From IMG/VR virus record IMGVR_UViG_3300009182_000007, positions 1-40,618 of that record: a stretch of 40,618 nucleotides of DNA; one strand, written 5' to 3'. Within the stretch, counting starts at the first letter, position 1. The number at the start of each line of letters is the position of its first letter. The DNA is from a virus. This document shows positions 1-40,618 of the stretch, in pieces. The notes below the pieces were generated by a model, which ran no database searches, was not told the origin of the DNA, and saw only the letters and a list, made by a program, of their open reading frames with translations. Made by a program: the position numbers and the translations under genes.

Positions 1-123
1 AATGTAATGCTGAAGATTCCCAATAAAGACGCAGAAGGCGGCTTTGTGGAGATGACAGCAAGCCGTGCGGCTTCCATTCTGGGTCAAGGAAGTGCTATCC
101 ATGAAAATGCTCGTAAACTGAAA
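1..123. repeat. Terminal direct repeat, left copy (contig circularity)
   Basis: Bases 1-123 are identical to 40496-40618. The repeat lies inside the scaffold gene and keeps its reading frame, so it looks like assembly overlap of a circular or circularly permuted genome rather than an evolved terminal repeat. The non-redundant unit is 40,495 bp. Confidence 0.95.
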
Positions 124-810
124 GCAGAACGCGCAGATTTTGAAGAGTATGAAAGTAAGCGCCGTAGTGAATTGGACGGTTTGCAGATTGGGCTTGAATT
201 TACTATCGTTCCGCAACTAGAAACAGCAGCAAACGAATTAGTAACCTTGCAACAATATAACCAGCAATGGAAGCAAATCTACGATAACGCGACTACTGAA
301 GTTCAACGTAGCGAAGCTGAAGCAGCAATGCGACAGAACGCAGCATTGATTAAGCAAAAATCGGATTTCATTACGGAAAGTCGGCCTAAAGTTAACCAGT
401 TTTATCAGGCTAGGTCTGAATTTGTAAAAGAAACGCTTGAGAAATCTCGGCAATCATTTACAGACAAAGAATTGGCAAACAAGGCAAACTTTACCGAACT
501 TAGAGATAAGTTGGCAAAGGACTGGAAGGGTGCAAATGGAGCATTTGTTCCTGGTGTTCCAAATATTGATTTGGTATCCAGTGATGAATATCTGTTGGGT
601 CTTATTCGTGATGGCATGAAGTTCCGTGAGGGGCCAATTGTCAAAAATGCTGGTGGTTCGTTAGCAGCGGCTAACAAAACACTGGCAAAGTCTAAGACTG
701 TTCCTGAAGACAAGCTGGAAACTCTGCAAAAGAAAGCAAATTCGGGCGATAAGAATGCGACTCGGGATTTATTGGCAACCATGCTTGCATCAAATAAACG
801 CAAGCGTTAA
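1..810 (+). CDS. Capsid scaffolding protein, C-terminal part (continues from 40196)
   Basis: The reading frame is open from base 1 and joins, through the terminal repeat, to the start at 40196. The whole protein is about 369 aa (100 codons upstream of the junction plus 269 here). Methionine at base 7 is internal, not the start. The segment is charged, rich in Glu, Lys, Gln and Ala, and predicted to be mostly helical and coiled coil. It ends in a basic tail (NKRKR), as scaffold proteins that bind the inner capsid wall often do. It sits between the portal block and the major capsid gene, the classical scaffold position. Role inferred: temporary core for procapsid assembly. No protease motif is visible, so a fused maturation protease is unlikely. 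Confidence 0.8.
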   Translation, partial: NVMLKIPNKDAEGGFVEMTASRAASILGQGSAIHENARKLKAERADFEEYESKRRSELDGLQIGLEFTIVPQLETAANELVTLQQYNQQWKQIYDNATTEVQRSEAEAAMRQNAALIKQKSDFITESRPKVNQFYQARSEFVKETLEKSRQSFTDKELANKANFTELRDKLAKDWKGANGAFVPGVPNIDLVSSDEYLLGLIRDGMKFREGPIVKNAGGSLAAANKTLAKSKTVPEDKLETLQKKANSGDKNATRDLLATMLASNKRKR

Positions 811-825
811 TTTTTAGGATTTATT

Positions 826-1989
826 ATGGCTACTATCACCTCTACCTCGCTTGGTAACGGCAATGGCTCGTATACCACCGATATCGTCGTCAAAGACCTC
901 GATATGACCGTTTCTAACTATGTTAAGGATCGTACCCCGATCACTAACATGGCTATGAGCAAAAAACGTAAAGTAAATTCGACTCTGCACATCTGGCCCG
1001 TGGATTACTACCGTACTCCCGTTCTGAATGCAAAGTTGGAAGGCGCTGCTGTTTCTGCTTCTGACGCTGCTTCCAATACCCGTGCAAACTGCGGTAACTA
1101 CACCCAGATTTTCACGACCACGATTGGTGCTACTGGCACCGCCCGTGCTGTGGAGCAAGCTGGTGGCGATCCTCAGGCATACCAAGAAGTCAAGCAATTG
1201 ACTGAAATCATGTTTGACGTTGAACTCCAAATGGTTCGTGCTGACGGCGCTTCCATCAAGTACAGCGGTCAAGCCGGTACTCAGCCTAGCGGTTCTACAA
1301 CCACCAACTCTGGTCGTCGTTTTGGTTCCTTGTTTGCTTTTGCTGGTACTCGTTCGGGCAACCCAACTTCCGGTACTGCTGTGTTGAACTTGGCTACTTC
1401 TGACGGCAACGACACCACTTCCACCACCAGCACCAACCAGCCTTTCAATGGTGTGTTGGCTAATGCAGGTTTGGGCTACTTCTCGTTTGCATCGGGTCAA
1501 ACCTTGCAACAGTTCAGCCCCTTCCTGTACAAGCAATTGGTAACAACTGCTGAGCAACGCTTCAACGCTAAGATCACCAACATGGTTGTTCCTACCTCGA
1601 TGCGTACTCACATCAGCGACCAACTGCCTACCAGCCGTTCTATCAACCGTTTTAACCCTGCTGACAAGGGCGACACGATTGGTACTTACGAAGGTGACTT
1701 CAACTACACCTACCAGATCGACGACTCTTGGGTCATGGATCAAACTGGTTCGGATAACAACTCGGTTCTGTTCATGAACCCTGACGTTATCCAGTGGGGT
1801 TCGTTGCGTGAACTCGGCCCGAACAACGAAGTGTTCAGTTCTGCTGACGCTTCTTTGGATCAGTACATCATGGAAGGTACTTTGATTGTGCGTAACCCCG
1901 CAGGCGTGGGCGTACTGTCTGGTATCTCGCCAACTGGTGCTTCTGTGACGGCTCCTCGCTCTTCTACCCAAGTGCAGCGTTACCTGTAA
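826..1989 (+). CDS. Major capsid protein (SU10-like, DUF5309-type HK97 fold)
   Basis: 387 aa. It begins 15 nt after the scaffold stop with an AGGA ribosome site. The N-terminal stretch with RTPITNMAMSKKRKV and the C-terminal run (vlFMNPDVIQWGSLRELGP, then a YIMEGTLIVRNPAG motif) match the pattern I know for DUF5309/SU10-family capsid proteins: an 'xTP' N-arm, a late 'vlDp..v..lr' strand and a 'gE.TLev.N' strand near the end. Codons are strongly biased (many C-ending and GGT/CGT codons) compared with neighbours, typical of a very highly expressed virion gene. This bias also creates a 408-codon open frame on the opposite strand that I do not regard as a gene. A hairpin follows the stop. Confidence 0.9.
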   Translation: MATITSTSLGNGNGSYTTDIVVKDLDMTVSNYVKDRTPITNMAMSKKRKVNSTLHIWPVDYYRTPVLNAKLEGAAVSASDAASNTRANCGNYTQIFTTTIGATGTARAVEQAGGDPQAYQEVKQLTEIMFDVELQMVRADGASIKYSGQAGTQPSGSTTTNSGRRFGSLFAFAGTRSGNPTSGTAVLNLATSDGNDTTSTTSTNQPFNGVLANAGLGYFSFASGQTLQQFSPFLYKQLVTTAEQRFNAKITNMVVPTSMRTHISDQLPTSRSINRFNPADKGDTIGTYEGDFNYTYQIDDSWVMDQTGSDNNSVLFMNPDVIQWGSLRELGPNNEVFSSADASLDQYIMEGTLIVRNPAGVGVLSGISPTGASVTAPRSSTQVQRYL

Positions 1990-2005
1990 TCCTCTAAGGG
2001 TTTCT

Positions 2006-2031
2006 GAAGAAGGTTGGCAACAGCCTTCTTT
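2006..2031 (+). terminator. Hairpin after the major capsid gene (partial terminator)
   Basis: aagaaggt (2007-2014) can pair with gccttctt (2023-2030): eight pairs, one of them U-G, with an 8-nt loop. The U-tract after it is short, so it probably terminates only part of the transcripts. Such a site would lower expression of the genes after the capsid gene. Confidence 0.5.
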
Positions 2032-2051
2032 GGAAAGCATGGAGAATGAAA

Positions 2052-2546
2052 ATGGATGATGAAGAAGTAAAAGTTAACGAAAAATATTATTCCGAGGGAA
2101 TCTTGGAATCTGGTATTGAAGGCGTTTTGCGAAAGAACGACAAACTTTTTAATGAAGTTAAGTCTAAAAACTGGTCGCAATCATTCAATACCGAAAACAT
2201 TAACTACAAAGTTGGTGCTGTAGATGGTGAACGCTATGTTCAGTATGAGCAAAAAAATGTAGAAGAAGTTCGACAGTTTTGCAAAGAACGTCGAGAATTC
2301 CACAAGATTCATGGAACTGACAATCCATTCTTTGCTGGTACTGCACACATGATGCAATTGCCCAAGTGTTTTGCACATGAAATCTCTTCCAAATGGTTTG
2401 GTAATCGCCCTTGGGAATTGATTAAAATGGACAAAAAGGACAAGATTCTTTTCTACGCCATTGTCAATGAATATTACAGCGATTTTGTATGCCACCCAAG
2501 TGGGAAAATCCCGCTTCCGTATAATCCTGCAATACCTACAAAATAA
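2052..2546 (+). CDS. Conserved-looking virion-region protein, function unknown
   Basis: 164 aa from the ATG at 2052. The earlier ATG at 2046 is only one base from the GGAG at 2041-2044, while 2052 has ideal 7-nt spacing, so 2052 is chosen. The protein is hydrophilic, with an acidic and basic N-terminal half. The C-terminal half is richer in aromatics (FGNRPWELIKMDKKDKILFY) and it ends in a proline-rich tail. I do not recognise the family. It lies between the major capsid gene and the adaptor, where head-completion, decoration or minor capsid proteins are often found, but nothing in the sequence proves such a role. Confidence 0.75.
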   Translation: MDDEEVKVNEKYYSEGILESGIEGVLRKNDKLFNEVKSKNWSQSFNTENINYKVGAVDGERYVQYEQKNVEEVRQFCKERREFHKIHGTDNPFFAGTAHMMQLPKCFAHEISSKWFGNRPWELIKMDKKDKILFYAIVNEYYSDFVCHPSGKIPLPYNPAIPTK

Positions 2547-2555
2547 GGTTAACAA

Positions 2556-3539
2556 ATGGCACTATTCATTCAATCAGCTAATTCTCTAGTTAGCCGTATC
2601 GCTCAATGGGTAGGTGCCATACCTTCTGCGCTGACTATCACAGCCACTGCAATCAATACCACAACTGGCGTAATTACTACCTCGGCATCTGCCGTAGGAA
2701 CAGTCCTTGTTGGTGACTTTATTGGCCCAAGCGTTCAAGGGCCTTATGCTGCGGTTACGGCTGTTTCTAGTACAACCATCACGGTTAACGATCCAGACGG
2801 CGTATGGACGGGTTTAACGACTCCTGCGGCTATTCTGAAGCTGCCAACACAATCTTCAATGGAAATCATGGCTTGCATTCAAATGTGCGAGTTAAAAATG
2901 CGTACCATTGAATTGCCAGCATTGCGTTCTGACCCATACACAACCACAACCCCAACAATCTTGACTACAAATGCTCAAGGTATGGCTCCTATCCCTGCGG
3001 ATATGAACTCGCCCATCTTGTTCTTTCAAGATACTCAACCTCAGAACCAACCAGCAGGTGCTACAAATGTTGGCCCTTGGATTATTTATGACCGTGTGGG
3101 CGACCGTGAAATCATTCGCCGTAGGATGATTGACCAACTGTACATCCGTCCTTTTGGTGTGCCACGGGTTATTCGTGCATCTTTTTCTGAAGTTGGGCCA
3201 AACTATGTGTTTACGCCCAATCCTGGTGAAAACGTACAAATTAAAGCCTACTACAACAAAACCTTTCCATTTTTGTTCAGTGCAACTACAGATAATTTAA
3301 ATCCATTGGTGCAGTCCAATGCTGTACTTGGTTCTTTCCCAGAAGGTTATTTGTACGGAACTTTGTCGGCTTACTACGACAAGAATAAAAACTCTGACGA
3401 ATCTCAAAAATGGGATGTTCGATTTGATGCTGCTTATGGTCTAATTGAAGATCAAAACTACAAAGGTAAGTGGCGTGGTGGGGATCAACACCTTACGTCT
3501 GAATACCAGCCAAGGTCTTATCGCTACAGCTTTAAGTGA
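2556..3539 (+). CDS. Head-tail adaptor (SU10/T7 gp11-like) with a beta-rich insertion
   Basis: 327 aa, behind a TAAGG site made from the previous stop. The C-terminal part has the layout of the SU10-type adaptor: a 'viyDRVGDREI' strand, an 'IRPFGVPRVIRASF' strand pair, then FPEGYLYGTLSAYYDK followed by a helix-rich end (WDVRFDAAYGLIED). Such proteins form the ring between portal and tail nozzle. Residues about 24-92 are a Thr/Val/Ala-rich, strand-like insert between the first helix (SLVSRIAQWVG) and the next one (MEIMACIQMCELKMRTIEL). Typical relatives are nearer 200-250 aa, so the insert explains the extra length. The assignment rests on pattern and gene order; a tail-tube role is the main alternative. 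Confidence 0.65.
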   Translation: MALFIQSANSLVSRIAQWVGAIPSALTITATAINTTTGVITTSASAVGTVLVGDFIGPSVQGPYAAVTAVSSTTITVNDPDGVWTGLTTPAAILKLPTQSSMEIMACIQMCELKMRTIELPALRSDPYTTTTPTILTTNAQGMAPIPADMNSPILFFQDTQPQNQPAGATNVGPWIIYDRVGDREIIRRRMIDQLYIRPFGVPRVIRASFSEVGPNYVFTPNPGENVQIKAYYNKTFPFLFSATTDNLNPLVQSNAVLGSFPEGYLYGTLSAYYDKNKNSDESQKWDVRFDAAYGLIEDQNYKGKWRGGDQHLTSEYQPRSYRYSFK

Positions 3540-3560
3540 TCTAAATTTTAAGGATTCAAT

Positions 3561-5897
3561 ATGGCGACAAGTGGCCTATATGGAAACACAGCAGCAAGTG
3601 TTGTAGCCCTGCCTTCAGGTTCCGAAACTTCTGGTTTGTACGGAAACAATACAGTTTTTGGTGGCACTTATTTTGAGTGGTTTATTTTTCAAGATTCAGC
3701 AACTCAATCGGCAACTCCTACTGGCGGTTCTTGGGACTTTACAACAAACTTAGGAACTCCTCCTACTGGCTGGTCAAATCAACCTCCTGTAAATCCTATT
3801 TATAAAGTTTGGATTTCAATTGCACTTGTTAACTCTAGAAGTTCTGCTACATACACTTGGTCAACTCCAGGATTAATGTCGGCAATTACAAACGGAACCG
3901 TTACATCCGTTGGATTGTCTGCGCCATCATTTTTATCTGTATCTGGTAGCCCTGTAACAAACAGCGGCACATTGGCTCTTTCGTACTCTGGTACGGCTCT
4001 TCCTGTTGCCAATGGCGGAACAGGAACAACTACACCTTCTTTGGTAGCAGGAACAAACGTCACTATTTCCGGAACTTGGCCTAATCAAACCATTAACTCT
4101 ACGGCAAGTGGTGGCGGCACTGGAACAGTTACTTCTGTTGCCGCAACTGTTCCTTCTTTTTTGTCAGTTACTGGTAGCCCAATTACAACAAGCGGAACTT
4201 TGGGAATCACTTATTCTGGTACTGCACTTCCAGTAGCAAATGGCGGAACAGGTGTTACTGTATCAACTGGAGCAAATTCTGTTGTTTTGCGTGATGCAAA
4301 CCAAAATATTACAACTAATGCAATAAATGATGGTTATTTGAATACTACCGCTTCTGGAACTTCAATTATTTTGACGGCTGATTCTATTCGTCGATACACA
4401 ATTAATGGTTCTGGCGGTCAAATTATTCAATTGCCTAATGCAACTACATTGGCAAATGGTGCTATTTTTGAGTTTGACAACAATCAAACTAGCGGTGCAG
4501 TCACAGTAAATAATAATTCAGGCACATTAGTTGTTTCTGTGCCTAGTGGCGGTATTGTTAGGGTTGATTTGTTATCTAACGCTATTGCTGCTGGTTCTTG
4601 GGATAAACACAGTTTAACTCCGTCAAATGTATCTTGGTCAACCAATACATTTGATTACCCAGGTTCAATTACATCTGCCACTTGGAACGGAGCAACAGTT
4701 GCTTATAACCGAGGTGGCACTGGACAATCAGCTAACTTTGTTGCTGGTGGCATTGTTTACGGTTCTACTACAACTGCAATGGCAGTTACTCCAATTGGTA
4801 CAAGTGGACAAGTTTTAACTTCTGCTGGTGCTGGAACGCCAACTTGGACAACACCAACCACAGGTACGGTTACAAGTGTTGCGGCACTTACATTAGGAAC
4901 TACTGGAACTGATTTAAGTTCTAGTGTTGCAAATGGTTCTACAACGCCAGTTATTACGTTGAATGTTCCAACTGCATCTGCTTCTAATCGTGGCGTTTTA
5001 AGTAGCGCCGATTGGACAACATTTAATAGCAAAGGTTCTGGTACGGTTACATCAGTCGGTGGAACAGGCACGGTAAGCGGAATCTCTTTGTCTGGCACAG
5101 TCACCAGTTCTGGTAACTTGACCCTTGGTGGTACGCTTGATCTGTCCAGCCCTCCTGCCATCGGCTCTACGGCAGCAAACACAGGCGCATTTACTACATT
5201 AAGCGCATCCTCTACGGTAAGCGGGACAGGATTTAGTACATATCTTGCCAGCCCTCCTGCTATTGGTGGCACAGCGGCTGCTGCTGGTAGCTTCACAACA
5301 TTAACAGCAACAACATCAGTAACAACGCCTATTGTTCAAAATAGTGCTGCTGCTGCTATTCCATTCAAAACAAATTCAGCAACAAGTGCAATAACCCAGT
5401 TTAATGTAGATCACACAAATTCTGCTGTTAACTATGTACAGGTAACGGGTGGAACTACCGTAACTAAAACAGTAACCGTATCTGCACAAGGTTCGGATAC
5501 AGACGTTGATTTAGCTTTAGCGCCAAAAGGCGCAGGGCGCGTTACTGTTTCAACTAGCATTAAACCTAAAGTTAGTAGTGCAGCAAACGTAACATCTCCA
5601 TTAGCTTGGAACAGCACATCTTTTGACGAATACGCCATTACTGCTTTGGCTAATGCTTTGACAATTAACGCTGATGCAAACGCATCTCCTGCTGACGGTC
5701 AAAGAATGCTGTTCAGGTTTAAGGACAACGGAACCGCACGTGCATTGACTTGGACAACAGGTGCAACAAACGCATTTCGTGCTGTTGGCGTTACTTTGCC
5801 TACAACTACTGTTGCATCTAAGCTGGTATATATTGGCTGTATATACAACTCTGCTGATTCCCGTTGGGATGCAGTAGCTGTGTCGCAGGAGGCGTAA
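3561..5897 (+). CDS. Tail fibre / virion protein with GTVTSV-type repeats
   Basis: 778 aa, rich in Thr, Ser, Gly, Ala and Val and nearly free of Cys. After a short N-terminal domain (about residues 1-105) it has two copies of a module running from GTVTSV through PSFLSV and SGTL to YSGTALPVANGGTG. Then follow a further GTVTSVAALTLGTTGTD module with SSADWTTFNSKGSGTVTSV, and two copies of a SPPAIG.TAA..G.FTTL module. These repeats are widespread in long phage fibres and surface-bound virion proteins. The last 110 residues form a compact domain (RMLFRFKDNGTARALTWTTG) like fibre-tip domains. Its stop overlaps the next start by one base (TAATG), so the two fibre genes are probably translationally coupled. 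Inferred role: extended adsorption fibre. Confidence 0.75.
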   Translation: MATSGLYGNTAASVVALPSGSETSGLYGNNTVFGGTYFEWFIFQDSATQSATPTGGSWDFTTNLGTPPTGWSNQPPVNPIYKVWISIALVNSRSSATYTWSTPGLMSAITNGTVTSVGLSAPSFLSVSGSPVTNSGTLALSYSGTALPVANGGTGTTTPSLVAGTNVTISGTWPNQTINSTASGGGTGTVTSVAATVPSFLSVTGSPITTSGTLGITYSGTALPVANGGTGVTVSTGANSVVLRDANQNITTNAINDGYLNTTASGTSIILTADSIRRYTINGSGGQIIQLPNATTLANGAIFEFDNNQTSGAVTVNNNSGTLVVSVPSGGIVRVDLLSNAIAAGSWDKHSLTPSNVSWSTNTFDYPGSITSATWNGATVAYNRGGTGQSANFVAGGIVYGSTTTAMAVTPIGTSGQVLTSAGAGTPTWTTPTTGTVTSVAALTLGTTGTDLSSSVANGSTTPVITLNVPTASASNRGVLSSADWTTFNSKGSGTVTSVGGTGTVSGISLSGTVTSSGNLTLGGTLDLSSPPAIGSTAANTGAFTTLSASSTVSGTGFSTYLASPPAIGGTAAAAGSFTTLTATTSVTTPIVQNSAAAAIPFKTNSATSAITQFNVDHTNSAVNYVQVTGGTTVTKTVTVSAQGSDTDVDLALAPKGAGRVTVSTSIKPKVSSAANVTSPLAWNSTSFDEYAITALANALTINADANASPADGQRMLFRFKDNGTARALTWTTGATNAFRAVGVTLPTTTVASKLVYIGCIYNSADSRWDAVAVSQEA
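3894..4254 (+). repeat. Two-copy protein-coding module repeat inside the fibre gene
   Basis: Copy 1 (about 3894-4028) and copy 2 (about 4122-4254) both encode GTVTSV...PSFLSV.GSP.T.SGTL..YSGTALPVANGGTG. They differ at many third positions, so the duplication is old or the copies were acquired separately. It marks a place where recombination between fibre genes is likely. Confidence 0.75.
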
Positions 5898-8410
5898 TGG
5901 CAAATAAATATTGGGTGGGTTCTGTTAGCGGCTCTACTCCCGCTTCTGGTAATTGGAGTTCTTCTACTGGATGGAGAACAACATCTGGCGGTCTTGTAAT
6001 TACTACCCCACCCGGAACCGCTGACGTTGCCGTTTTTGACAACAATTCCTTTTTAGGTGCCGCAATTACGGTCACCGTTAGCTCTGCACAAAGTATTTTA
6101 GGGATTGACGCTTCTGGAATTACTACGGGTGCAAATGGCGTTACGCTTGCCGGTACAGGTGCCATAGAAATTCGCAATAGTGGCTCAATAACTTTACCTT
6201 CGTCTCGTTTTTTCTGGACTAACACAGGTATTCTAAGTACAAGGTCGGGTGCAACTTGCACATGGACAACAAATGGGGTATCAATATCATCCCCAATTTC
6301 TTTGGTAGCTCCAACGCTAACACTTGGCAGCAATATTAACTGTACAAATACGCTTACAGTAGGTGGCGGAACTATTAACTTTGGTTCATATCAAATATTT
6401 TGCACTACAGCTACAGTTAATGATACAGCAGGTACATGGAATGCAACAACACAAGGCGCGGGGATTACCGTCACCAATCCATCTGGAACGGTTCTTACTT
6501 GGCCTGCTAGAGCAGGAAGACCTACCTTTTCCGCAATTAAACCTGCAATTACTTTCACATCATCTGATCCGTCTATAACAACAGGCAGAACAGTTAACTG
6601 GACAGGAACAAGTCATTATTCAACAACCTCAACAACTCCGGGTTTTGTTTTTACTAATGGTTCCGATCAAGTAAATTTTTCGCTTCCAGTAGCAGCCGCC
6701 GGATTTTATTTTAACTTTGCGTTTTTAGACACTACTGGTTTTAATGGTTCTATTACATTTTCGTCAAACACTCCCACTACTCTTAATATTTATGGTGATA
6801 TAACAATACCTCCCGGATTAAAAGCTTTATCAGTTGCTCAAATAGGGTTAGCCGGAACATCATCAAATAAATTTGCAGTAAATGCCACGTCTTTAACTTC
6901 AGGTTATTTATTTTTTGTCATGTCTCTGACTGCTGTTTATGTGCAACAGGGTAATTTGGCAAATTGCAGTTTATCTATACTTAACGGTTATCCATACCAA
7001 TTTACAACTGGTTATTTTATATTTAATAATACTGGGATTATTTCCGCAAATTATAATGCCGTAAACAATACATATTTTACAGGGGATATAACATTTGGAA
7101 CTTCCAATTTTACTTTAATTGATGCATTTAATTTTACGCTCTGTACTTCAATAACAAAACAATCTAACACAAGCAATTTATCAAGTGATGTTTTAGATAT
7201 TCAATTAACATCATTATCTATTCCCATTACTCTTGGTGGCGCTACCAGTTATGTATATTTTACCAATGCTACTCAAACAAGTAGTACAATTAGTTTTAAT
7301 GGAAATATTATTTATTTAAAACTATATTATTCAAATTTAAATAATATTGTTTTTAATTCTTATAATGTTGGTTTTTTAGATATAACTTATTCAACAATTA
7401 CAAATTCATCCCCAATTACTATAAATACAACAGGAATTCGTTTTAATACTTCAGGTAATATTAATTTACCAAATAATTCTATTATAAATACTACTGGTGG
7501 TATGAGGATTGGTTTTGTAACTGTAACAAACCAGTACACCGTTAATTTTAATATTTCTTCTGGCACAGACGCATACATATATAATTATAGTTCCGCTGGC
7601 GCTCCATCAGGAGCCGTTCCTACCGTAAACATTAGTGGCGGCGGCAATGTTTATTTTGAAGATGGCAATAGTGATTTTACTACTAATTTTTTTAAATCAT
7701 TAAACACAACTGGTTTTACGGGAACATTTAATAACCTTGCTAATCTATGTGTTGTTTACCTTAAAGATTTTTTAACGCAAAGTTCAACTGATTCTTTTTT
7801 GCCTGTAGTTATAAGTTTATATGATGGAGCGTCCGGTGGTAGTTTTTCTTTAAACACATCTAAAATATGCAGATTTTATGGAAGCACTTCTACACAATCT
7901 ATAACATTTGGCTCTTCAACTCTTGAAATTTTACCTAATTTTTCTTCAACAGGATATTTTCAAATTGGTAGCGCAAGTGTAAGCAATGTTCCTAATACTA
8001 TAACTGTGTCATCCGGTACGACAGGTGGCCCTTGTACTTTAGATTTTAAGTCTTCAACTAACTTAAATAATGTTGTTATTAATTCAGCTTCTGTAGTTAT
8101 TATTGCTGGTCGCATATCTAATTTAACTAACAGCGTACAACCAACTACAGTTAAATTTGCAAGTAATATTACTTTTGGTGCTTTTGGGCTTAACGGAACA
8201 TCCGGCAACTTAGTAACAGTTGGCTCAAATACAGCGACTCAACGAACATTGACCAAAGGAACCGCATGGACTCTTGCCAACAGCACAGATAGTGGCAACA
8301 ATACAGGTCTTACATTTGGTTCTACGGGCAACAACGCTTACTTGAGTGTTAGTTACATTAATGGTGTTGTTGTAGAGACTGCAACTGGCAATATGTTTTT
8401 AATGTTTTAA
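5897..8410 (+). CDS. Large beta-solenoid-like tail surface protein, probable receptor-binding
   Basis: 837 aa from the ATG at 5897, which shares its first base with the preceding stop and has AGGAGG at 5887-5892. The ATG at 5864 is inside the upstream gene and rejected. The N-terminus (ANKYWVGSVSGS..SGNWSSSTGW..TSGG, then VAVFDNNS) is a pattern I know from phage minor structural proteins. The rest is repetitive, rich in Thr, Ser, Asn, Ile and Phe, with short strand-turn units as in beta-helices. From about base 6660 to 8160 the DNA becomes markedly AT-rich, with long A/T runs and ATT/AAT codons, unlike both ends of the gene. Inferred: an exchanged host-recognition region between conserved virion-attachment ends. 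No enzymatic motif was found. Confidence 0.7.
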   Translation: MANKYWVGSVSGSTPASGNWSSSTGWRTTSGGLVITTPPGTADVAVFDNNSFLGAAITVTVSSAQSILGIDASGITTGANGVTLAGTGAIEIRNSGSITLPSSRFFWTNTGILSTRSGATCTWTTNGVSISSPISLVAPTLTLGSNINCTNTLTVGGGTINFGSYQIFCTTATVNDTAGTWNATTQGAGITVTNPSGTVLTWPARAGRPTFSAIKPAITFTSSDPSITTGRTVNWTGTSHYSTTSTTPGFVFTNGSDQVNFSLPVAAAGFYFNFAFLDTTGFNGSITFSSNTPTTLNIYGDITIPPGLKALSVAQIGLAGTSSNKFAVNATSLTSGYLFFVMSLTAVYVQQGNLANCSLSILNGYPYQFTTGYFIFNNTGIISANYNAVNNTYFTGDITFGTSNFTLIDAFNFTLCTSITKQSNTSNLSSDVLDIQLTSLSIPITLGGATSYVYFTNATQTSSTISFNGNIIYLKLYYSNLNNIVFNSYNVGFLDITYSTITNSSPITINTTGIRFNTSGNINLPNNSIINTTGGMRIGFVTVTNQYTVNFNISSGTDAYIYNYSSAGAPSGAVPTVNISGGGNVYFEDGNSDFTTNFFKSLNTTGFTGTFNNLANLCVVYLKDFLTQSSTDSFLPVVISLYDGASGGSFSLNTSKICRFYGSTSTQSITFGSSTLEILPNFSSTGYFQIGSASVSNVPNTITVSSGTTGGPCTLDFKSSTNLNNVVINSASVVIIAGRISNLTNSVQPTTVKFASNITFGAFGLNGTSGNLVTVGSNTATQRTLTKGTAWTLANSTDSGNNTGLTFGSTGNNAYLSVSYINGVVVETATGNMFLMF

Positions 8411-8418
8411 GGAAAATC

Positions 8419-8688
8419 ATGGCACTTATCAAATCAATTGACACCGACTACGGAATCCCCTCCAGCTATTGGAACATCGGAGCCGTACAAGAAGACTTCA
8501 AGGGACAAGGCACGGAAGTCACGTTCTACGGCTACGCATCCAAAGAAGCCCGTGAAGCTGGAAAACAACCATTGTCCGCAGGAAAATTCAGCATTTCTGG
8601 TGACGAGTACGTTGCTGGTGCTGACCGTGCTGCACTGTACGCAATCATTAAGCAGAAGCCGGAGTTTGAAGGCGCTGAAGACGCATAA
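8419..8688 (+). CDS. Small conserved tail-region protein
   Basis: 89 aa, preceded by TAAGGA formed from the previous stop. I recognise its pattern (YGIPSSYWNIGAVQEDFKG, then a 'YGYASKEAREAGKQPL' stretch and an acidic end) from small genes that recur next to fibre genes in phages. Length and position would suit a fibre chaperone or a small virion decoration protein, but I know of no demonstrated function. An overlapping frame on the same strand (8438-8704) is a shadow. Confidence 0.7.
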   Translation: MALIKSIDTDYGIPSSYWNIGAVQEDFKGQGTEVTFYGYASKEAREAGKQPLSAGKFSISGDEYVAGADRAALYAIIKQKPEFEGAEDA

Positions 8689-8696
8689 GGAACAAT

Positions 8697-10301
8697 ATGG
8701 CTGATTACACACGACTCCGTACCCCGTTTGTAAACATGAGTTTTACACCTGATGTGCCATCTAATGCACTTGGGCCAAATGAATACAACAGCGGACGTAA
8801 TGTAGAAGCCGATGTTCGTGGCATTAAAAAGATTGGCGGAGAACAAGCCATTCTTTCCGCAATCCCAGGCAATGTTGTTTTTGTAGATGGTGGATTTCGT
8901 GGAACATCTACTTGGACATTTATTGCTGCTACTCGTGAAGGAAAATGGTACGCCATAACTTCTGGTGGCATTACCAACATTACTCCTGGTGTCGGAGCAA
9001 ATCCAAACGTATCTCTTTCTGGATACTCTGACAACATTAACATTACAACGTCTTGGGTTGGCAACGTATTCTTTATTAACGATACATTGCGTAATCCAAT
9101 GTATTTTTTATCAACGGCAACAGAAATTTCAATTACACCTGATTCTCAGTGGAATTACACACCTGGTTCTAATGCTACCCGTGCTGCTTTTGTACGAAAC
9201 TATTCTTCTCCCAATGTCGGCAACATTTTGATTGCTGGCAACATTACGCAAGATTTGTCTACCGGAATTACCGCTAATTACCCAACAACTGTTCGTTGGT
9301 CACAAGCGTTCGCCAATACGGGCATTCCTGGCACTTGGGTTCCAACCCTTAGTAACGTAGCCAATGAGGTGGAAGTTCCTGTTCGCGGGCCTCTTGTGGA
9401 CGGTTTCTTCTTAGGTGCTAACTTTTACGTTTGTTCTTATTGGGATACGGTAATCTTTTCTCCTATTTCATATACAAACAGCACGGCTCCTGTATTTGGT
9501 ATTCGCTTGTTCAACCAAGGTCGTGGATTGATTAACAACAATTGCTGGACTAACACTGACCAATACGTCTATGGCGTAGATAGCCGAGACATTTGGGTGT
9601 TTGACGGTTCTAGCTTTAATCCACTAGGCAATCAAAAAGTTCGTGATTACTTCTTCGCCAACTTGAGCCAAACTTACTCAGACCGAATATTTGTTGTAAA
9701 TAACACACAAAAGAATCAGGTTGAGGTGTATTACCCTGATTTAAACTCTACCGGCTGGTGCAACAAAATGCTTGCATGGCGTTATGACATTCAAGTGTGG
9801 AATGCTCCTAAAGACATTGTGAATGCTACAGATGCTTGTGAAGCACCTAAATATGTTGATTCTGATTTCCAGTTTGCTTCTCGTACTATTGTTTATGCAC
9901 AGGGAAGCACCTCAAGTTCTCAATTAATTCAAACCAATATTGGAAACTCGTTTATCAATAACACCGCCATTCCAACATTGTTTGAACGAACAAATATTAA
10001 TTTGCAGACAGATAAAGGGCCAGTTCCGTATTCGTCAAAAGTGTATATACACCGAGTTTTGCCGGAAATTGCTGGTACTGGAAAAATTAACATTACTGTT
10101 GGTGGTGCAAACTCTACGGCACAAACGCCTGTTTATGGTCAAACTGGACAAACCAACATTGTGACGGACAATCCTTGGGTTACTACGCAGCAAAACAATG
10201 TTCGTACTGTTTCTGTTAAAGTAGCATCCAACGATGCAACAGACACATGGAATCTGACCGCATTGAACTGGCAAGCCAACATTGTTGAGGATGCGTTCTA
10301 A
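8697..10301 (+). CDS. Tail nozzle / stabilisation-like protein (beta-propeller type)
   Basis: 534 aa. The start MADYTRLRTPFVNMSFTPDV and the early NEYNSGRNVEADVRGIKKIGG are typical of phage proteins resembling T7 gp12 and P22 gp10, which carry a 'sagn.d....G.rk..G' opening followed by propeller blades. Blade-like units alternate Trp/Tyr-containing strands (WTFIAATREGKWYAIT, WVGNVFFINDTLRNPMYFL, YVYGVDSRDIWVFDGSSF). A Thr/Val-rich C-terminal segment (residues about 440-534) looks like an extra beta domain. It would close the portal-adaptor channel at the tail end. A minor tail protein with propeller fold is the alternative. The stop overlaps the next ATG (TAATG). Confidence 0.65.
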   Translation: MADYTRLRTPFVNMSFTPDVPSNALGPNEYNSGRNVEADVRGIKKIGGEQAILSAIPGNVVFVDGGFRGTSTWTFIAATREGKWYAITSGGITNITPGVGANPNVSLSGYSDNINITTSWVGNVFFINDTLRNPMYFLSTATEISITPDSQWNYTPGSNATRAAFVRNYSSPNVGNILIAGNITQDLSTGITANYPTTVRWSQAFANTGIPGTWVPTLSNVANEVEVPVRGPLVDGFFLGANFYVCSYWDTVIFSPISYTNSTAPVFGIRLFNQGRGLINNNCWTNTDQYVYGVDSRDIWVFDGSSFNPLGNQKVRDYFFANLSQTYSDRIFVVNNTQKNQVEVYYPDLNSTGWCNKMLAWRYDIQVWNAPKDIVNATDACEAPKYVDSDFQFASRTIVYAQGSTSSSQLIQTNIGNSFINNTAIPTLFERTNINLQTDKGPVPYSSKVYIHRVLPEIAGTGKINITVGGANSTAQTPVYGQTGQTNIVTDNPWVTTQQNNVRTVSVKVASNDATDTWNLTALNWQANIVEDAF

Positions 10302-13054
10302 TGCCTTTCGCCCTTGAATCAGACCCGTCAATGTCGGATGTATCCGGCGCAATTAATTACATCCTAAGTAATTTTTCAACTGGCTTGTCTAGTAATTCTG
10401 GCACGGGTGAAATTATTGGCCCTACTGGAATTACCGTTGGTTATCTGTACAAGTATATGGCGATTAAATACGCCGATAACTCTACAGGAACATCTAACTT
10501 TAGTAATTCTCCAACCAATAGGCTGTATTACGGCATTCGTAATTCCAATGACCCAACAGAGTCATCTAACCCTGCTGATTACTCTTGGAATTTAGTTACT
10601 GGTGGTTTTGGTGTAACCAAGTTTCTATATTACATAGCAACTGGTGGAAGACAAATTAACTTTCAGGTAGCAACATCTTTACCTGATACCGGATGGGTAA
10701 TTGACGGTGGTGGGTCAATTGATTTGGATGTTGTCACATCGGGAAATATTCCAGTCATTGTTGACTCGTTCACTGGATACTTTACGCCAAGTATTCTTCA
10801 AGTTTCCCGTTCGGGAAGCCCATTAACGCCATCATTTACGGGCATTGTGCCTGTTATGTATGCTTCAAATAAAAGCGCAATTGTTCCATTTACTAGCGCA
10901 CAAACAGACTCTAACGCTGGTTTTGTAAATAACTCATGGCGTATTGGTAACTCATCCACCACGGGTTATGGTGATATTTCCAAAACCAACATTACGATTG
11001 GCGACCCAACAGATGCTGGTGATTATGCTCAATGGCCTAATCCCACGGCAATGCCAAATAGTCCGGCATACATTACAGTTCCAGTTAGGTACAAAAACAG
11101 TACGGGTGTAGTTGCACAGGCTTCTGTTGCAACAATCCAATTTGTTTATGCTGACCCAGGCGCTAACGGTACAAACGGCACTAACGGAACCAATGGAACC
11201 AACGGAACCAATGGAACAAACGGTACAAATGGTGTAAGCGCATCAAGTATTGATATTTCTGGGTTTACAGGATTTACACAAAATTCAGGTGGTGCTTACA
11301 CCCCAATTAATGCAACTTTAAGTGCTGTACCGTTTAATATTACTAGCCCAACATATTCTTGGGCAATATCTGGCGCAACTCCTACAAGTTCTACCGCATC
11401 TTCTGTAGTAGTAACTCCAACATCTTCCGCAACGTCCGTTGTAGTGACGTTAACCGTCAGTGGAACAAACCTTGGTTCTCCGTTAAGTAAAACCATCACA
11501 ATGCCCATTGTGTTTAATGGTGCAGCGGGACAAGCTGGTTCCAACGGCGTAATGTCGGCATTCCCAACCATTTACCAATGGACAGGAAGTTCTACGCCAC
11601 CAACTCGACCAACTACAACTTCTACTTACACTTGGTCAACCGGCGCTTATTCTGCTCCATCTGGATGGTCAACAACCGCACCTAGCAATACAACTGTAGG
11701 CAATTACCTTTGGTCAATTACTTACCCGTTAAATACTTCTGCAACTACCACTACGTCTACTCTTGATTGGACGGATGTTGCTAACCCTATTCGAGCAATT
11801 GCTTACAACGGTTTGAATGGCGCAACTGGTGCTGCTGGTACTAACGGCACAAACGGTACAAATGGACTTAATGGCACTCGTACTGCTGTTTTGGATATGT
11901 ACCAATGGTCATCCACATTGCCATCTACTTATCCATCTGGATCGTCTACTTATACTTGGGCAACTGGAACTTTTACAACCCCTGGAACTCCTAATGGATG
12001 GACGACAACACCTGGTACTTATGTTGCCGGACAGACACTTTATGTAATTCGTCAGACATACTCCGACACATCTACCAGTTCAACTTCATCGGTTACTTGG
12101 GCTTCTACAACTCCGTTTCCTGCTGGTGCTGCTGGCTCTAATGGAGCAACTGGAGCAACTGGTGCTAACGGACAACGTGTAGGTGTCCTAGAAGTTTACC
12201 AATGGGCTGCTTCAGCGCCGTCAACTTACCCATCTGGCACATCTACCTACACATGGGCTACAGGCTCGTTTACAGCCCCTTCTGTGCCTAATGGATGGGC
12301 TTTGCTTCCAGGTGCTGCTGTCGCTGGTCAAACGCTTTGGGCAATCAATACGATTGTTTCTGACTCCAACACAACCCCAAATTCCACGGCATCTTGGACA
12401 AGCACAACTGTTTATGCTGTTGGATATGCTGGAACCAATGGCTCCAATGGAACAAATGGAACAAATGGTTCTAATGGCTCCAATGGTGCTGCTACTTTTG
12501 TTATTACCCGAGTAGCAAACGATAGTTCGGCCCCAACAAACGCTGAAGTTTCTGCCTTACTTGGTCGCAATCCAGTAGCGGGGGACATTGTTACTGTTAG
12601 CTACAACAACTACAACAACGCTACCATTTACCGTTATACAACATCTTGGGTATTGTTTAACACTTACATCACCGGAAGTTTGATTGTTCAAAACACAATT
12701 ACTTCAGACAAACTTTCTGTTACTTCTTTGTCTGCAATAAGCGCAAATCTTGGTAACATTACCGCTGGTGATTTACAAATTGGAAGTAGTCCTGTAATTA
12801 GCGGGACAACAATGACTGGTTCTGGAACTCATTTATACTCTGATGGGCGAATTGTTTCTGGAAACTCATCTAATAATTTAGTATTTGATGGAAATACTTT
12901 GTACTTAAATTTGCCATTTTTACAAAATCCACAAACCATTACTCAAAATGCTTCCGTGGCTTCTTCAAGTAATGCTTTAAGTATTGGCCCTATTGATATA
13001 AATACTGGAAATATCGTTACTGTTCCAAGCGGAAGTGTTTGGACTACTGTTTAA
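10301..13054 (+). CDS. Long modular tail fibre with collagen-like and lambda J-like parts
   Basis: 917 aa, coupled to the previous gene. The order seen is as follows. There is an N-terminal domain (1-285) and an Asn-Gly-Thr triplet run (about 287-312) like collagen-type phage fibres. A beta domain (about 313-405) follows. Then come three copies of a '..YQW....P..YP.G.STYTWATG.F..P..PNGW' module starting near residues 417, 529 and 626 and separated by further NGT or GATGA runs. A second Asn-Gly run lies near 710-729. A segment with TSDKLSVTSLSAISANLGNITAGDLQIG resembles the C-terminal part of lambda J-type host-specificity proteins. It ends in a short tip domain. Such fibres trimerise and bind the host surface. 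The modules are likely exchangeable with other phages. Confidence 0.75.
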   Translation: MPFALESDPSMSDVSGAINYILSNFSTGLSSNSGTGEIIGPTGITVGYLYKYMAIKYADNSTGTSNFSNSPTNRLYYGIRNSNDPTESSNPADYSWNLVTGGFGVTKFLYYIATGGRQINFQVATSLPDTGWVIDGGGSIDLDVVTSGNIPVIVDSFTGYFTPSILQVSRSGSPLTPSFTGIVPVMYASNKSAIVPFTSAQTDSNAGFVNNSWRIGNSSTTGYGDISKTNITIGDPTDAGDYAQWPNPTAMPNSPAYITVPVRYKNSTGVVAQASVATIQFVYADPGANGTNGTNGTNGTNGTNGTNGTNGVSASSIDISGFTGFTQNSGGAYTPINATLSAVPFNITSPTYSWAISGATPTSSTASSVVVTPTSSATSVVVTLTVSGTNLGSPLSKTITMPIVFNGAAGQAGSNGVMSAFPTIYQWTGSSTPPTRPTTTSTYTWSTGAYSAPSGWSTTAPSNTTVGNYLWSITYPLNTSATTTTSTLDWTDVANPIRAIAYNGLNGATGAAGTNGTNGTNGLNGTRTAVLDMYQWSSTLPSTYPSGSSTYTWATGTFTTPGTPNGWTTTPGTYVAGQTLYVIRQTYSDTSTSSTSSVTWASTTPFPAGAAGSNGATGATGANGQRVGVLEVYQWAASAPSTYPSGTSTYTWATGSFTAPSVPNGWALLPGAAVAGQTLWAINTIVSDSNTTPNSTASWTSTTVYAVGYAGTNGSNGTNGTNGSNGSNGAATFVITRVANDSSAPTNAEVSALLGRNPVAGDIVTVSYNNYNNATIYRYTTSWVLFNTYITGSLIVQNTITSDKLSVTSLSAISANLGNITAGDLQIGSSPVISGTTMTGSGTHLYSDGRIVSGNSSNNLVFDGNTLYLNLPFLQNPQTITQNASVASSSNALSIGPIDINTGNIVTVPSGSVWTTV
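11164..11235 (+). repeat. 9-nt tandem repeat coding for Asn-Gly-Thr
   Basis: About eight tandem 9-nt units (consensus aacggaacc / aatggaaca) encode a collagen-like NGT run. Unit number probably varies among relatives and could set fibre length. Related shorter runs occur near 11840-11870 and 12430-12490. Confidence 0.85.
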
Positions 13055-13063
13055 GGAAATAAT

Positions 13064-13417
13064 ATGACTACGAAAATAGATGGAACAAATGGAATTGTAT
13101 TTCCTGATGGAACCACACAATCTACCGCATTTATAGGATTGGGATTATCTCAAACTTGGCAAAATGTTACTTCCTCTCGCGCTATAGGAACAACATATAC
13201 AAATACAACGGCAAAACCAATACAAGTTAATATAAGCATTATTGGTGGTGCAGCAAATAGTATTGCTACTTTAACTGTAAATAGTCTTATTGTTTCGCAA
13301 ACGCAGGCTTATGCTTTTACTGCTCAAAGTATGCTTTCTGCTGTAATTCCCCCTGGAAATACTTATATTCTTGGGGGAACTTTATCTTCTATTAATTTAT
13401 GGGCAGAACTTCGTTAA
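13064..13417 (+). CDS. Fibre-tip-like small protein
   Basis: 117 aa after a stop-SD (TAAGGA). It opens with IDGTNGIVFPDGTTQSTAF, a linker common at the ends of large phage fibres, followed by a compact domain (WQNVTSSRAIGTTYTNTTAKPIQVNI) that I have seen as a C-terminal fibre domain. Here it is a separate gene directly downstream of the long fibre. It may be a detached fibre tip, or the product of a split or gene exchange. A separate receptor-binding subunit is the likeliest function. AT content is higher than in the next gene. Confidence 0.7.
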   Translation: MTTKIDGTNGIVFPDGTTQSTAFIGLGLSQTWQNVTSSRAIGTTYTNTTAKPIQVNISIIGGAANSIATLTVNSLIVSQTQAYAFTAQSMLSAVIPPGNTYILGGTLSSINLWAELR

Positions 13418-13426
13418 GGATAAATC

Positions 13427-13834
13427 ATGGGCGCACCTACACCTTCAATGCCGCAGAATCCAACTAATCAACTAATGCAACAGCCTCAAATGGGCGGTAA
13501 AGGCGCTGGTAAGGGAATGTCTACGCTTCCTGTATCTCAAGCCAACAATTCTGAACCAAGTGCATCTGCGGTAATAGATCAAGGTTATCGTTCTAATTTG
13601 CAAACTCAACAAGCGGCTCAACCAAGCGGTGGCAAGGGTATTGCAGGAAATGCACCCAACCCCAATCAACTTGTTCCCGATGGTGGGAACATGACTGTTA
13701 GCGCCACTTCTGGGCAGGCTCAAACTGGTCAGCCAAACCCCTATGCCAATACTACTGGTTCATGGGATAATTCATCAATTCAACGACCTCCTACCATGCC
13801 TCAAATGGGTGGTGGAAAAGGTAAAGGAGCGTAA
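13427..13834 (+). CDS. Low-complexity Gly/Pro/Gln-rich protein, unknown
   Basis: 135 aa with two MGG(G)KG(A)GKG patches, one near each end, and a disordered Pro/Gln/Asn/Ser-rich middle. No fold or family is recognisable. It is the first of five consecutive genes between the fibres and the lysis block that share this Gln/Ala/Gly-rich style, and it precedes the putative ejection proteins. It may be a virion-internal or assembly factor, by position only. Confidence 0.65.
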   Translation: MGAPTPSMPQNPTNQLMQQPQMGGKGAGKGMSTLPVSQANNSEPSASAVIDQGYRSNLQTQQAAQPSGGKGIAGNAPNPNQLVPDGGNMTVSATSGQAQTGQPNPYANTTGSWDNSSIQRPPTMPQMGGGKGKGA

Positions 13835-13836
13835 TC

Positions 13837-14571
13837 ATGGGAATCGGCGGCGGCAAATCATCAGGGAATCAATCAACGCAAGTTCAGATGACTCCAGAGC
13901 AACAAGAATTGCTCAGAACTCAAACGGACTTTTTGAAGAACACGGCACTTCCAGCATATCAAAACACTATTGCTGGTGCTGGTAATGTATATAACCAAGC
14001 TGCTGGACAAGTTTCTAATGCTGCCAATACCGCTTCTAATGTTGCTGGTCAAACAGGCCAACTACAACAAGGTGTAGGTTCCGCTTCTTTGTTGGGTGGT
14101 GCTGCTGGTCTTGCTTCTTTGTTTGGCCCACAATACAAACAACAGCAAGTAGATGCCGCATTGCAAGCAGGTCGTGAAGCAACTAGAGAACAACTAGGCC
14201 AACAGAATGCTATGTATGGGGGTGCTGGTGGTCTTGGTTCTTCTCGACAAGCCCTTGCTGATACCAATTTGCGTCAATTAGGAGAACAACGTCAAGCAAC
14301 TGCCGCTGCTGCTGCATCTGCTGGTGTTGAAGCAAATCGTGCCGCTGCTGCTCAAGCATTGATGGGCGCAGGTCAATCTAATCTTGGAGCCGCAAATCAA
14401 GCTGCCGCTTCTCGTATTGGTTACGCTGGTGCGCCTCAAGATGCTTATGCCAAATATGCTTCCATTATTTATGGAACTCCCCAATCCTCTACTACGCCAA
14501 ATTTTTCTGGAACCCAAGGCTCTACCAGCCAAGGCTCTGGTAAAGGCGTTGGATTCCAATTCGGAAAATAA
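13837..14571 (+). CDS. Putative internal virion / DNA ejection protein
   Basis: 244 aa, start at MGIGGGKSSGNQSTQVQMTPEQQELL. Rich in Gln, Ala, Gly and Asn, with a Gly/Ala/Leu hydrophobic stretch (SASLLGGAAGLASLFG, about residues 82-97) and long Ala/Gln helices after it. This resembles internal proteins of podoviruses (T7 gp14- or P22 gp7-like in style) that are injected and form a channel across the envelope. I see no sequence motif that fixes this, so the call rests on composition and on its place between fibres and lysis genes, next to two larger proteins of similar style. Confidence 0.55.
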   Translation: MGIGGGKSSGNQSTQVQMTPEQQELLRTQTDFLKNTALPAYQNTIAGAGNVYNQAAGQVSNAANTASNVAGQTGQLQQGVGSASLLGGAAGLASLFGPQYKQQQVDAALQAGREATREQLGQQNAMYGGAGGLGSSRQALADTNLRQLGEQRQATAAAAASAGVEANRAAAAQALMGAGQSNLGAANQAAASRIGYAGAPQDAYAKYASIIYGTPQSSTTPNFSGTQGSTSQGSGKGVGFQFGK

Positions 14572-14574
14572 ATT

Positions 14575-14895
14575 ATGGCTTTTGTACCTGAACTTCCTGG
14601 CATTGCTCCTATGTCTTATGGACAAGGTTATGGCAATTGGCAAAAATATGCGGGATTTAATTCGCAAAACCAATTTGGTTCAATGCCTCAAGAACAACCT
14701 CGTCCTGTTGCTCCCACGCCCAAGGTTCCTGTAATAGATGCTATTCCAATTCCTGCTCAACCTAGCATTCCTATGGGACAATTTGGTTCTCAATTGCAAC
14801 CAAGTTTTGGTTCTAATCTTGCTGGACAATATGGCTCACTTGAAGAAGCCGTTAAAGCAGAAGAACATAATTATGTAGAACAAAACAATCGTTAA
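14575..14895 (+). CDS. Pro/Gln-rich small virion-region protein
   Basis: 106 aa, starting 4 nt after the previous stop. Mostly disordered: FVPELPGIAPMSYGQGYGNW, then proline-rich repeats (PVAPTPKVPVIDAIPIPAQP), ending in an acidic helix. No family recognised. It is co-oriented and tightly packed with the ejection-type genes and probably acts with them. Confidence 0.65.
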   Translation: MAFVPELPGIAPMSYGQGYGNWQKYAGFNSQNQFGSMPQEQPRPVAPTPKVPVIDAIPIPAQPSIPMGQFGSQLQPSFGSNLAGQYGSLEEAVKAEEHNYVEQNNR

Positions 14896-14903
14896 GGACA
14901 ATC

Positions 14904-16484
14904 ATGCCAACCCTTATTGCTCCTATGACCCCAGATGCAACCCAGATTGTTAGTGATAACTCTGGGTGGGAAACGCCTCCTGCTTTGGCTGGAGTTAATA
15001 CGACTAATGCTGTTCAACATTACGCAGAAAATGCTCCTATTGCTTCAGCTATTGTTGCTGGTCAATCCCCAAATGCTACTGCACAAGATAGAGTTAAAGC
15101 GGCAGAAGCATTAAAAGCATATTCAACGCCAAAAGACAGTAAAGATTTTGCTGGTTCAAATGATACTCGTTGGGAAAAAGTTTTAAGCGCCCAAAATTTG
15201 GGTGACATTATTACTGGATTTACTGGCGGTTCTGACATTCGTGAAATTGGTCGTAATGGTGCTGGTATTCCAGTCGTAACTGTTTATAACGCTAGGGGCG
15301 ATCTTCGTCGTTATGAATGGGCAAATGGAGAAAAAGTTTCTCCTGAAGAACTGCAAAAACTTGGGCCTATTGCTTCTGTTCGTGATATTTCCGCTGAACG
15401 TGCTGCTCAATATAAAGCGCAAGGATTAGCTGCCCCTGTAGTTGCCGCTGCTCAAGCAGCAAGCTGGGGTAAGACTCTCAATGCTGCATCTGTTGCCGCA
15501 AAAGTATCTGATGCTTTAATTGACAATGGCAATGAACAAAAGCAATTGTCTCAATCTTTGGTTGGTTCTTCTGTTAATCCCGCTACTCGCACTTTGCTTG
15601 CTAAAGTTAATGTGTTGACCGCTAGTAAAGCGCAACAAGCGCAAGTTGCGCGTGACACATTGAGCAGATTTGTAAATGGAACTGCAACTACAGATGATTG
15701 GAATAATGCCAAAGATGTTTTGGGTAATGTTGATGTAATGGGTATTGCATACAAACAAGGTGAAGGTCTTAAAGTAGGAAATAACAAAGTTACCTCTACT
15801 CAAGACATTAACGAAATTGCGGACAAAGTTGCTGCAAGTAATTCTGCCGCTAATAGCATTCAATCCAATGCGGCAAATTTGGCAAATGAAGCGCAATTGC
15901 TTGCTGCCGGTGGAAAAATTGAAAACATTGATGCTATTACCCGTCTTATTGGATTGAAAGCGCAAGGCAAATTCTTGGCTGACCAACTTGATGCCGCTGG
16001 TGGTGTACCAGGATTTACTAGTGCGCCCAATGTAAATCATGCCACTACAGACAGTTTTACCTTGGCTGGTACTAATGCCGAATACACATTGGCACAAGCA
16101 AAAGCAGCAAAAGCATTTGCACAAGCAGTTCTTGATCAACAAAAAAATGCGCCTTACTCTGCTCCTAATATTGGTGAAGTAGAGGCTGAATTTGCATCAG
16201 GATTAACCGCCAAACAACTTCGTTCTGAACGCACTAAAAACGTCACTGAATTTTTAGCGGCAAACAAAGCGGCAATGGAAAAACTTAATGCTGCTCCAGT
16301 AGCTAAAGAAATTGTTCAGCAAGTTAATGGAGCGCCTGTTACTCCTCCCGCACTTCCTGCAATGCCTGCTGGCACACCTGCTGGTAGCAAGCCTCCTGCT
16401 ACATCAACTTCTTCGCCTACTAAAAATAGTTCTAATACAACCACCGATAAAAAGAAACTTTTTAACGAAATTTTCGGGAAATAA
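14904..16484 (+). CDS. Putative internal virion protein (Ala/Gln/Asn-rich)
   Basis: 526 aa behind a TAAGGA stop-SD. Mostly helical and rich in Ala, Asn, Gln and Lys, with long amphipathic stretches (for example SSVNPATRTLLAKVNVLTAS and AQAKAAKAFAQAVLDQQKNA) and a Pro/Thr/Ser-rich C-terminal linker before a basic end. No lytic transglycosylase motif is seen, although T7 gp16-like proteins may have one. With the genes on either side it probably makes up the ejected core complex. The confidence reflects certainty that it is a gene; the role is inference. Confidence 0.6.
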   Translation: MPTLIAPMTPDATQIVSDNSGWETPPALAGVNTTNAVQHYAENAPIASAIVAGQSPNATAQDRVKAAEALKAYSTPKDSKDFAGSNDTRWEKVLSAQNLGDIITGFTGGSDIREIGRNGAGIPVVTVYNARGDLRRYEWANGEKVSPEELQKLGPIASVRDISAERAAQYKAQGLAAPVVAAAQAASWGKTLNAASVAAKVSDALIDNGNEQKQLSQSLVGSSVNPATRTLLAKVNVLTASKAQQAQVARDTLSRFVNGTATTDDWNNAKDVLGNVDVMGIAYKQGEGLKVGNNKVTSTQDINEIADKVAASNSAANSIQSNAANLANEAQLLAAGGKIENIDAITRLIGLKAQGKFLADQLDAAGGVPGFTSAPNVNHATTDSFTLAGTNAEYTLAQAKAAKAFAQAVLDQQKNAPYSAPNIGEVEAEFASGLTAKQLRSERTKNVTEFLAANKAAMEKLNAAPVAKEIVQQVNGAPVTPPALPAMPAGTPAGSKPPATSTSSPTKNSSNTTTDKKKLFNEIFGK

Positions 16485-16486
16485 TT

Positions 16487-18106
16487 ATGGCTGATATAAA
16501 TTTGCAAATTGCTGAAGCATTAAGCAGGGGATTGGGGCCACAAGATATTCTTCAAGGGTTATCTGAATCAAAAGACCCTGAACATCGTGCTTGGATAGCA
16601 AATTACAAAACCAATTTGATTGCCGATAACCAGCCATCTACCGCATCTATCCCGCCAACAGCACCAAATGTTAGCGGTGTTAAATCATTGGGAAATGCAT
16701 TTAATAACATTGCTCAGTCTTATGCTGATCTTCCAATGTGGGAACAACTTGCAATTCCTCCTGCTGTTCTCGCTACGGGTTATGTTGCTAAAAAAGCAGG
16801 TGATTTAGTTTTTGAAAATTTGCGAGACAGACAAGAAGTAAGAAAACAAGCTGCATTAAATGCCTTGGAGCCATCTGCTGCTGTAAAGGTTCAACAAGAA
16901 CAATTAAAGTTGCAACAAGCCGAACAAGCCAACCGCTTTGCTCAACAGGCTCAACAAGGTAATGTTGGCCCTGTAGAAGACCCATTGCTAAATGCCCGTG
17001 TTCAAACTGAAACGCAACGTGCAGCCTCTGAAGCAGCTCGTACAAAAGCCGCTGAAGCACAAGCGCAATTAATTCAAGAAAAACTTATTGCAGCGCAACG
17101 CAAAGCCGCAATGGTTAAAGCAAATCCTGTTGGTGCTGCCGCACAAGTAGCTGCTGCTGAAAATTTGCCGCCTGAATCTCAAATAGGTGCTACTCCAAAG
17201 CCAACAGTTTCTGATCTTCAACAAAAATTGGGTATTACTTCTATTGCTGAAACTTTTGCTGCTCCTCCTGCAAATGCAGAACCTGCTCCTGTTTCTCCTG
17301 AAACTGCTACGCCAGCAAAATCAGCAACGCCATCAACATTAGCAGAAGTGGTTACAGACCCTACTGCAACTCCTGTTGAAAAGGCTATAGAACTTACAAA
17401 AGAAACCCCTGTTGTTGAAACGCCTAAAGTTGCTGGTGCTGTTGCTCCAAATGTGCCAGAAGGTATGCGGCCTAACCCTATTAGTAACAAAGTAAAAGGT
17501 GAAGTTATTGGTAGAGGTGCATACAACTGGATTGCTGGACAAGTTGGCCCAGAAGCGGCACCTAAAGTATGGCAACAAATGATTGGAAGTAAGAATATTC
17601 CTTACGATCCAAAAGTTCTTCCTCAAATGTTTGAAGACTATAAACTTGCAACAATGGCTGGTGGAGAACCTGGCGTTTTTCCTGACAATTCAGGCAAAGT
17701 AACTCAAAAAGGTGGAGCTTATCCACGTTCAGCTTTTGTCCCTGATTACATTAAAGGCGCTGTTACTCCTAGTGCATTGGCTACAACGGCGGTTGCTGCT
17801 GCATTGCCAGCATTAGGTATTGCTGCTTATCGCAAATATCAAGGAAATGAGGCTGCTGTAAATGCAAGTCTGCAAGATGCAAAAGACTCGTTGCAGTCTT
17901 TGGCTACAATGCCTTATGACGTAAGCAAAGCCGCTTTGAAGGGTGATTTTGGACCACTTAAAGATTTAATGTTAAGCATGAATCCTGGGTCTTTGTTGTT
18001 CAATGAAATGAATAAGAATGATGAAGCAATCATTAAAAAGATGATCCAAAAAGAAAAAGTTGGTGCTGGTCGTGGTATGCAAGGTGTTCCCCCTCCTACT
18101 CGGTAA
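16487..18106 (+). CDS. Putative internal virion / ejection protein with coiled coil and hydrophobic segments
   Basis: 539 aa. Seen: an N-terminal helical domain (1-45), a hydrophobic stretch near residues 88-102 (QLAIPPAVLATGYVAKKAG), a long Gln/Ala/Glu coiled coil (about 110-215) and a Pro/Thr/Ala linker (215-320). A compact domain with RGAYNWIAGQVGPEAAPKVW comes next, then a second hydrophobic helix near 425-446 (PSALATTAVAAALPALGIAA) and a helical end. Membrane-active helices plus a coiled coil suit a protein injected with DNA to form a trans-envelope channel. It directly precedes the lysis genes. Confidence 0.6.
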   Translation: MADINLQIAEALSRGLGPQDILQGLSESKDPEHRAWIANYKTNLIADNQPSTASIPPTAPNVSGVKSLGNAFNNIAQSYADLPMWEQLAIPPAVLATGYVAKKAGDLVFENLRDRQEVRKQAALNALEPSAAVKVQQEQLKLQQAEQANRFAQQAQQGNVGPVEDPLLNARVQTETQRAASEAARTKAAEAQAQLIQEKLIAAQRKAAMVKANPVGAAAQVAAAENLPPESQIGATPKPTVSDLQQKLGITSIAETFAAPPANAEPAPVSPETATPAKSATPSTLAEVVTDPTATPVEKAIELTKETPVVETPKVAGAVAPNVPEGMRPNPISNKVKGEVIGRGAYNWIAGQVGPEAAPKVWQQMIGSKNIPYDPKVLPQMFEDYKLATMAGGEPGVFPDNSGKVTQKGGAYPRSAFVPDYIKGAVTPSALATTAVAAALPALGIAAYRKYQGNEAAVNASLQDAKDSLQSLATMPYDVSKAALKGDFGPLKDLMLSMNPGSLLFNEMNKNDEAIIKKMIQKEKVGAGRGMQGVPPPTR

Positions 18107-18111
18107 CAATC

Positions 18112-18345
18112 ATGGAAACTCAACAAATCATTGATGCGGTTTTAGGTGCTGGTCTTTCCGTGATGGGCTGGTTTGCTCGTGAAATGTGGTCTGCTGTCAA
18201 AGAACTGAAATCAGACTTGTCTAAACTGCGTGAAGACCTACCAGCAACGTATATCTTTAAAGACGATTACCGTTCCGATATGCGTGATATCAAAGATATG
18301 TTGAACAAGATATTTGACAAGCTAGACGGCAAGCAAGACAAATGA
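18112..18345 (+). CDS. Small membrane-anchored coiled-coil protein (lysis block)
   Basis: 77 aa. An N-terminal hydrophobic segment (IIDAVLGAGLSVMGWFA, residues 5-21) is followed by a charged coiled coil (SAVKELKSDLSKLREDLP) and a C-terminal amphipathic helix with KDDYRSDMRDIKDML. The layout (one membrane segment, long charged helix) recalls small holin- or hemolysin-XhlA-like proteins. I have seen near relatives beside phage lysis genes, annotated only as hypothetical. It overlaps the next gene by 4 nt (ATGA). Confidence 0.65.
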   Translation: METQQIIDAVLGAGLSVMGWFAREMWSAVKELKSDLSKLREDLPATYIFKDDYRSDMRDIKDMLNKIFDKLDGKQDK

Positions 18346-18821
18346 TAGACCCCATAACCGCCTTTGCTACTGCTCAAGCCGCTATCAAAGGGGTACAAGC
18401 CGCCATTAAGATGGGCAAGGACATTCACGCCATGAGTGGCGACCTAATGAAGTTCTTTGAGGCTAAAGACGTTGTTGCCAAAGCAGCTTCAGCACCAAAA
18501 AAAGGCTTTGCAAAGTCTGACACCGCACAGGCTTTTGAAGCAGTCCTTCATGCCAAACAACTCCAAGACGCTGAAAACGAACTCAAGCAACATTTAATCT
18601 GGTCTGGACAAGCTGACGTATGGCAAGCCATCGTTATGGAGCGCAACAACATTGTTCAGAAGCGTAAATCAGAGGAAATAGCTATGGAAAAAGCTAAGGC
18701 TAAAAAGCGCAAAGAAGTTCAAGAGGCTTTGTCTATGGTGTTTTACATCGTAGCCGCTATTGCTTTGATTGCACTTGTAGCGTGGGGCACTACGGAATAC
18801 GTTGATTTTATGAGGAAATGA
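18342..18821 (+). CDS. C-tail-anchored lysis-region protein
   Basis: 159 aa. The N-terminus (MIDPITAFATAQAAIKGVQAAIKMGKDIHA) and DLMKFFEAKDVVAKAAS form a helix-rich domain I know only as a conserved hypothetical in phages. A charged KR-rich helix (IVQKRKSEEIAMEKAKAKKRK) precedes one C-terminal membrane segment (about 129-150). The topology differs from an i-spanin (N-terminal anchor), and no o-spanin frame is nested in it. It may be a holin partner or antiholin, by position. Confidence 0.65.
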   Translation: MIDPITAFATAQAAIKGVQAAIKMGKDIHAMSGDLMKFFEAKDVVAKAASAPKKGFAKSDTAQAFEAVLHAKQLQDAENELKQHLIWSGQADVWQAIVMERNNIVQKRKSEEIAMEKAKAKKRKEVQEALSMVFYIVAAIALIALVAWGTTEYVDFMRK

Positions 18822-18822
18822 T

Positions 18823-19227
18823 ATGTTATTAGACTCAATTCTTGGCATTGGTAATAAGCTGATTGACAAACTTATCCCCGACCCAGAAGCAAAAGCCAAA
18901 GCGCAACTTGAACTGGCTACTCTTGCTCAAAACGGTGAACTCGCAAAAATGGCGAATGAAACCGACATTTACAAAACAGAACAAAGCAACGTCACAGACC
19001 GCTGGAAAGCAGATGCTGCTACTGACAGTTGGCTTGCTGTAAATATTCGCCCATTGAGCCTTGTAGCCATCTTCGTGGGCTATTTCCTGTTTGCTCTTAT
19101 GTCTGCTTTTGGCTACAACGCCAATGAAGGCTACGTCAATCTTTTGGGGCAATGGGGAATGCTCATCATGTCGGCCTACTTTGGCGGTAAGACTCTCGAA
19201 AACATCATCGCAATGAAAACCAAATGA
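18823..19227 (+). CDS. Holin (3TM/GTA holin-type)
   Basis: 134 aa. The pattern is that of the Holin_3TMs family: IPDPEAKAKAQLELATL near the start, KADAATDSWLAVNIRPLSLV before the first clear membrane helix (about 77-96), and a second helix (about 106-122) in WGMLIMSAYFGGKTLE at the end. It would make lesions in the inner membrane to release the muramidase. The stop overlaps the start of the next gene by 4 nt (ATGA), a usual holin-endolysin coupling. Confidence 0.85.
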   Translation: MLLDSILGIGNKLIDKLIPDPEAKAKAQLELATLAQNGELAKMANETDIYKTEQSNVTDRWKADAATDSWLAVNIRPLSLVAIFVGYFLFALMSAFGYNANEGYVNLLGQWGMLIMSAYFGGKTLENIIAMKTK

Positions 19228-19736
19228 ACCAAAACTTTGAAACTGCACTAGCCCATATTCTTCAATCAGAGGGTGGTTTTGTTAACCATCCCAAAGACCC
19301 GGGCGGCATGACCAATCTAGGTTGCACTAAAGCAACTTGGGAAGAGTTTGTTGGTCATCCCGTATCAGAAGCCGATATGCGAGCCTTGACACCCAAAGAC
19401 GTTGCTCCTTTGTACAAGCGCAAGTATTGGGACAAGATTTCTGGCGACCAACTTCCTGCTGGCCTTGATTACGCTGTCTTTGATGCCGCCATCAACAGTG
19501 GGCCAGGTCGTGCAGCAAAGTGGCTTCAAGAAGTTGTAGGCGTTCAGGCTGATGGTGTTATTGGATACAAAACAATCGTTGCCTTACAAGAAACGCCACT
19601 TGCAAGAATCCTTGCCTTGTACAACGACAAGCGGCTTCAGTTCTTAGAAAGCCTCCCGACCTTTGCTACGTTTGGTAAGGGTTGGTCTAATCGTGTCTCT
19701 TCTGTACAAACAATCTCATCATCCATGTTGACGTAA
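19224..19736 (+). CDS. Endolysin: GH108 N-acetylmuramidase
   Basis: 170 aa. The N-terminal motif EGGFVNHPKDPGGMTNLG, with the catalytic Glu at residue 16, marks the glycoside hydrolase 108 family. The following segment (KYWDKISGDQLPAGLDYAVFD, then INSGPGRAAKWLQ and VQADGVIGYKTIVAL) matches the peptidoglycan-binding domain (PG_binding_3) usually fused to it. The length is normal for the family. No signal peptide is evident, so release depends on the upstream holin. It cuts the glycan strands of the cell wall at the end of infection. Confidence 0.92.
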   Translation: MNQNFETALAHILQSEGGFVNHPKDPGGMTNLGCTKATWEEFVGHPVSEADMRALTPKDVAPLYKRKYWDKISGDQLPAGLDYAVFDAAINSGPGRAAKWLQEVVGVQADGVIGYKTIVALQETPLARILALYNDKRLQFLESLPTFATFGKGWSNRVSSVQTISSSMLT

Positions 19737-19782
19737 CAAAAGTGTGATACGTTCGAAAAGTTTCAACAAAAGGGGTAATGTA

Positions 19783-20733
19783 ATGAGTTTGCCAGATGCT
19801 GAATTTATTGAACTTTGGAAGCAACATAAATCACCTGCCATTATGGCAAAAGTAATGGGAACAAATCTCCGCAATGTTTACCGGCGTAGAGATAATCTTG
19901 CACAAAAGTACAACATAAGCCTTGAGACTCATAAAGAAGTTAAAACTTGGGCACCACCTGCACCTAAATCTGAACTAGGAATTGAGAATGGGACAGTTAT
20001 TGTTTTTTCTGACGCTCATTTCTGGCCTGGGATACGGACTACTGCTTTTCAGGGCTTACTATGGGCAATTGAAAAGCTACAACCGAAAGCAGTTATTTGC
20101 AATGGCGATGCTTTTGACGGTGCATCTGTCTCTCGCCATCCACCTTTGGGATGGAGTCGTACACCTAGTCTGATTGAAGAACTCAACACCTGCAAAGAAA
20201 TGTTGGGGGAGGTGTCTGAACTTACAAAGAAGGCTCGTCATAACGCCAATCTGATCTATACGATGGGCAACCACGATGCTCGATTTGAGATGCGTCTTGC
20301 TGCCAACGCTCCGCAGTACGTCAACACTCCTGGCTTCAAGCTGGAAGACCACTTCCCCGACTGGAAGTTCTGTATGCTTACTTGGGTGACTGATGATCTT
20401 ATTGTCAAACACCGCTATAAAGGTGGCATTCACGCTTCCCACAACAACACCGTAGGGGCTGGTAAAAGCATCGTAACGGGTCATTTGCACAGTCTGAAGG
20501 TCACACCCTTTGCAGACTACAACGGCAACCGTTTCGGCGTGGATACGGGTACTCTTGCAGAACCCTATGGCCCTCAGTTTGAGTACGGTGAAGGCAACCC
20601 GTTGAACCACCGTTCAGGGTTTGCTGTACTGACAATCAAAGATGGCAAGCTGCTTTGGCCTGAACTTGTCCACAAATGGGAAGACGGCAAGATTGAATTC
20701 CGTGGGGAAGTAATCGATGTTAGTGGTCTCTAA
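19783..20733 (+). CDS. HTH-metallophosphoesterase fusion
   Basis: 316 aa from the ATG at 19783, which has AGGGG at 19771-19775. The upstream ATG at 19778 meets a stop at once, and the longer frame from 19744 lacks a site. Residues 1-45 look like a helix-turn-helix (SPAIMAKVMGTNLRNVYRRR). A calcineurin-like phosphoesterase follows, with all core motifs: SDAHF (76-80), GDAFD (108-112), GNHDAR (162-167), HASH (217-220) and GHLH (233-236). These residues bind two metal ions. The substrate is unknown; phosphoester or nucleic-acid cleavage is possible. It is the last gene before the terminator and may act in nucleotide turnover or late DNA processing. Confidence 0.85.
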   Translation: MSLPDAEFIELWKQHKSPAIMAKVMGTNLRNVYRRRDNLAQKYNISLETHKEVKTWAPPAPKSELGIENGTVIVFSDAHFWPGIRTTAFQGLLWAIEKLQPKAVICNGDAFDGASVSRHPPLGWSRTPSLIEELNTCKEMLGEVSELTKKARHNANLIYTMGNHDARFEMRLAANAPQYVNTPGFKLEDHFPDWKFCMLTWVTDDLIVKHRYKGGIHASHNNTVGAGKSIVTGHLHSLKVTPFADYNGNRFGVDTGTLAEPYGPQFEYGEGNPLNHRSGFAVLTIKDGKLLWPELVHKWEDGKIEFRGEVIDVSGL

Positions 20734-20734
20734 G

Positions 20735-20779
20735 GAACAAAAAAGCCCATCTATGCGTACATAAATGGGCCTTTTGTTC
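20735..20779. terminator. Bidirectional intrinsic terminator between convergent operons
   Basis: The arms gaacaaaa-aagcccat (20735-20750) and atgggccttttgttc (20765-20779) form a long stem. The GC core is gcccat/atgggc, with A-rich DNA on one side and T-rich on the other, so it can work in both directions. It begins one base after the stop of the late operon and lies just beyond the stop of the minus-strand operon. Confidence 0.9.
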
Positions 20780-20791
20780 TTATAGAGTTTA

Positions 20792-21109
20792 TTATTCTTC
20801 TTCGGCTTCGGCTTCGTCTTCTACCAACAGCCACTCTCCGACTTCTTCGTCCAGCCAGTACCAAGCATCATGCTCGGCATCGTACCAGCAGAAGCACTCA
20901 GAATCTTCGTCATAGACGTACTCTTCGCCTTCGGCAAAGTAGTAATCAATGTCTTCTGGAATCTCATATTCCTGCACTTCATCATCTTCCACTTCTTCAA
21001 TGTCGGTATTGCCAAAGGCTTGAACCGCTTGCAAGAACTGCAAAATGGACTCGGTGGAATACTCAAAAAAACCACCTTCTGGCAAATCTACAGCAACAGT
21101 AAAAAACAT
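20792..21109 (-). CDS. Extremely acidic small protein, candidate DNA mimic
   Basis: 105 aa from the ATG at 21109, with GGAG 7 nt upstream. A longer frame from the TTG at 21121 would swallow that ribosome site and is rejected. I count 37 Asp/Glu and no Lys or Arg, plus many Trp, Tyr and Phe spaced along a pattern like EYVYDEDSECFCWYDAEHDA. The N-terminus (MFFTVAVDLPEGGFFEYS) looks like a strand. Composition and size resemble DNA-mimic inhibitors (Ocr, ArdA, some anti-CRISPRs) in general character only; no homology is claimed. It is the last gene of the early operon, next to the terminator. Confidence 0.8.
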   Translation of the reverse strand: MFFTVAVDLPEGGFFEYSTESILQFLQAVQAFGNTDIEEVEDDEVQEYEIPEDIDYYFAEGEEYVYDEDSECFCWYDAEHDAWYWLDEEVGEWLLVEDEAEAEEE

Positions 21110-21129
21110 AGTAATCTCCAAAGTTTAAC

Positions 21130-21147
21130 CACAGCAATACCGCTGTG
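21130..21147 (-). other. Short hairpin in the gap before the acidic gene
   Basis: cacagc (21130-21135) pairs with gctgtg (21142-21147) around a 6-nt loop, between the stop of the upstream gene and the ribosome site of the acidic gene. There is no T-tract, so it is not an obvious terminator. It may be an RNA processing or stabilising hairpin giving the last gene its own expression level. Confidence 0.45.
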
Positions 21148-21155
21148 ATTACATC

Positions 21156-21356
21156 TTACACATTTTTTACGACGATTTTGTAACCATCTTTATGTTCCAA
21201 AATTGTACCTTTTCGTAACTCTGAAATAGCAAACTTTAGATCATTTCTAAGTTGTTCTATTGCTTCCTCTTGTTCAATCATACGAATATGCGCTTCCATA
21301 GCAAAGTCTGCTAAGTTCTTATTACTCCACGCAGCAAAATTAGGTAGTTTTTTCAT
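21156..21356 (-). CDS. Small coiled-coil protein, unknown
   Basis: 66 aa taking the ATG at 21356 (MKKLPNFAAWSNKNLADFAM). The longer frame from 21449 would run 110 nt into the upstream gene and is less likely. The centre is a charged helix (HIRMIEQEEAIEQLRNDLKF) likely to form a coiled coil. The ribosome site is weak, so translation probably depends on the upstream gene, whose stop lies 16 nt inside this one. Function unknown. Confidence 0.6.
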   Translation of the reverse strand: MKKLPNFAAWSNKNLADFAMEAHIRMIEQEEAIEQLRNDLKFAISELRKGTILEHKDGYKIVVKNV

Positions 21357-21588
21357 TTTTATTGGGCTTTGGACAATTTTCTGGAACATTAACAACGCAC
21401 CAAACAGCACTAAGATACTTTTGTGTGCCACGATACTGCCAGCGGTCAATATAAGCGTCTGGCATTGATTTAACGACTGCCAAAATCCTTCCCTCTGGTG
21501 CTTTTACGATCTCATTGATTTGGGCGCAAGTTAAGCCGTCTGGATGCGCTCTTAATACTTCTCGTACTTCTTTGTTATAGCTATACAT
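21340..21588 (-). CDS. Small winged-helix/HTH-like protein
   Basis: 82 aa. The segment EVLRAHPDGLTCAQINEIVKAPEGRILAVVKSM reads like a compact winged helix (helix-turn-helix, then a YIDRWQYRG.Q..Y wing), common in small phage regulators. It begins inside the stop of the upstream 47-aa gene (TAATG) and overlaps the next. It may be a DNA-binding regulator or an accessory replication protein. No cysteine metal site is evident (C at two scattered positions). Confidence 0.65.
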   Translation of the reverse strand: MYSYNKEVREVLRAHPDGLTCAQINEIVKAPEGRILAVVKSMPDAYIDRWQYRGTQKYLSAVWCVVNVPENCPKPNKNEKTT

Positions 21589-21731
21589 TAACTGTTCTTC
21601 TCCTTGAGTTTGTCTTCGATGTATTGGATTCGGGCGAGCAACGACAATAAAATATCAGCAATTTCATCCCGCTCTAGATGCCTACTTCCGCCGAATAATT
21701 TGCGAATTTCTTTTTCCAAAGTGTCAGTCAT
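21588..21731 (-). CDS. 47-aa charged helical protein
   Basis: Encodes MTDTLEKEIRKLFGG and then a helical stretch ending in LARIQYIEDKLKEKNS. It starts within the stop of the upstream gene (ATGA) and its stop overlaps the next start (TAATG), so both junctions support it. The upstream gene provides AAGGAG before its start. Its C-terminal KLKEKN, and the DNA coding it, duplicate the end of the upstream gene (20 identical bases at 21593-21612 and 21733-21752). Function unknown. Confidence 0.7.
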   Translation of the reverse strand: MTDTLEKEIRKLFGGSRHLERDEIADILLSLLARIQYIEDKLKEKNS

Positions 21732-22060
21732 GTGTTCTTCTCCTTGAGTTTGGCTTCGACGGCTCTCATTAAATCAGCCCAACTTGTTCCTTTTGTGGAT
21801 TCCCATTTGGTATAGATTTCTGTAATCTGCTCATCCGTCAGCCCCACCCACGGGCGCTGTTTCTTGCCGTCAAGAAGTCCGCTCATGTAGGCGATGGTGA
21901 GTTCGTCAGGCTCCTGCGCTGGCTGTGCTAGGGCTGCTTCAATGGCAGGTAACACATGATCAGCCAACGAACCACACCAACCAGTTTCAAAGGATATTGC
22001 ATTCTCCGCAATGTCTTTTAAGGCTGCATAGGCTTCTTTCAATGCTTCTTCTTTAGTCAA
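21728..22060 (-). CDS. Phage early protein of unknown function (TTG start)
   Basis: 110 aa from a TTG at 22060. AGGAG lies 8 nt upstream, and the TTGA overlap with the upstream stop supports this non-ATG start. Sequence style (KEAYAALKDIAENAISFETGW, a PAQEPDELTIAYMSG linker, WVGLTDEQITEIYTKW, end in AKLKEKNT) is familiar from short phage genes often carrying 'REWVGLTDEEI' motifs. No enzymatic motif. Confidence 0.7.
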   Translation of the reverse strand: MTKEEALKEAYAALKDIAENAISFETGWCGSLADHVLPAIEAALAQPAQEPDELTIAYMSGLLDGKKQRPWVGLTDEQITEIYTKWESTKGTSWADLMRAVEAKLKEKNT

Positions 22061-22149
22061 AATGGGGACTCCTCATAGTTGTCGGGATTGAACTTAACAG
22101 GCGGCTCTTTAGCAGGCACAGGCCGTGGAAATGGTGGGAAAGGCCACAT
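22057..22149 (-). CDS. 30-aa proline-rich mini-protein
   Basis: Starts MWPFPPFPRPVPAKEPPVKF and ends NPDNYEESPF. Support: AGGGGG 5 nt before the ATG, a one-base overlap with the upstream stop (TGATG) and a TTGA overlap with the next gene, so this 93-nt frame fills the operon without a gap. Seven of the first 17 residues are Pro, alternating with Trp and Phe, which suggests an extended peptide that binds a protein partner. Function unknown. Confidence 0.65.
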   Translation of the reverse strand: MWPFPPFPRPVPAKEPPVKFNPDNYEESPF

Positions 22150-22415
22150 CACAACCCCCTGCTTTTGATAGACAAGAAATCGTTAGCACCTGGGCGTACA
22201 TAGCCTTCCTGCGACTTGTACACAGGACGCTCCCACAGGTTCATGGTTGGTGCTGGTACGGCATCAGGGTCTTTGGGCAAAGGCACAAAGCCTGTGCGAT
22301 ACTTCTTTTGCTCTTTGTCGCCTGTGCTATTGTTAAATGATGACAAAGTTGCTTGTTTGTTGACGCGCATTGCTTTGCGTTTCATTGCGTCTGGGTTTCC
22401 GGCTTGAAGAATCAT
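22149..22415 (-). CDS. Hypothetical protein, basic and Pro-rich
   Basis: 88 aa. The first half is basic (MKRKAMRVNKQATLSSFNN, GDKEQKKYRTG); the second has VPLPKDPDAVPAPTMNLWERPVYKSQEGYV. It starts in an ATGA overlap with the membrane-protein gene and its stop overlaps the 30-aa gene. It appears disordered and no family is recognised. Confidence 0.65.
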   Translation of the reverse strand: MILQAGNPDAMKRKAMRVNKQATLSSFNNSTGDKEQKKYRTGFVPLPKDPDAVPAPTMNLWERPVYKSQEGYVRPGANDFLSIKSRGL

Positions 22416-22564
22416 TTGATTAATTTATCTATAAATGATGGTGTGCAAGTCTTAGACAGCACTAGAGGGATAGATGCGTAAGCGTATCCAAGGCAAAACA
22501 TCAGGGCTGCGAAAGCCCCCAATGCTGCTAGACCTCGGATAGCAAGGTCATAAGCGGCTTTCAT
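22412..22564 (-). CDS. 50-aa single-span membrane protein
   Basis: The chosen start is the ATG at 22564, overlapping the MazG-like stop by 4 nt; the longer frame from 22639 would run 79 nt into that gene. A hydrophobic helix (IRGLAALGAFAALMFCLGYAYA, about residues 9-30) follows MKAAYDLA, and the tail has one Cys. It may be a small inner-membrane protein acting early, such as a superinfection or host-membrane factor. That is inference from topology only. Confidence 0.65.
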   Translation of the reverse strand: MKAAYDLAIRGLAALGAFAALMFCLGYAYASIPLVLSKTCTPSFIDKLIK

Positions 22565-22866
22565 TCTTTGACAAACACACCATTGGGCAACAAGATGCCT
22601 TTGCGGTTCTTGATCTGGTCGTAAGCCACTTCCATGCAAGACACCAAGTTAATGTCACGCAAAGCGCAATAGACCACCAAGCAGACCATCACATCGCCCA
22701 CAGCGTCAATAATTTCATCTTCGTGGTTTTTGATGGTGGCATCTGACAATTCACCCATTTCGCTAACGGCCTTGAGCAATTGCGTTGCTGGTGTACTGTT
22801 GGGAATAATCTTTCGAGCCTCGGCCCAATGGATAATTTTCATTTCTAAATCGGCATAAGTAGTCAT
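22561..22866 (-). CDS. MazG-like nucleotide pyrophosphohydrolase
   Basis: 101 aa. The all-alpha NTP-PPase pattern is visible: LLKAVSEMGELSDA (EMGEL at 36-40) and later DEIIDAVGDVMVCLVVYC (DAVGDV at 54-59), the metal-binding acidic residues of the family, followed by a final helix. Such enzymes hydrolyse (d)NTPs or ppGpp-like nucleotides. In phages they are thought to clean nucleotide pools or to blunt the host stringent response. An AGGA site precedes the start. Confidence 0.85.
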   Translation of the reverse strand: MTTYADLEMKIIHWAEARKIIPNSTPATQLLKAVSEMGELSDATIKNHEDEIIDAVGDVMVCLVVYCALRDINLVSCMEVAYDQIKNRKGILLPNGVFVKE

Positions 22867-22946
22867 ATAAATCCTATAAAAATAAATGGGTGGGGGTACT
22901 CGCTGCGTCTGGTTGACCGCCGTTCCGCAGTCCCCTGTACCAGCAT
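22863..22946 (-). CDS. Possible 27-aa leader-type ORF
   Basis: A frame starting MLVQGTAERRSTRRSEYPHP and ending FIFIGFI has a G-rich site upstream and a stop that overlaps the MazG-like start (ATGA). It fills the only gap in this part of the operon. The basic first half and hydrophobic end could be a peptide gene or a translational coupler. There is no independent support, so it is a candidate only. Confidence 0.35.
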   Translation of the reverse strand: MLVQGTAERRSTRRSEYPHPFIFIGFI

Positions 22947-22964
22947 CCGCTTTCCCCCCGAAAA

Positions 22965-23255
22965 TCAGAACGGGAGATCGTCATCCATTTCAGGCTTGGC
23001 CTTGGGCTTTGCCGCTGGCTGTGCCTGTTGTGCTTTCTTCAGAATGGTAGCGTTGAACTTATCGCTGCCCCAAACGTGTTTCCACCAGGTTCCATTATCT
23101 TTTTTACGGGCAGGGTAGCTAAGAAAATCACCCTTAGCACCGCTTTTGATAGAGCAGCCCTTGATAGACAGGAATGCTTCTGCACCCTCTTCGCTGTGGA
23201 GATTGATGTTGAATGAAGGGTACTTGCCTTCGTGGTGTTTAATGGAGATAAACAT
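22965..23255 (-). CDS. Single-stranded DNA-binding protein (phage SSB-like)
   Basis: 96 aa. The first 65 residues (MFISIKHHEGKYPSFNINLH..., SYPARKKDNGTWWKHVWGSDKF) suggest a small beta barrel. Then comes an Ala/Gln/Pro/Lys linker (QQAQPAAKPKAKPE) and the tip MDDDLPF. The acidic tip with terminal Phe is the hallmark by which SSBs recruit partner enzymes. It is 96 aa, against about 170 for bacterial SSB. It overlaps the annealing-protein gene by one base, and the two probably work together on single strands. Confidence 0.8.
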   Translation of the reverse strand: MFISIKHHEGKYPSFNINLHSEEGAEAFLSIKGCSIKSGAKGDFLSYPARKKDNGTWWKHVWGSDKFNATILKKAQQAQPAAKPKAKPEMDDDLPF

Positions 23256-23854
23256 TATTTGCTTTTAGTGGTAGTGAGTTTCTCTTTGTACGCTTTGATT
23301 GCAGAGCGTACTTTGCTATCCGGCTTCAGTGCTTGCCACACTGCCGTCCGAACATCGTTGTCGGTAATGGATTCCCATTCACCATACATTCCTGCTTCAT
23401 CACCGTTTTCATAGGCTGTGCGAATAGCCAAGGCAATGTTGTCAATAAGTGTTGTGTCCATCTCCGGCAAGTCTTCACCGGCATAGATGTACAGGCCAAG
23501 TCCATGCAAAGACAATGCTTTGGTCATGCAACGCATGATGGCGGTATTGACTTGGAAAGCATCAGGATTAGGGATTGCTTTGTTGCGGTGATCCATAACA
23601 GGAAGCTGGCAGGTCATTGGCTTGCCAAACATGGTGACTGTCACCCAGACCATGCAAGTGCCGTTAATGTCCATGTAGCATTTCTCTTCACCTTGCTTGC
23701 CCCACATCTGTACTTGGTAGTGAGCATTAGGGTCGGCCTTGAGTGCCTCTGCCCAAGCCCATGCCCATGACAGGTACGTCAGGTTGGCCTTTTTTTCAGT
23801 GTGGTCGTTGACGTTAAGTGTCAACAGGCTAAAAATGTTAGCAGTCGTATGCAT
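23255..23854 (-). CDS. Sak3-type single-strand annealing protein (DUF1071)
   Basis: 199 aa. The opening FSLLTLNVNDHTEKKANLTYLSWAWAWAEALK with the AH(Y)QV..W strand, and the later MTCQLPVMDHRNKAI and NTAIMRCMTKALSLHGLGLYIYAGEDLP, are characteristic of the DUF1071/Sak3 family. These recombinases anneal complementary strands during phage replication and repair, much like Erf or Red beta. The SSB-like gene follows directly and RusA lies upstream, a normal recombination set. Confidence 0.88.
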   Translation of the reverse strand: MHTTANIFSLLTLNVNDHTEKKANLTYLSWAWAWAEALKADPNAHYQVQMWGKQGEEKCYMDINGTCMVWVTVTMFGKPMTCQLPVMDHRNKAIPNPDAFQVNTAIMRCMTKALSLHGLGLYIYAGEDLPEMDTTLIDNIALAIRTAYENGDEAGMYGEWESITDNDVRTAVWQALKPDSKVRSAIKAYKEKLTTTKSK

Positions 23855-24026
23855 TGCGTAGTTCCTCTTTCATAATTTCCAATTGAGTTTTTTCGCTGAA
23901 ATCCTTGAACTCAAGATAAGGATTCTGACGACCGCAGCAAAAGTAACCTTGCCGTGGTTCAAGACAATGAACGCAGTATTCCATGTCTGCACTCTCATCC
24001 ATAAACGTCTCTACAAAACTTTTCAT
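23838..24026 (-). CDS. 62-aa Cys-rich (zinc-binding) protein
   Basis: The ATG at 24026 has GGAG with 8-nt spacing. Cys18 and Cys21 (CVHC) and Cys30-Cys31 (CC) could hold one zinc; the rest is acidic and helical (KTQLEIMKEELRNAYDC). It overlaps the annealing-protein gene by 17 nt. It is the first gene after the internal promoter, so it may be an early regulator or an adaptor of the recombination complex. Confidence 0.65.
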   Translation of the reverse strand: MKSFVETFMDESADMEYCVHCLEPRQGYFCCGRQNPYLEFKDFSEKTQLEIMKEELRNAYDC

Positions 24027-24053
24027 TACATCTCCGTTGGTTAAGAAGGCTCT

Positions 24054-24110
24054 ATGCTAACCCAACTTGGGTGTGATACAACACTTTTTTTACTAGGGGT
24101 TTTCACCTAT
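24054..24110 (-). promoter_or_regulatory. Internal minus-strand promoter with operator-like element
   Basis: Reading the minus strand: -35 TTGTAT (24081-24076), 16-bp spacer, -10 TAGCAT (24059-24054). Directly upstream lies tactaggggttttcacctat (24091-24110), similar to the palindrome at 28101-28121 in front of the divergent early genes. It probably lets the recombination genes be transcribed and controlled together with the first early operon. Confidence 0.5.
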
Positions 24111-24535
24111 GGCAGGTACTCACGAACCATGATATAGACGCTTGGTTCTGTGCTGTAGTGTTTCTGTAGCGTCAGTCGTATCACCTGAACATCGTCCTTG
24201 TATACAATCCCATTCATTGCATCGAGAACGCCCTTAGCTACATTGTCTATGTCGGGCTTTTTGCAAGGCATTTCTACGCCTAACAAACAGGCTTCTTTAC
24301 GCTTTTTTGAGTAGGAGGTAGGGATTGGTACATTGATCTCCATCCAAATCGCTATAGGCGTTGTTAATGGCTCATGTGGGTACATTGCAAGCCTTGCTGC
24401 ACTGGCAATCTTGTCTTCGTACATCTTGGTCTTGGCATCGGTGTAAGTCTTGGTGAACTTACCGACTCTTGAGAACCTTGGCCTTCCCTTGCCTTTTGGG
24501 TCGCCTAAGACTGTAAATTCAATCTGCAATGTCAT
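24107..24535 (-). CDS. rusA: RusA-type Holliday junction resolvase
   Basis: 142 aa, the usual RusA length. The N-terminus has GDPKGKGRPRFSR, and the active-site block reads KPDIDNVAKGVLDAMNGIVYKDDVQV, with the conserved acidic residues D95, D97, D105 and D114/D115 that bind magnesium. RusA cuts four-way junctions and helps resolve branched concatemers before packaging. Its start overlaps the upstream stop by 4 nt. Confidence 0.93.
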   Translation of the reverse strand: MTLQIEFTVLGDPKGKGRPRFSRVGKFTKTYTDAKTKMYEDKIASAARLAMYPHEPLTTPIAIWMEINVPIPTSYSKKRKEACLLGVEMPCKKPDIDNVAKGVLDAMNGIVYKDDVQVIRLTLQKHYSTEPSVYIMVREYLP

Positions 24536-24735
24536 AGCAATTCCTCATCATCTATTTCCCTCATATATGCACGGCATCGGGCTTCAAAGCCTGGGCCGTA
24601 CATCTTCTCAATGCGTCTAATCTGCTTGGTCAACCAAAGGGCAGCAGCAGGTTTCCCAATGAGTTCTACTGTTCGATAGTAGGACGGCACTAGGATTCGT
24701 GCTTCTGCTTTCTCTAGCTGGGCTTGGTCACTCAT
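24532..24735 (-). CDS. 67-aa basic helical protein
   Basis: Start taken at the ATG at 24735 (MSDQAQLEKAEARI), which overlaps the helicase stop by 8 nt; the upstream methionine lies deeper in the helicase gene. Mostly helical, with KQIRRIEKMYGPGFEARCRAYMREIDDEELL at the end. Sandwiched between helicase and resolvase, it may be a helicase loader or a small partner, but no motif shows it. Confidence 0.6.
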   Translation of the reverse strand: MSDQAQLEKAEARILVPSYYRTVELIGKPAAALWLTKQIRRIEKMYGPGFEARCRAYMREIDDEELL

Positions 24736-25687
24736 AGACTGCCGGTGAATCGGTTGCACTACCTAAAAACTGTGCGCTGTCTTTGTGCAGCCACAGACCA
24801 ATTGCCGGTTCACCATCACCTGAACCTTCATAGTGCCGTTGCTTGCAGCACTTCAAAATTCCATCGTGTTCACCAGACTTGCCACCAAACTTTCCAGCGT
24901 TCCGCATATCGTCTTCTTTGCCCTTGTTACGCCACACAGTAAAGATGTTGTCTACTTGATCCGATATGGAACCACTGCCTTTTAGGTCATATTTATCAGG
25001 CAATGCTGCTTCATTTTGAGGCTTTCGGATGTGGTGTATCAAGTGTATGTGCAGTTGCAAATCCTTGGCTATGCTGAACAATTCGCCAACAAATTGCTTC
25101 TGCCCATTCATGTCATCTTCAGAGCCAACAACCTTCATAAGTGAGTCAATAAACACATGAGTTATGCCAAGTTCTTTGCCACAATATCGGGTCATTCCAA
25201 CGACTGTTTCTACGTTGGTCGTGCCCATCTGGTCATAAATCCAAAGTTTGTCATTTGACCACTCACCGAACTTGTCAAACAGGGCATCCAGTACCGCAAA
25301 GCCTTCTTCGTTTTGGTACTCCTCTGTGAACGGATTCGTGCCAATGTACATTCGGCTCATCAAGCGAATGGTTTCAATGGGTTTCATCTCAAACGATGCC
25401 ATGCAGACCTTCTCGCCCTGTTGCATCAGAGACATAGCAATCTGTGCCGTTACTTGAGACTTGCCGTGGCCGTTCATGCCAGCATAGACAGTCATCTCAC
25501 CAGGTCGATAGTAGAACGATTCCCGTGTCTTCTCCCAAGGCATCCAAAGTTTTTTCTCTTTAGAGATGCTTCTCATCCGTTCTTTGATGGACGGAATGTA
25601 GAGATTGGCAGATTTGACATTCTGCTTACTGTCCGTCTCCGCAAGGTACTGCGAAAAGTCAATGTTGTCAGGAATGAAATTAGCCAT
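24728..25687 (-). CDS. DnaB-type replicative helicase, helicase domain only
   Basis: 319 aa from the ATG at 25687 (GGAG upstream; the GTG at 25693 overlaps that site). RecA-like core: Walker A GMNGHGKS (70-77), FEMKP (99-103), Walker B THVFIDS (D181), then HIHLIHHIRKP (213-223) and DLKGSGSISDQVDNIFTVWRNK, which correspond to helicase motifs H3, H4 and the arginine-finger region of DnaB/gp4. No N-terminal primase or zinc-binding part is present, so priming must come from the host. It unwinds DNA at the phage fork. Confidence 0.88.
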   Translation of the reverse strand: MANFIPDNIDFSQYLAETDSKQNVKSANLYIPSIKERMRSISKEKKLWMPWEKTRESFYYRPGEMTVYAGMNGHGKSQVTAQIAMSLMQQGEKVCMASFEMKPIETIRLMSRMYIGTNPFTEEYQNEEGFAVLDALFDKFGEWSNDKLWIYDQMGTTNVETVVGMTRYCGKELGITHVFIDSLMKVVGSEDDMNGQKQFVGELFSIAKDLQLHIHLIHHIRKPQNEAALPDKYDLKGSGSISDQVDNIFTVWRNKGKEDDMRNAGKFGGKSGEHDGILKCCKQRHYEGSGDGEPAIGLWLHKDSAQFLGSATDSPAVYE

Positions 25688-26243
25688 TAGCACTCCATTG
25701 TTTTGCCATTGCTTGTGCTATGCCTTTATAAGTTGTTGAACGCAATTTCCAGCGTAATGGGCTAGGTGGCATTTTGTGAACTCTAGCCTCTCTTCCCTCC
25801 ACAATTTCTGTAGGCACTAACTTTGGCAAGTTTTTCAACCAAAGACAAGTGGCTTTCGTTTCACCATGACCAAACTGCCAAGGCTGAATGATTTGGTCTG
25901 GTTTGCGGATACGACTGCTAATGATGCTAATCGGGTTCTCAAGAGCAATAAACGGAATCGGTGCATCCAATAGGGCTTGAACAAATGCTAAAGCCTCTTG
26001 CTGAACACCGCTTGCTTGTTTAGCAGCAAAATGTCTAGCACCGGAAACCGCAAGATGAGTGCATGGAGGATGAGCAATCATCAAATCCCAACCATCGTTA
26101 ATGATGTCAAAAACATCTCCTTGGTAATGCGGCCCTGCAACATCTGTTGGCAGCAAATCACAACTCATTGCATCATGCCCCATAGCAATGAATGCATCCC
26201 GTACAGTACCGCTGTACTCGCAAGCAATTAAAACTTTAGCCAC
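25680..26243 (-). CDS. Cytosine-methyltransferase-like protein (compact C5-MTase family)
   Basis: 187 aa. SAM-type fold: ACEYSGTVRDAF (residues 7-18) replaces the usual F.G.G motif I. AHPPCTHLAVSGARHF (PPC at 59-61) is motif IV with the catalytic Cys, and ALENPISI (102-104 ENP) stands at motif VI, where C5 enzymes usually have ENV. WQFGHGETKATCLWLKNLP and a C-terminal IAQAMAKQW helix complete the pattern. It is far shorter than typical C5 enzymes and lacks a recognisable target-recognition domain. It may still methylate phage DNA against restriction, or act on a different substrate. Confidence 0.8.
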   Translation of the reverse strand: MAKVLIACEYSGTVRDAFIAMGHDAMSCDLLPTDVAGPHYQGDVFDIINDGWDLMIAHPPCTHLAVSGARHFAAKQASGVQQEALAFVQALLDAPIPFIALENPISIISSRIRKPDQIIQPWQFGHGETKATCLWLKNLPKLVPTEIVEGREARVHKMPPSPLRWKLRSTTYKGIAQAMAKQWSANG

Positions 26244-26562
26244 AATACAACTCCATCCATCCTGTTGTTACTCGTTCACCATGCATTTCGGTATGGCTTG
26301 CACCAACCCATTTAGCCTTTGCCACTTTGCAGGCGTTAAACAGGCGTTTTGCACGATCTTCTGACCTGCTGGTGACACTCACCCTTAGACCGAACAAGAA
26401 GCGCAAATCAAGGGCTTCTGGTACATCGTTGGTCAAAGTAACAACAGGATTGGTTCCCATCTCTTCCCAATCTGCCAATGCGCTTTCAAAGTCATCCAAG
26501 TAAACCAGTTCGGGAACCTTGCCCTGCATCCGCAAGTTGATGATCTTCTCATGACCTTTCAT
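26236..26562 (-). CDS. Hypothetical early protein (108 aa)
   Basis: Begins MKGHEKIINLRMQGKVPELVYLDDFES, a pattern I associate with small conserved phage proteins, then an alpha/beta stretch (ALDLRFLFGLRVSVTSRSEDRAKRLFNACKVAKAKWVG) and a strand-rich end. Starts in an ATGA overlap inside a 18-nt duplicated junction element and overlaps the methyltransferase start by 8 nt. Function unknown. Confidence 0.7.
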   Translation of the reverse strand: MKGHEKIINLRMQGKVPELVYLDDFESALADWEEMGTNPVVTLTNDVPEALDLRFLFGLRVSVTSRSEDRAKRLFNACKVAKAKWVGASHTEMHGERVTTGWMELYCG

Positions 26563-26813
26563 GTGTTCCCCCTTTCTTGGATAGAAACAATCATGTCTTG
26601 TCGGCGAACATTCTTAATTGGGCCGTAAGGCAAGTTTAGGTTTATCGCGGAGAATTTCTGCCCTGTTGTTTTGAACGTATATGTCCAGTCATCGGCTATC
26701 AACTCAAGCCATTTGACGCCTTCGGCTACACCTGTACCCCAGTACAAAACTGGCCAATGAGGTTGCTCGTTCCAAACCCCGCCAATTGTTTGTATTAAGT
26801 CATTGTTTTTCAT
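26559..26813 (-). CDS. Hypothetical early protein (84 aa)
   Basis: The ATG at 26813 lies in the same 'ggggaacacATGA' arrangement as the next gene; the longer frame from 26855 overlaps the upstream gene. Rich in Trp (VWNEQPHWPVLYWGTGVAEGVKWLELIADDWTYTF), beta-type. Ends in RGNT, coded by the ribosome site of the next gene. Function unknown. Confidence 0.65.
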   Translation of the reverse strand: MKNNDLIQTIGGVWNEQPHWPVLYWGTGVAEGVKWLELIADDWTYTFKTTGQKFSAINLNLPYGPIKNVRRQDMIVSIQERGNT

Positions 26814-27085
26814 GTGTTCCCCCTTGCTCGGATTGCGAAAGAAAGAGATTCCCAAACGGGGTCAATTTCATCTGCTAACTTCGCACAAGCCTCACGCTCG
26901 TCCAGAACGGCGTCTTCTAGGCTTTTAAGGTGGACATTGATACGTTCAATCTCCGGCGCGTTTGCAGCCTTGATACGCTCACGCTCATCGGCACGGATGA
27001 GTTCAGCAAAATGAGCTATTGTTGACTCTGCTCTGTCACCATCGTACAAGGATTGTTTCCAAAGCTCGTTGTCTCGTTCGTTCAT
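26810..27085 (-). CDS. Helical DEREACA-type phage protein
   Basis: 91 aa. The EREACAKLADE...AFAIRARGNT-like ending is very common in small phage proteins of Proteobacteria, usually annotated as hypothetical. Mostly charged helix (LIRADERERIKAANAPEIERI). The last four codons carry the GGGGG site for the next gene. It overlaps the DUF1376 gene by 4 nt. Confidence 0.7.
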   Translation of the reverse strand: MNERDNELWKQSLYDGDRAESTIAHFAELIRADERERIKAANAPEIERINVHLKSLEDAVLDEREACAKLADEIDPVWESLSFAIRARGNT

Positions 27086-27702
27086 AAAATTCCTTTCATT
27101 GGTGTATACGTTGCTTTGCTATCTTTGACCCAATCGGCATTGAAGGACTGCCAATTTCGAACAATGATTTCCTTCAAGGCGTTTTCTAGTGTCCATCCAG
27201 CCTTCGCTGCTTGTTTGGCAATGCCGTCGATCACAAGTGGAGTGACTCTGGCTTTCTTGGCCTTGCGGTGAGTCACAAATTCGTTCCAAACTTCAACAGA
27301 AACGCCGTCAGGCGGTGTGATTGCCTTACTATTGTTTCTTGTTTCTTGTTTCTTGTTTAGTTGAACGTCCGTTGAAGGCTTGTTAAATCTACGCTCCGCA
27401 GACAGCTTTCCAGCCTTAGATGCTTGCTCGATTTTCGCTCTGTAACGGGCTATTTCAATGTCGGCTCGTTCGTTGACCCAACCGGCCTCTGTAAGCACGA
27501 AAAATTCATGCAAAACGACACCAACTTCTTCTTCCCAATCACGCATATTTACTTGCCGTGCTACAGAAGCAATGCCGCTGTTCAACGGACGTTCAGCGAG
27601 ATAGTAAGCATCTAACAGTCTACGATAAGCAATGTCTTCTATTTCGGACAAATGCCGAGTGTGACTGTAGTAGTCCCCAATGTTGAATGGATAAAAGTGC
27701 AT
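27082..27702 (-). CDS. DUF1376 replication-associated protein (YdaU-like)
   Basis: 206 aa. The N-terminal domain (MHFYPFNIGDYYSHTRHLSEIEDIAYRRLLDAYYLAERPL) is a clear DUF1376 match. Then follow a basic linker (KAGKLSAERRFNKP) and a C-terminal domain with WNEFVTHRKAKKARVTPLV and ALKEIIVRNWQSFNADWV, similar to the DnaT/primosomal C-terminal parts found in phage replication initiators. It probably binds the origin and brings in the helicase coded farther down the operon. The stop of the zinc-finger gene overlaps its start. Confidence 0.85.
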   Translation of the reverse strand: MHFYPFNIGDYYSHTRHLSEIEDIAYRRLLDAYYLAERPLNSGIASVARQVNMRDWEEEVGVVLHEFFVLTEAGWVNERADIEIARYRAKIEQASKAGKLSAERRFNKPSTDVQLNKKQETRNNSKAITPPDGVSVEVWNEFVTHRKAKKARVTPLVIDGIAKQAAKAGWTLENALKEIIVRNWQSFNADWVKDSKATYTPMKGIL

Positions 27703-27902
27703 TATTCAGCCCTAAACTTTTGCAACTTTTGCTTCTTGGGCTGCGCGTGTCCAACGTGGTAGAAACCACAATGGGAACATTGATAGGATTCCAATGGTGG
27801 CCCACCCATCCTTCGTCTGTCTATCGTCCCTTGGGCAAGATTTCTAGTGGGATAGGGATGCTTCCCCTCGCACTGGATTTCTTTAAGTGTCGTGTATGTC
27901 AT
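27702..27902 (-). CDS. 66-aa zinc-finger-like protein
   Basis: Contains YQCSHCGFYHVGHA (C42, C45, H49, H52), a CxxC...HxxH zinc site, after a basic N-terminal half (RNLAQGTIDRRRMGG); Cys11 is separate. I know this pattern from short phage genes next to DUF1376-type replication proteins. It may bind nucleic acid. It overlaps the upstream gene by 20 nt and the next by one base. Confidence 0.75.
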   Translation of the reverse strand: MTYTTLKEIQCEGKHPYPTRNLAQGTIDRRRMGGPPLESYQCSHCGFYHVGHAQPKKQKLQKFRAE

Positions 27903-28068
27903 ACATTCGCTCCATGTTTACTTTCCGACCGGTAGCCAGTTCGATTGCTCGGACTAGCACTGCTACTACAGAGGCTTCACGGTCATGTTTCTCTGAGTGT
28001 GTAAAGGCGTAATCGGATGCTTTGTTCAACACCGATTGAGCCGAATAAAGTTCGTTTTTTTCATTCAT
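27883..28068 (-). CDS. First minus-strand early protein (61 aa), likely leaderless mRNA
   Basis: Helical and charged (MNEKNELYSAQSVLNKASDY, then HDREASVVAVLVRAIELATGRKV). No Shine-Dalgarno sequence is seen before the ATG at 28068, and the candidate extended -10 ends only 7 nt upstream, so the transcript may start at or next to the start codon. It is the first gene of the replication operon and may be a regulator or host-takeover factor. Function unknown. Confidence 0.65.
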   Translation of the reverse strand: MNEKNELYSAQSVLNKASDYAFTHSEKHDREASVVAVLVRAIELATGRKVNMERMYDIHDT

Positions 28069-28074
28069 GCCGTA

Positions 28075-28083
28075 AGACTAGCA
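28075..28083 (-). promoter_or_regulatory. Extended -10 of the minus-strand early promoter
   Basis: On the minus strand TGC-TAGTCT reads as an extended -10 box (TGnTAnnnT). A good -35 is not seen at 17 bp. The transcript would begin near 28068, at the first codon of the operon. Confidence 0.4.
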
Positions 28084-28100
28084 CAACTTTTGACAAAAAA

Positions 28101-28121
28101 TACTAGGGTAAACACCTAGTA
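28101..28121. promoter_or_regulatory. 21-bp palindrome, operator candidate in the divergent early region
   Basis: tactagg (28101-28107) and cctagta (28115-28121) are perfect inverted repeats around a 7-nt centre (gtaaaca). The element sits between the two divergent early promoters, and a related sequence lies at 24091-24110. This is the form of a dimeric repressor or activator site. The RHH candidate at 29070 or the small HTH protein at 21340 could be the ligand (inference). Confidence 0.6.
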
Positions 28122-28127
28122 AAAAGT

Positions 28128-28157
28128 TTGCAAAAGGTCAAAGTTTGGCATTAAGAT
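28128..28157 (+). promoter_or_regulatory. Plus-strand early promoter
   Basis: -35 TTGCAA (28128-28133), 18-bp spacer, -10 TAAGAT (28152-28157). Transcription would begin near 28164, giving a leader of about 36 nt before the ATG at 28200. Confidence 0.45.
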
Positions 28158-28199
28158 AGCGCCATGCTGTTACTTCACAGCGTTTTTTGGAGCTACTTT

Positions 28200-28391
28200 A
28201 TGACCACACCCACCATCCATCTTGCTGATCTTGTCAAGATTGCAGAGGCTTACAAGATTCTTGAGCAACTTGTCGAGGAATCACGCTTGACTACTGAACA
28301 ACATGGACGCTACTGCGACACCATCATTGGCAAAGTTGTCCTTGATCGTGTCATGTCTTCCTTGAATGTAAAAATTGAGGTGAAAGCATGA
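28200..28391 (+). CDS. Small helical early protein (63 aa)
   Basis: The ATG at 28200 has GGAG with good spacing; the earlier ATG at 28164 coincides with the likely transcription start and is rejected. MTTPTIHLADLVKIAEAYKILEQ... is helical and acidic. The stop overlaps the next start (ATGA). First gene of the plus-strand early block; function unknown. Confidence 0.65.
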   Translation: MTTPTIHLADLVKIAEAYKILEQLVEESRLTTEQHGRYCDTIIGKVVLDRVMSSLNVKIEVKA

Positions 28392-28546
28392 TTTACACAG
28401 TCTATATCACCCCCAAGGCTAAGAAGTGGATTGAGACTCATCAAGTGGAAGCTGATAGCGCAGACCAGGCCATCGATAAAGTTCTTGATGACATCCCATA
28501 CGATGTGATCTTCGTGGAATGCGACAACATTGCGGAGCATCTATGA
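28388..28546 (+). CDS. 52-aa small early protein
   Basis: Begins MIYTVYITPKAKKWIETHQV and ends with VIFVECDNIAEHL: a strand-helix-strand pattern. Both ends overlap neighbours (ATGA with the 63-aa gene, ATGA with the next gene). Function unknown; the coupling and protein-like composition support that it is real. Confidence 0.7.
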   Translation: MIYTVYITPKAKKWIETHQVEADSADQAIDKVLDDIPYDVIFVECDNIAEHL

Positions 28547-28728
28547 ACGTCCTAGACCTACTGGATAAGCAGCGCCAAGAGCGCAAAGACAAGCCTTGCA
28601 CCTGCCATGCATACAAGTTCCCACACCGCCGGTATAGCGGCTCTTGTGAAGACGATGGCTCATGGATGGACAACACCGACCGACTCCGCTTGATTGAATG
28701 GGAACGTAAATCAGAAAGATACAAATGA
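28543..28728 (+). CDS. 61-aa basic early protein
   Basis: Start at the ATG at 28543 (MNVLDLLDKQRQERKDKPCT), overlapping the previous stop; the track of coupled starts continues to the next gene at 28725. Contains CTCHAYKFPHRRYSG with a Cys-Cys-His-His set that might bind zinc. Function unknown. Confidence 0.7.
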   Translation: MNVLDLLDKQRQERKDKPCTCHAYKFPHRRYSGSCEDDGSWMDNTDRLRLIEWERKSERYK

Positions 28729-28910
28729 AACTCTATAACGTACCGCGTAATACAAAAATCAAATTGAGTGATGGCGTAATTCTTTTATTCCACCATATTG
28801 ATGGGATGTACAGTGTGTGTACAGACGAGAATGGAGACATATTCCATATCGGCGCAACAGAAGAAGTAACCATAGAAGAACCCAATGAAAAAGTCACCAC
28901 TAACTCGTAA
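28725..28910 (+). CDS. 61-aa beta-rich early protein
   Basis: MKLYNVPRNTKIKLSDGVIL followed by strand-type segments (LLFHHIDGMYSVCTDENGDI, FHIGATEEVTIEEP). Reads like a compact small beta barrel, as in many phage early proteins that bind host factors. It overlaps both neighbours (4 nt upstream, 26 nt downstream). Confidence 0.65.
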   Translation: MKLYNVPRNTKIKLSDGVILLFHHIDGMYSVCTDENGDIFHIGATEEVTIEEPNEKVTTNS

Positions 28911-29094
28911 AGAACAAAAAGCAGCAATTTATCAGCGAGACAAGGAAAAGCGTCTTGCTTACCAGTCGGAGTACAGAGCCAAGGAAAAGGCTAAATATGA
29001 TGCATTGCTAGCGATTGCAATGGCAGCACTTGAATGCGTAGACAGCAATATGGTTGCAATGGCTAAAAAATGGCAGCAAGACCAGACTGGCTAA
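28885..29094 (+). CDS. 69-aa basic helical protein
   Basis: MKKSPLTRKEQKAAIYQRDK followed by a very basic helix (EKRLAYQSEYRAKEKAKYDA) and an Ala/Met-rich C-terminal helix. Possibly nucleic-acid-binding by charge. The 26-nt overlap with the upstream gene and 25-nt overlap with the next are unusually long for this block, but the frames look protein-like. Confidence 0.6.
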   Translation: MKKSPLTRKEQKAAIYQRDKEKRLAYQSEYRAKEKAKYDALLAIAMAALECVDSNMVAMAKKWQQDQTG

Positions 29095-29294
29095 AAGCAA
29101 GACTAGAAGCAGAGTTCCAAGGCCCTAAGAAGCCTTGGGGCGGTGCAAGACTAGGTGCTGGTAGACCAAGGACAAGACCCGTTGGGACTGCGTTCAACGT
29201 CCGTTTAAACAGCCTTCAACGTCTGTCGCTAGAAGAGATGGGTAATGGCAGCGTAGAGGCTGGTTTACAGGCATTAGTAGACAAATATTTATAG
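29070..29294 (+). CDS. AT-hook/RHH DNA-binding protein, regulator candidate
   Basis: 74 aa. WGGARLGAGRPRTRP (23-37) is the 'GARxGAGRP' basic motif common in phage DNA-binding proteins. AFNVRLNSLQRLSLEEMGNGSVEAGLQALVDKYL then has the strand-helix-helix form of ribbon-helix-helix (CopG/Arc) domains. Such proteins bind palindromes as dimers. It is the best candidate in the window to bind the palindrome at 28101-28121. No strong ribosome site is seen, so it is probably coupled to the upstream gene. Confidence 0.7.
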   Translation: MAARPDWLKARLEAEFQGPKKPWGGARLGAGRPRTRPVGTAFNVRLNSLQRLSLEEMGNGSVEAGLQALVDKYL

Positions 29295-29301
29295 GAAATT
29301 T

Positions 29302-29622
29302 ATGGAAATTAACCCAGAACGAGCCATTGTGTTCATTCAAGAAAACGCTTTGCCTTACGCTCAGGCCAAAGCAGACAGACTATTCATTGAAGGCTACTTA
29401 AAGGCGATTAAAGCCACTTTGATGAACGAATCTGACTCTAGCAGCCTTGGAGCCAAGGAGCAGTATGCTTACAGCCATGAGCGTTATCTTGAGCAATTGA
29501 GCGCAATGAAAGTTGCCGTTGAACAGGAAGAGCGCCTAAAGTACCTGATGGAAGCTGCCAAGATGAAAGTGGAAGTGTGGAAGACTCAGGAATACACCAA
29601 ACGAACAGAAATGAAGATGTAA
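29302..29622 (+). CDS. Conserved helical phage protein (106 aa)
   Basis: Helical throughout: YAQAKADRLFIEGYLKAIKATLMNES, an AKEQYAYSHERYLEQLSAMKVAVEQEERLKYLMEAAKMKVEVWKTQE pattern. I recognise this layout from a widely distributed, uncharacterised phage protein usually found among recombination or replication genes. No catalytic motif. The stop overlaps the next start (TAATG). Confidence 0.8.
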   Translation: MEINPERAIVFIQENALPYAQAKADRLFIEGYLKAIKATLMNESDSSSLGAKEQYAYSHERYLEQLSAMKVAVEQEERLKYLMEAAKMKVEVWKTQEYTKRTEMKM

Positions 29623-29867
29623 TGAACAAATCTATTGAACAACGAGCCTATCAAGCATTGGTACGGGAAATGGAAAACGAAATTAAAGTCGTGGAAGGCC
29701 AGTACGAAAAAGAATTTGCACGGGTTTGTATGCTCATCCGTGTCATAGCGGAATTAGTCCATGATCCCAAGTCAGTCATTCAAGAGGTTCAGGATCGGTT
29801 AAACAAAGATGGTGATATGGACAACAATTTTGTTCAATTCTTTTTAGAAAACTATGAGGTGGAATAA
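29622..29867 (+). CDS. 81-aa helical protein, unknown
   Basis: The start is the ATG at 29622 in the TAATG overlap (MNKSIEQRAYQALVREMENE); the longer frame from 29577 lies inside the upstream gene. A charged coiled coil (NEIKVVEGQYEKEFARVCML) is followed by an acidic C-terminus. The stop overlaps the next start (TAATG). Confidence 0.7.
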   Translation: MNKSIEQRAYQALVREMENEIKVVEGQYEKEFARVCMLIRVIAELVHDPKSVIQEVQDRLNKDGDMDNNFVQFFLENYEVE

Positions 29868-30037
29868 TGCTTAAACAAGTTAATCCTCCCCGTCCTGAGC
29901 CACCTTATTGGGTATGCACTAAATGCAATTGGCCTTTCCAAGCACTACAAGAAGCAAATAAGCATTCATGTGGGCAAGATAAGCCACCAAAGCCAGCATT
30001 TAGAAGTTATACCAAGCGCATAGAAATGCGTATATAA
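29867..30037 (+). CDS. 56-aa zinc-finger-like protein
   Basis: Starts MLKQVNPPRPEPPYWVCTKC and has C17, C20, H33 and C35, a likely one-zinc site, then a basic tail (FRSYTKRIEMRI). It starts inside the previous stop (TAATG). Its last codons contain the TATAAT box of the downstream RNA-like region. Confidence 0.7.
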   Translation: MLKQVNPPRPEPPYWVCTKCNWPFQALQEANKHSCGQDKPPKPAFRSYTKRIEMRI

Positions 30038-30038
30038 T
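30033..30038 (+). promoter_or_regulatory. TATAAT -10 box in front of the structured region
   Basis: A perfect TATAAT (30033-30038) overlaps the stop of the 56-aa gene. No strong -35 stands at 17 bp (TTATAC lies 20 bp away). The predicted start near 30045 falls just before the first stem (30049-30123), as expected for the 5' end of a structured RNA. Confidence 0.5.
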
Positions 30039-30044
30039 TTCCCC

Positions 30045-30430
30045 GTCAAGTGCTGCCACACAAGACAAAACATGAGGCCATTTTCTCATGCGTTACTCCG
30101 AAAGGAACTAGTGTGGCAGCATTAGAACGCAGTAGAAAGTGGCTTTTTTGCGTTCTAGGCCGTCAGGGCGCGATAGCAAATGGTCTGCATGGACTGAACC
30201 CGATAAACACCGCACATCGACACACCCCGATGCAAAAGGCGACCAGCGTTGGTTAACCGACTGGTAAAGCACAAGATAACTCAGGTGGAAACTAGGTCTT
30301 GTGTATAAGTGAATTAACCCGTCCAGCGCAGCTTGGATATGTATATTGGTTTGTATGGTTTTGGTAGGCATTGGATACATATTTACATATTGGAGCAGGT
30401 GAGATAAGCCCTCTTATCCACCCTAGGATT
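30045..30430 (+). ncRNA. Candidate structured non-coding RNA, no known family recognised
   Basis: This stretch has no convincing ORF in any frame but many strong inverted repeats. P1: tgctgccacac (30051-30061) with gtgtggcagca (30111-30121), 11 perfect pairs plus A-U and G-U extension. Inside it are catgag/ctcatg (30071-30076, 30085-30090) and a cc-GAAA-gg hairpin (GAAA at 30100-30103). P2: tagaacgca (30123-30131) with tgcgttcta (30149-30157), extendable by aaag/cttt. P3: accag/ctggt (30242-30246, 30261-30265). P4: cacaaga/tcttgtg (30270-30276, 30297-30303). P5: atatgtat/atacatat (30337-30344, 30375-30382). P6: ggtg-a-gataag/cttatc-cacc (30398-30422). It is not a tRNA, tmRNA, RNase P RNA or 6S RNA by the motifs I know. 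It could be a free RNA or a long structured leader of the nuclease gene that follows. Confidence 0.6.
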
Positions 30431-30450
30431 AACTTTGGCTGGAGAATGAT

Positions 30451-30828
30451 GTGATTGAAAAACACGACTATTACAGAAATAAAGACCTACTAAAACTAGC
30501 AGAAGACCAGCATTGCCTGTTACAAGTGCCAAATTTTTGCACGGGGGGGTCTTCCACAATTGTGGCCTGTCACAGCAATTCCGGCTCCAATGGCAAGGGC
30601 AAAGGCATCAAGGCATCAGATGCCGATACGGTGTGGGGGTGTCACTTCTGCCACCAATGGCTGGATCAAGGCACAGCCAGCAAAGAAGAAAAAGAAACCA
30701 TTTACTACCAGGCTTATAGCCAACAGGTCGTGGAGTGGCTTAAAATCGCCCGTAGCATCAGCCTTAAACCTTGGAAGGTAGAAGCTGCTAGAAACGTACT
30801 CAAACACCTGGGAATACATCATGGATAA
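30451..30828 (+). CDS. DUF1364 (YbcO-type) metal-dependent nuclease
   Basis: 125 aa from a GTG at 30451, with GGAG 7 nt upstream. The pattern LLKLAEDQHCLLQVPNFCTGG...IVACHSNSGSNGKGKGIKASDADTVWGCHFCHQWLDQG is diagnostic of DUF1364, with Cys/His ligands at C22, C30, C40-H41, C64 and C67-H68 as in HNH-like folds. YbcO-type proteins are DNA endonucleases carried in the nin-like regions of lambdoid phages. Here it may act in recombination next to RusA functions, or on host DNA. The long structured region lies directly upstream. Confidence 0.85.
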   Translation: MIEKHDYYRNKDLLKLAEDQHCLLQVPNFCTGGSSTIVACHSNSGSNGKGKGIKASDADTVWGCHFCHQWLDQGTASKEEKETIYYQAYSQQVVEWLKIARSISLKPWKVEAARNVLKHLGIHHG

Positions 30829-31180
30829 GATCGGCGACTTTATTCTTACATTGCTGCACAGCATTACGAACACCCATATCCTGCATTGGCAAGCCCCGAC
30901 CTATTCGGAACATATTGCATTAGGTGAGTTTTACGATGAATTGTCCGATCTGGTTGACACTCTGACAGAATCCATGATGGGCAAGTACCAGACAGTTCCG
31001 ACCTTCCCCGTGACTTACCACGGGCCAGCAGCCACCGGACTAGAAGAACTGGTAACGCTAGGCATCTATTTTTCTGAAGGACGCAAAGACCTTCCGCAGG
31101 ATAGTGAAATCCAAAACCTATGTGATGAAATCCAGGCATTGATCGACCAAACAACATATAAACTCAAATTCCTAAAATAG
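30821..31180 (+). CDS. Ferritin/Dps-like phage protein (DUF5856 type)
   Basis: 119 aa. ITNTHILHWQAPTYSEHIALGEFYDELSDLVDTLTESMMG has the helix pattern of ferritin-like (Dps) proteins, in which HILHWQ, H, E and D residues sit where Dps binds iron. The rest gives two more helices (GLEELVTLGIYFSEGRK; SEIQNLCDEIQALIDQT). Similar proteins occur in T4-like phages as DUF5856. It overlaps the nuclease gene by 8 nt. The function is not known: DNA protection, iron binding or a host-directed role are possible. Confidence 0.65.
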   Translation: MDKIGDFILTLLHSITNTHILHWQAPTYSEHIALGEFYDELSDLVDTLTESMMGKYQTVPTFPVTYHGPAATGLEELVTLGIYFSEGRKDLPQDSEIQNLCDEIQALIDQTTYKLKFLK

Positions 31181-31494
31181 CCAGCAAAATCAGCCTTTTT
31201 TCCAGCAAAGAAATTAGGCACTCAAATTTTTTGAGGGGGGGGGATCAAACATTTTTCCCCTGCAAAAACGCCAAAAATCCGGTTGGCAGATGTGGTCGAA
31301 TTGACGATCATCGCCAAATACCCCCCAAGATTACCAAAAATCGATGTTTTTTTGGCAATAAACTGCCCCTGTTTTTCCCGCTGCCCACAGCGAAAACTCT
31401 GATTTTCACCAGCACAGCGCACAGCACAGCGCATTACAGGCGCAGCAGAGCGCATCGGCGCACAGCAGCGCACAGCACTATAGGCGCACAGCAA
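31181..31494. other. Gene-free hairpin-rich stretch at the edge of the accessory island
   Basis: No supported gene. Seen: ctcaaa/tttgag hairpin (31221-31235) running into nine Gs (31235-31243), a C6 tract near 31321, ccaaaaa/tttttgg (31334-31340, 31349-31355) and the repeat cluster at 31417-31493. The AAT/TTT- and G/C-run composition differs from the coding blocks. The first hairpin may end the plus-strand early transcripts. Confidence 0.5.
31417..31493. repeat. Iterated 10-mer gcgcacagca (4 copies), origin/iteron candidate
   Basis: Exact copies lie at 31417-31426, 31458-31467, 31468-31477 and 31484-31493, with degenerate copies between them. Inverted relatives (ctgtgctgcgctgcgc) occur near 31605-31620 and A-rich runs at 31690-31720. 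Clustered short repeats beside A/T-rich DNA are typical of initiator-binding sites or strong regulatory sites. Confidence 0.65.
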
Positions 31495-31518
31495 CAAAAA
31501 AACCCGCGCAATGGCGGG
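31495..31518 (-). terminator. Intrinsic terminator for the minus-strand island
   Basis: Minus strand: CCCGC (31518-31514), loop, GCGGG (31507-31503), then a run of seven Ts (31502-31496). It lies just past the stop of the 50-aa gene at 31527. Confidence 0.85.
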
Positions 31519-31526
31519 CTGTGGGT

Positions 31527-31679
31527 TTAGGTCAAATCAGCATCTAATCGGCGCAGCGCGACATGGTGCAATAAAACGTGGGTTTTACTCATGTGGCGCG
31601 TGGGCTGTGCTGCGCTGCGCTTTATTTCGTCAATGGTCAACAGGCGCAACAGGGCGCTGAGATATTCTGAACGTGTCAT
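31527..31679 (-). CDS. 50-aa small protein of the accessory island
   Basis: Starts MTRSEYLSALLRLLTIDEIK and ends LRRLDADLT; basic, helical and leucine-rich. The ATG has GAGGTG 5 nt upstream, and a strong terminator follows 8 nt after the stop, which together support a real gene despite its size. Its codons (GCG, CGC, CTG) differ from the phage average. Function unknown. Confidence 0.65.
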   Translation of the reverse strand: MTRSEYLSALLRLLTIDEIKRSAAQPTRHMSKTHVLLHHVALRRLDADLT

Positions 31680-31826
31680 TACGTCACCTCACAAAAAAAA
31701 AACAAAAAACAGGCAAAAAACAGCCCGATACAGGCCGCAAAAAGACAATCAGCGATAACGCTGCGCTGTGATGCTGGTTGATAATGTGACCGCATAAAAA
31801 CCCCTAAAACAGGCCAAGATTAGCCC

Positions 31827-31851
31827 GTAAACCCTCACGCGAAGGGTTTAC
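31827..31851 (-). terminator. 9-bp hairpin after the GP88 gene
   Basis: gtaaaccct (31827-31835) pairs perfectly with agggtttac (31843-31851) around a 7-nt loop, 14 nt past the stop of the GP88-family gene. There is no T-tract, so it may be an RNA-stabilising 3' hairpin or a factor-dependent terminator. Confidence 0.55.
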
Positions 31852-31865
31852 AGATAACCCTAGAA

Positions 31866-32519
31866 TTATGCGGCCTTGATCTTAATAACGCGCATCATTT
31901 TTGCACCATGCGCGGGATAGCAAATTAGATCAATCGATTTATCCCAACAGGCTCGACAGCCCGAGCACTTACCCGAATTCTCGTATGCGCGACATAGTGA
32001 AACGCCATTGATTTGCTGAAATGTCGCTGCATCGGGGCCAATAGTGGATCCATGCAAACCAGGAATAAAACTACCGTCAATAGAATCGGCGGAAAAACGA
32101 ACGGAAACATTAGGCAGCTGGCGCATTGCATCAAACACCATGCGGAATTTAGGGAATTTATGCATACGGGTTGGGAGCCAGTGCTTCACCCATGGCGTGC
32201 GCTGCATCACCTCAAGCACTTTCTCTGCCAGTGCCAGCGAATATAGGTCACCAGAATCGAGCCAGCGAAAATAACGATCGGTCTCAAGCTCGGCCACCAT
32301 ATCGTCGCACCATTCAATGCGCTGCCAATCGTCGCGATTAGCTAATCGGGGCGCTTTCACGTTGGGATAATTGTAGTTCCCTGTAGTGGCATAACAGCCT
32401 TTACAAGCATCAACCAGCACACCAGGCGACTCAATAGAGCCAGGGCACGTGTCAATAGCCTGTAGCGACCAGCTGCGAATACCATCCAATTTTGACGTTA
32501 CAGAAATACGAATTGTCAT
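31866..32519 (-). CDS. GP88-family protein (cysteine-rich, function unknown)
   Basis: 217 aa. Matches the 'gene product 88' family known from mycobacteriophages and other mobile elements: TCPGSIES.....CKGCYA (C25, C39, C42), RWLDSGDLYS (85-94), a PWVKHWLPTR segment and SVRFSADSIDG, then five C-terminal cysteines (C176, C185, C188, C191, C200). Two clusters of cysteines suggest bound metal or Fe-S clusters; the biochemical role is unknown. Its ribosome site sits in a 14-nt leader element that is also in front of the next gene. It lies on the strand opposite to its neighbours, so it is probably an imported cargo gene. Confidence 0.85.
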   Translation of the reverse strand: MTIRISVTSKLDGIRSWSLQAIDTCPGSIESPGVLVDACKGCYATTGNYNYPNVKAPRLANRDDWQRIEWCDDMVAELETDRYFRWLDSGDLYSLALAEKVLEVMQRTPWVKHWLPTRMHKFPKFRMVFDAMRQLPNVSVRFSADSIDGSFIPGLHGSTIGPDAATFQQINGVSLCRAYENSGKCSGCRACWDKSIDLICYPAHGAKMMRVIKIKAA

Positions 32520-32527
32520 TGTGAATT

Positions 32528-32541
32528 CTCCAAAAGGTTAA
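32528..32541 (-). promoter_or_regulatory. Leader element (ribosome site) duplicated from 32825-32838
   Basis: ctccaaaaggttaa appears here and at 32825-32838, in each case 9 nt from the start codon on the minus strand (TTAACCTTTTGGAG-N8-ATG). It contains the GGAG ribosome site. Identical spacing suggests a shared translational control site or a recent duplication of the gene front. Confidence 0.7.
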
Positions 32542-32543
32542 AT

Positions 32544-32816
32544 TTATTGTGAAAGTGCTTTATTGATACCAAAAACCAAAGAATCGATATCTTTGGCCCA
32601 TTGATTTACTTCGCCCGTGTAGTCCTTTAAGTGCTTTGCAGTGCGATACATATAGCCCAATGATCCAAAGCTTTCAGTATTTACGTACACGATACGATCA
32701 CCTAGCGATATAAACCCGCTGCAACCCCTTTTATCGCCATTTATGCTTATGTTTTTTAATGAAACGCTATGCGCTGCAGTGAATCGGTTTTTCAATTTGG
32801 TTGAGAGAATGATCAT
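32544..32816 (-). CDS. Small conserved phage/bacterial protein (90 aa)
   Basis: MIILSTKLKNRFTAAHSVSLKNISINGDKRGCSGFISLGDRIVYVNTE..., then YRTAKHLKDYTGEVNQWAKDID, is a pattern I recall from uncharacterised small proteins of phages and plasmids. Probably a mixed alpha/beta domain. First gene of the minus-strand island, under the promoter and palindrome at 32844-32874. Function unknown. Confidence 0.75.
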   Translation of the reverse strand: MIILSTKLKNRFTAAHSVSLKNISINGDKRGCSGFISLGDRIVYVNTESFGSLGYMYRTAKHLKDYTGEVNQWAKDIDSLVFGINKALSQ

Positions 32817-32824
32817 TTTGAATG

Positions 32825-32838
32825 CTCCAAAAGGTTAA
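32825..32838 (-). promoter_or_regulatory. Leader element (ribosome site), second copy
   Basis: Same 14 bases and same spacing to the start codon (32816) as the copy at 32528-32541. Confidence 0.7.
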
Positions 32839-32843
32839 TAGAA

Positions 32844-32879
32844 GGTAAAAGTTTACCCTCTTACCTATATAGCATAATA
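32844..32879 (-). promoter_or_regulatory. Promoter and palindromic operator of the minus-strand island
   Basis: Minus strand: an extended -10, TGC-TATATA (32874-32866), overlapping a second -10 candidate TATTAT (32879-32874), is followed at about +1 by the perfect palindrome ggtaaa-ag-tttacc (32844-32857). No clear -35 is seen. A repressor bound there would block initiation. Confidence 0.5.
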
Positions 32880-33483
32880 GAAACGTGCCAGCTTTTAAAA
32901 AAGCCTTATAAATCAACCACTTAGCACATCTAAGAAAAACCCTAATGTGTTTATATACAGTAGTTTTTATGCGTTAAGTGCATAACGTACTTGAAAATGC
33001 ACAATCCAAGCGCATCGAAAAAAAACCTTTAACCTTAGGCCATTAGCTGCCCTGAACGTATAGTCTGACACCATAAAGACACGGGTTAAAACTTTGGCCT
33101 ATCAATCCGCGCAATCCTAAGCACTCAGGCCTAGTTTGTCTCTCATAACAGTAAGGGAAAACATATAGGCGCATAGGGTTTGGGATATCGGGAAACGTCA
33201 GACTGGCTAACAAAAAACCCTTTGAATGATCGGGCACCCTTCCCCCGAGTAAATCATTCCCCCTGATTTAATCTAAACCACCCCCCCAGTCCTGGCATCA
33301 GACCCCCCCAAGCAGAGGGGGTACCCCTGCGGATTGTGCGGAAAGAGGGGGGCCGGTCACCCATTCCCAAAATTTCTACAAAAACTTTTACCCCAACATT
33401 TACCCAATGCAGCAGTCATGGAAAAACACCTATACAATTCCCTGTATAAAAATTTTTACCCAAAACTTTTTTGGAGCATTGCA
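32880..33483. other. Gene-free control region before the late genes; packaging-site candidate
   Basis: No convincing gene. Features: cgtta/taacg palindrome (32972-32976, 32983-32987), gaatgat/atcattc (33224-33230, 33253-33259), and five or more C-runs at 33242-33309 with ccccc/ggggg (33305-33309, 33317-33321) and the palindrome ggggtacccc (33318-33327). An A/T-rich late-promoter-like stretch (33380-33470) contains tatac/gtata. The G-rich strand could fold as a quadruplex. Regions just upstream of terminase genes often hold the pac or cos site. A 64-codon minus-strand frame at 33043-33237 is not convincing. Confidence 0.5.
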
Positions 33484-34008
33484 ATGGAATCTCAACGTGA
33501 GTGGAAATTAGCGCATCCTCTTGAAGATGTGACTGAGATCGTCAACATGGCGGATCAATACTTTGTGGATACTGGAGGCATTCTCCAGAAGAACAAAGAG
33601 ATATTCCGTAAGAATGTTACTGTTGCGTCTACTGTCCAACTGTTTGACAAGACCAAAGAGTTCTTGGCAGTGTGTCGGGAAACCAAAGAGGATAGTGAGC
33701 GAATGCTGGCTTACTGCTGGTTTGACAGGTTTGGGTATACGACCTACTCCCACGAAGAGATTTCCAACGCCAAATTCCACCATGTTGAACCAGACCTGTC
33801 TGCAAGGCTCAAAATACGCCTTATTGACGAAATGATTGACCAACATATACTATGGGCAGCAAATTGTGGAATTCCGGTCATTTGCTCTACCAGCATTCGA
33901 CCTGAACACGATGTGTTTATGAGGCTTCACAAACGGCGTGGGTTTACTGTCAACGGCTCCTATGCTTGGATACGGACTGAAGAAGGATTGAAATGCTTGA
34001 CGAAATAA
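33484..34008 (+). CDS. GNAT-like acetyltransferase-type protein at the head of the late operon
   Basis: 174 aa from the ATG at 33484, with GGAG 7 nt upstream; the frame reaching back to 33334 has no site. The C-terminal end (HKRRGFTVNGSYAWIRTEEG) and the central strand-rich part (EFLAVCRETKEDSERMLAYCWFD) resemble the GNAT-fold proteins that some podoviruses carry before their terminase genes. The acetyl-CoA loop (Q/RxxGxG/A) is not recognisable, so an active enzyme is uncertain. It may be a structural or regulatory relative. Confidence 0.55.
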   Translation: MESQREWKLAHPLEDVTEIVNMADQYFVDTGGILQKNKEIFRKNVTVASTVQLFDKTKEFLAVCRETKEDSERMLAYCWFDRFGYTTYSHEEISNAKFHHVEPDLSARLKIRLIDEMIDQHILWAANCGIPVICSTSIRPEHDVFMRLHKRRGFTVNGSYAWIRTEEGLKCLTK

Positions 34009-34460
34009 GGCCAGAAGGTAAGACTGTTTCTACTGAAAAGCAGAAAGAGTACGCTCGGGCTTATTCTGCTAAAAAACGTGCCGAGAAACGGGCGCAGAAG
34101 CTGGCTACTGGACAAGCATTGCCAAAAGAACCCAAACCAGCAAGCCACTCTCCTGGACGACCAAAATCCGTGGTTAATCGGGTTACCGAGTATGGTGCTT
34201 TGTTTAACAAACTCAATGATGAACATATTGCTAAAGGGTTCCCGCCCTTGAAGACGGCTATGGAAGTTCTTATTGAGGCTATGCAATCTGATGAACTAGA
34301 TATTAAAGATAAGGCTAAAATCGCTGATAAGCTGGCTCCCTTTGAATCTAGTCGTGCGCCAATCATCTCGATTGAACACGTTCAGAATATCAACAAAGAA
34401 GAAGAAGTTACGGCTGATGACGCTTTGGAAGACTTTATGGAATCACTTAGAAAGGTGTAA
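33993..34460 (+). CDS. Putative small terminase subunit (TerS)
   Basis: 155 aa. N-terminal basic coiled region (KEYARAYSAKKRAEKRAQKL), a SPGRPKSVVNRVTEYGALFNKLNDEHIAKG segment suited to DNA binding, helix-rich centre (DIKDKAKIADKLAPFES) and an acidic C-terminal helix (ADDALEDFMESLRKV) that could bind the large subunit. It starts 16 nt inside the previous gene. Position ahead of TerL supports the call; the sequence alone is not decisive. Confidence 0.55.
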   Translation: MLDEIRPEGKTVSTEKQKEYARAYSAKKRAEKRAQKLATGQALPKEPKPASHSPGRPKSVVNRVTEYGALFNKLNDEHIAKGFPPLKTAMEVLIEAMQSDELDIKDKAKIADKLAPFESSRAPIISIEHVQNINKEEEVTADDALEDFMESLRKV

Positions 34461-34461
34461 T

Positions 34462-34608
34462 ATGCCGCTAAAATCTGGTACATCAAAGAAAACCTTTGAA
34501 AAAAATATTAAGACTGAAATTAAGGCCGGTAAGAAGCCTGACCAAGCCGCCGCCATTGCTTACGCAATGAAACGTGATTCTGACGATAAACGCAAAAAGA
34601 AGGGTTAA
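34462..34608 (+). CDS. 48-aa conserved basic phage protein
   Basis: MPLKSGTSKKTFEKNIKTEIKAGKKPDQAAAIAYAMKRD... is a pattern I know from many phages ('MPLKKGSSKKTISKNIKTEMKAGKP.KQAVAIA'). The family is named only hypothetical; the basic charge suggests DNA or capsid binding. Start is the ATG at 34462 just after the TerS stop; the longer frame from 34342 is a shadow. Confidence 0.75.
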   Translation: MPLKSGTSKKTFEKNIKTEIKAGKKPDQAAAIAYAMKRDSDDKRKKKG

Positions 34609-34612
34609 TCCT

Positions 34613-34882
34613 ATGTCTACCAATTTCTTGTACGCCCAAGCGCCTAATCGCAAGGGTAATCAATCCAAGCATCCTGCTGAACACAAGTCTGTTCCTAGCG
34701 GTTCTGGCAAACTGGCTACTCCTGCTGGCAATCAAGGCGCTCCCAAGGTGCGCGATCCTTTTGGTAACAACAATGCTCCCGCTATGAAGCAATCTGTTAA
34801 GTTGTCCAAGCCCGTTGGTTATGATGGCGCTTGCCACAATGATGGTTACATGAATAGTGACCGTAAAAACTATTTGAAGTGA
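34613..34882 (+). CDS. 89-aa small late-operon protein
   Basis: Starts at the ATG at 34613 (MSTNFLYAQAPNRKGNQSKH). Basic, Gly/Asn/Ser/Pro-rich and mostly disordered, with a short end domain (VGYDGACHNDGYMNSDRKNYLK). Function unknown; codon use is as biased as in the capsid gene, suggesting good expression. Confidence 0.7.
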   Translation: MSTNFLYAQAPNRKGNQSKHPAEHKSVPSGSGKLATPAGNQGAPKVRDPFGNNNAPAMKQSVKLSKPVGYDGACHNDGYMNSDRKNYLK

Positions 34883-34889
34883 GGTTAAT

Positions 34890-35114
34890 ATGTCTGCATA
34901 CGGAACCGTAATCTCTGGCGGTAAACAGATGAGCAAAGGTCTTACAAAAGGCATTAATGACAAACTGGATGGCCTTGCTGACCGCCGTGAGCGTTCGCAA
35001 ACCATTGCGACTTCTGTCAACAATGCTTACAAGGTAAATACCCTGTCTGAGCAACACACTCAAGATATTAATGGTGGCAAGTTCACCGCTGGCAAACGTC
35101 CCGCAAAGGTCTAA
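34890..35114 (+). CDS. 74-aa small late-operon protein
   Basis: MSAYGTVISGGKQMSKGLTK..., with a helical centre (GINDKLDGLADRRERSQTIA) and a basic end. Preceded by GAGG. No family recognised; possibly a small virion or head-assembly protein from its position before the terminase. Confidence 0.7.
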   Translation: MSAYGTVISGGKQMSKGLTKGINDKLDGLADRRERSQTIATSVNNAYKVNTLSEQHTQDINGGKFTAGKRPAKV

Positions 35115-35115
35115 T

Positions 35116-35274
35116 ATGATTATCGAAGCATTTAAACGCGATATTGAAAACAAAATTTGGGCTATCGAAGGCGAACTAAAAGTTCTCCTGCACGATGCAT
35201 TCATTGCTCTTCACAAACCACAAGTTGGTGATGAGATTGACCACAATAACATTGAACCCCCTGCTAACCAATAA
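35116..35274 (+). CDS. 52-aa small late-operon protein
   Basis: MIIEAFKRDIENKIWAIEGE..., a helical domain (KVLLHDAFIALHKPQVGDEI) and a polar end. Starts one base after the previous stop; the longer frame from 35071 is a shadow. Function unknown. Confidence 0.7.
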   Translation: MIIEAFKRDIENKIWAIEGELKVLLHDAFIALHKPQVGDEIDHNNIEPPANQ

Positions 35275-35282
35275 GGAATTTT

Positions 35283-35924
35283 ATGGCAACGTATGATATT
35301 GAATCGCTTAAGGAAGACCTGCCAACTGCAAAAGAGTTGGCACAGTTTGTGTATGACAAGACTAACATTTCGTTAGACCTAATTGGTAAGCCAAAAGCAG
35401 ACCAATACTTGGCGGCAAAAAACGCCCTTGAGGGGAAAAAGATTCCCGCTGAATACATTAGTGATGTAAATCCCTATGTAGACAAAAAAGAGTTGATCCC
35501 GCAGGATGAGTTGCCTCCTTTGCCAGAGCGTCCAAAAGATTTGCCTGGCATTGATAGCCGCATTCACTTCTTTGGTGCGACTAATATGCCCCATCCTCTT
35601 GATCCACAATCTGACCGCAAAGTCCAAATCGACTTCTATAAGTACGATAACGGCGCTATTACATACCAAATCAATGGCCCTGTTGAACAGATCGCTATTG
35701 GTGAACGTATCAACAAGTATGGCGTTAAGCAGCCTGAGCGTTATGGTTGGATTGATCCTCGTACTGAAGAAATCCTACTCAAGCGTCCCGATGGAACTTT
35801 TACTGAAAAAGGTCGCGGAATCTACGCTTACTGCATTGGCGAAAAAGGCGGCGGTATTTGGCCCTTGATTGACCGTAACTTCTTGGCTCATATTGAGAAG
35901 AACGTCACTAATCCTTGGGCGTAA
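35283..35924 (+). CDS. 213-aa protein between small genes and terminase, unknown
   Basis: N-terminal helical part (YDIESLKEDLPTAKELAQFVYD), a Pro-rich linker (DELPPLPERPKDLPGIDSRI) and a beta-rich C-terminal half with HFFGATNMPHPLDPQS and IGEKGGGIWPLIDRNFLAHIE. No family recognised. Stop overlaps the next start (TAATG). Placement among packaging genes suggests a virion-assembly or packaging role. Confidence 0.7.
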   Translation: MATYDIESLKEDLPTAKELAQFVYDKTNISLDLIGKPKADQYLAAKNALEGKKIPAEYISDVNPYVDKKELIPQDELPPLPERPKDLPGIDSRIHFFGATNMPHPLDPQSDRKVQIDFYKYDNGAITYQINGPVEQIAIGERINKYGVKQPERYGWIDPRTEEILLKRPDGTFTEKGRGIYAYCIGEKGGGIWPLIDRNFLAHIEKNVTNPWA

Positions 35925-36112
35925 TGGAAGACTACGCTGTTCTTTTTCGGCAAAAACTATCTGGTCAAGCAGAGGTATGCGCTCGTAAAACTTTGGAAAC
36001 ATTGCAGAAAGACCTGCAAGGGGCAAAAGCCCTTTCTCCGGAAGACATTTACTACCTTACCTCTGCTGCCCAGATACTTTTAACAATGCGCGATTACTAT
36101 GGCAAAGAGTGA
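35924..36112 (+). CDS. 62-aa helical protein before TerL
   Basis: Start at the ATG at 35924 in the TAATG overlap (MEDYAVLFRQKLSGQAEVCA). Helical (TLETLQKDLQGAKALSPEDI, YYLTSAAQILLTMRDYYGK). Overlaps TerL by 14 nt. It may be a terminase partner. Confidence 0.65.
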   Translation: MEDYAVLFRQKLSGQAEVCARKTLETLQKDLQGAKALSPEDIYYLTSAAQILLTMRDYYGKE

Positions 36113-37691
36113 AGCCAGTAGTTACATTCAGCCCATTTACAAAGAACGTGCGTTAAAGCATTTGGTTAAACTTGCTGGTGGCAAACAATACCTCAAGTAT
36201 TTGGATGAAGACCAGATAAGGGCGATGCACGTTGCAAGGGACAAGATTGCAAAAGATATGCAATTTAATACCTTAAAGTGGTTTCGTCCTTTTCCTTACC
36301 AATCAAAATTCTTTGAAACCGGCGCAAAATATTCTCGCCGTGGCATGATTGCTGCTAATCGTGCTGGTAAAACAATCGCGTCTACCTATGAAACTGCCTA
36401 TCATCTGACAGGCAAGTATCCAAAGGATTGGAAAGGCAAGCGTTGGGATAAACCCATCATTGTTATGGCCTCTGGTGAATCTTGGGAACAGGTAGCCAAG
36501 ACTTTGCAGTCCAAGTTATTGGGTTGTGACGATATCAAGCAGTCCTATAAATTGGGAACAGGTTCAATTCCTCTGGAAGACATTGATGAAAAATCCATAC
36601 GCACGGACGGCGCAAACGTGTTGGCTATTGAAGTCTGGCACATTACCGGTGGAAAATCAAAACTCTACTTTTCGAATTACACGCAACAAGTCCGACACCT
36701 GCAAGGATTTGAACTCGACCTCGTTGTCCTTGACGAACAACCGCCAGATGAGACTTTTTCAGAACTTGTTGTCCGTACAGCATCTAGAAACGGACAGGTT
36801 ATCTGTTCCTTCACCCCACTAAAGGGTTTATCAGGGCTTGTACGCAAGTTCTGGGACAACATTGAGGGCTACTGCCACGTTCGGGTTACATGGAACGACA
36901 TTCCCTATGAAAACGAATGGGGTGAACCATTCTTTTCCAAGGAAGAACGTGAGCAATTGTCCCGAGACTTTATGCCTTGGGAGCGTGAATGCCGTATAAA
37001 TGGTATCCCAATGGTAGGCAAAGGCGTTGTATTCCCAATGCTCAAGTGGCCTACTTACAAAGGAATTGACGTTGACCTTAAATCTAATGAAAAAATGGAG
37101 CGTCTTATTTCTTTTGACTTGGGAATTAAGAACGACCCGACTGTTATCTCGTTCCTTTTCCGCGATCCTGTCGAGGAAATTATTTATCTTCATCGCCAAA
37201 TTACCGTTCCTCAAGGAGAAACCCCTGACGAGTACGTCCATTACTTACTTGACAGAGAATCTCGCAATGTACCAATTGCTTTACCGCATGACGCGGGCAC
37301 GGCTGGTCGTTATACCCTTACAGAACAATCTGTTCGTGAAGTCTTTGAAGACAATTACAATCTAAATTGCATTCCTGGCGCTATTCTTAACCCGCCAAAC
37401 GATCAAGGCAAGGTTACAAACCACATTTCCTATGGTATTAACGTCATGCGTACCGGAATGGAACGTGGGACTTTTATGATTAATGAATCTTGCGTGGAGT
37501 TTTTGGATGAAGCCAGAAACTACGCCATTGACGATGCCGGTAAGTTCCTTGGTAAAGATGACCACATAGATTCTGCTCGTATTGGTATACTCGCATTAAT
37601 TCAAGGTCATGGTGAATCAATGGTTAGCCGCGCTAATACTTTTGCAAGACGCAGACCAGAAGCCTTGGACGGCAAAGTCCAGCGAATATAG
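36099..37691 (+). CDS. terL: Terminase large subunit
   Basis: 530 aa. ATPase domain: Walker A AANRAGKT (85-92), Walker B LVVLDEQPP (D212, E213) and the coupling motif SFTPL (237-241). RNase H-like nuclease: SFDLGIKNDPTV (D340), ALPHDAGTAG (D398) and LGKDDHIDSARI (D487/D488, D491), the three acidic sites that bind two metals. DEQ at the Walker B and the overall length resemble terminases of P22/SU10-like phages, which package by the headful mechanism. It cuts concatemers and pumps DNA through the portal. Confidence 0.93.
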   Translation: MAKSEASSYIQPIYKERALKHLVKLAGGKQYLKYLDEDQIRAMHVARDKIAKDMQFNTLKWFRPFPYQSKFFETGAKYSRRGMIAANRAGKTIASTYETAYHLTGKYPKDWKGKRWDKPIIVMASGESWEQVAKTLQSKLLGCDDIKQSYKLGTGSIPLEDIDEKSIRTDGANVLAIEVWHITGGKSKLYFSNYTQQVRHLQGFELDLVVLDEQPPDETFSELVVRTASRNGQVICSFTPLKGLSGLVRKFWDNIEGYCHVRVTWNDIPYENEWGEPFFSKEEREQLSRDFMPWERECRINGIPMVGKGVVFPMLKWPTYKGIDVDLKSNEKMERLISFDLGIKNDPTVISFLFRDPVEEIIYLHRQITVPQGETPDEYVHYLLDRESRNVPIALPHDAGTAGRYTLTEQSVREVFEDNYNLNCIPGAILNPPNDQGKVTNHISYGINVMRTGMERGTFMINESCVEFLDEARNYAIDDAGKFLGKDDHIDSARIGILALIQGHGESMVSRANTFARRRPEALDGKVQRI

Positions 37692-37699
37692 GATACAAA

Positions 37700-39853
37700 A
37701 TGCTTGATAAACAAAATCTGATTGTCCCCTACATTGAGGCTCCTGCCGGTAATAAGGGCATTGAGTTCCAAGTCGCCCATGAAGTTTATTTGAAGATGGT
37801 GGATTACTTGCGATTGACGCAAGCTAAGAACACTTTCAACCGCCTTTCTGATTACCACTACCTGAATATTCCGGTAAGTAACTCAACAGAACCAATCCGA
37901 GGCATTGATTACATTCACCCTGTAGTCACACCTGGCGTTGATTACGCTACAGCCATCATTACCAAGTGCCTGATGCCAAACGGCAAGGTTAACTTTGAGT
38001 TTGAACGCTTTAGCGAACAAGACACAGACCAGTCCAATCAAGCGACAGAGATGGTTAAGTATATGCTTAACAGTCGCAATGATTCCTATCAGATTATTCG
38101 GGATTGGGCGCAAGATTCCTTGTTGCACAAAAACGGCATTGTGATGGTTTCTCCCGTGCGTGAACCTATTACGCAGTACAAGGAAGTTACCGGCACTAAA
38201 GACCAATTGCGGGTCTTTGAAACAATGGCTGGTGAAAAAGGTCTTACTGCCAAACGCCAAGAAATGAAACTGGCAGATGTTGACCTACAAGGTGCAATTG
38301 AGCAAGCCGCAGCCAATGGCGCTCCTACTAGCGAAGACTTGACTGATGCCTTAAATAAAAACAAGGTTTACAAGGCCAAGTACAAACTTACTGGATACTC
38401 TACAACCGTCCGAGTCAAACACGTTGCTCAACATTACTTTGTTTGCAACCCAACAATCTCTGGCATTCAAGACCAAGACTTTGTTGGCTTTTACGATCCA
38501 ATGACGATCCATGAGTGCAAAGCGCAGTTCCCATACGTTGACCTTGAGAAACTGGCAGATCACGCTGCTTACGGCCCTGCCGGAGCATACCAAGCTGGCG
38601 CTTTGGAAAACGATTTGGCTCTTCATGCCCGTGACTCAACTCCCGTTCCAGGCCAAGGTGTAATTGCTTCTGCTGGCGCTGACCGCTACAGCCGAGTCAT
38701 TATGCTGACTACCGCATGGATTCGCAAAGACGTAGATAACGATGGCGAAGAAGAAATCATTGAAGTTTGCTTCTCCGGCTCGTATGTTTTGTATGTCAAA
38801 GAAGTAGACTTTATTCCTTTGGCCTCCATGTGTCCCAAGCCAATTACTGGTAACTTCTTTGGTTACTCATTGGCTGAACGACTGGTTCCCATGCAGGAAT
38901 ACGCCACTTCCATTGCACGGGCTGAAATGTCGTTTGCCATGCAAGCGTCTACGCCCCGTATCGGCGTAAATCCAGAGTTTATTGATGCGGAAGAAATCCA
39001 ACGTGGCGTATCTGCCATGTTTATTTTGGATCGCAAGTTTGACCCGTCTAAGCACATTTACGAATTTGGAGCAATGCAGGGTAACCTAGCTTATGTCCAA
39101 TCGTCTATGCAGCGGTTTGAGTCCGACAAGATGGCGATTATTGGCATGACCAGCCCAAGTGACGTTATGAATCCTGAAGTGATGAAGGATGGAAATAGCG
39201 GCTTTAAGTTGCAACTGGCTATGGGGCCAAACCAACTTATCCAAGATGAGATGGTTAAAAACTGCGCTATTGGTCTGCGGGATGTAATCTACATTGTGTG
39301 GAAAACTTTGGTTCAGTATTCGGACGATTACAACATTCAGCAATTGGCTGGCGTATGCGCTCAAGGCAAACCATTTATGGATGCTATTTCCATCCAGAAC
39401 TTTGAGTTTATTGACCGCCGAATGATTAACATTGACATGGCATTGGGATTCCTGTCGGATGAAAACCGCCTTACCCGTCAACAATTGATTGTTCAGGCTC
39501 AAGGTGCATTTACTCAAGCCATGATGCAGATTGACCCATCAGTTCCAGAATTGTTTATCAAGGCTCGTAAGCCTTACGAAGATACTTTGCGAGTATTGGG
39601 TGTTAAGGATGTGGATAGCTATTTGCCGACAATGGAAGAAGCGGCTAAGATTGCCCAAGCCAAGTCACAGCAGCCTCCAAGCCCTGAACAGCAAGAAATT
39701 AGTTCTAAAGTCGCAGTTAATACTGCAAAAACTGAAGAAATTGCGGCTAATACTGCATTTACAAAGCGTAAGACTCAGGATATGGATACTGACGATTACT
39801 TTGAATCATTGGCTGCTAAACGTGGCAAACTTAGCGCCCAAGAAGTTGATTAA
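37700..39853 (+). CDS. Portal protein (P22/SU10-like)
   Basis: 717 aa, close to P22 gp1 (725 aa). An N-terminal MVDYLRLTQAKNTFNRLSDYHYLN-type helix region, a large wing and stem (DWAQDSLLHKNGIVMVSPVREP, ITGNFFGYSLAERLVPMQEYATSIARAEM) and a long Gln/Ala/Lys-rich C-terminal helix (about 640-717) that would form a barrel inside the head. It follows TerL by 8 nt. The dodecameric ring is the DNA gate of the capsid. Confidence 0.88.
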   Translation: MLDKQNLIVPYIEAPAGNKGIEFQVAHEVYLKMVDYLRLTQAKNTFNRLSDYHYLNIPVSNSTEPIRGIDYIHPVVTPGVDYATAIITKCLMPNGKVNFEFERFSEQDTDQSNQATEMVKYMLNSRNDSYQIIRDWAQDSLLHKNGIVMVSPVREPITQYKEVTGTKDQLRVFETMAGEKGLTAKRQEMKLADVDLQGAIEQAAANGAPTSEDLTDALNKNKVYKAKYKLTGYSTTVRVKHVAQHYFVCNPTISGIQDQDFVGFYDPMTIHECKAQFPYVDLEKLADHAAYGPAGAYQAGALENDLALHARDSTPVPGQGVIASAGADRYSRVIMLTTAWIRKDVDNDGEEEIIEVCFSGSYVLYVKEVDFIPLASMCPKPITGNFFGYSLAERLVPMQEYATSIARAEMSFAMQASTPRIGVNPEFIDAEEIQRGVSAMFILDRKFDPSKHIYEFGAMQGNLAYVQSSMQRFESDKMAIIGMTSPSDVMNPEVMKDGNSGFKLQLAMGPNQLIQDEMVKNCAIGLRDVIYIVWKTLVQYSDDYNIQQLAGVCAQGKPFMDAISIQNFEFIDRRMINIDMALGFLSDENRLTRQQLIVQAQGAFTQAMMQIDPSVPELFIKARKPYEDTLRVLGVKDVDSYLPTMEEAAKIAQAKSQQPPSPEQQEISSKVAVNTAKTEEIAANTAFTKRKTQDMDTDDYFESLAAKRGKLSAQEVD

Positions 39854-39861
39854 GGATTGAA

Positions 39862-40191
39862 ATGAAAAGCCTAGTATTGAATATCAGAAGCTACTTTAAC
39901 AAGCGAACAAAAATTAAAGATTCACGAAAGGAAGCGGATGCAACACGAAGAACTCTAGTTATTGAAAATGGCGAAAAAGCCAATCGCCTCATGGCAAATG
40001 AGGATTTTGCATTGATGTTTAATCTTTACCGATTCCAAATGCTTGAACGCTTGGAAGATAGTAGGGATGACAATGAACGTATTACTAATGCACATTATGT
40101 CGCTGGAGTCCGAGATTTTATTTACTTTGTTGAACAACAAGAGTATCTCGGTAAAGTAGCTGTTACACCTAACCTTAAAGAAATGAGTTAA
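39862..40191 (+). CDS. 109-aa protein between portal and scaffold, unknown
   Basis: Basic helical N-terminus (LNIRSYFNKRTKIKDSRKEA), then LMFNLYRFQMLERLEDSRDD and a helical end with VRDFIYFVEQQEYLGKVAV. Preceded by TAAGGA. Probably a head-assembly protein by position. Confidence 0.7.
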   Translation: MKSLVLNIRSYFNKRTKIKDSRKEADATRRTLVIENGEKANRLMANEDFALMFNLYRFQMLERLEDSRDDNERITNAHYVAGVRDFIYFVEQQEYLGKVAVTPNLKEMS

Positions 40192-40195
40192 ACTT

Positions 40196-40618
40196 ATGTC
40201 AGACGTAATCGAGCAATCGACCGCCCCTGAGCAAACTGGAAGCGTGAATCCAGTGGATGCTATCGCTGCCATGATTGCCGCTAACAAGCGTAACAATCCG
40301 CAACCCGAAAGCAGTTCACCACCTCCAGCGGGACAAGAGGCTAACCCCTCCCCCGAGGCGGCTCCTGAGAATGGTGCTGAACCTAAAGATGGTAATTCTG
40401 AGGAAACAGAAACTGTAGATTCTGAAAATAACGACGAGTCCTCTGATGGAGTAAACGAAGCGGTTAATTTTCTGGACTTTGCAGAGCAGAATCCGAATGT
40501 AATGCTGAAGATTCCCAATAAAGACGCAGAAGGCGGCTTTGTGGAGATGACAGCAAGCCGTGCGGCTTCCATTCTGGGTCAAGGAAGTGCTATCCATGAA
40601 AATGCTCGTAAACTGAAA
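40196..40618 (+). CDS. Capsid scaffolding protein, N-terminal part (continues at base 1)
   Basis: Starts MSDVIEQSTAPEQTGSVNPV. The first 90 residues are acidic, Pro/Glu/Ser-rich and disordered (PAGQEANPSPEAAPENGAEP), followed by FLDFAEQNPNVMLKIPNKD, which runs in frame across the join into base 1. The join places 100 codons upstream of base 1 and gives a 369-aa protein. Disordered acidic N-terminus with helical charged C-terminus is the usual scaffold layout. Confidence 0.8.
   Translation, partial: MSDVIEQSTAPEQTGSVNPVDAIAAMIAANKRNNPQPESSSPPPAGQEANPSPEAAPENGAEPKDGNSEETETVDSENNDESSDGVNEAVNFLDFAEQNPNVMLKIPNKDAEGGFVEMTASRAASILGQGSAIHENARKLK
40496..40618. repeat. Terminal direct repeat, right copy
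   Basis: Identical to bases 1-123. Confidence 0.95.

Follow-up and report, generated by a model that had tools for sequence, protein, structure and literature searches.

The stretch of DNA analyzed here, referred to as the window, comprises the 40,618 nucleotides of the IMG/VR virus record IMGVR_UViG_3300009182_000007. In it, a 56-aa ORF (29867-30037) and a nuclease gene of the YbcO/HNH type (start 30451) flank a region that a first-pass annotation had proposed to encode a novel structured RNA of the phage, preceded by a TATAAT box of its own. The reported TATAAT hexamer was confirmed in the sequence, and the stop codon of the 56-aa ORF shares bases with it. The features of the RNA are collected in Table 1.

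Table 1. Features of the RNA locus, in coordinates of the window.
Feature	Positions	Strand	Details
-10 box TATAAT, predicted promoter of the RNA	30033-30038	+	fixed spacing in relatives
RNA unit, promoter to conserved tail	~30044-30436	+	~390-420 nt
5' domain	30044-30148	+	hairpin A (30045-47/30064-66), pseudoknot with hairpin B, hairpin B, then U-tract
Loop-loop pseudoknot, 5' arm	30050-30061	+	partner 30111-30121
Loop-loop pseudoknot, 3' arm	30111-30121	+	partner 30051-30061
Hairpin B, 5' arm	30077-30085	+	3' arm 30135-30143; inner helix 30089-94/30126-31
Hairpin B 3' arm and U-tract (30144-30149)	30135-30149	+	terminator-like
Core hairpin 30161-63/30170-72	30161-30172	+	loop GGG 30166-68 pairs with CCC 30199-201 (pseudoknot)
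Hexaloop hairpin GGUC-UGCAUG-GACU	30182-30195	+	conserved hexaloop UG[CA]AUG, 4-bp stem
Two-helix hairpin 30211-13/30239-41 and 30215-19/30228-32	30211-30241	+	CACCC in loop; double changes at 8/8 pairs
Helix 30242-46/30261-65	30242-30265	+	double changes at 3/5 pairs
Helix 30251-56/30314-19 enclosing helix 30269-77/30296-304	30251-30319	+	double changes at 15/15 pairs
Small hairpin 30320-21/30327-28	30320-30328	+	100% paired; G-C to C-G swap in 10/32
Variable-length hairpin 30337-46/30381-90	30337-30390	+	inverted repeat in the window
3' hairpin GGUG-A-GAUAAG/CUUAUC-CACC, then conserved tail to ~30436	30398-30422	+	

The region had been described as holding no credible gene, and the comparison of 54 relatives agreed with this: the best frame across the core was open in only 11 of them (264 nt), and no protein-coding frame conserved across the core was found in the set. 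When the single sequence was folded, the + strand of 30044-30436 outperformed 99 of 100 shuffles (z -2.85), whereas the - strand of the same region showed no such excess (z -0.84). Because of this difference, and because many G-U pairs of the core are conserved on the + strand, + was taken as the strand of the RNA. Neither ARAGORN nor Rfam called a tRNA or tmRNA in the RNA region, in line with the earlier failure to recognize such motifs, and the region matched no Rfam family at the gathering score. The Rfam scans covered the window at the gathering threshold and, with cut-offs of E<=1 to 10, the RNA region together with 15 other loci; their near misses were either models of eukaryotic miRNAs and snoRNAs or sites outside the RNA. 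No prior description of the RNA was found in the literature available as open-licence papers.

Homologues were retrieved mainly from environmental phages. A 17-mer of the core matched at least 119 IMG/VR contigs. The flanks listed for these matches agreed in context, and a set of 54 distinct representatives was retained from them. Two further patterns taken from elsewhere in the RNA matched 75 and 32 IMG/VR stretches, the 32 overlapping earlier loci, and the family was found in more than 200 IMG/VR contigs overall. The first homologue set was picked by the exact 17-mer, so the invariance of this block was built in, and it was broken by unbiased retrieval: a search with a covariance model (R1) through 32 full phage records, chosen for a related portal protein, found the RNA in six, and three of these six (L230-L232) represent a subtype with another sequence in place of the 17-mer block. 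Among named phages, the RNA was found in a single record, MW202484.1 (Manatee Spring), which is 76% identical over 30129-30336 in a distant blastn search and encodes a portal protein 73% identical to that of the window. In this record, the RNA region (33533-33892; L002:3946-4305) is annotated as a 119-aa hypothetical protein, UOF77725.1, which is probably not a true gene and lies on the RNA.

The search for cellular copies gave a different picture. Among 84,980 bacterial and archaeal genomes, nine matches to an 18-mer were obtained, all in unrelated context; as possible copies they were rejected, being without RNA context and as frequent as chance predicts. A single R1 match (28 bits) in 399 genomes of the phylum of G002 was also rejected, as no conserved motif was found near the best 20-mer match. 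Similarly, a blastn search of a plasmid collection found no copy, and these cellular and plasmid searches leave room for divergent copies in cells. The closest hint of a host came from the loci of the capsid type, where the capsid protein is 79% identical to that of a Methylophilales phage.

Compensatory changes among relatives, which had been suggested as a check on the proposed stems, were strong in both the core and the 5' domain. For the core (30161-30336), a structure built by hand was evaluated on an alignment (A2) of 32 relatives, where 96.9% of the cells were paired, compared to 75.0% after shuffling and 27-37% when the partners were slid by one to three columns. Changes on both sides were observed at 28 of the 38 pairs; relatedness of the sequences inflates such counts, but given the slid control and the number of pair types it is not a convincing explanation of the covariation. 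The helix 30251-56/30314-19 and the helix it encloses were 100% and 93.8% paired, respectively, and the former interleaves with the helix 30242-46/30261-65 to form a pseudoknot.

Two more elements of the core emerged from comparing its subtypes. In the hexaloop hairpin, all 88 cells of the stem were paired, and double changes occurred in 31 cells (8.9 in shuffles). The second element is the pseudoknot between the loop of the first core hairpin and 30199-201, which is GGG/CCC in the window and takes the forms CCC/GGG, UCC/GGA, GAG/CUC, and UGACU/AGUCA in relatives, a match reached in none of 5,000 permutations. A closing helix predicted by RNAalifold between AGGG (30165-168) and CCCU (30421-424) was dropped because the GGG pairs with 30199-201 instead; its pairing is invariant, and the second subtype keeps the CCCU without the AGGG.

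In the 5' domain, 90.6% of the cells were paired, compared to 77.5% in shuffles, with double changes at 21 pairs (11.1 in shuffles). Hairpin A, with which the domain begins, is GUUG/CAAC in most relatives and GUC/GAC in the window, and its loop pairs with the interior of hairpin B. This loop-loop pairing averaged 7.6 bp within a sequence, compared to 4.1 bp between sequences, and was not equaled in any of 2,000 permutations. The 11-bp inverted repeat of the first-pass annotation (30051-30061/30111-30121) corresponds to it, and while the perfect pairing is real, it forms a loop-loop, or H-type, pseudoknot rather than a simple hairpin, interleaving with the helix 30077-30085/30135-30143 that single-sequence folding missed. 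Hairpin B and its inner helix were 98.6% and 95.8% paired, with double changes at 14 of 20 pairs, and the GAAA-capped hairpin noted earlier was located as a mini-hairpin at 30097-30106. A 9-bp stem (30123-30131/30149-30157) is also present in the window, but it occurs only in this phage and its near twins; it was rejected as part of the fold, being absent in relatives and clashing with a conserved helix.

Taken together, the RNA holds three pseudoknots, one in the 5' domain and two in the core. The initial view of simple, separate stems had to be amended for the pseudoknots and for the one listed stem that is not conserved; the majority of the conserved helices were absent from the initial list of stems. 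On this comparative evidence, 30044-30436 almost certainly represents a real, conserved structured RNA.

Three versions of the 5' domain were distinguished. The second is dissimilar in sequence and retains the interleaved pairing (9-15 bp), and the third was recognized by eye in L018 and L043. In all three, a G/C-rich helix and a run of U's close the domain, in the manner of an intrinsic terminator. Since the core subtypes and the 5'-domain versions occur in several combinations, the RNA is modular. In three loci (L114, L023, and L076), an insert of ~165 nt was observed between the U-tract and the core. The insert of L114 folds into a tRNA-like cloverleaf carried by a long stem (z -4.3), in which one hairpin resembles a D-arm and UCUGG-UUCGAAU-CCAGA forms the T-arm, and no tRNA was called in the tRNA-like insert by ARAGORN.

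The two hairpins of the 3' part were compared by eye. Hairpins that differ in both sequence and length occupy the position of 30337-30390 in relatives, and the 3' hairpin occurs in variants such as GGAUAG/CUAUCC, GGUUAG/CUAACC, and GAUAAG/CUUAUC. It is followed by a tail, YCACCCUnGG...nUG, in 53 of the 54 representatives. An A/G/T-TG triplet lies 10-12 nt past the CACCCU (~30433-30435 in the window) in 53 of 53 representatives. As the start of a downstream gene, this triplet was rejected, as long frames numbered 15, 19, and 5 in the three frames, with no frame preferred.

The position of the promoter is supported by comparison across relatives. A -10-like hexamer with four to six of six matches was found 5-6 bases 5' of the first conserved helix in most relatives, and a TTGACA-like box lies 16-18 nt upstream of it in many. 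A promoter score of at least 9 of 12 was reached in 30 of 38 relatives, compared to 11.6% of shuffles. The -35 box is weak in the window (3/6) and near consensus in many relatives, and a promoter scan of the window sequence alone called no promoter at the 5' end of the RNA. In several loci of the capsid type (e.g., L027, L081, and L131), a terminator-like hairpin with a T-run lies directly 5' of the RNA promoter, and a second promoter-like pair is found in capsid-type loci between the 3' end of the RNA and the major capsid gene. No clear terminator was seen 3' of the RNA. The fixed-distance promoter, together with the covariation and the absence from Rfam, supports the first-pass proposal of a novel structured RNA under a -10 box of its own.

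The genomic context varied considerably among relatives. In L006, the counterpart of the window's upstream gene for a 106-aa protein runs directly into the nuclease gene, the two overlapping at ATGTGA, and the RNA is missing from the junction; the proteins of these flanking genes are 92% and 86% identical to those of the window. The same two genes nearly abut without the RNA in L154, as well as in L014, where a copy of the RNA is present 2.6 kb away. Where these two genes meet (29623-30449 in the window), the window carries two small ORFs and the RNA, L006 nothing, L154 nearly nothing, and L005 an unrelated ORF, so that their junction looks like a site of variable cargo. Elsewhere, the RNA neighbors a replication initiation gene, a gene for a Cro-like regulator, or terminase and PAPS reductase genes, or lies between the scaffold and major capsid genes, and it is often located between the Cro-like gene and the replication gene. 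Both the modularity and the patchy presence of the RNA are shown by comparison.

Phage morons are accessory genes that are inserted between genes adjacent in relatives, carry their own promoter, and are patchily present. An own promoter, insertion between adjoining genes, and patchy presence were all found for the RNA, the difference being that the product here would be RNA and not protein. Of the two roles first suggested, a free RNA or a leader of the nuclease gene, the former is favored, as the nuclease of most relatives has no RNA at this site and most copies of the RNA precede other genes. A free-standing, moron-like RNA fits better than a nuclease leader because the RNA is accessory and its flanking genes vary, and a free-standing accessory RNA gene acting in trans is accordingly the likelier reading, with room left for others. 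A noncoding RNA gene would be transcribed from its own sigma-70-type promoter into an RNA of ~390-420 nt, which would consist of an interchangeable 5' domain, ending in the terminator-like hairpin and U-tract, and the conserved core. It would be carried as accessory cargo between genes that adjoin in relatives. The folded RNA, or an RNA-protein particle, may then act on host or phage gene expression during infection, with the hairpin and U-tract possibly serving as a conditional terminator that sets the amount of full-length RNA. Tentatively, the RNA might exemplify a new class of modular, ornate 'RNA morons', gained and lost by phages as accessory cargo. Such RNAs would assemble into RNA-only or RNA-protein particles, in some cases with a tRNA-like domain on display, and would target the host RNA polymerase, the ribosomes, or defence in trans. 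Some observations stand against a free-standing RNA: it lies on the same strand as its neighbors, often just 5' of a start codon, with the NTG at fixed spacing; no clear terminator was seen past its 3' end; and the terminator-like hairpin within it sits uneasily with a single free transcript.

The shared strand, the nearby start codon, and the NTG spacing could be expected of a cis-acting leader, i.e., an extended, structured 5' UTR that acts on the next gene, at the level of translation or transcription, as a riboswitch-like element or translation enhancer and ends at a start codon in the tail. The RNA shares the strand of the next gene, whose start is often within 20 nt, and the fixed-spacing triplet opens a frame of at least 40 codons in 15 of 53 representatives. 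However, long frames are no more frequent in frame 0 (15) than in frame 1 (19), the genes that follow are not related to one another (replication protein, nuclease, terminase-region genes, and capsid), the nuclease is found without the RNA in relatives, and the capsid-type loci place another promoter-like pair between the RNA and the gene. A leader, although the main rival, is thus considered unlikely.

Cis antitermination of the put type, where the nascent RNA would bind RNA polymerase and carry it through its own U-tract and later terminators, appears less probable still. The put RNA of HK022 is ~70 nt long with two stem-loops and acts in cis on the early operons (PMC9378689). The frequent location between Cro-like and replication genes is comparable, given that putR lies ~270 nt past the PR start (PMC9378689), and the internal terminator-like hairpin is retained in the 5'-domain versions examined. 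The likeness, apart from both being structured phage RNAs near early regulator or replication genes, is one of location only: the unit described here is six times the length of put, its conserved ~400 nt with three pseudoknots do not correspond to a ~70-nt, two-stem element, it has its own promoter, it occurs in a minority of related phages, and some copies precede a capsid gene with its own promoter-like site. A structured DNA element (e.g., an origin of replication or a site for packaging) would suit an intergenic region with many inverted repeats, but it is highly improbable given the abundant G-U pairs retained on one strand, the pseudoknots, the fixed-spacing promoter, the patchy presence, and the variable location.

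Among known RNAs, GOLLD and ROOL would be the nearest in style to the proposed free-standing RNA. GOLLD is a large ornate RNA of phages and prophages with a conserved 3' region, a less conserved 5' region, and kissing loops, and its linker sometimes contains tRNAs; ROOL, likewise a large ornate RNA of phages, combines pseudoknots with kissing loops and has no known function (PMC12286853). The tRNA-like insert in three loci of the new RNA recalls GOLLD. In contrast, GOLLD often exceeds 800 nt while the new RNA has ~390-420 nt in the window, and the new RNA was not seen in the bacterial genomes searched. The GOLLD covariance model had no match in the window, the RNA region, or the 15 other loci, nor did the ROOL model in the same Rfam scans. 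Large structured RNAs are rare in bacteria and phages, and GOLLD and ROOL are still without functions; the present family, which is not in Rfam, consists of smaller, modular RNAs and is common among environmental phages. The empty sites in close relatives provide natural pairs with and without the RNA, so its effect on infection is directly testable. If the free-standing reading holds, accessory cargo of phages can consist purely of RNA, and genes of this kind are overlooked by protein-based annotation.

Two further observations were made in the course of the analysis. Just 3' of the RNA in L050 (3597-3670), a near-threshold Rfam match to the int-alpA RNA was obtained, with 34.2 bits against a cut-off of 35.8. 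In the structural region of the window, a protein of 917 aa (10301-13054) matched the collagen-like repeat (Pfam PF01391).
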